A stretch of 36,648 bases of DNA from Lachnospiraceae bacterium (lineage in GTDB: Bacteria > Bacillota > Clostridia > Lachnospirales > Lachnospiraceae), in assembly GCA_022788065.1 (NCBI GenBank), contig JALEWG010000143.1:1-36648 (forward strand), written 5' to 3'. This document shows positions 1 through 36,648 of this stretch, in pieces. A program made the translations under genes and the position numbers. Within the stretch, counting starts at the first letter, position 1. Every line of letters begins with the position of its first letter. The notes beneath the pieces were generated by a model, which ran no database searches, was not told the DNA's origin, and saw only the letters and a list, made by a program, of their open reading frames with translations.

Positions 1-333
1 ATGGATCCTTCTGCTGAGGACCGGGAGCGCCTTCAGCGTTTCAGCGAGAGACATGACCAGGCAGCCTACAAAAATTCCGACTGAGACTCCCCATACTGCA
101 AGCATAAATATCCCGCCCGGAAGGCGCAAAGTTCCATAGAGATCCATAATATTTCCTGTGACACCGCCCAGAATCAGGAGTGTCTCATACAGCAGAATAT
201 GGCCGGAGGTGCCGCTTGCAAAGATCAGGCGGGGGAATACGCCGATGATCGCAAGGAACGCAAAGATTCCCGCTGCGATTACCCCGCCCGCGCTGAGTCC
301 TGCCAAAAAAAGCAATGTCTGCTTAAGAAACAT
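1..333 (-). CDS. spoVAB: Stage V sporulation protein AB (SpoVAB), C-terminus cut by window edge
   Basis: Manual minus-strand translation from ATG at 333 is open to position 1: MFLKQTLLFLAGLSAGGVIAAGIFAFLAIIGVFPRLIFASGTSGHILLYETLLILGGVTGN...; hydrophobic SpoVAB-like protein overlapping the end of spoVAA. Absent from the ORF track because there is no stop in the window. Confidence 0.85.
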   Translation of the reverse strand, partial: MFLKQTLLFLAGLSAGGVIAAGIFAFLAIIGVFPRLIFASGTSGHILLYETLLILGGVTGNIMDLYGTLRLPGGIFMLAVWGVSVGIFVGCLVMSLAETLKALPVLSRRIH

Positions 334-985
334 CGGTTCCGGTCTCCTTTCTCCCCTGATTCCTGATCAGTGCCTTATTCAGATTTTCCTCATAGAGGCG
401 CATCTCCACCTCAATGGGCGTCGGATCCACCGTGATCTTCCAGGAGGCAAAATGATTAAAGAAGAGCAGGATTCCGAGTGCAAGTCCGACGGAATAGGAA
501 AGCTCCAGGACTGTGGTGCCGTCTGATTCCAGGCCTGTCACAAGCCGGTACAGATTCGCGAAAACCTGTGACACATTGGCGTCATTGTTGAATGTCATGA
601 TCGCAAATGCAGCGCCGCAAAACGCCACGACCGCCACAACTGCAGTTTTGAACCACTGGAACAGCTTTCGCCCTCCGGCATCCGGGCGGTATTTTACAAC
701 AAAATCCGCTTCCCCCAGACTGTTGATCTGAATATTTTTTTCTTCCGCCTCCGCCTTCGCAAGAAGTTCCACAACACTGCCCACATACGTCTGAACCCGT
801 TTTCGGCCCACAGTCCCGGCAATTTTTCCGTCCGGGTTTTTGAAGGAAGTTACTTTCATCGCCTTCAGTTTTGCCTCAACCGTCCGGTTCTGACAGTGTA
901 TTTCCGCAATATCCTTTAACCGTACGTCCGGCTCATAGACTTCTGTGATCTGGGAAACCTTTAAATAAACGGTGTCGCTGTTCAC
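323..985 (-). CDS. spoVAA: Stage V sporulation protein AA (SpoVAA)
   Basis: 220 aa, SpoVAA-like N-terminal domain (VYLKVSQITEVYEPDVRLKDIAEIHC) plus C-terminal TM segments; located between sigF and spoVAB. Confidence 0.88.
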   Translation of the reverse strand: MNSDTVYLKVSQITEVYEPDVRLKDIAEIHCQNRTVEAKLKAMKVTSFKNPDGKIAGTVGRKRVQTYVGSVVELLAKAEAEEKNIQINSLGEADFVVKYRPDAGGRKLFQWFKTAVVAVVAFCGAAFAIMTFNNDANVSQVFANLYRLVTGLESDGTTVLELSYSVGLALGILLFFNHFASWKITVDPTPIEVEMRLYEENLNKALIRNQGRKETGTDVS

Positions 986-1152
986 ATGATCACCAGCCTT
1001 TCTGCCGCATCAAACGTCTGCTTCACCAGTGTCCCATCCGTCAGGCTGTCTGAACCCGACACACAGAACAACAGATACCAGGCCACAAGTCCGAGAATCG
1101 CCAGAAGTGCCAGCACCGCCAGAAACTGCAGTCCGTTTTTTAAAGAATTCAT
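982..1152 (-). CDS. Small membrane protein (56 aa), spoVA-operon-associated, unknown function
   Basis: MNSLKNGLQFLAVLALLAILGLVAWYLLFCVSGSDSLTDGTLVKQTFDAAERLVIM; GAGGAG RBS upstream of ATG at 1152; 4-bp ATGA overlap with spoVAA; the longer ORF start at 1185 overlaps a promoter -10. Confidence 0.7.
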   Translation of the reverse strand: MNSLKNGLQFLAVLALLAILGLVAWYLLFCVSGSDSLTDGTLVKQTFDAAERLVIM

Positions 1153-1182
1153 CGCGCACTCCTCTTTTCCTGTTTTTACAGA

Positions 1183-1211
1183 CATTATGCGCGTTTTTAT
1201 CTTTTTTATGC
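1183..1211 (-). promoter_or_regulatory. Putative sigma-G-type promoter
   Basis: Minus strand GCATA - 17 nt - CATAATG, immediately upstream of the 56-aa ORF/spoVAA; matches forespore sigma-G consensus (GHATR ... CATNHTA) at 6/7 in the -10. Confidence 0.6.
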
Positions 1212-1248
1212 ACAGCGCTTTTGTCCGTATGATTTTTCTCCGGCGTGT

Positions 1249-1968
1249 TTATCCTTTTAGCTTCTCCCGCAGCTCTTTTAATATCTTTTTTTCCAGCCTC
1301 GACACCTGTACCTGGGAAATTCCCAGTCCGGACGCCACTGCTGCCTGTGTCTTATTCTCAAAATAACGCTCCACGATAATCTGCTGTTCCTGCGGTCTGA
1401 GTCCGCGGATCAGTTCCTCCAGTACCATCCGGTTCAGGAGCTTTTCATTCTCTGATCCGGTCTCTGCGATCCGATCGATCAGACAGCCGGCGCTCTCATC
1501 CTCACGGCTGACCGGTCTGTAGATGGACTCCACCTCCGCTCCTGCCTCAAGCGACGCAGCAACTTCCTCACGGCTGGCTCCGACTGTCTTCGCAATTTCC
1601 TCCAGAGTCGGTTCCCGCCCCAGGGAAAACTCCAGCTTCTCTCGCGCTGTCCCGATCTTCACAGACAGCTCCTTGAGCGGCCTGCTGACCTTGATCATAC
1701 CATCATCTCTCAAAAACCGTCTGATCTCCCCGGTAATCATCGGAACGGCGTAGGTGGAAAGCTTTACATCTAAAGTCAGATCGAAATGATCGATGGCTTT
1801 CATCAGACCGATACATCCGATCTGGAACAGATCCTCCGGCTCATATCCTCTCCCTGCAAACCGTTTTACGATACTCCAGATCAGCCCCATGTTCTCTGTG
1901 ACCAGACAGTCTCTGGCCTCTTTATCCCCCTGATGTGCACGTTTTATGTACTCCATGGTGTCTATCAT
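1249..1968 (-). CDS. sigF: RNA polymerase sporulation sigma factor SigF
   Basis: 239 aa sigma-70 family with region 2 (LIWSIVKRFAGRGYEPEDLFQIGCIGLMKAIDHFD) and region 4 HTH; directly downstream of spoIIAB. Confidence 0.95.
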   Translation of the reverse strand: MIDTMEYIKRAHQGDKEARDCLVTENMGLIWSIVKRFAGRGYEPEDLFQIGCIGLMKAIDHFDLTLDVKLSTYAVPMITGEIRRFLRDDGMIKVSRPLKELSVKIGTAREKLEFSLGREPTLEEIAKTVGASREEVAASLEAGAEVESIYRPVSREDESAGCLIDRIAETGSENEKLLNRMVLEELIRGLRPQEQQIIVERYFENKTQAAVASGLGISQVQVSRLEKKILKELREKLKG

Positions 1969-1972
1969 GGGA

Positions 1973-2395
1973 TCACCTGCCGATTTTCTTTCTCATGGTC
2001 ACGCTGGTTCCTTTCCCCGGCGCCGAGATTACTTCCACCTGATCCATAAAGGCTTCCATGAAGGAAAAGCCCATCCCTGAACGCTCTTCCGGTTCCGTGG
2101 TAAACATGGGTTCCATCGCCTGTTCCACATCTGCGATTCCCACGCCTTCATCACTGATGGTCAGTGTCAGAATGTTTTCCTCAATCGCAGCCTCCAGCGT
2201 GATGATCCCCTCTCCGTTCCGATATCCGTGAATCACCGCATTGGTGACTGCCTCGGATACTGCCGTTTTTATGTCGTCAATTTCCTCCACGGTCGGATCC
2301 AGACGCGCGGCAAACACTGCCACGACAACCCTGGCAAACTCCTCGTTCTCCGACCTGCTCTCCATTTTCATGGTCATGATTTCTCTTTTTTTCAT
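1973..2395 (-). CDS. spoIIAB: Anti-sigma F factor SpoIIAB
   Basis: GHKL ATPase motifs (AVSEAVTNAVIHGY; ISDEGVGIAD; ERSGMGFSFMEAF); likely start MKKREIM at 2395. Confidence 0.93.
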   Translation of the reverse strand: MKKREIMTMKMESRSENEEFARVVVAVFAARLDPTVEEIDDIKTAVSEAVTNAVIHGYRNGEGIITLEAAIEENILTLTISDEGVGIADVEQAMEPMFTTEPEERSGMGFSFMEAFMDQVEVISAPGKGTSVTMRKKIGR

Positions 2396-2399
2396 CGCT

Positions 2400-2747
2400 T
2401 CAGACCTCCTGGCGGTAAATCGCCTCTTCCTTTGACTCATATTGGTTCATGAGGCTCATCATTCCGCCGATTCTCAGCACTCTGAGGACCTGCGGACAGG
2501 CACCGTAAAAGCACACGGTTCCGCCTCCCGATTTTATCTGCTTGTACCGGTTAAGCAGTACCCCGATCCCCGAGCTGTCCATGAACTTTGTCCTGGTAAA
2601 GTCGAAGATCAGCTTTGTAATGTAATTCTCCGACAGAAGCAGATCTGTCTCATATCTCAGATTCCGGCAGTTATGATGATCCAGCTCCTCCGGCATATGT
2701 ATAATCAGTGTCTGTCCCTTTGCTTCATAGAGAAATGAAATTTCCAT
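2400..2747 (-). CDS. spoIIAA: Anti-sigma F factor antagonist SpoIIAA
   Basis: STAS domain with phosphorylatable-serine motif KFMDSSGIGVLLNRY. Confidence 0.93.
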   Translation of the reverse strand: MEISFLYEAKGQTLIIHMPEELDHHNCRNLRYETDLLLSENYITKLIFDFTRTKFMDSSGIGVLLNRYKQIKSGGGTVCFYGACPQVLRVLRIGGMMSLMNQYESKEEAIYRQEV

Positions 2748-2779
2748 AATAAACCTCCCTGTCTGATTTTTGAAAACAA

Positions 2780-2820
2780 AAAAGAGACTTCACATAGTCT
2801 TCTTCTGTAAAGTCTCTTTT
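2780..2820 (-). terminator. Rho-independent terminator after the TPR gene
   Basis: Minus strand AAAAGAGACTT ... AAGTCTCTTTT stem followed by TTTTTTG. Confidence 0.7.
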
Positions 2821-2847
2821 CTGATATTGATCTTTTGTATTGTTCGC

Positions 2848-4152
2848 TTAATAACCGCGTTCTTCCTTCGCGCGCACCGCAGCTTCCGAGTCGGCAAAGT
2901 TCATGATGACCTGTCCAAACAGCCGATCCGCCGTCTCCTCATCACCCTTTGCCTTATAAATCATTGCCATTTGTAAGATGATCTGCGGGTTTCTGTCATT
3001 AAGTTCCATATATTTTTCATAATACCGAAGCGCAGTATCTGTGTCTCCCGCCTCCGTGGCGGCTGCCGCCATGGACTCTAAAATATCCGGTGCTGCAACT
3101 TCCATGTCTGTGCGGATCTCATCGAGAATCGTCTGCATGTTTTCATCTGTGATCTTTGAGGGATCCATATCAATATAGAGCCTCACTGCTGCCAGCGTAT
3201 CGCCTTTCCGGTATGCCTGCAGAATCTCTGCCAGTGTCCGGTACTGTGCCATAATGCTGTCGGTATCTCCCTGTATACTATTCAGTCTCTCCTTCGCATC
3301 AGTAAGCTCCTTCTCGGTCTCCTCCGCCTGTGCCTTAAGCCTTGTGATCTCCTGGTTGGCAAGGTTCAGCTTATCGGTGTATGTACGCATTTCCTGATTA
3401 TGCTCATAATTCATGGAGCGCTCTCTTGCGGGCATAATCATAAAGAGTACCACGATCACGCCGAGAATCAGACCGATCCCGATGTTGATGATCGACTGCC
3501 AGCCCGTGTTTTCCTTGTAAGTGGGCGGAAGAATGACGTCATCGTCCTGCATTTCCCGGTGGGAAAACGCGTTTTTCAGTTTCCGCTTCTCCACATCGGC
3601 TTTCCCGGTTTTGGATTTCACATATTCCATATACCGCTCAGCTCTGCGGTTGTTTTTATCGATCTGAAGCACTTTATATAAAGATTTGCCCGCCTTGACA
3701 AAATCCTCATGCTCCATGTAAAGCAGTGCCAGAAGCAGATGTGCCTTGACGAAATTCGGCTTCTCCTCCACGATTCTCTTTAGCTGCAGGACCGCCAGAT
3801 CATCGCTTCCGTTCTGGGCATGGATCAGCGCCTGATTGTATTTCCTGATCGTCTGGCTGGCAACCTCCAGCTTACCGGGCTTTCTCTGGACCTCATCGAG
3901 ATAATAGTCCGCCCGGTTGTTCTCCGGCTGCAGATTGATGCTGATCACCCACTGCACCAGAGCATCGGAGGTCTCCCCCATCTCATAAAAGATCAGCCCC
4001 AGAAGATTCCTGGCATCCGTATGGTACTTATTTAACTGCAGAGCACGCTTTAAACACTCCGACGCACCGGAGAGATCGCGCTCCCTGGCAAGTTCCAGGC
4101 CGCGATTATAAAAGCTGTTGGACGCGTACTGGATTTTCTGTATATAGTCCAT
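2848..4152 (-). CDS. TPR-repeat protein with one TM helix and coiled coil
   Basis: 434 aa: N-terminal TPR-like repeats, TM (IINIGIGLILGVIVVLFMIM), coiled coil (NQEITRLKAQAEETEKELTDAKERL), C-terminal TPR. Confidence 0.8.
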   Translation of the reverse strand: MDYIQKIQYASNSFYNRGLELARERDLSGASECLKRALQLNKYHTDARNLLGLIFYEMGETSDALVQWVISINLQPENNRADYYLDEVQRKPGKLEVASQTIRKYNQALIHAQNGSDDLAVLQLKRIVEEKPNFVKAHLLLALLYMEHEDFVKAGKSLYKVLQIDKNNRRAERYMEYVKSKTGKADVEKRKLKNAFSHREMQDDDVILPPTYKENTGWQSIINIGIGLILGVIVVLFMIMPARERSMNYEHNQEMRTYTDKLNLANQEITRLKAQAEETEKELTDAKERLNSIQGDTDSIMAQYRTLAEILQAYRKGDTLAAVRLYIDMDPSKITDENMQTILDEIRTDMEVAAPDILESMAAAATEAGDTDTALRYYEKYMELNDRNPQIILQMAMIYKAKGDEETADRLFGQVIMNFADSEAAVRAKEERGY

Positions 4153-4155
4153 ATA

Positions 4156-4296
4156 TTATTTTTCCTTTATTTCCTTTAAGAGCTCCATCACAATATCTGC
4201 CATATCCGTAAGGTCACTCTTCACGATCGTCTCGCTTACGGCCTCAACCTCCAGGCTCGGCTTGAAGCGCTCGATCTCCTCCTCAAAATTAATCAT
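4156..4296 (-). CDS. 46-aa hypothetical protein
   Basis: Manual translation MINFEEEIERFKPSLEVEAVSETIVKSDLTDMADIVMELLKEIKEK*; start overlaps folC stop by 8 nt and stop is just upstream of the TPR ORF start. Below the ORF-track size cutoff. Confidence 0.65.
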   Translation of the reverse strand: MINFEEEIERFKPSLEVEAVSETIVKSDLTDMADIVMELLKEIKEK

Positions 4297-5614
4297 GTTT
4301 ATCCTTCCCGGCTGTCATTTCAGCCACCACAGCCTTCACTTCTCCTGCCAGATACAGAGAACCGGCAATGAACGCCAGGTCCTTCTCCCTCTTTTCAGAA
4401 AGCAGTCTTCGAACTGCCTCCGCGGTCGTCTCCAGACACTTGATTTCTGTCCCGTTTCCAAGCATTTCCTCTGCGGTCCGATGAAGTTCCGGAAGGGAGA
4501 GCGCACGGTAGGAATCCATCCGCGTGAGTATACAGAAATCCGGTTTCAGTGTCTCTCCGATCTCTGAGAGCATCTCCCTGTAATCCTTATCGGCAGCCAC
4601 CGCAAAGATCAGCCACACCCGGCCTGCCCTGTCTCTGCGGTTTTCGCATATCATGCACGCCGCTTTTAAGAATTCCCGAATTCCGTCTTCGTTATGTGCG
4701 CCGTCCAAATAGATCCCGGGGAGGATCTGCTCCATCCTTGCGGGCCATATTGTCTTTTTTATACCTTCACGGATCTGCTCCGCTGTGACCGGAAGACCGG
4801 ACCGCTCCAGCGCCCGCACGGCAAGTGCCGCGTTTTCGGCCTGATACGGAGCCGCAAACGGAACGGTCAGATCGATCGGCTCTCCGTCAAACGGGACCGA
4901 GATCCGGATTGCGCCATCCCGGAAGGTAAACGGCACCTCTGACACTTCCTCCGCAGGGCTTTCCATGGAAGTCGCAGTATTTTCAATCACCTGTTTCGCG
5001 CAGCCGCCGTCATAAACCACAGGACAGCCCCGCTTGATGATCCCGGCCTTGTGCCACGCGATCTCCTCCACAGTTTTTCCGAGGAATGCTGTATGGTCAA
5101 TGCTGATGGAGGTAATGACAGAAACGATCGGCTTTTCCACCGCATTCGTTACATCAAAGCGTCCTCCCATACCCGTTTCCAGAACCGCGGCGGATACCCC
5201 GGCTTCCCGAAAGAGTACCATCGCCATATAAAACAGGAACTCGAAGTATGTCGGGTGCACACCGCCCCGCTCCTGCCACCGGACAGAGGCTTCAAAGACC
5301 GTTTCAAACGCCCGGTCAAACGCATCTTTTTCGACCATCTCGCCGTTTACCAGAAACCGCTCCCGGATATCCACCAGATGCGGCGAGATGAACGTTCCGG
5401 TCAGGATTCCTGCCTCCCTGAGGCATGAGGTAATCATCGCGCAGACGGATCCTTTTCCATTCGTTCCCGCCACATGGATGACCGGAAAACACCGGTCGGG
5501 ATTCGAAAGTCCGGACAGGAACTTCCGGATCGTTTCCAGACTGCTCTTTTCTCTGGCAAAGGATGGGATCCTGTCCAGGTACTCCTCCGGCGATTCACCG
5601 TTTCTTCTCATCAT
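4289..5614 (-). CDS. folC: Bifunctional folylpolyglutamate synthase/dihydrofolate synthase
   Basis: Mur-ligase family: FPVIHVAGTNGKGSVCAMI, FISPHLVDIRERFLVNGE, DGAHNEDGI. Confidence 0.93.
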   Translation of the reverse strand: MMRRNGESPEEYLDRIPSFAREKSSLETIRKFLSGLSNPDRCFPVIHVAGTNGKGSVCAMITSCLREAGILTGTFISPHLVDIRERFLVNGEMVEKDAFDRAFETVFEASVRWQERGGVHPTYFEFLFYMAMVLFREAGVSAAVLETGMGGRFDVTNAVEKPIVSVITSISIDHTAFLGKTVEEIAWHKAGIIKRGCPVVYDGGCAKQVIENTATSMESPAEEVSEVPFTFRDGAIRISVPFDGEPIDLTVPFAAPYQAENAALAVRALERSGLPVTAEQIREGIKKTIWPARMEQILPGIYLDGAHNEDGIREFLKAACMICENRRDRAGRVWLIFAVAADKDYREMLSEIGETLKPDFCILTRMDSYRALSLPELHRTAEEMLGNGTEIKCLETTAEAVRRLLSEKREKDLAFIAGSLYLAGEVKAVVAEMTAGKDKHD

Positions 5615-5635
5615 CTGTAACCCCTCCGTCTCTCA

Positions 5636-5664
5636 ATCATACCGAAAATCTGTCCCGCTTGCAA
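5636..5664 (-). promoter_or_regulatory. Putative sigma-A promoter for folC
   Basis: Minus strand TTGCAA - 17 nt - TATGAT, just downstream of a hairpin terminator and upstream of folC. Confidence 0.55.
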
Positions 5665-5665
5665 C

Positions 5666-5724
5666 AAAAACCCTTCGTCCGGAATCCGCCCTGTTCGACA
5701 GGAGGATTCCGGTGTCCGGGTTTT
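5666..5724 (-). terminator. Terminator of valS transcript
   Basis: Minus strand AAAACCCGGACA-CCGGAATCC-(CCTGTCGAACAGG)-GGATTCCGG-ACGAAGGGTTTTTG: nested perfect stem followed by T5. Confidence 0.7.
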
Positions 5725-5767
5725 CCAAAGTCCCGACTCCAAAGATTCGGGCACATTCTGGATTCTT

Positions 5768-8419
5768 TTATCTGAAAAGCTGCGCCAGACGTTCCTTAAC
5801 CTGCTCCATCATCTGCGCATATTTTTCCTGCTTCGCCTTTTCTTCGTCGATCTTGGACTGCGGAGCTCTGCTTACAAACTTCTCATTGTTCAGCATTCCG
5901 TTTACACGGGCCAGCTCCTTAGTCAGGCGTTCTTCCTCCTTCTTCAGGCGCTCGATCTCCTTCTCGATATCAACCAGTTCCGCAAACGGCATATAAATAG
6001 AAGCCTGATGGATCACTGCGGATACCGCGTCTTCGGAGATACCCGTCTTGTCCGTCTGAACCATAACATCGCTTGCATATCCCAGTGTCGCAAAGAACAC
6101 TTTACTGTTTTCAAAGATTTTGCGGACTTCCTCACTCTCGGAAACAACGAAAACCTTTGCCTTTCTGCTCGGTGGTACATTCATGGATGTACGGACATTC
6201 CGGATCGCGCGGACTGCTTCCTTGATCGTCTCAACGGCGTGCTCATCCTCAGCGAAGTTCCACTCCTCCTTAAACTCCGGCCAGCTGGAGATCATGATGG
6301 ACGGTTCCTCATCCTGGAGATTGCAGAAGATCTCCTCTGTGATAAACGGCATGAACGGATGTAACAGCTTTAAGGAGTTGATAAGAACCGTCTTTAACGT
6401 CCAGATCGCAGCTGCCTTTGTTGTATCATCGTCGTTCCAGAGACGTGGCTTCACCATCTCGATGTACCAGTCGCAGAATTCCTCCCAGATAAAATCATAT
6501 ACCTTCTGGAGAGCAATTCCCAGCTCGTACTTGTCCATGTTCTCCGTAACTTCCTTCGCCAGGTCGTTGACCTTGGAGAGAATCCACTTATCAGCCATAG
6601 TAAGGTCTGTAAGAGCAACCTCCTTCGCAGGCGCCTTCTCAATATTCATCATGATGAAACGGCTGGCGTTCCATACCTTGTTCGCAAAGTTTCTGCTTGC
6701 TTCCACTCTCTCCCAGTAGAAACGCATATCGTTGCCCGGCGCGTTGCCGGTCATCAGCGTCATGCGGAGTGCGTCTGCACCGTACTTGTCGATCACCTCC
6801 AGCGGATCAATTCCGTTACCGAGAGATTTACTCATTTTGCGTCCCTGGGAATCGCGAACCAGTCCGTGGATCAAAACCGTGTGGAACGGGCACTCACCGG
6901 TCTGCTCCAGTCCGGAGAATACCATACGGATTACCCAGAAGAAAATGATATCGTATCCCGTTACAAGGACGTCTGTGGGATAGAAATACTTCATCTCCTC
7001 CGTGTCCTTCGGCCAGCCGAGCGTTGAGAACGGCCATAATGCGGAGGAGAACCAGGTGTCAAGCGTATCCTCATCCTGTTTAAAACGGGTACAGCCGCAC
7101 TTCGGACACTTCTCCGGCATTGCCTTGGCAACGACCATCTCACCGCACTCCTCGCAGTAGTATGCCGGGATTCTGTGACCCCACCAGAGCTGTCTGGAGA
7201 TACACCAGTCACGAATTCCCTCCAGCCAGTGAAGATACGTCTTCCCGAAGCTTTCCGGAACAAATTTCAGCTGTCCGCTCTTCAATGCCTCGATGGCCGG
7301 TTTTGCCATCTCGTCCATCTTAACGAACCTCTGGGGTTTCACCATAGGCTCAACCGTCGTACCGCAGCGGTCATGGGTGCCTACGTTATGTGCATGCGGA
7401 ACGACCTTCACTAAAAGGCCCTGTTCCTCCAGATCCTTCACCATGGCTTTTCTCGCCTCATAGCGGTCCATGCCGAAATACTTGCCCGGTACATTGATGG
7501 TCGCGTCATCATTCATGATGCAGATCTCCGGAAGGTTGTGGCGTTTTCCCACCTCAAAGTCGTTGGGGTCATGGGCCGGAGTGATCTTTACACAGCCGGT
7601 ACCGAACTCTTTATCTACGTACGCGTCCGCGATCACCGGGATCTCACGGTCGGTTAACGGAAGCTTCAGCATCTTTCCGATCAGTTCCTTATATCTCTCA
7701 TCATCCGGATTTACCGCAACGGCGGTATCGCCGAGCAGCGTCTCCGGTCTTGTGGTAGCGATCTCCACGAACCGCCCCTCTTCTCCCACGATCGGATAAT
7801 TGATGTGCCAGAAGAAGCCGTTCTGCTCCTCATGTTCCACTTCCGCGTCAGAAATGGAAGTCTTGCAGACCGGACACCAGTTGATGATTCTGGATCCCTT
7901 GTAAATATAGCCTTTTTCATAAAGTCTTGTGAATACTTCCAGTACCGCGTCCGAGCAGCCCTCGTCCATGGTGAATCGCTCTCTGTCCCAGTCGGCGGAA
8001 GATCCCAGCTTGTGAAGCTGTCTGATGATTCTGGTTCCGTATTCATCCTTCCATTTCCATGCTTCCTTCAAAAATCCTTCACGACCAAGGTCATTTTTAT
8101 CGATTCCCTCTTTTTTCAGCTTGTCGATGACCTTAACTTCCGTTGCGATGGCCGCATGGTCGGTACCCGGCTGCCACAGAGCCTCATATCCCTGCATTCT
8201 CTTATAACGGATCAGGATATCCTGCATGGTGTTATCCAGCGCATGTCCCATGTGGAGCTGACCGGTAATGTTCGGCGGCGGCATCACGATCGTAAACGGC
8301 TTTTTGCCCTCCCTTTTTCCGCGCTCCGCATCCGCGTGGAAGTACTTGTTATCCAGCCATTTCTGATAAAGACGCTCCTCAATATCCGCCGGATTATATG
8401 TCTTTTCCAGTTCTTTCAT
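5768..8419 (-). CDS. valS: Valyl-tRNA synthetase
   Basis: Class I aaRS: HIGH motif [20 protein letters not shown] motif [15 protein letters not shown]-terminal coiled coil; start [14 protein letters not shown] at 8419. Confidence 0.97.
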
Positions 8420-8476
8420 AATTGTTTTCTCCTTTCCTCTTTCGCTGTTCTGCTTCTTACAGAAACCGGACATTCT

Positions 8477-8674
8477 TTACATCTGCTTTCTTACCACCCG
8501 GTATTCATCGTCCGGCTGGTAATAAGGACATGAAAAATCCGCTCCCCGCAGGAAGGCTGACATCTCATCTTCATCCAGGTCTGCCTCGCAGACGTAATAC
8601 TCATATTCTTCGTCATACGCATAGAACGTACAGCTCTCACAGCTTCCCGACTCTTTTTTTGCTCTTTTATTCAT
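8477..8674 (-). CDS. DUF6472-like Cys-rich small protein
   Basis: MNKRAKKESGSCESCTFYAYDEEYEYYVCEADLDEDEMSAFLRGADFSCPYYQPDDEYRVVRKQM; CxxC...C...C pattern; start overlaps GNAT stop. Confidence 0.75.
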   Translation of the reverse strand: MNKRAKKESGSCESCTFYAYDEEYEYYVCEADLDEDEMSAFLRGADFSCPYYQPDDEYRVVRKQM

Positions 8675-9182
8675 GGTACACCGCTTCCATTTCAAAGGCT
8701 GCATAGGTTGTCCCCTTATACTCCAGATAATCCGGAATATATTCTTTCACTGCAAAGCCTGCCGCCTCATAACATGCCTTCGCCTGAGGATTGTTTTCAA
8801 ATACTCCGAGGGATACCTTCCTCATGCCCAGGATCCGGAACGCATACGTCAGTATCTGTCCGATCATTTCCTTTCCGTATCCTTTGCCGCGGACCTTCGG
8901 GTCCATGACGATAAATCCGATGCGGACGGAACCCTCCTCATAATCGGCGAGACGCATGAGATAATGTCCCACCGGCACTCCGTCTCCGTCAAGAGCTGTC
9001 ATAAGCCAGCCTCTTTCTTCCTTCAGACACCACTCTCTGAAATACTCATCGAGTTCGCCGGCAGTGAGCGGAAAAGAGAACTTGCCGCAGCTCCATTTCA
9101 CAAACACAGTCTCATCCGCGTCTTCCCACCATTCCAGCAATTTCCGGGTATCTGCAGGCTTATACGGTCTTAATCGAATCAT
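8667..9182 (-). CDS. GNAT family N-acetyltransferase
   Basis: MIRLRPYKPADTRKLLEWWEDADE...; RGKGYGKEMIGQIL acetyl-CoA-binding motif and GVFENNPQAKACYEAAGF. Confidence 0.9.
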   Translation of the reverse strand: MIRLRPYKPADTRKLLEWWEDADETVFVKWSCGKFSFPLTAGELDEYFREWCLKEERGWLMTALDGDGVPVGHYLMRLADYEEGSVRIGFIVMDPKVRGKGYGKEMIGQILTYAFRILGMRKVSLGVFENNPQAKACYEAAGFAVKEYIPDYLEYKGTTYAAFEMEAVYHE

Positions 9183-9248
9183 ACAGTCACTCCTTCTTAA
9201 GCCATCGCGGAGCGTTTTTTGTCATAGGAAGGATTTTCCTATGACATG

Positions 9249-9535
9249 AAAAAAACCCTCTGCATTTCTGCAAAGGGCGAAATATCCGCGTTACCACCTT
9301 TATTCACCGGCAAAAAATATCCGGCAATCTCGTTTCGGGCGTTAACGGACCCATCCGTGAGCAGTTACTTTCCCTTTCGCCGCCCAGGCTCAAAAGCTAC
9401 CTTCTGTATCCACATCCCGAAACTGTCTTTCAGCCTTTGAACAGTTCTCTCTGACGGAGCCGGATCCATACTCCTCTTTTTCAAAGCCTTTTTCTGTATA
9501 TCCGGTCAGGCAATGTATCGCGTTTCCGACCGGGT
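9249..9535 (-). promoter_or_regulatory. T-box leader (putative valine-responsive) with terminator
   Basis: Minus strand contains AGTA/AGAGAG stem I elements, conserved T-box AAGGTGGTAACGCGG, and terminator CCCTTTGCAGAAATGCAGAGGGTTTTTTT. Possible GTA (Val) specifier in AGAAGGTAGCTTTTGAGCC. Confidence 0.85.
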
Positions 9536-9541
9536 AAATTA

Positions 9542-9570
9542 ACTATAGTAGAATCCGGTCCGCTTGTCAA
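9542..9570 (-). promoter_or_regulatory. Sigma-A promoter of T-box/valS operon
   Basis: Minus strand TTGACA - 17 nt - TATAGT. Confidence 0.8.
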
Positions 9571-9613
9571 GTGTTCTTGTATGATTTTTCCGTCCTGTTT
9601 TCTCCGTATACCG

Positions 9614-11146
9614 TCAGTACATGAAGATCGGAGCCATGGGACCGACCGGCAGGCCCGCAAAATACCAGACGGCAAGCATGATGATCCAAGCTCCCAGAAA
9701 GCAGACCGAATAGGGAAGCATCATGGAGATCATGGTCCCGATTCCGGCCTGTTTATCATACTTTCTCGCAAAGGCCACGATCATCGGGAAATATGCCATG
9801 AGCGGCGAGATGATGTTGGTGGCAGAATCGCCGATCCGGTACAGGCACTGGGTAAACTCCGGACTGATTCCGAACTGCATCATGAGCGGCACAAAGACAG
9901 GCGCCATCAGCGCCCATTTCGCACTTGCAGACCCCATGATCAGGTTGAGAAATGCCGACAGGAGGATGAATGCTGCCATGAGAGGAAATCCAGTGACACC
10001 CGCTGCCTTTAATGCCTCCCCTCCGTTCACCGCGATGATCGACGCCAGGTTGGAATAGCTGAAATAGTCGATAAACTGGGAGGCCACAAACGCGAGAAGT
10101 AAATAATCACCGAGACCCGACAGTGCTTTTGCCGCAATGGAAGCAATATCCCGGTCAGATTTTACCGTACCGGCAGCCACGCCGAAAACGATACCGGGGA
10201 TCAAAAAAAACAGCATCAGCAGAGGAATCAGACCGTTCATAAACGGCGATTTTACGATACTCCCTTCATTTCCTCGCAGGATTCCGTTTTTCGGGATCAC
10301 AAAAAGCATGATCACCGCCGTGTAGACCAGGACAGATAATCCGGCAATCCGGAGTGCTTTTCTCTCTTTCTCATTTAACGGCTCCATGGAGAGTCCCTCT
10401 CCGTGATATTCCCCTGCCCGCGGAATGATGATTTTTTCTGTCACAAGAGTCCCCACCGCTACCAGCATAGGCACGGACGCCACCGTGAAAAAATAATTGG
10501 CCGTGGGAAGCACCTCGTAGGAGGGATCAAAAAGACCCGCGGCTTCCTGTGTGATGCCTGCCAGAAGCGGATCGATGGTGCCAAGGACCAGATTTCCGAG
10601 ATAGCCCGCCGACACACTGGCAAACCCGCAGTACAAACCCGCCAGAGGATTTTTTCCGAATCCCATAAACACTACGGCGCCCAGAGGGATCAGAACCACA
10701 TAGCTCACATCACCTGCCACGTTGGACATGACTCCGATAAAAATGAGTACGGCTGTCACCAGATTTTCAGGCGCCGCCATCACCGTTTTTCTCATAACCG
10801 CATCCACGAGTCCGCATCCTTCGGCCACGCCGACACCGATCATGCTCACAACAACCGTCCCTAACGGCGCAAAGCCGGTAAAGTTGCTCACGACACCGGT
10901 CAGCATATGGATCAGTCCTTCCCGCGAAAGGAGCGAGACCGCAGCCGCCGTCTTTTTCGTGACCTCACCGGTCTGTGCGTCTACAGACTGAAACGTGACG
11001 GAGAGACCGGCTCCGGCACAGAAAGCCGAAATAACCGCCAGAAAGACCGTAAGGATCACAAAAATAGTAACCGGGTGGGGAAGCGCGTTCCCCACCCGTT
11101 CAATTCCATCCAGAAAACCGGAGAAACCATTCTTTTTTCCTGCCAT
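9614..11146 (-). CDS. AbgT family transporter
   Basis: 510 aa polytopic protein; IERVGNALPHPVTIFVIL, MGSASAKWALMAPVFVPLMM and DSATNIISPLMAYFPMIV typical of AbgT (p-aminobenzoyl-glutamate transporter) family. Confidence 0.88.
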   Translation of the reverse strand: MAGKKNGFSGFLDGIERVGNALPHPVTIFVILTVFLAVISAFCAGAGLSVTFQSVDAQTGEVTKKTAAAVSLLSREGLIHMLTGVVSNFTGFAPLGTVVVSMIGVGVAEGCGLVDAVMRKTVMAAPENLVTAVLIFIGVMSNVAGDVSYVVLIPLGAVVFMGFGKNPLAGLYCGFASVSAGYLGNLVLGTIDPLLAGITQEAAGLFDPSYEVLPTANYFFTVASVPMLVAVGTLVTEKIIIPRAGEYHGEGLSMEPLNEKERKALRIAGLSVLVYTAVIMLFVIPKNGILRGNEGSIVKSPFMNGLIPLLMLFFLIPGIVFGVAAGTVKSDRDIASIAAKALSGLGDYLLLAFVASQFIDYFSYSNLASIIAVNGGEALKAAGVTGFPLMAAFILLSAFLNLIMGSASAKWALMAPVFVPLMMQFGISPEFTQCLYRIGDSATNIISPLMAYFPMIVAFARKYDKQAGIGTMISMMLPYSVCFLGAWIIMLAVWYFAGLPVGPMAPIFMY

Positions 11147-11249
11147 TCCCTGTTTTCCTCCTAACTTTAGGAATTACACGCTTAAGAATCTTCTCTTCCA
11201 GTTTACCCATATTTCAGAAAAACTCTCATGACCGGACTGTTTTTTTCAA

Positions 11250-12062
11250 TCAGATCATTTTCCGGTACTGATATTTCCAGTTGTTGACAAGCTCGCCGGC
11301 CTCCGCCAGACGCTTGATCGGATCCTTTTCAAAGATCTGCCTGATCCTTGTCACGGCAGACGCCTCCTCTGCTTCCTTCCGGATCGCCTCCAGTTCTTCA
11401 TCCCACTGTTTTGTCTCTTCCTTATTTAGAACCTCACTGTAACGCTCCTTCATGGTGAGCTCAGGCTCCAGACGGGTAAGAAAATACATGCGTTTTAAAT
11501 ATATTCTGTCGTTCTTTTCATTCCAGGCGCAGTCATAGGCGTACATGGCTTTCTGATAGCAGAACAGTTTTGCGTAGCAGGCTGCGATATTGTTCCAGAT
11601 CCTGCTCTTAAAATCCCCTGAAAGCCGGCTTCCTCTGCCCGGTTCCAGAATCTTTTCATACATGGAGACAGCCTTTCCGAAAAGATTCAGGCTGTAGTAA
11701 TAATCCGCCCTACGCTTCGCATATTCGTCCTCCGGCAGTTTTCTCAGATTGGAAATTGTCTGGCGATACCTCGCCTGTTCCTGCGGCGTGTAGTATGCAC
11801 ACTCTGAGAGGATCAGGAACAGCAATTCGTCCGACGGTCCCCGGCTATCCAGCCATTTTTCGATCCGCTCTGCCAGAAACGGCATACAGAGTCCTGTACG
11901 CAGAAACTCCGCCAGATTCTGATTGACAAAATCCTCCATCACCAGCAGTGGATGGTGATAAATGACATAGCATAGCTCCTGGGAAGAATAGATGTGTATT
12001 CCCAGTTCCTCGATAAAATACGGGGAAGGTACCGGTTCCTGTCTGCATAAAAGTAAACTCAT
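11250..12062 (-). CDS. TPR-like protein of unknown function in DUF5716/DUF5717 cluster
   Basis: 270 aa; helical-repeat C-terminal half (YYSLNLFGKAVSMYEKIL ... WNNIAACYAKLFCYQKAMYAYDCAW); ATGA overlap with upstream gene. Confidence 0.7.
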   Translation of the reverse strand: MSLLLCRQEPVPSPYFIEELGIHIYSSQELCYVIYHHPLLVMEDFVNQNLAEFLRTGLCMPFLAERIEKWLDSRGPSDELLFLILSECAYYTPQEQARYRQTISNLRKLPEDEYAKRRADYYYSLNLFGKAVSMYEKILEPGRGSRLSGDFKSRIWNNIAACYAKLFCYQKAMYAYDCAWNEKNDRIYLKRMYFLTRLEPELTMKERYSEVLNKEETKQWDEELEAIRKEAEEASAVTRIRQIFEKDPIKRLAEAGELVNNWKYQYRKMI

Positions 12063-13285
12063 ACCATTACCTCCTGACGGATCGCCGCGTCTGTTTTCGG
12101 AAACAGCTCCCCGAATCCGCGGTCCACGATTTTGACTGCCATGGTCTTCTCATCGAGGAATCCCACTGCGATCCGGACTCTCGTCGTTCGGTTGGGGCGT
12201 TTCGGAAATCCCTCTAACGGAATCCTGACCACACGCTTCTGTTTCGGATCCTGATGCGGTGTGATGGTCAGTTCGATCTCATCCTGATCATCCAGAATGA
12301 CTTCCAGAACACTTCTGGCCTCGTACCAGCTTTCGCCGGCTGACGCAAGCGCGATCTGTACTTTCGTATCCCGCTTCATAACCTCCATGGATACTGTCGA
12401 TTTCAGCTTCCCCTCACAGATACAGATAAACGGGTAGGATGTTCTCTCATGCAGGTAATCTTCCGCCTTGAATGCGGCTCCTCTCGCAAACAGCGACGGT
12501 TCCACAAACACACGGCGGCGATTGCACACCTGTTTCATAAAATCCGGCGCCCAGTCGGTCTTTGAAAATCCCTTTCCTGTCAGAAATACCGACGAAAACA
12601 GTTTTTTCTTCAGAAATCTGTCGCCGCAGGCACAGAGGATCCGGTCCGCCATCCTGGCGCCGGAAGGGGTTTCCAGCACGTTCAGACTGAAGGCCTCCTC
12701 CAGATTTTCCTCCTCCGCAATCGCAGTCATCTGTCTGGGGCCGCGCGTCACCTTCAGTTCGTAATAGCAGAGTTCCTCGTCTGACAGAGAAAACATCCCC
12801 ACCTGTCCGCCCCAGACATCTCTCCTCTGGCTTAACACATAGTACACAAAGCATTCCGTGCGGCTCACGATATGGATATGTTCTTTTGATATGCCGAGAT
12901 ATTCCGCACAGCCCACCAGTTCATCCATCAGCTTCATTTCCATGTTTTTCAGGGAGATCACAAGCTCCGCTGCCGGAACTTCCGGATATTCCGCCCGGAT
13001 CATGTCAAACAGCTTTTCCAGATATTTTCCAAGTAACCAGACTCCGCCGTATTTCACCGAAGAAATGGTGGCTGTTCCGTCCTTCAAAGCCAGACTTAAC
13101 AGCTTGTCAACAATGACGCCCTCGCCCACCAGCGTGTATTTAAATGCTTCCTCACCGATCCACCAGTCTTCTTTCGTTTTCTTTCTGCAAATGACGGTGG
13201 GAAGAATCCAAGTCTCCTCACGCCCCAGGACAGCCGCCTGAGTGTACGTGTCACAGAGATCAATTCCAATTATCAGCTTCTCCAT
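12059..13285 (-). CDS. DUF5716-type Hsp70/actin-fold protein
   Basis: 408 aa; N-terminal phosphate-loop-like IIGIDLCDTYTQAAV, middle SRTECFVYYVLSQ, VFLTGKGF adenosine-like motif, C-terminal beta-rich region ending DRGFGELFP. Confidence 0.7.
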   Translation of the reverse strand: MEKLIIGIDLCDTYTQAAVLGREETWILPTVICRKKTKEDWWIGEEAFKYTLVGEGVIVDKLLSLALKDGTATISSVKYGGVWLLGKYLEKLFDMIRAEYPEVPAAELVISLKNMEMKLMDELVGCAEYLGISKEHIHIVSRTECFVYYVLSQRRDVWGGQVGMFSLSDEELCYYELKVTRGPRQMTAIAEEENLEEAFSLNVLETPSGARMADRILCACGDRFLKKKLFSSVFLTGKGFSKTDWAPDFMKQVCNRRRVFVEPSLFARGAAFKAEDYLHERTSYPFICICEGKLKSTVSMEVMKRDTKVQIALASAGESWYEARSVLEVILDDQDEIELTITPHQDPKQKRVVRIPLEGFPKRPNRTTRVRIAVGFLDEKTMAVKIVDRGFGELFPKTDAAIRQEVMV

Positions 13286-13302
13286 CTTTTCACCCTAAAC
13301 TC

Positions 13303-16300
13303 CTATAGCAGCGGGAACAGTTTTTCCGCTGCCAGGTTATCTGTCACATAGCCTGTCATCGCTTCTTTCAGCTTCCTGTCCTCTTTCATCCCCAGATAAA
13401 GGCTCATGGAATTCAGACAGGAAAAACGGTTTCGTTTGTCGCCTGCCGGAACCTCTACACAGGAAATCTCACCCTCGGCTTTCTTTGCCGCCGTGCCGTT
13501 CTCTTCCTCCCAGACCTCATACTCCATGATCTCACCCTCAAACAGAAGCTTCTGACGGATATAGATGCCCTTATATATCATCCGGAACTCTTCCTCATGG
13601 AATTCCTCCTCGTCCGGAAGGATTCTGATTTTTAACACCGGATGCCGGTCCGGACTCCCGTGATATTCAATGATTTCCTTGTCCATGATATCACCGGGGA
13701 TATCCGCGTACGGCGCAAGCTTCCGGAAATAGGCAAAAATGAACCCCTGCCCGGTCAGTACAGCCATCACACGCCTGCAGAGCCTTCCCTGTTCCTCCGT
13801 GAGTGCGGGCAGTCCGGAATAAAATTTCGTAAGTGCCAGCAGATAGATCTCCGGTACCTTTCGTATCTCCGTACTGGACGAAACGGCTCCCTCCAGATAA
13901 GCGAACACCCGGTCTCCGGGAACCACGTCCTTAAGGAAATATCCCACACATTTCACAGTAAAATATGCACGGACGATCACATCTCCCGTTTTCTTCCGGC
14001 TGGCATAAAAATCAAACACCGTGTCCAGATGCCTGTCATTGCCCGTAAACAACATCTGAGCCAGAAGCCGTTCCTCCAGATCATACGTCTCCACATGTTC
14101 TCTGACTGCCTGGACCAGAATTCTGTACATGGCCCCGCATGTCCCGTTGTAATGCTCACAGAGATAGTCGAGGATCACACTGTCCGCGTGACCTCCCGCG
14201 AACACACGGTATGCAAGGTGAAGGAGGAGCTCGTCCTCGTCGAACAGCTTCTGTAAGATCATGCGGCTGCACAGTTTCAACAGCCTCTTGACGCGGATGC
14301 CGTCCTCTCCGTATTCCCGGATCATCTCATAAGCTTCCGCAAAATAATTCTGCGTGATCAGCGTCTCACAGACATCGATCCGCTTTTCTCTCGAAAGTTT
14401 TTTCTTATCCAGGCGGAGCAGACAGTTTCCGCTCTCCTCCGCCATGGTCTCATCCTCACTCTGTACCTGCTTTTTATAGAAAGCGAGGATCCGTCCAAGC
14501 ATCTGCTGCTGGCAGAGCGGCCTGATCTCAAATGTATCCAGCGCCTGTTCCAGGATCTTCACCTCGTCTGCGATGATCTCCTCTTTCTTCATAATCTCCT
14601 GGCAGGCCCGCATTTTAAGCATCGGGTGATCCGGATCGATCTCAAAGCAACGCTCGATCAGTTCCGGTTCATCCATAACCGGCTCCGTCGTATAGTCCAC
14701 ATCCATATACCGGTTCCCGTATGCATCCTGAAACAGAATCACACAGTTGTCAAAAAACAGCGGCACATAGGCAGCGTTGTTCTGCAGCACATAGGCATCC
14801 TCTCCGGCAGTCATCTCATTGCACACGATCACATATTTCATGGCGCTGTCGCTGCATACGATCCGGTTGGATTTGAGAATTGCCGGCAGGACTTCCGCCA
14901 TCTGACGGTCGATGATCTCACGGTAGATCATCCGCCTGTATATCACGGCGAGATTACTGTTGATATGTGACTGGAACAACTGCTCCATGGCAAACTGCTC
15001 CATCGGCCGCTCGTAGGACCGGTACAGAGAAGTTCCGGGTTCCACATGCTCCAGAATATTCCGGTACAGCACGGAACGGCTGTACTGGTCCAGGTGACTG
15101 TGTTCATAGGAAAAGTATAAAAGTACCTGTTTTGGCAGCTTTCTGTCATAATTTTTCGGAAGCGAGTAAAGATAATACTCGTAAAGCCTCGTGAGGCTGA
15201 TTTCCTCCTCAATTCCCTTTTCATACCAGGAAAAGCTCGTTTCATTCCGCACATTGCCCTTGATCAGAAGGCAGCAGATCGCCGTCAGCATTTCCTTCGT
15301 CGGGAAACGTTCATAGAGGATCGAAAGAATCCTGTAATACAGCCGGTGGAAGAATTTCGCGCCGGAGGCCAGAGACGCTGTCGTTTCCGCAAGCGTCTTC
15401 CCGATCATTCCATGAACCGCACCGAAATAGAGCGCATGGATCTCAAACGACTCCATTGCAGTCAGAAGCTCCGGGTGCATGTCCAGAAGTCTGCATGTCT
15501 CAATATAGAGAAACGGACTGTGACAGCCGTTTTTAAATTGCTGACGGAAGCTGTCATAAAGCGCGCCCGGTTCATCGGACATCTCCGGTTCCAGCTTAAG
15601 AAGCAGCATCTGAAGATAGAATCTCCCTTTCCGATCGTCCAGTTTTCTGCGAATCAGCCGGATCACCGCATCCTTCTTCCCCGGATCGGGATCGATCCGA
15701 TACTGGAGATACTGGTAGAAGCAATAAAGAGTTCCGAGCCGTTCCCTCTCCGCCACGATCTGCTCCGCGCATTCATCAAGACAGAGCGCTGCCTGGTCCG
15801 AACGTCCGGATTCCAGATATACTTCCGCCTGCAGGAGGGAGAGCACCATGGAATTCCCGTTTGCCCCCCGGATCGCGTCCAACTCCTTCTGCATTCGGTT
15901 GAGGATCATGGATTCCTCATAGGTACGGCTCTCCAGATCTTCTCTTAACTTCATATACCGACAGACTCCGGCCTTGCTGATGCCGTTCTCGCGTACCGGG
16001 TTCTCAGCGGAACCGCCCATGGCCTCAACCGGTATCACCGTATCACCGTGAGCTGTAATCAGACGGATCGCACCGAGATTCTTTCCTTTATGCATCCGCT
16101 CCGGATGAATCTTAAATCGAAGATCAAAGCGGTCATTCTCAAAATCCGCCTGCGTGATCACCTTCTTCGGAAGCTCGATAAAATCGCCGTCAGCCCTGAC
16201 TTCCATATACAGATATCCCCAGGTATTCCTGGTCAGAACGATCTTATCGCCGATCACGTCAGAGAGACTGTCATACTTTTTCCGGGAAGCGGAAAGCGTC

Positions 16301-16878
16301 AGCTCAATGGGCTCCTTGACTCCCAGCGCCAGAAAAAATTCCTCCAGCGCATTCTGCCGGTTTCCATGTCCTTTTAATCCCTCATAGACCGTCCGGGCAT
16401 GAGTGTCCTGCATAAACGGAGCCTCTGTAAAATCCCGGTACTCCATAAGACGGAGCGCCAGGTCCATGTCCTTTTGGGCCAGATCCGCAAAATCAGCAGC
16501 CGTCTTAAGTGTAGTGATCACACGCACCGAGGATGTCATTTCCACATGGAACACAAAAGGAATCTCCCTCTCCCCGCTGTTGGTCACAAGAAACAGAGAT
16601 CCACGGATCGTATCCCCGTTTTCGCACCAGGAAGTGTCCACTTCATATGTAATATGATTTCTGAGCCCGCCGAACGCGCTGTTCAATACTTTCACCCGCG
16701 AATGGCTGGAATAAGCCAGACCTTTGATATACAGATTATTTTCACTGGAAACAAACAGTTCTCTTTTATATACAGTGTTACTCCCCAGCGTCTCCTCCAC
16801 CGATTCCGGGGAAAGAAACAGTCTGGGAAGCTCCGCGTCCACAATTCCTCTTGCCAGACGGTTGATCCGTTCTCTCAT
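13303..16878 (-). CDS. DUF5717-type large protein (1191 aa)
   Basis: Two beta-rich N-terminal segments followed by a long alpha-helical repeat region; no signal peptide or TM visible; directly upstream of the DUF5716-type gene. Confidence 0.7.
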   Translation of the reverse strand: MRERINRLARGIVDAELPRLFLSPESVEETLGSNTVYKRELFVSSENNLYIKGLAYSSHSRVKVLNSAFGGLRNHITYEVDTSWCENGDTIRGSLFLVTNSGEREIPFVFHVEMTSSVRVITTLKTAADFADLAQKDMDLALRLMEYRDFTEAPFMQDTHARTVYEGLKGHGNRQNALEEFFLALGVKEPIELTLSASRKKYDSLSDVIGDKIVLTRNTWGYLYMEVRADGDFIELPKKVITQADFENDRFDLRFKIHPERMHKGKNLGAIRLITAHGDTVIPVEAMGGSAENPVRENGISKAGVCRYMKLREDLESRTYEESMILNRMQKELDAIRGANGNSMVLSLLQAEVYLESGRSDQAALCLDECAEQIVAERERLGTLYCFYQYLQYRIDPDPGKKDAVIRLIRRKLDDRKGRFYLQMLLLKLEPEMSDEPGALYDSFRQQFKNGCHSPFLYIETCRLLDMHPELLTAMESFEIHALYFGAVHGMIGKTLAETTASLASGAKFFHRLYYRILSILYERFPTKEMLTAICCLLIKGNVRNETSFSWYEKGIEEEISLTRLYEYYLYSLPKNYDRKLPKQVLLYFSYEHSHLDQYSRSVLYRNILEHVEPGTSLYRSYERPMEQFAMEQLFQSHINSNLAVIYRRMIYREIIDRQMAEVLPAILKSNRIVCSDSAMKYVIVCNEMTAGEDAYVLQNNAAYVPLFFDNCVILFQDAYGNRYMDVDYTTEPVMDEPELIERCFEIDPDHPMLKMRACQEIMKKEEIIADEVKILEQALDTFEIRPLCQQQMLGRILAFYKKQVQSEDETMAEESGNCLLRLDKKKLSREKRIDVCETLITQNYFAEAYEMIREYGEDGIRVKRLLKLCSRMILQKLFDEDELLLHLAYRVFAGGHADSVILDYLCEHYNGTCGAMYRILVQAVREHVETYDLEERLLAQMLFTGNDRHLDTVFDFYASRKKTGDVIVRAYFTVKCVGYFLKDVVPGDRVFAYLEGAVSSSTEIRKVPEIYLLALTKFYSGLPALTEEQGRLCRRVMAVLTGQGFIFAYFRKLAPYADIPGDIMDKEIIEYHGSPDRHPVLKIRILPDEEEFHEEEFRMIYKGIYIRQKLLFEGEIMEYEVWEEENGTAAKKAEGEISCVEVPAGDKRNRFSCLNSMSLYLGMKEDRKLKEAMTGYVTDNLAAEKLFPLL

Positions 16879-17044
16879 AATACAATCACCCTAAAATTTT
16901 CATAGTGGTATTATCATATCACATTTTTAACTCAAATACACTACAAATTTCGACGAAAGTCCTCCTTTTTCTTTTTCGCCGCAGTGCAGTCCCTGCAAGG
17001 CTTTCTATGCCGGGAATGAAGTTTTTTATATAGTAAAAAAAGGC

Positions 17045-17073
17045 TTGAATCCCAATCCATAAACCTGTAAAAT
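17045..17073 (+). promoter_or_regulatory. Sigma-A promoter for the DUF4364-type gene
   Basis: TTGAAT - 17 nt - TAAAAT, 42 nt upstream of the start codon. Confidence 0.6.
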
Positions 17074-17114
17074 AGAAGTACGGTCTTTCCAGTATTTACA
17101 AAGGAGCAGTATTT

Positions 17115-17639
17115 ATGTTATCAGATCCCATCACTTTATACAAACTCATGATTCTGTACATGCTCGGACATGTAAATTTTCCGCTGACCAATGCCCAGCT
17201 GACAGATTTCTTTCTTGAACATGAATACACCACCTATTTCACACTCCAGCAGGCGCTCAACGAACTGTGTGAAGCCGGCCTTGTGAAAATGGAATCTATC
17301 CACAACATCTCCCGCTATGAGATCACAAAAGAAGGGGAGGATACACTCTCCTTTTTCGGCAATAATATTTCTTCCGGTATTATCGAGGACATCGACACAT
17401 ACCTGAAGGAAAACAAATTCCGCCTCCGCAGTGAAGTCGGGATCATCTCCGATTTTTACAAATCGACAAATCAGGACTATATTGTCCACTGCGAAGTCCG
17501 GGAAGGAAAGGCTGTTCTGATCAATCTGGACGTTTCGGTTCCTGACAAGGAACAGGCGGAAATCATGTGCGGACACTGGAAAGACAGGAGTCAGGAAATC
17601 TACTCCTATGTCATGCGTACCCTGATGAAATCCCACTAG
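17115..17639 (+). CDS. DUF4364 family protein (winged-helix-like)
   Basis: 174 aa MLSDPITLYKLMILYMLGHVNFPLTNAQLTDFFLEHEYTTYFTLQQALNELCEAGLV; AAGGAG RBS. Confidence 0.85.
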   Translation: MLSDPITLYKLMILYMLGHVNFPLTNAQLTDFFLEHEYTTYFTLQQALNELCEAGLVKMESIHNISRYEITKEGEDTLSFFGNNISSGIIEDIDTYLKENKFRLRSEVGIISDFYKSTNQDYIVHCEVREGKAVLINLDVSVPDKEQAEIMCGHWKDRSQEIYSYVMRTLMKSH

Positions 17640-17648
17640 GAGGTATCG

Positions 17649-17834
17649 ATGAAGAAAAATAAAAAGTCCCCGCTGCAGAAAAAGATAACCGCAGCAGGGA
17701 AAAAGATCAGGTTTCTTAAAATCAAACTGTATCTTCTCATGGTGCTTCCCGTGTGTATCCTCACGCTGGGAAAAGCTGTGATAAAAGAATATATCAGGAT
17801 CCGCTTCTCTGATCCATCGCTATCCGGTCAATAA
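17649..17834 (+). CDS. Small basic membrane-associated protein, unknown
   Basis: 61 aa; good RBS (AGGAGGTATCG ATG) 9 nt after the preceding stop; one hydrophobic segment (LKIKLYLLMVLPVCILTL); 3' end overlaps ysxC antisense. Confidence 0.5.
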   Translation: MKKNKKSPLQKKITAAGKKIRFLKIKLYLLMVLPVCILTLGKAVIKEYIRIRFSDPSLSGQ

Positions 17835-18396
17835 GCTCCCAGATCTCCTCACGTCCCTGTTTGGTTTCTGCCGAAAACGCAATCAGAATGTCTTCCTTCT
17901 CCATTCCGAGCCCGGTCCGAAGAAGCTTCACCTGCTTCTGGATCTGGCTCCTGTTGATCTTATCTAACTTCGTAGCAATGATCACCGGACGAAATCCGTT
18001 GTACACGATCCAGTCATACATGGTTTTATCATTGGCCGACGGCTCGTGACGGATGTCCACCAACAGGAACACACATTTTAACATTTTCGATTTGTGGAGA
18101 TAATTTTCGATCATCTTCCCCCACTTTTCTTTTTCCGACTGGGATACCTTTGCGTAACCGTATCCCGGCAGATCCACATAGTACAGCTCGTCGTTGATAT
18201 TATAGAAATTGATGGTCTGGGTCTTTCCGGGCTGCGCCGAAGTCCTCGCAAGCGACTTCCGGTTCATGAGCGCATTGATCAGCGATGACTTTCCCACGTT
18301 GGATTTCCCGGCGAACGCGAATTCCGGCTTTGTGTTCTCCGGAATTTTACTCGTCACGCCGCAGACTGTTTCCAGTGCCACATTTTTTATAACCAT
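17794..18396 (-). CDS. ysxC: Ribosome biogenesis GTP-binding protein YsxC/EngB
   Basis: G1 AGKSNVGKSSLINAL, G3 DLPGYGYAKVS, G4 ATKLDKI. Confidence 0.95.
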   Translation of the reverse strand: MVIKNVALETVCGVTSKIPENTKPEFAFAGKSNVGKSSLINALMNRKSLARTSAQPGKTQTINFYNINDELYYVDLPGYGYAKVSQSEKEKWGKMIENYLHKSKMLKCVFLLVDIRHEPSANDKTMYDWIVYNGFRPVIIATKLDKINRSQIQKQVKLLRTGLGMEKEDILIAFSAETKQGREEIWELIDRIAMDQRSGS

Positions 18397-18425
18397 GGTT
18401 TCCTCCGTTCTGTCGGTCCTGTTTT

Positions 18426-20765
18426 CTAATCTGCAAATGCTTCCCGGATCACATCGTCCATGGATTTCACATATACGATCTCCAGCCCCTTCGTGATCTC
18501 CTTCGAAAGCTCGGCCATATCCGGCCGGTTCTTATCGGGTACCAGCACCTTTTTGATATGAGCCATTCTCGCAGCCAGTGTTTTCTCTTTCAGTCCTCCG
18601 ATCGGCAATACCCGGCCGCGCAGTGTGATTTCACCGGTCATGGCCACGTCAGCTCTGACTTTCTTTCCTGTAACCGCGGAAAGCATTGCCGTTGCCATGG
18701 TAATTCCGGCAGACGGTCCATCCTTCGGAACCGCTCCTTCCGGAATATGCAGATGAATATCATGCGTGTCGAAGTAATCCTTCTCCACCGAGTACTTTTC
18801 GCTGACCGAACGCACATAGGTGAGGGCGATCTGAGCCGACTCCTTCATGACGTCACCCATCTGGCCCGTCATCAGAAGCTTTCCGGTTCCGGGCATCACA
18901 TTGACCTCGATCTGCAATGTGTCGCCGCCCACGCTGGTCCAGGCCAGACCGCGGACGATTCCTACCTCATCCTCTTCGTTGGCTTCCTCGAATGTAATTT
19001 TTTCCTTTCCCAGATATTTTTCCAGGTTTCCTTCTGTCACACGCACGGAGGTTCTGTCCTTTTCCAGGAATTCCCATGCCGCTTTCCGGCAGAGTTCACC
19101 GATCCGGCGTTCCAGATTTCTCACTCCGGCCTCTCTTGTATAATTGTGGATGATCTTCTCCAGTGCCTTGTCACTGATCGACAGCTTTTCTCCTGTCAGA
19201 CCGTTTCTCTCCAGCTGTTTGGGCACCAGATAGTTTTTCGCAATATGGAACTTTTCATTCTCTGTATAACTGGACACTTCGATCACTTCCATGCGGTCCA
19301 GAAGCGGTCCCGGAATCGTCTGCGTCGTGTTGGCTGTCGCAATAAAAAGTACATTGGAGAGGTCCATCGGAATCTCCACATAGTGATCGCGGAATTTTAC
19401 ATTCTGTTCCCCGTCAAGGACTTCCAGAAGCGCCGAGGAAGTATCTCCTTTATAATCGCTGGAAACCTTGTCGATCTCATCCAGAAGCATCAGCGGATTG
19501 GCCACACCGGCCTGGCGCATCGCCTCGGCGATCCGGCCCGGCATGGATCCCACATACGTTTTTCTGTGTCCGCGGATTTCTGCCTCATCGTGAATTCCTC
19601 CCAGACTGATCCTCACATACTTTTTCCCGAGAGCCCTTGCCACCGAGCGTGCGATGGAAGTTTTTCCTGTTCCGGGCGGTCCAACCAGGCAGAGAATCGG
19701 TGTGGTTCCCTTCTTCGTCAGAACGCGAACAGCCAGATACTCCAGGACGCGTTCCTTGACTTTCTCGAGCCCATAGTGATCTTCATCCAGAACCTCCTTC
19801 GCATGTCGGATATCCTGATTGTCTCTGGACATCTTTTTCCAGGGCAGCTCCATCACCGTCTCGATATAGGTGCGGAGAACATTTGCCTCCTGACTGCCGC
19901 CCGGCATCACCTTGAAACGCATGATCTCCTTTTTGATTTTTTCCTTGACTTCCTTATCGGCATTCAGCTTCTCCAGCTGTTCCAGATACGTATCCGCGTC
20001 AGAGCCAGTGTATTCTTCGCCCAACTCCTCCTGAATGACGCGCAATTCCTCTCTGAGCACATAATCCCTCTGATTCTTGTCAATGGCAGTCTTCACTTTC
20101 GCCTGATAATCCCGCTTGATATTCAGGATCTCAATTTCTCTCATCAGGTAATAGACGACCCTCTCATACAGATGGCTTATGTATTCACATTCCAGCAGTT
20201 CCTGTTTCACCGGATAATCCCATGGGAACTGTCCGGCCGTCTGGATCAAAAGCTCTTCCAGATCCGAAATTGCTAACAGTCCACCCATAAAATCTTTGAC
20301 GGACTTGGGATTGGCATTGCCGAATTCCTCCAGTTTTTCCTTCACGATACGGCTCATCGCTTCCTTCACCGTATCGTCCAGTCTTTCCTCCTTGAGCGGC
20401 GCCTCTTCCACCTCAGCCTGAAGATAGGGAACGTCATCCAGGAGACTTAACATCTCCGCTCTGGAAAGGCCTTCCACCATCACCCGGATCAGTCCGCCCG
20501 GAATCTTCACGAGCTGCTTGATCCTCGCGATGGTTCCGATCTGATACAGATCCTCCGCCTCCGGTTCTTCCACTTCCGGATTCCTCTGTGCAACCAGAAA
20601 TACCTTCTGCTCCCCGATCATGGCATTTTCCACCGCATTTACGGATTTTTCTCTGCTGATGTCAAAATGCTGGATCATTTCCGGAAGAACCGCAAGCCCT
20701 CTGAGGGCTATGGCAGGAAGTGTCATACTTTTCTCTTCCATGAATCTTCTCCTCTTTTGAAAAAT
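18426..20765 (-). CDS. lon: ATP-dependent protease Lon; exact start uncertain (MEEKSM near 20744 or an upstream alternative)
   Basis: Walker [20 protein letters not shown], catalytic [15 protein letters not shown]; adjacent to clpX. Confidence 0.95.
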
Positions 20766-20803
20766 TGGGCTGCTGTAAAACCGATTCGCTTTGCAGCAGC
20801 CCA
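20766..20803 (-). terminator. Hairpin between clpX and lon (terminator/attenuator-like)
   Basis: Minus strand GGGCTGCTG...CAGCAGCCC followed by AATTTTTC. Confidence 0.5.
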
Positions 20804-20814
20804 TCTCATATCAA

Positions 20815-22113
20815 CTAGGCAATTTCGCCCTTACTGTCTCTTTTTGATTTGGTTCCCAGGTTCTTTCTCGGAACGGTCACATCGCGGTACACCAGATCCG
20901 GTTTTGCCTTTCCCGCAACGGCCTCCTCCGTTACCGTACAGATGCCGATAGTGGAATCGGACGGTACCTCATACATGGTATCCATCATAACAGACTCCAT
21001 GATCGCACGCAGTCCCCTCGCGCCGGTCTTTCTCTCAACCGCCATATGAGCGATGGCTCTGACTGCCTCAGGAGTAAACTCCAGTTTCACATCGTCTAAT
21101 TCAAAGAGTCTCTGATACTGCTTCGTGATGGCATTTTTCGGCTCCGTGAGAATTCGCACCAGTGCTTCCTCGTCCAGAAGATCCAGAGAAACCATAACCG
21201 GCACACGTCCGACAAACTCAGGAATCAGTCCGAACTTTGTCAGATCCTGCGGCATCGTCTGCTTTAACAGAGCGCTGACATCGGTATGCTTTCTGTCAAC
21301 GATCTTCGCGTTGAATCCGATGGAACCCGTCTCCATTCTGGACTCCACGATCTTTTCCAGACCGTCAAACGCACCGCCGCATATGAACAGGATATTCGTC
21401 GTATCGATCTGGATCAGTTCCTGCTGCGGGTGCTTTCTTCCTCCCTGCGGGGGAACGCTTGCAACTGTACCTTCAAGGATTTTTAAAAGCGCCTGCTGAA
21501 CGCCCTCGCCGGAAACATCTCTCGTAATGGAAACATTCTCCGATTTCTTCGTGATCTTATCGATCTCGTCGATATAAATGATACCGTATTCGGCACGGCT
21601 CACATCGTTGTCTGCCGCCTGAATCAATTTTAAAAGAATATTCTCCACATCCTCACCTACATAACCTGCTTCGGTCAGAGTTGTGGCGTCCGCAATTGCA
21701 AACGGTACATTCAGAAGCTTCGCAAGAGTCTGTGCCAGGTAGGTCTTGCCGGAGCCTGTGGGGCCCAGCATCAGAATATTACTCTTTTGAAGTTCCACTT
21801 CAGAATCCTGCTTTGATGTAATTCTCTTATAATGATTGTAAACGGCCACGGAGAGAACCTTCTTCGCTTCTTCCTGTCCGATTACATAGTCATCCAGGAA
21901 TGCCTTGATCTCTTTCGGCTTTAACAGATTAATTCCCGAAAAATCCGGAGTTTCCTCATCCGGCCCCAGTTCTTCCTCCAGGATCTCACTGCAGAGTTCG
22001 ATACACTCATCGCAGATATAGACGTTCCCTGCACCTGCGATCATTTTTCTGACCTGATCCTGAGTTTTTCCGCAGAAAGAACATCTGATTTTATCCTCTG
22101 GTCTTACTGGCAT
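20815..22113 (-). CDS. clpX: ATP-dependent Clp protease ATP-binding subunit ClpX
   Basis: Zinc finger [17 protein letters not shown]...[10 protein letters not shown]; Walker [16 protein letters not shown]. Confidence 0.97.
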
Positions 22114-22126
22114 GTTCACACCTCTC

Positions 22127-22717
22127 TTACTTTTCACTGTGTCCGGTAATCACACGATCGATCAGGCCGTAATTCATGGCCTCCTCAGCGGTCATATAAT
22201 TGTCCCGCTCCGTGTCTCTCTCAATCACTTCCAGCGGCTGTCCTGTGTTTGCCGCCATAATGGTGTTGAGTTTCTTTTTCGTCTTTAAAATATGCTCGGC
22301 AACGATATTGATATCGGTCGCCTGGCCCTGTGCGCCGCCTGACGGCTGGTGGATCATGATCTCCGCGTTCGGAAGAGCGAACCTTTTTCCCTTCGCACCG
22401 CCGGAAAGCAGAAATGCGCCCATGCTGGCCGCCATGCCGATGCAGGTCGTGCAGACGTCACATTTGATATAATTCATCGTATCGTAGATTGCCATACCGG
22501 CCGTCACGGAACCACCGGGGCTGTTGATATAAAGATTGATGTCCTTATTGGGATCCTCAGACTCAAGAAACAGAAGCTGTGCAACCACAAGGCTTGCTGT
22601 CACATCGTTGACTTCCTCTCCCAGGAAGATAATGCGGTCTTTTAAAAGTCTGGAATAAATATCATAAGAACGTTCTCCTCTGCTGGTTGATTCCAGCACA
22701 TAAGGTACTAAACTCAT
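22127..22717 (-). CDS. clpP: ATP-dependent Clp protease proteolytic subunit
   Basis: Catalytic [11 protein letters not shown] and [17 protein letters not shown]; likely start [11 protein letters not shown]. Confidence 0.97.
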
Positions 22718-22819
22718 AGGAACTCCTCCTGTCTTCTGATATTTGAGAGGGGATTGCCGCAGAATTTCCACAACAATCCCCCTGTTGATTTTATCTTTTG
22801 CTGCTTTCTGTCATTCCGA

Positions 22820-24109
22820 TCAGTCGGTTAATTTCGCTTCCGCTACAAGGAAGTCGATTGCTTCCTGTACGGCCAGATCCTCTTTCATCATCGCAATCTG
22901 ATCCTCGCCGAACATCTCTTTGATCTTCTCTTTCTCCATCTTATAGGTCTCAGCCATCTTGTCGAACTGTGCTTCAACGGCCTCGTCGCTTGCCTGAATG
23001 TTCTCAGCTTTCACAACGGCCTCCAGAACGAGTCTGGTCTGGATTCTCTTGATAGCGTTCGGTCTCATCTGTTCAGCAATCTTATCTGCTGTCATGCCTG
23101 TGATCTCGGAATACTGCTTGAAGGAGATACCCTGGCTCTCCAGTCTGCGCGCATAGTCGTTCACCATTCCGGCTACCTGCTCATCGATCATCTGATCCGG
23201 GATCTCCATGGTTGCATTCTCTACAACCTTGTCAACCACGCGGTTCTCATTTTCGGTAGCGGCAGCTGTCTGTTTTTCCTTTAAGAGTTTTTCTTTTAAA
23301 TCGTTCCGGTACTCTTCCAGTGTATCGAAGTCGGATACTTCGCTTGCGAACTCATCATTCACTTCCGGAAGCTCTTTCTTCTGGATTTCCTTTACAGTTA
23401 CTTTGAAAAGAGCCGGTTTGTTCTTTAATTCATCTACATGATACTCAGCCGGGAATGTAACGTTAACCTCGCACTCTTCTCCTGCCTTCTTACCGATTAA
23501 CTGGTCCTCAAATGTATCGATAAAGGTGTGGGAACCGATTGTCAGCGGATAATCCTCACTCTTGCCGCCTTCGAATCTCTTACCGTCAACATAGCCGTCA
23601 AAGTCGATTGTTACCATATCGCCATTCTCAATGCCTCTGTCCTCAACGGTGATGAGACGGGAGTTTTTCTCTCTTACACTGTTGATCTCAGCTTCAACAT
23701 CCTCGTCAGTAACTTCCGCTTTCGCCTTCTCAACCTCTACGCCCTTGTACTCACCGAGAGTAACTTCCGGCTTGACAGCCACTACTGCTGTATATACAAA
23801 ATTCTTTCCTTCTCCGATTTCTACAACATCGATTTCCGGACGGGATACGATCTCAAGTTCGCTCTCCTTTGCGGCATCCGGATAGCTTGCGTCGATCACT
23901 TCGTTTGCAGCGTCTTCAAAGAACACAGCCGCACCGTACATCTTCTTGATCATCTCAAACGGTGCTTTTCCTTTTCTGAAGCCCGGAATATTGAATTTGC
24001 TCTTGTTCTTGTTGAAAGCATTCTTAACTGCTTTGTCAAACTGCTCTGCCGGCACTTCGATCGTAAGCTTCGCCGTATTCTTCTCTAACTTTTCTACCTG
24101 TAAACTCAT
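22820..24109 (-). CDS. tig: Trigger factor
   Basis: Ribosome-binding signature GFRKGKAPFEMI; FKBP-like domain GDMVTIDFDGYVDGKRFEGG. Confidence 0.97.
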   Translation of the reverse strand: MSLQVEKLEKNTAKLTIEVPAEQFDKAVKNAFNKNKSKFNIPGFRKGKAPFEMIKKMYGAAVFFEDAANEVIDASYPDAAKESELEIVSRPEIDVVEIGEGKNFVYTAVVAVKPEVTLGEYKGVEVEKAKAEVTDEDVEAEINSVREKNSRLITVEDRGIENGDMVTIDFDGYVDGKRFEGGKSEDYPLTIGSHTFIDTFEDQLIGKKAGEECEVNVTFPAEYHVDELKNKPALFKVTVKEIQKKELPEVNDEFASEVSDFDTLEEYRNDLKEKLLKEKQTAAATENENRVVDKVVENATMEIPDQMIDEQVAGMVNDYARRLESQGISFKQYSEITGMTADKIAEQMRPNAIKRIQTRLVLEAVVKAENIQASDEAVEAQFDKMAETYKMEKEKIKEMFGEDQIAMMKEDLAVQEAIDFLVAEAKLTD

Positions 24110-24277
24110 TTGATAGGTTCCTCCTTAAATATATCTGTACCGGACATGCCTTTCACATCCGTTCAATATCGTAACAACCATTCCTCTGGGCGTTACACTT
24201 CAATTTAGCATTATAACATACTGTTTTTAGAAATACCAGTACTATTTTTGCAAAAAGCTCCGTCTTTCCTGCCTTTT

Positions 24278-24826
24278 TTACCTTTCATACTGGATTTTCT
24301 TCTTCAGAGCCTCCGCTGTCCCGGCATCCGTGAGGATTCCGGCAAGCTCCAGCCCCAGATCAATGGAGCAGCCCATTCCGCGTCCGGTTGTGATCAGCCT
24401 GTCCGTAACGACGCAGGCGCCCGTACATTCCGCGCCTTCCATTTTATCTTCAAATCCCGGGAAACATGTCACCTGATGTCCCTTCGCAAGTCCCAGCCCG
24501 CCAAGAACACTCGGGGCCGCGCAGATGGCCGCCAGACGTTTTCCGGCAGCCGCATGAGCCTTTAACATTTCCGCAAGTCCTTCATGCTCCCGGAGATGGT
24601 TGGTTCCCGGAAGACCGCCCGGAAGGAACAGAAGATCCGCGTCATCTGTGATATCTTCAAACAGTTCATCAGCCGTGATCCGGAATCCATGGGAACCGGT
24701 CACTTCCTTTTTTCCCGTAACAGACACCAGCTTCACTTCCACGCCCGCCCGGACAAGGACATCGCAGACTGCCAGGCATTCCACTTCCTCCATTCCGTCT
24801 GCCATAAAAGCATATACTTTTGCCAT
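24278..24826 (-). CDS. DJ-1/PfpI family protein
   Basis: DGMEEVECLAVCDVLVRAG, FLPGGLPGTNHLRE, AAICAAPSVLG nucleophile elbow. Confidence 0.92.
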   Translation of the reverse strand: MAKVYAFMADGMEEVECLAVCDVLVRAGVEVKLVSVTGKKEVTGSHGFRITADELFEDITDDADLLFLPGGLPGTNHLREHEGLAEMLKAHAAAGKRLAAICAAPSVLGGLGLAKGHQVTCFPGFEDKMEGAECTGACVVTDRLITTGRGMGCSIDLGLELAGILTDAGTAEALKKKIQYER

Positions 24827-24858
24827 CTCTTCGTCTCCTTTATTCTATGCCATGTTTC

Positions 24859-25998
24859 TTATCTGTGCTCTGTGCCATCCTCTTCGTAAGGATGGAACTC
24901 TCCGTTCAGATAATATCCTCTACCAGGACCGCCTTCCGAACGTTTCACCTGACCGCCGCGATCCTCCGCATTCCGGGTGTGATCTGTCGTGTTTTCACTT
25001 GCGGGATTTTTCACTTCCGAATCCACCCATACGGAATTATCCTCCGTACCGTTTGTGTTCCAGGAATTTCCCGCTGTATTGTTTCCTCCGTAATTCGGAT
25101 CATAGCTGTCCGTCGGACTTCCAAATCCGAAGTCACCCGCCGGGCCATAATTATCCGCCGGCCCATAACCATCGGGACCGTAATCCGGATATCCGAAACC
25201 ATTCAGGCTTCCTGTATAGCGCAGTCTGAGGATCGCGTAAAGCTCTGCCAGTGTTGCTTCATAATAAGGCATTACAAAATATGTGCCGACACCGCAGGCA
25301 AGCGCTCCGAGAAACATCCAGCCAAAGAACGAGAGTCCCAGAACGAATGTGTTCATTTTCTGTCCCTCCATCATATCCTTGGACAGCCGCAACACATCCA
25401 TCGGTTTCATATCCGGATTTTCCGCCAGAATATACGGAACCAGATGGTAACAATATGAGAGATAGATGCCCGGGATCAGACACAAAAACATTCCAAGACC
25501 GACAAAAAGATTTTTGAGGAACATCGTCAGAATAATGTTCAGATAGTGATTGCTGAATCCCCAGAAAAGCTTCCCGACGCCGGCCGACTGACCAATCAGA
25601 CGACTTTCCATATAGAACCGGTTCTTTCCGACCTGCATCACGGGAAGCACAAAAATTCCCATAATCAGACTGATGATAAAAAGAATCACCATGGTTCCCG
25701 CAAAAATACTCCAGAACAGCTTGCTTCCGATGCTGATAGGAAGCGAGTCAAACGCCCTCTGAATATCAGTAAACGCTCCTGCAGTCTGACCTCCCAGGAT
25801 CTGGTCCGCAATGTTTCCGCCTCCTGCTGTTCCCTGTTCAATACCACTATTCATATTCAGATTGAAATTTATATTCGGTCCGCTGTTGCCGCCGCCCAGC
25901 AGTCCGAAAATAAGGCTGACCGCAAACGCCGCCCAGAAATAACGGCTGACATTGGCTTTCGCCCGTGCTTTTAATTCTGCCCTTGTCCACATAAGCAT
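24859..25998 (-). CDS. DUF975 family membrane protein with low-complexity C-terminal tail
   Basis: N-terminal WTRAELKARAKANVSRYFWAAFAVSLI, several TM segments, then G/Y/P/N/D-rich tail. Confidence 0.8.
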   Translation of the reverse strand: MLMWTRAELKARAKANVSRYFWAAFAVSLIFGLLGGGNSGPNINFNLNMNSGIEQGTAGGGNIADQILGGQTAGAFTDIQRAFDSLPISIGSKLFWSIFAGTMVILFIISLIMGIFVLPVMQVGKNRFYMESRLIGQSAGVGKLFWGFSNHYLNIILTMFLKNLFVGLGMFLCLIPGIYLSYCYHLVPYILAENPDMKPMDVLRLSKDMMEGQKMNTFVLGLSFFGWMFLGALACGVGTYFVMPYYEATLAELYAILRLRYTGSLNGFGYPDYGPDGYGPADNYGPAGDFGFGSPTDSYDPNYGGNNTAGNSWNTNGTEDNSVWVDSEVKNPASENTTDHTRNAEDRGGQVKRSEGGPGRGYYLNGEFHPYEEDGTEHR

Positions 25999-26052
25999 TT
26001 CCTCCTATAATTGTTATATGGCCATTTTATCATACTTTTCCCTCGATATTTA

Positions 26053-26080
26053 TTACAATTTTCTTATGATATGGTATGAT
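26053..26080 (+). promoter_or_regulatory. Putative promoter of CYTH gene
   Basis: TTACAA - 16 nt - TATGAT with perfect inverted repeat TGGTAT-GATG-ATACCA over the -10. Confidence 0.45.
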
Positions 26081-26175
26081 GATACCAGGAGCACATCATA
26101 CGGAGCAGTCCGGTATCACAGGTAGCAAACTACCTTTTGTCTCAATATCAGATTTTTTCAAAGGAGCCAGATATT

Positions 26176-26625
26176 ATGGAAATTGAACGCAAGTTTCTTG
26201 TTGAAAATCCACCGGAAACCTATCCGGAGTTTCCGTTCCGCCAGATCGAGCAGGCATATCTCTGCACCGATCCGGTCATCAGAATCCGCCGTGAGGATTC
26301 CTCGTACTATCTCACCTATAAATCGAAAGGACTTTTATCGAGGGAAGAATACAATCTTCCACTGACAGAAGCCTCCTATCTCCATTTGCGCCGGAAAGCA
26401 GACGGAAATATTCTCACAAAAAAACGTTATCTTCTCCCCGTAAACGGGCGCCCCGATCTTACCATCGAACTCGATGTGTTTGAGGGGAAATTTGAGGGGC
26501 TCATACTGGCCGAAGTGGAATTCGCCTCGGAAGACGACGCGAAAGCCTTTGTCCCGCCGGACTGGTTCTCAAGAGACGTCACATTCTCCGGTGAATACCA
26601 GAACAGCCGTCTGTCCACACTGTAA
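26176..26625 (+). CDS. CYTH domain-containing protein
   Basis: MEIERKFLVENPPETYPE; ExExK motif and RIRR/YYLTYKSKG. Confidence 0.9.
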   Translation: MEIERKFLVENPPETYPEFPFRQIEQAYLCTDPVIRIRREDSSYYLTYKSKGLLSREEYNLPLTEASYLHLRRKADGNILTKKRYLLPVNGRPDLTIELDVFEGKFEGLILAEVEFASEDDAKAFVPPDWFSRDVTFSGEYQNSRLSTL

Positions 26626-26635
26626 TCTTTTTCCA

Positions 26636-26672
26636 AAAAGACCACCGACAGCACCCGCCGCCGGTGGTCTTT
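26636..26672. terminator. Bidirectional terminator between CYTH gene and groEL
   Basis: AAAAAGACCACCG ... CCGGTGGTCTTTCTT convergent hairpin. Confidence 0.75.
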
Positions 26673-26693
26673 CTTATACTTGAATTTCAGGAA

Positions 26694-28325
<1,632 letters not shown>

Positions 28326-28389
28326 TTACCTCCAAAAAATGTCTTATTTGTCCGGATTCCGGACCCGGTTCCCTTTTACAAGGGAAAAC

Positions 28390-28674
28390 TTACTCAATTA
28401 CAGCAAGAATATCGCTCTGTTTCACGATAATGTACTCGTCATCTTCCACTTTCACTTCTGTTCCGGCATATTTGGAAAAGATTACCATATCTCCGGCTTT
28501 TACCTGCATGGTGACTTCCTTTCCGTCAACCACTCCGCCGGGACCTACTGCGATTACTTCCGCCTGCTGCGGCTTTTCCTTTGCCTGACCGGGAAGAACG
28601 ATACCGGATTTTGTGGTCTCTTCTGCTACTAACTGTTTTAAAACAACTCTGTCAAATAATGGTACTAATTTCAT
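28390..28674 (-). CDS. groES: Co-chaperonin GroES
   Basis: [46 protein letters not shown]. Confidence 0.98.
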
Positions 28675-28786
28675 TACTGACTCCTCCTTCATTAAATCTG
28701 TTTTCCTGTAAGGTATAAAACCTGTGGTCCCGTACCTTACTCGAGTATTTCAAGGAACATTTCTTTGTTCCCCTGTCACATGTAAT

Positions 28787-28815
28787 GTTATAGCACGCAT
28801 TATTAGCACTGTCAA
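28787..28815 (-). promoter_or_regulatory. Sigma-A promoter of groESL
   Basis: Minus strand TTGACA - 17 nt - TATAAC; the -35 lies within the CIRCE element. Confidence 0.8.
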
Positions 28816-28829
28816 GACATGAGTGCTAA
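28803..28829 (-). promoter_or_regulatory. CIRCE element (HrcA operator)
   Basis: TTAGCACTC-N9-CAGTGCTAA on minus strand, one mismatch to the perfect CIRCE inverted repeat. Confidence 0.9.
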
Positions 28830-28974
28830 TTTTTAGGATTTTTTTTGTTTTTTTTCAATTTCTTCATATTTATCCCTTTTCTTTTCCTGAATTTTGGATT
28901 AGAATATTCTTAATATCTATTTTTCCCTCAGGGGACCATACCGAAAGGTGATATAGATGAAAGGAGATCGAATC

Positions 28975-29325
28975 ATGTCAAAAAGAAAAACTGGTCTGCT
29001 GATTGCTCTCGGAGCCGCCATCGGCGCTGCTGCCGCGGGTATTTCCTACTATTTTAAATATAAATCCTTCAACGATGAACTTAATACGGATTTCCATGAT
29101 TATGAGGAAGAAGATACAGACGAAGAAGCGACGGACAATGAAGATGACTCCGGCGCGGAAACCTCCGGCCGCACTTATATAACCCTGGATTCCGCGAAGC
29201 ATAAAGCGTGCGCTCTGGAGGAACCCGATAAAGAACAGGAGCCGGAAAAACAGGAGGAAAAGCCTGCTGACCCTCCTGTACCGGCCGCGACTGTTGAGGA
29301 AGATACGGAAGGAGACTCGGAATGA
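28975..29325 (+). CDS. Membrane-anchored acidic protein, unknown
   Basis: MSKRKTGLLIALGAAIGAAAAGISYYFKYKSFNDE followed by Asp/Glu-rich tail; ATGA overlap with downstream gene. Confidence 0.6.
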   Translation: MSKRKTGLLIALGAAIGAAAAGISYYFKYKSFNDELNTDFHDYEEEDTDEEATDNEDDSGAETSGRTYITLDSAKHKACALEEPDKEQEPEKQEEKPADPPVPAATVEEDTEGDSE

Positions 29326-30095
29326 TTCAAAGCCTACTCCGCTCCATGGAATTACTGGAAGTCCTGAAAGAAAAAAACCGCAGTTTTTCCATTGCCGAGC
29401 TGGCTGAGGCTATGGATCTGCCGCCAAGCACAGTACACCGCATTCTGCAGACATTCTGTGAAAAAAAGTATGTGGTCCGTGATGAACGCTCTCATACGTA
29501 CCGGCTGGGTCCTGCTCTCATCTCTCTCGGAAAAGCAGCAGCCAAGAGTATCCGGCTTCAGGATGCGGCGCATCCGATCCTCAATGCCCTTTCCGAACGG
29601 ACGGTAGAAGATTCTTATCTGATTATCCCGGTTGGGAACAAGGGGCTCGTGATAGAAAAAGTGGACGGACCAAGCCACCTGAAAGTCGTTGAGGAGTTCG
29701 GTTATGAAATGTACCTCCATTGCGGCGCTATCCGCAAGGTACTGCTTGCCTATCAGTCTCCCGCCTTTATCGACGAATATTTTAAGAACATTATCATTCA
29801 TGACCGTGCGTTTCCGCATGTACGGCCTGCGGATCTCCGCGCAGAGCTGGAAAAGATCCGCCGTGACGGCTATGCCATCACCCACGGAGATTATGTCACT
29901 GACGCGTACGGAATCGGCGCTCCCGTCTTCAACTCCGAAGGTGAAATCGCGGGTTCCATCGGTATTATCGCTCCGGGAATCCGCATTGACAGTGACGAGC
30001 ATCTGAACAATCAGCTTGCGCTGGTCCTTCACTTTGCTGCGGAATTGTCTGCAGATCTGGGCTACGTTCCCCATTCCAGCGTCATGTCTGACTGA
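29322..30095 (+). CDS. IclR family transcriptional regulator
   Basis: N-terminal winged HTH (FSIAELAEAMDLPPSTVHRILQTFCEKKYVVRD) and IclR effector domain (APVFNSEGEIAGSIGIIAPG). Confidence 0.92.
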   Translation: MIQSLLRSMELLEVLKEKNRSFSIAELAEAMDLPPSTVHRILQTFCEKKYVVRDERSHTYRLGPALISLGKAAAKSIRLQDAAHPILNALSERTVEDSYLIIPVGNKGLVIEKVDGPSHLKVVEEFGYEMYLHCGAIRKVLLAYQSPAFIDEYFKNIIIHDRAFPHVRPADLRAELEKIRRDGYAITHGDYVTDAYGIGAPVFNSEGEIAGSIGIIAPGIRIDSDEHLNNQLALVLHFAAELSADLGYVPHSSVMSD

Positions 30096-30102
30096 TATTA
30101 AT

Positions 30103-30141
30103 GAAAAAAGGGCTGCCGCACTATGCGACAACCCCTTTTTA
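30103..30141. terminator. Bidirectional terminator between iclR-type and MATE genes
   Basis: AAAAAAGGGCTGCCGCACTATGCGACAACCCCTTTTT convergent hairpin. Confidence 0.7.
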
Positions 30142-30164
30142 GTAATGGGAAATAATACCGTTTA

Positions 30165-31565
30165 TCATATTTCAACCGCCAGGTTTCTGAGCCATTTCTT
30201 CTGGCGGTATCTCCAGTATCCCAGGATCATTTTATATACTTCTTCAAACATCACCATGCCATAAACAATGTAGATCGGGTACTTAAAGACCAGACCTCCG
30301 AGAAATGCCAACGGGATGCCGATCAGCCAGACGCCGCTGGTATCAAGAAACAGGCACATTTTCGTGTCCCCGCCGCTCCTCAGTACTCCTACAATATTGA
30401 CATAATTGAACATCTTCGGCTGCATGAACAGAACAAATGCCAGGATACATAAGAATGCATCACGTGCCACGGCTTCTGAGATCCGGTAAATGGAAAGGAT
30501 CGGACCGCAGACTGCCAGACAGATGCACATACCAAAAAGCGTAAGCATAAACTGAAGAATAAAGAAATAGGACGCATGCGTTTCCGCCTCTTTTAATCTT
30601 CCCGCCCCCATCTCATGTCCGAGAATCACAGATGTGGCAGCTCCAAGCCCCTGGAACAGGACGATTGCGATATCCTGTATCGTCATCGCGATGGTGATCG
30701 CCGCAACCGCATTGTCTCCCATTCGGCCATACACCAGGGAATACATGGTCACACCGAGTCCCCACATAAACTCATTGGCGATCACAGGCGTGCAGGTTCC
30801 GGCAAACTGGCGCAAAAATGAGCCGGAATAACCGACCATCTGACGGATCCCGCAGGCGATCGGATACTTTTTCAGGTAGATCACTGTGATCAGAACCAGA
30901 CTCTCCGCAATTCTTGCCGTCAGTGTTGCGAGTGCCGCACCCGTAACGCCGAGGCCCATTCCCCAGATTCCGAACTCCATTCCTGCAATATGTAAGGTTC
31001 TCACAGGAAAAATCATGAAAAAGTTGCATACGATATTGATCACAATCGCCATACAGCTGGTAAACACCGGAAGCTTTACATGTCCCACAGCGCGGAGCAT
31101 CGCGACGTATACGTTGGTAAGCGCCGTGAACGGATACGATAACGCTGCTACGGCAAGATACATGGCGCCGACACGGATCGTTTCGGGGCTGACTGTAAAT
31201 ATTCTCATGACAGCCTCCGGACAGAGCACGGAAGGAGCCAGAAAGCAGATGGAACCTCCGACTGCAATGGCCAGTGCGATTCCCTGCACCTTTCTGATAT
31301 TTTTCACATCACCGTTTCCCCAGTACTGTGCCGCCAGGATCCCGCTTCCGCTCACCACTCCGAACACCAGCAGCGAAAACACGAAAAACACCTTGTTAGC
31401 CAGTCCGACGGCGGCAATTGCCGTCTCGCCAAGCATTCCGATCATCATGGTATCCACCATATTGACGACCGTGTTGAGCATTCCCTGCATGGCAACCGGA
31501 AGCGCGATCCGGAACGCCTTTTCCAGAAATGCCTTATCCTGAATCATCTGTTTTACTGCGGACAT
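30165..31565 (-). CDS. MATE family efflux transporter
   Basis: 466 aa; ALPVAMQGMLNTVVNMVDTMMIGMLGETAIAAVGLANKVFF and duplicated-half organisation. Confidence 0.92.
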   Translation of the reverse strand: MSAVKQMIQDKAFLEKAFRIALPVAMQGMLNTVVNMVDTMMIGMLGETAIAAVGLANKVFFVFSLLVFGVVSGSGILAAQYWGNGDVKNIRKVQGIALAIAVGGSICFLAPSVLCPEAVMRIFTVSPETIRVGAMYLAVAALSYPFTALTNVYVAMLRAVGHVKLPVFTSCMAIVINIVCNFFMIFPVRTLHIAGMEFGIWGMGLGVTGAALATLTARIAESLVLITVIYLKKYPIACGIRQMVGYSGSFLRQFAGTCTPVIANEFMWGLGVTMYSLVYGRMGDNAVAAITIAMTIQDIAIVLFQGLGAATSVILGHEMGAGRLKEAETHASYFFILQFMLTLFGMCICLAVCGPILSIYRISEAVARDAFLCILAFVLFMQPKMFNYVNIVGVLRSGGDTKMCLFLDTSGVWLIGIPLAFLGGLVFKYPIYIVYGMVMFEEVYKMILGYWRYRQKKWLRNLAVEI

Positions 31566-31708
31566 TTTTATCTCTCCCCAATCTTTCGTTAATACTTCTT
31601 AATCACTTGTGCATACGACTTCCATACGCATATGATCTCAATTCTAGCAGAAAACGATCCGTACGTAAAGGCTTTCCGCAGTATTCTATATGAGGTTACG
31701 GGAAAAAG

Positions 31709-31750
31709 AAGCTGCCGCCTCACGATTTTCGTCGATAAGGCGGCAGCTTC
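31709..31750 (-). terminator. Terminator downstream of hgdB
   Basis: Minus strand GAAGCTGCCGCCTT...GAGGCGGCAGCTTC followed by TTTTTCCC. Confidence 0.75.
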
Positions 31751-31774
31751 GGTACGGGATTATACAATTCCGGA

Positions 31775-32926
31775 TTATTTATTCATTTCAAGAACATCTG
31801 CGAATGCCTGAATTGCTGTGCGGGCCTGGCCGAAGTCTCGCATCTGCTGATCAATACCGAGCTTGATATGCGGGATTCCTGCATCGTCAAGAGCTTTCTT
31901 TAAGTACGGATACTCCATCTCCTCCGGATCACAGAACTGCTGCATGAACAGTACCAGACCCTGAGCTCCGCTCTCCTTAACCAGGTTGGCAACAAACTCG
32001 CCGCGGCGGTTCTCGGAGGACTTCGGATCGTAAAGCAGCACATCGTGGTCGATGTTTGCGAACTGTTTTGCAAGAGCCATCATCGGACATGCCTCATCGG
32101 TCGGAACATCGGTCTTGAAGGCGCGTGTCTCGTGAGCCACATCGTCTGCCGCGATCGCAATGTTGTTCTCCTCGAAAGCAGCCAGAAGTGCCGGATTATC
32201 ACAGATAATACCGGAAGTAACAACCTTTGTTCCGTTCCAGTCACATACCGGAAGTTTAGCAAGCTCTGCGTTTAACTCATTGAGTTTTGCTGTATATTCA
32301 GGCTTCTCCATGAACCAGAATGCCTTTAACACTGCAGAACGCTTCGTCGGTGTAATCACATCACAGTGCTCGCTTGCCAGCTTAACAAACTCACGGCGTG
32401 CGGCACGGCTCTCATTATACACCTTGATCGCATTCCAGATATCATCGTTTGTGATCTCTTTTCCGGCAACCTTTTCCAGTTCCTTCTTAACGTGATCATA
32501 CTGATCGATACAGAACTCAAGACCGAAATCCTCGAAACGGTTCTGCGGATGAGCCAGGAAGATCACAGACATCTTGTCGCCCATGGCAACGCGGAAGTTC
32601 TGGCTCATGGGGCGAAGCGTATCACAGATGGTAGGCGTAATAATTCCGTCCAGCCCGTCCATGGTTCCGTCCAGAAGCATTTCAAGAGCCAGCTGTGCGA
32701 TCGTGCAGTAGAAGGTTGCACAGTACTCTTTTGCACGGCTGATATTCTTTGTGTTGGAGCCCCAGATTCCCATCGGAACCATTCCGGCTGCATAAACAAG
32801 CTCTTCCGGTGCATAGTAAGGAAGAACGCCGATGACCTTCTTGCCCTGTGCCTTATATTCGGCAAGCTGCTGCTTCGGAGTTGCAGCTTTTACTTTAAAT
32901 TCATCTAATAATGCGTTGATACTCAT
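31775..32926 (-). CDS. hgdB: (R)-2-hydroxyglutaryl-CoA dehydratase, beta subunit
   Basis: 2-hydroxyacyl-CoA dehydratase family; conserved Cys contexts YCATFYCTIAQ, TICDTLRPM, FMQQFCDPEEMEYP. Confidence 0.85.
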   Translation of the reverse strand: MSINALLDEFKVKAATPKQQLAEYKAQGKKVIGVLPYYAPEELVYAAGMVPMGIWGSNTKNISRAKEYCATFYCTIAQLALEMLLDGTMDGLDGIITPTICDTLRPMSQNFRVAMGDKMSVIFLAHPQNRFEDFGLEFCIDQYDHVKKELEKVAGKEITNDDIWNAIKVYNESRAARREFVKLASEHCDVITPTKRSAVLKAFWFMEKPEYTAKLNELNAELAKLPVCDWNGTKVVTSGIICDNPALLAAFEENNIAIAADDVAHETRAFKTDVPTDEACPMMALAKQFANIDHDVLLYDPKSSENRRGEFVANLVKESGAQGLVLFMQQFCDPEEMEYPYLKKALDDAGIPHIKLGIDQQMRDFGQARTAIQAFADVLEMNK

Positions 32927-32931
32927 CTCGT

Positions 32932-34371
32932 TTAAGCCTCCTTTGACTGCTTGTTTGCTTCCATTGCCTCAACAAGGCCCTGTACGCGGGTCTCATACTG
33001 TGCGGCATTGAAGTTACGCGGGTCAGCCTGGTCACCATCGAAGCCTGCGCACGGAACGCCGAGATCGTTGGTGAAACGACGCTGCATCTCAGCCATATAG
33101 CCGCTCCACGGCTTACAGCTTCTGTTGTAGTGAACGAGAACGCCGTCTACCTTATTGTCACGGCAGATGCCTTCACGCCATGCAACACCCTGCTCGATGC
33201 AGACAGAGTTCGGTGCCTTATAGTAAGCACGCGCCATCTCGTCGATGTTGTTGTAAACGAAACCGAATGCCGGTGCATATACAACGGCCGTTACGTTGAC
33301 GCCGTTTGCTTTTAACGGTTTGAACAGTGCCGGAAGCTTCGGCCAGCACGGAATACCCTCAAACATAACACGGTATTTCTCCGGGAACGGTGTCGTGGTC
33401 TCGCCCTTCTGGATGGTCTCTTCAAGGTCAACAGCCAGCTGCTCAAAAGCTTCTGCTGCCTCTACTCTGGCACGGGCAGTAACGACGTCAGCCATATGGT
33501 TAAAGAGGTCAAATCCGCTGTACGGTGCCGGCTTATACTGTAAGTAATCGCAAACCTTTAACCATGCCTTTGCGGTACGGTTTGCGTTTGCACATGCCTG
33601 CTCAAATTTCTTCTCGTCAAACTTCTTTCCTGTCAGTTCTTCCAGCTGCTTAATCGCTTTGTCAAACTGAGCGCGAACATATTTTACGTTGGAATCGCCC
33701 ACTTCTACCGTATTGTTATACGGGATATCAACCATGATCAGCGGTACGTTGCACATACGGGCAATATTCTCGTACCACTTTGTCATACAGTTACAGATAT
33801 TGTTGCAGCAGAGAACGAAATCCGGCTGCGGGATCTGCATCTGACGGATCGGGGAGATTGCGGCAATTCTTCTCTCTTTATCCGGGCCGTCCGGCAGCTT
33901 TTCAAGTTCAAGAAGATTTACCAGTTCCAGATACGGAGTCTGGGTCTTCGGGTCTTTCTTCGGCTTTCCGGTCGCTTCATCGATCACAACATTTCCGTCC
34001 GCATCCTTTAACGGCTTGCCGGTGCTCGGATCGATGATGTACTCGCCGGTCTCCGGATCAAACTTACGGGCAACACGAATGCCCTTTGCGTAAGCAAGGC
34101 TGATACGTGCGTAGCCGCAGATATCGTTATCATATCCGAGATCCTCGGCTGCCTGACACATCATCTCACCGTAGCGGTTTGCTGCGATACCGGCTGCCTG
34201 ATTCTCCGGATACATTACATTCAGATCAAATGCTGCTGCAAGCTCACACGGGAACTTGGAAGAGGACCAGCCCACTAATTCGCCTCTTTTTTTGGCTTCA
34301 CGCGCATCTTTGTGAACGTCGTCAACGACTTTACGCAGCGCAAGAACGCCAGGACTTACTTGTTTTGCCAT
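32932..34371 (-). CDS. hgdA: (R)-2-hydroxyglutaryl-CoA dehydratase, alpha subunit
   Basis: 479 aa; CCNNICNCMTKWYENIARM, NRSCKPWSGYMAEMQRR; adjacent to hgdB and hgdC. Confidence 0.87.
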   Translation of the reverse strand: MAKQVSPGVLALRKVVDDVHKDAREAKKRGELVGWSSSKFPCELAAAFDLNVMYPENQAAGIAANRYGEMMCQAAEDLGYDNDICGYARISLAYAKGIRVARKFDPETGEYIIDPSTGKPLKDADGNVVIDEATGKPKKDPKTQTPYLELVNLLELEKLPDGPDKERRIAAISPIRQMQIPQPDFVLCCNNICNCMTKWYENIARMCNVPLIMVDIPYNNTVEVGDSNVKYVRAQFDKAIKQLEELTGKKFDEKKFEQACANANRTAKAWLKVCDYLQYKPAPYSGFDLFNHMADVVTARARVEAAEAFEQLAVDLEETIQKGETTTPFPEKYRVMFEGIPCWPKLPALFKPLKANGVNVTAVVYAPAFGFVYNNIDEMARAYYKAPNSVCIEQGVAWREGICRDNKVDGVLVHYNRSCKPWSGYMAEMQRRFTNDLGVPCAGFDGDQADPRNFNAAQYETRVQGLVEAMEANKQSKEA

Positions 34372-34415
34372 AATAATCCTCCTTTTTCTGACTGATCGTC
34401 AGATCTATACAATGA

Positions 34416-35210
34416 TTACTTATTTTTGCGGTTTGCCGCCTGCCATGCAAACAGCGCAGCGCCAAGCGCACCGTTATACTGTGTCAGCGGAGATGTCTTG
34501 ATCGGGCACCCAAGTTCGTTTTCGAGGGCCTTCACGATTCCCGTATTCTGAGCAACGCCGCCGGTCATAACGACTTCCGGAACGACTCCGACACGGTGCG
34601 CCAGACCCGTGACACGACCTGCTACAGAACGATGGATTCCGTTGATAATGTCACACTTATCGGTTCCCAGAGCCAGCTGACTGATGACTTCGCTTTCGGC
34701 GAAAACAGTACAGGTGGAGCTGATTCCCACGTTCTTTTTGGACATAGCTCCCAGTCTCCCGAGGTCTTCTACCTTAACCTCAAGAACACGTGCCATTACA
34801 TCCAGAAAACGTCCTGTACCAGCTGCACATTTATCATTCATCTGGAAATTGACCATTGCGCCATTTTCAATGTGAAGAATCTTCACATCCTGGCCGCCGA
34901 TATCGATTACCGTATGGACTCCCGGAAACAGGAAGTACGCGCCTCTCGCATGACAGGAAAGCTCGCTCATCTGTTTGTCCGCAATTCCATCCAGAGAATT
35001 GCGGCCGTATCCGGTCGCCAGTGTAAATGCCATATCTTCTTTCGTCATTCCGGCTTCAGCAAGTACCGTTTCGATGGCTCTCTGCGGACCGCTGGTTCCA
35101 GTTCCCACGTCGATCAGAGATTTTGCGATGATCTCCTGGCCATCTTTTAAAATAATACATTTGGACGCAGTGGAACCGACGTCGATTCCCAATGTATAAA
35201 TTGCGCTCAT
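34416..35210 (-). CDS. hgdC: Dehydratase activase (archerase, HgdC-type)
   Basis: MSAIYTLGIDVGSTASKCIILKDG, cluster-ligand contexts NDKCAAGTGRFLD and SSTCTVFAESEVI; start set at 35210 after an AGGAGG-like RBS. Confidence 0.92.
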   Translation of the reverse strand: MSAIYTLGIDVGSTASKCIILKDGQEIIAKSLIDVGTGTSGPQRAIETVLAEAGMTKEDMAFTLATGYGRNSLDGIADKQMSELSCHARGAYFLFPGVHTVIDIGGQDVKILHIENGAMVNFQMNDKCAAGTGRFLDVMARVLEVKVEDLGRLGAMSKKNVGISSTCTVFAESEVISQLALGTDKCDIINGIHRSVAGRVTGLAHRVGVVPEVVMTGGVAQNTGIVKALENELGCPIKTSPLTQYNGALGAALFAWQAANRKNK

Positions 35211-35249
35211 AATAACCTCCGGATTTTCCTTTTGTATCTTACCGAAAAC

Positions 35250-35279
35250 AGTATAGCACACCTGCCTCGGATGCCGCAA
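35250..35279 (-). promoter_or_regulatory. Putative internal promoter for hgdCAB
   Basis: Minus strand TTGCGG - 18 nt - TATACT in the gcdA-hgdC gap. Confidence 0.5.
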
Positions 35280-35395
35280 GCACCAACTGCCGCCGGGTGA
35301 TACAACGTTATCCAGACCGGGATTTTCCCGGCCTGGATCGTCTGGGCATATTACAGTCCGAAAGGACGTTTATCTGAGTTTATCCTTCGGTTGCA

Positions 35396-36648
35396 TCAAG
35401 CTTTAGTAGATTCAAATTCTACAATCGCACGAGGTGTAAGCATCTGGTGCATCGGGCAGATAGACTTCGGATTCTGGTAAACAGCCTCAGTAAATGCCTG
35501 AATGTACGGACGAAGTTCTGTCATATCAACGATCTCGTCAACCATACCAACCTTCGCGCAGTATGCCGGGCGGGATTTGTCATGATACAGCTGGATCATG
35601 TCGTTCATCTTCTTGATGATCGGCTCCATATCCTCACCGGCCTTGCTTGCTTTCACAAGCTTTCTGGAATACATTGCGTTTGCAGCGGTCTCACCCGGCA
35701 TTACGTAGTATTCGCATGCTGCGGTACCAAGAGAGTATACGTTTGTGTTGTTGCCCTGCGGACCGCCCAGTACATAGTGAGCAGCTGCGCTGGCCTTACG
35801 GAGTGTAACCTCCAGAGACGGCAGACCGGAATTCTCGATGGAGTAGATCAGGGACTGACCAAGACCTAGTAACTCAGCCTTCTCAGCGTCGTCGCCTACA
35901 TCGATACCGGTTGTATCCTGCAGCCAGATAAGCGGAATACGGTCACGTGCGCACAGAGTCACAAACTCGTTCATCTTCACAAGACCCTGACGATACAGCT
36001 TTCCGCCGATACCAACAGAATTCTGCTTGTACTCCGGATAATTCATCAGAAGTCCCTGAACGTTTGCGATCACGCCTACAAGAAGTCCGTTCACTTTTGC
36101 GATACCGGTAACCATCTCCGGGCCATAGCCTTTCTTATACTCGTGGAACTCGGAACCGTCGAAGAGACGGCCGATAACATCATAAATATCATACGGACGT
36201 TTTCCGTTCATCGGGATGATGCTGTAAAGATCCTCTGCCGGAAGCAGCGGGCTCTTCGGGTCATCCACACGGAAGAACTCCAGATTGTAAGCCGGAAGAT
36301 AGCTGATATATTTCTTGATTCCGTCGATTACGCCGTAATCATTCTCATATACCTCACGGAAGAAGCCGGTCTCATCGTAATGGATCGGAACAGAGCCCGG
36401 AGCCGGAACCTTGTTCTTGCTGTTTTCGATCTGAGCCGCAACGATCTGATCTGCTGCTTCCTTATCAATATAGCCCTTCGGATTCATACCGGAAAGAATT
36501 CCTGCGCCGCCTACTGCCATGTTTGCCTGGCTGTGTGCGATCAGGATGGTCGGGGAAATGCTGTGATATCCGCCGCCTGCCGGGTTGGTTCCGTAGATAC
36601 CAACGATTACCGGGATACCTAACTGGTTCAGCTCCGCATTGCGGAAGA
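35396..36648 (-). CDS. gcdA: Glutaconyl-CoA decarboxylase alpha subunit (carboxyltransferase), N-terminus cut by window edge
   Basis: Open frame continues past the listed start at 36520 to the edge (FRNAELNQLGIPVIVGIYGTNPAGGGYHSISPTILIAHSQANMAVGGAGILSGMNPKGY); carboxyltransferase features; next to hgdCAB. Confidence 0.85.
   Translation of the reverse strand, partial: FRNAELNQLGIPVIVGIYGTNPAGGGYHSISPTILIAHSQANMAVGGAGILSGMNPKGYIDKEAADQIVAAQIENSKNKVPAPGSVPIHYDETGFFREVYENDYGVIDGIKKYISYLPAYNLEFFRVDDPKSPLLPAEDLYSIIPMNGKRPYDIYDVIGRLFDGSEFHEYKKGYGPEMVTGIAKVNGLLVGVIANVQGLLMNYPEYKQNSVGIGGKLYRQGLVKMNEFVTLCARDRIPLIWLQDTTGIDVGDDAEKAELLGLGQSLIYSIENSGLPSLEVTLRKASAAAHYVLGGPQGNNTNVYSLGTAACEYYVMPGETAANAMYSRKLVKASKAGEDMEPIIKKMNDMIQLYHDKSRPAYCAKVGMVDEIVDMTELRPYIQAFTEAVYQNPKSICPMHQMLTPRAIVEFESTKA

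Follow-up and report, generated by a model that had tools for sequence, protein, structure and literature searches.

A predicted catalytically dead Hsp70 between two repeat proteins: a Lachnospiraceae operon as the probable scaffold of a reduced Hsp70 machine

The three-gene operon described here lies in a 36,648-nucleotide stretch of Lachnospiraceae DNA, the whole of which we refer to as the window. We interpret it, with a probability of roughly 0.6, as what is left of a dedicated Hsp70 machine after the loss of its motor, namely the scaffold. The computations establish the ancestry and fold, the loss of the catalytic residues, and the synteny, co-occurrence and gene fusion. The genes, from this point on the trio, are as follows:

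13303-16878, minus strand: DUF5717 protein, 1191 aa (open reading frame, Pfam, AlphaFold model)
12059-13285, minus strand: DUF5716 protein, predicted to be a catalytically dead Hsp70, 408 aa (open reading frame, Pfam, model, profiles)
11250-12062, minus strand: TPR protein, 270 aa (open reading frame, family profile)

As read from the sequence alone, the three minus-strand frames are tightly packed at these positions, with a 17-nt gap and then a 4-nt overlap, and the genes around them (an AbgT transporter, a DUF4364 regulator, engB, lon and valS) are indeed unrelated to the trio. The DUF4364 gene, which encodes a winged-helix-like protein (17115-17639, plus strand), is divergent and adjoins the operon directly upstream; in the other loci compared, no such gene was seen beside the operon. 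A scan for promoters and terminators gave no signal above chance. Elsewhere in the window are a second chaperone unrelated to the trio, the chaperonin GroEL (26694-28325, minus strand), and a 2-hydroxyacyl-CoA dehydratase set (31775-35279, minus strand) of two HadB/HadC-related subunits and an activase (TIGR00241) that is itself an ASKHA-fold protein.

The second protein matches DUF5716_C (PF18980) with an E-value of 2.2e-98. Its AlphaFold model, built with 31 homologues, is confident (pLDDT 93.2, pTM 0.90) and has stimulating-state DnaK as its best PDB match (query TM 0.65, E = 2.5e-19; the TM for post-hydrolysis DnaK, 2v7y, is 0.46). All of the best 50 listed PDB matches are Hsp70-type chains and none is actin-like; the Ssz1 structures 6sr6 and 7x3k rank among the top ones. 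A single-sequence search against PDB sequences returned nothing useful, and the family profile was needed; it matches DnaK at 9e-16. Pfam HSP70 is also matched by 5 of 31 DUF5716 members (best E-value 1.9e-16), and an hhalign comparison with Hsp70b, one of three other Hsp70 paralogues encoded in related operons (Hsp70a, Hsp70b and Hsp70-VWA; see below), gives a probability of 100 and an E-value of 3.7e-43 across both domains. In a tree of 59 Hsp70s, five clean clades are recovered with DUF5716 beside Hsp70b, and the branch parting these two from DnaK, Hsp70a and Hsp70-VWA has a support of 100/100; the exact join to Hsp70b, given the long branches, is tentative. The model consists of an ASKHA nucleotide-binding domain followed by an SBD-beta domain, with which the 408-residue chain ends. 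DUF5716 is a derived Hsp70 that lacks the helical lid.

The nucleotide site tells a different story from the fold. To assess it, we placed 115 DUF5716 proteins in one alignment with Hsp70a, Hsp70b and Hsp70-VWA from the operons of sister families. In this low-identity alignment, DUF5716 does not carry the residues of an ATP-driven Hsp70 (Lys70, Glu171, Thr199 and the GGGT phosphate-2 loop): the catalytic Lys, the Lys, Glu and Thr set and the GGGT motif are each found in 0 of the 115 proteins. All 16 nucleotide-site positions checked are kept in essentially every Hsp70a, Hsp70b and Hsp70-VWA. In Lachnospiraceae DUF5716, the stretch from the phosphate-2 to the adenosine motif has a median length of 62 residues instead of 135, a shortening by roughly the length of subdomain IIB and consistent with its loss. 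Judged by its aligned residues, DUF5716 thus appears to be a dead Hsp70, and an earlier description of it as an actin/Hsp70-like ATPase survives in part: the Hsp70 fold stands, complete with SBD-beta, while actin and, on the evidence of the 115 homologues, ATPase have to be given up. D8 of phosphate-1 is kept in 17/17 sister-family and 82/98 Lachnospiraceae members, and D194 in 16/17 of the former, so that nucleotide binding without hydrolysis may remain. Against its closest relative the window protein shows a dN of 0.11 and a dS of 2.09, which indicates that the protein is under constraint despite the dead site.

The two proteins that enclose DUF5716 are both repeat proteins. Pfam assigns the 1191-aa protein to DUF5717_N (PF18984, E = 1.9e-277) and to the DUF5717 C-terminal family (PF18983, E = 4.4e-80), which together cover its whole length. 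Its AlphaFold model (pLDDT 84.7, pTM 0.52), in which the arrangement of the domains is uncertain, contains the following predicted parts:

residues ~20-113 and ~193-288: beta (Ig/ASH-like) domains
residues ~294-1065: TPR-type alpha-solenoid
residues ~670-733: beta insert in the solenoid
residues ~1067-1139: further beta domain

The beta part gives local, low-TM matches to ciliary central-apparatus proteins and the SPD-2 domain of CEP192, and the solenoid gives local, low-TM matches to Ctr9, Ski3 and Naa15; for the predicted model, these matches point to scaffold-type proteins. The third protein on its own reaches only an E-value of 0.0016 with TPR_1, below the Pfam cut-off. Its family profile matches TPR structures strongly, which makes the assignment firm, and the protein has, besides its TPR repeats, an N-terminal domain of some 110 aa that is conserved and of no recognised type.

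The trio is kept by essentially all Lachnospiraceae. DUF5716 is present in 25 of 25 sampled members, the window genome included, and every well-assembled sampled member has the trio, in the same order and on the same strand in 84 of 84 complete loci (median gaps of 16 and 13.5 nt). Absence of co-occurrence would have refuted the earlier reading, but in a set of 146 genomes from the order the two DUF families do occur together: both are found in 74 and neither in 70, with one genome for each alone (agreement 144/146, p = 1e-39), and the two exceptions are assemblies that are 67% and 80% complete. In 291 genomes of the class, few of which belong to the same order, the DUF5717 solenoid profile is found only in Lachnospiraceae. 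The association is far beyond chance. Two species have a single fused gene for DUF5716 and the TPR protein, of 708 and 747 aa, and each domain of the fusions matches its own profile over nearly its full length. Fusion, synteny and co-occurrence together support a physical complex of the trio. Of the 76 loci whose sequence extends far enough, 35 have a gene for a coiled-coil membrane protein after the trio; this gene was not found in the window genome. By context, only the trio and this gene stand out as functional partners; the remaining flanks are housekeeping genes (purine genes, valS, an aminotransferase) that differ between genera.

In sister families, the trio corresponds to part of a nine-gene operon, a relationship that the earlier three-gene view missed. 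The order is an Ig/ASH-like beta-domain protein, a TPR solenoid, Hsp70a, a GrpE-like protein, DUF5716, Hsp70b, Hsp70-VWA, a TPR protein and, in many cases, a coiled-coil protein predicted to contain a membrane segment. The first two of these are the two halves of DUF5717. The GrpE-like genes match the GrpE family above its cut-off (PF01025; E = 5e-12, 2e-9 and 3e-13). Genomes with the full operon hold three Hsp70s beyond DnaK and a second GrpE; the window genome has a single canonical DnaK and a single GrpE. An aminotransferase upstream (on the other strand) and valS downstream recur both in sister families and in Lachnospiraceae, which indicates one locus by descent. In one sister locus (L021, 6340-8384, minus strand) the Hsp70-VWA and TPR genes are each split into two frames, either through assembly errors or through recent decay.

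That the full operon is spread widely across families argues for loss rather than gain. The starting machine would have comprised three intact Hsp70 paralogues (one VWA-fused), a private GrpE-like exchange factor, DUF5716, the DUF5717 solenoid, a TPR adaptor and a coiled-coil membrane protein; what would remain in Lachnospiraceae is DUF5717, now one fused gene, DUF5716 and the TPR adaptor, with the membrane protein in about half of the loci. Outside the family, one genome (96% complete) has, of the nine genes, just those for the beta-domain protein, the solenoid, DUF5716, the TPR protein and the coiled-coil protein; with DnaK as its only full Hsp70, it apparently represents a second, independent loss of the same ATP-driven module. 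We envisage a stable complex of the three proteins, with DUF5716 held in an ATP-like, domain-docked conformation on the solenoid and the TPR protein. There it would serve as a fixed peptide-binding or scaffolding subunit, acting without ATP as a holdase or passing clients to the housekeeping DnaK and GrpE. Several Lachnospiraceae genomes carry extra, unlinked Hsp70s of about 560-590 aa, which are possible partners of the dead Hsp70. A more far-reaching account, which we put at somewhat less than even odds, holds that a solenoid-built, membrane-tethered machine with three active and one dead Hsp70 paralogue and a private exchange factor was converted at least twice, by loss of all its ATPases, to an ATP-independent scaffold that essentially all Lachnospiraceae keep. 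If this is true, the indispensable part of an Hsp70 machine is the inactive subunit and not the engine.

Other explanations of the operon were weighed against this one. DUF5716 might be a nucleotide-regulated switch, either actin/MreB/FtsA-like or an unusual ATPase, within a cytoskeletal or assembly motor. The retention of D8 and D194 favours such a switch, but the fold matches are Hsp70s with an SBD-beta domain, the catalytic Lys and the GGGT motif are gone throughout, and roughly the length of subdomain IIB is missing in Lachnospiraceae, all of which makes the motor quite unlikely. Unlikely, too, is a co-chaperone in the manner of the yeast ribosome-associated complex, an inactive Hsp70 that, like Ssz1, places the housekeeping DnaK at the ribosome, the membrane or another fixed site. 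Ssz1 among the top fold matches, the DnaK and GrpE of the window genome and the predicted membrane partner in nearly half of the loci all agree with it; nevertheless, no DnaJ match occurs in the conserved genes scanned, and the window genome is without the membrane partner.

Two further readings concern what the trio is for. A conflict or anti-phage system could be imagined from GAP1-N2 GTPase neighbourhoods in Firmicutes and Actinobacteria, which carry two Hsp70s, GrpE and an FNIII protein with a DnaJ or TPR fusion (PMC7159879). However, the Pfam matches of the nine conserved genes include neither a GTPase nor an effector, PADLOC has no match for the window trio (two sister-operon Hsp70s give one weak generic match only), and a single-copy set that is near-universal in the family and sits near housekeeping genes (valS, in several families) is unlike patchy mobile defence; we regard this origin as very unlikely. 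The same low odds attach to the flagellum, or another motility or envelope structure, as the client. Genomes that carry the system have flagellin more often than the others (67/75 versus 37/71, p = 6e-7), a statistic that ignores phylogeny, and the window genome has no flagellin match yet has the operon. Sporulation, once suggested as a phenotype to look at, has no association with the system as judged by Spo0A (57/75 system-positive versus 52/71 other genomes, p = 0.71). The defence, flagellar and sporulation readings are thus weakly supported or not supported, while the broader expectation finds support, namely that a conserved operon of scaffold type places an Hsp70-fold protein between two repeat proteins and is linked to chaperoning.

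Lachnospiraceae are among the dominant human gut bacteria, and two of the trio proteins carry only DUF names despite their presence across the sampled members of the family. By score, the window proteins are full members of DUF5716_C, DUF5717_N and the DUF5717 C-terminal family, entries for which Pfam gives no function. A literature search on DUF5716 and DUF5717 found no relevant paper, and neither the Hsp70 nature of DUF5716, the trio nor the nine-gene form is described in the literature searched. New here are the larger, nine-gene form and the view that the short form of Lachnospiraceae probably arose from it by loss of just the ATP-driven module, the scaffold being retained. The assignment of DUF5716 as a probable dead Hsp70, together with the intact nine-gene form, gives these families a testable biochemical identity, and the reduced operon can serve as a natural experiment on the work left to an Hsp70 machine without its ATPases.

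Among known systems, DnaK/GrpE is matched by DUF5716 in the fold of both domains and by the sister operon in its three intact Hsp70s and GrpE-like factor; unlike DnaK, DUF5716 appears to have neither the catalytic residues nor the helical lid, and its Lachnospiraceae members also lack roughly the length of subdomain IIB. A literature search on operons with Hsp70, VWA, GrpE and TPR proteins returned as its only match a different system, the GAP1-N2 neighbourhoods (PMC7159879). These are the closest published theme, since the sister operon likewise joins an Hsp70, GrpE, a second Hsp70 and a beta-domain/TPR protein, but neither their defining GTPase nor any effector was found in the conserved genes scanned, and the present operon is a near-universal single-copy set, not a variable locus. 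As an inactive partner Hsp70, DUF5716 is functionally closest to Ssz1 of the yeast ribosome-associated complex, a non-canonical Hsp70 that partners other chaperones (PMC7083937). Ssz1 pairs with a J-domain protein, of which the conserved DUF5716-locus genes scanned gave no example, and what the two would have in common is a mode of action and not a special shared ancestry.
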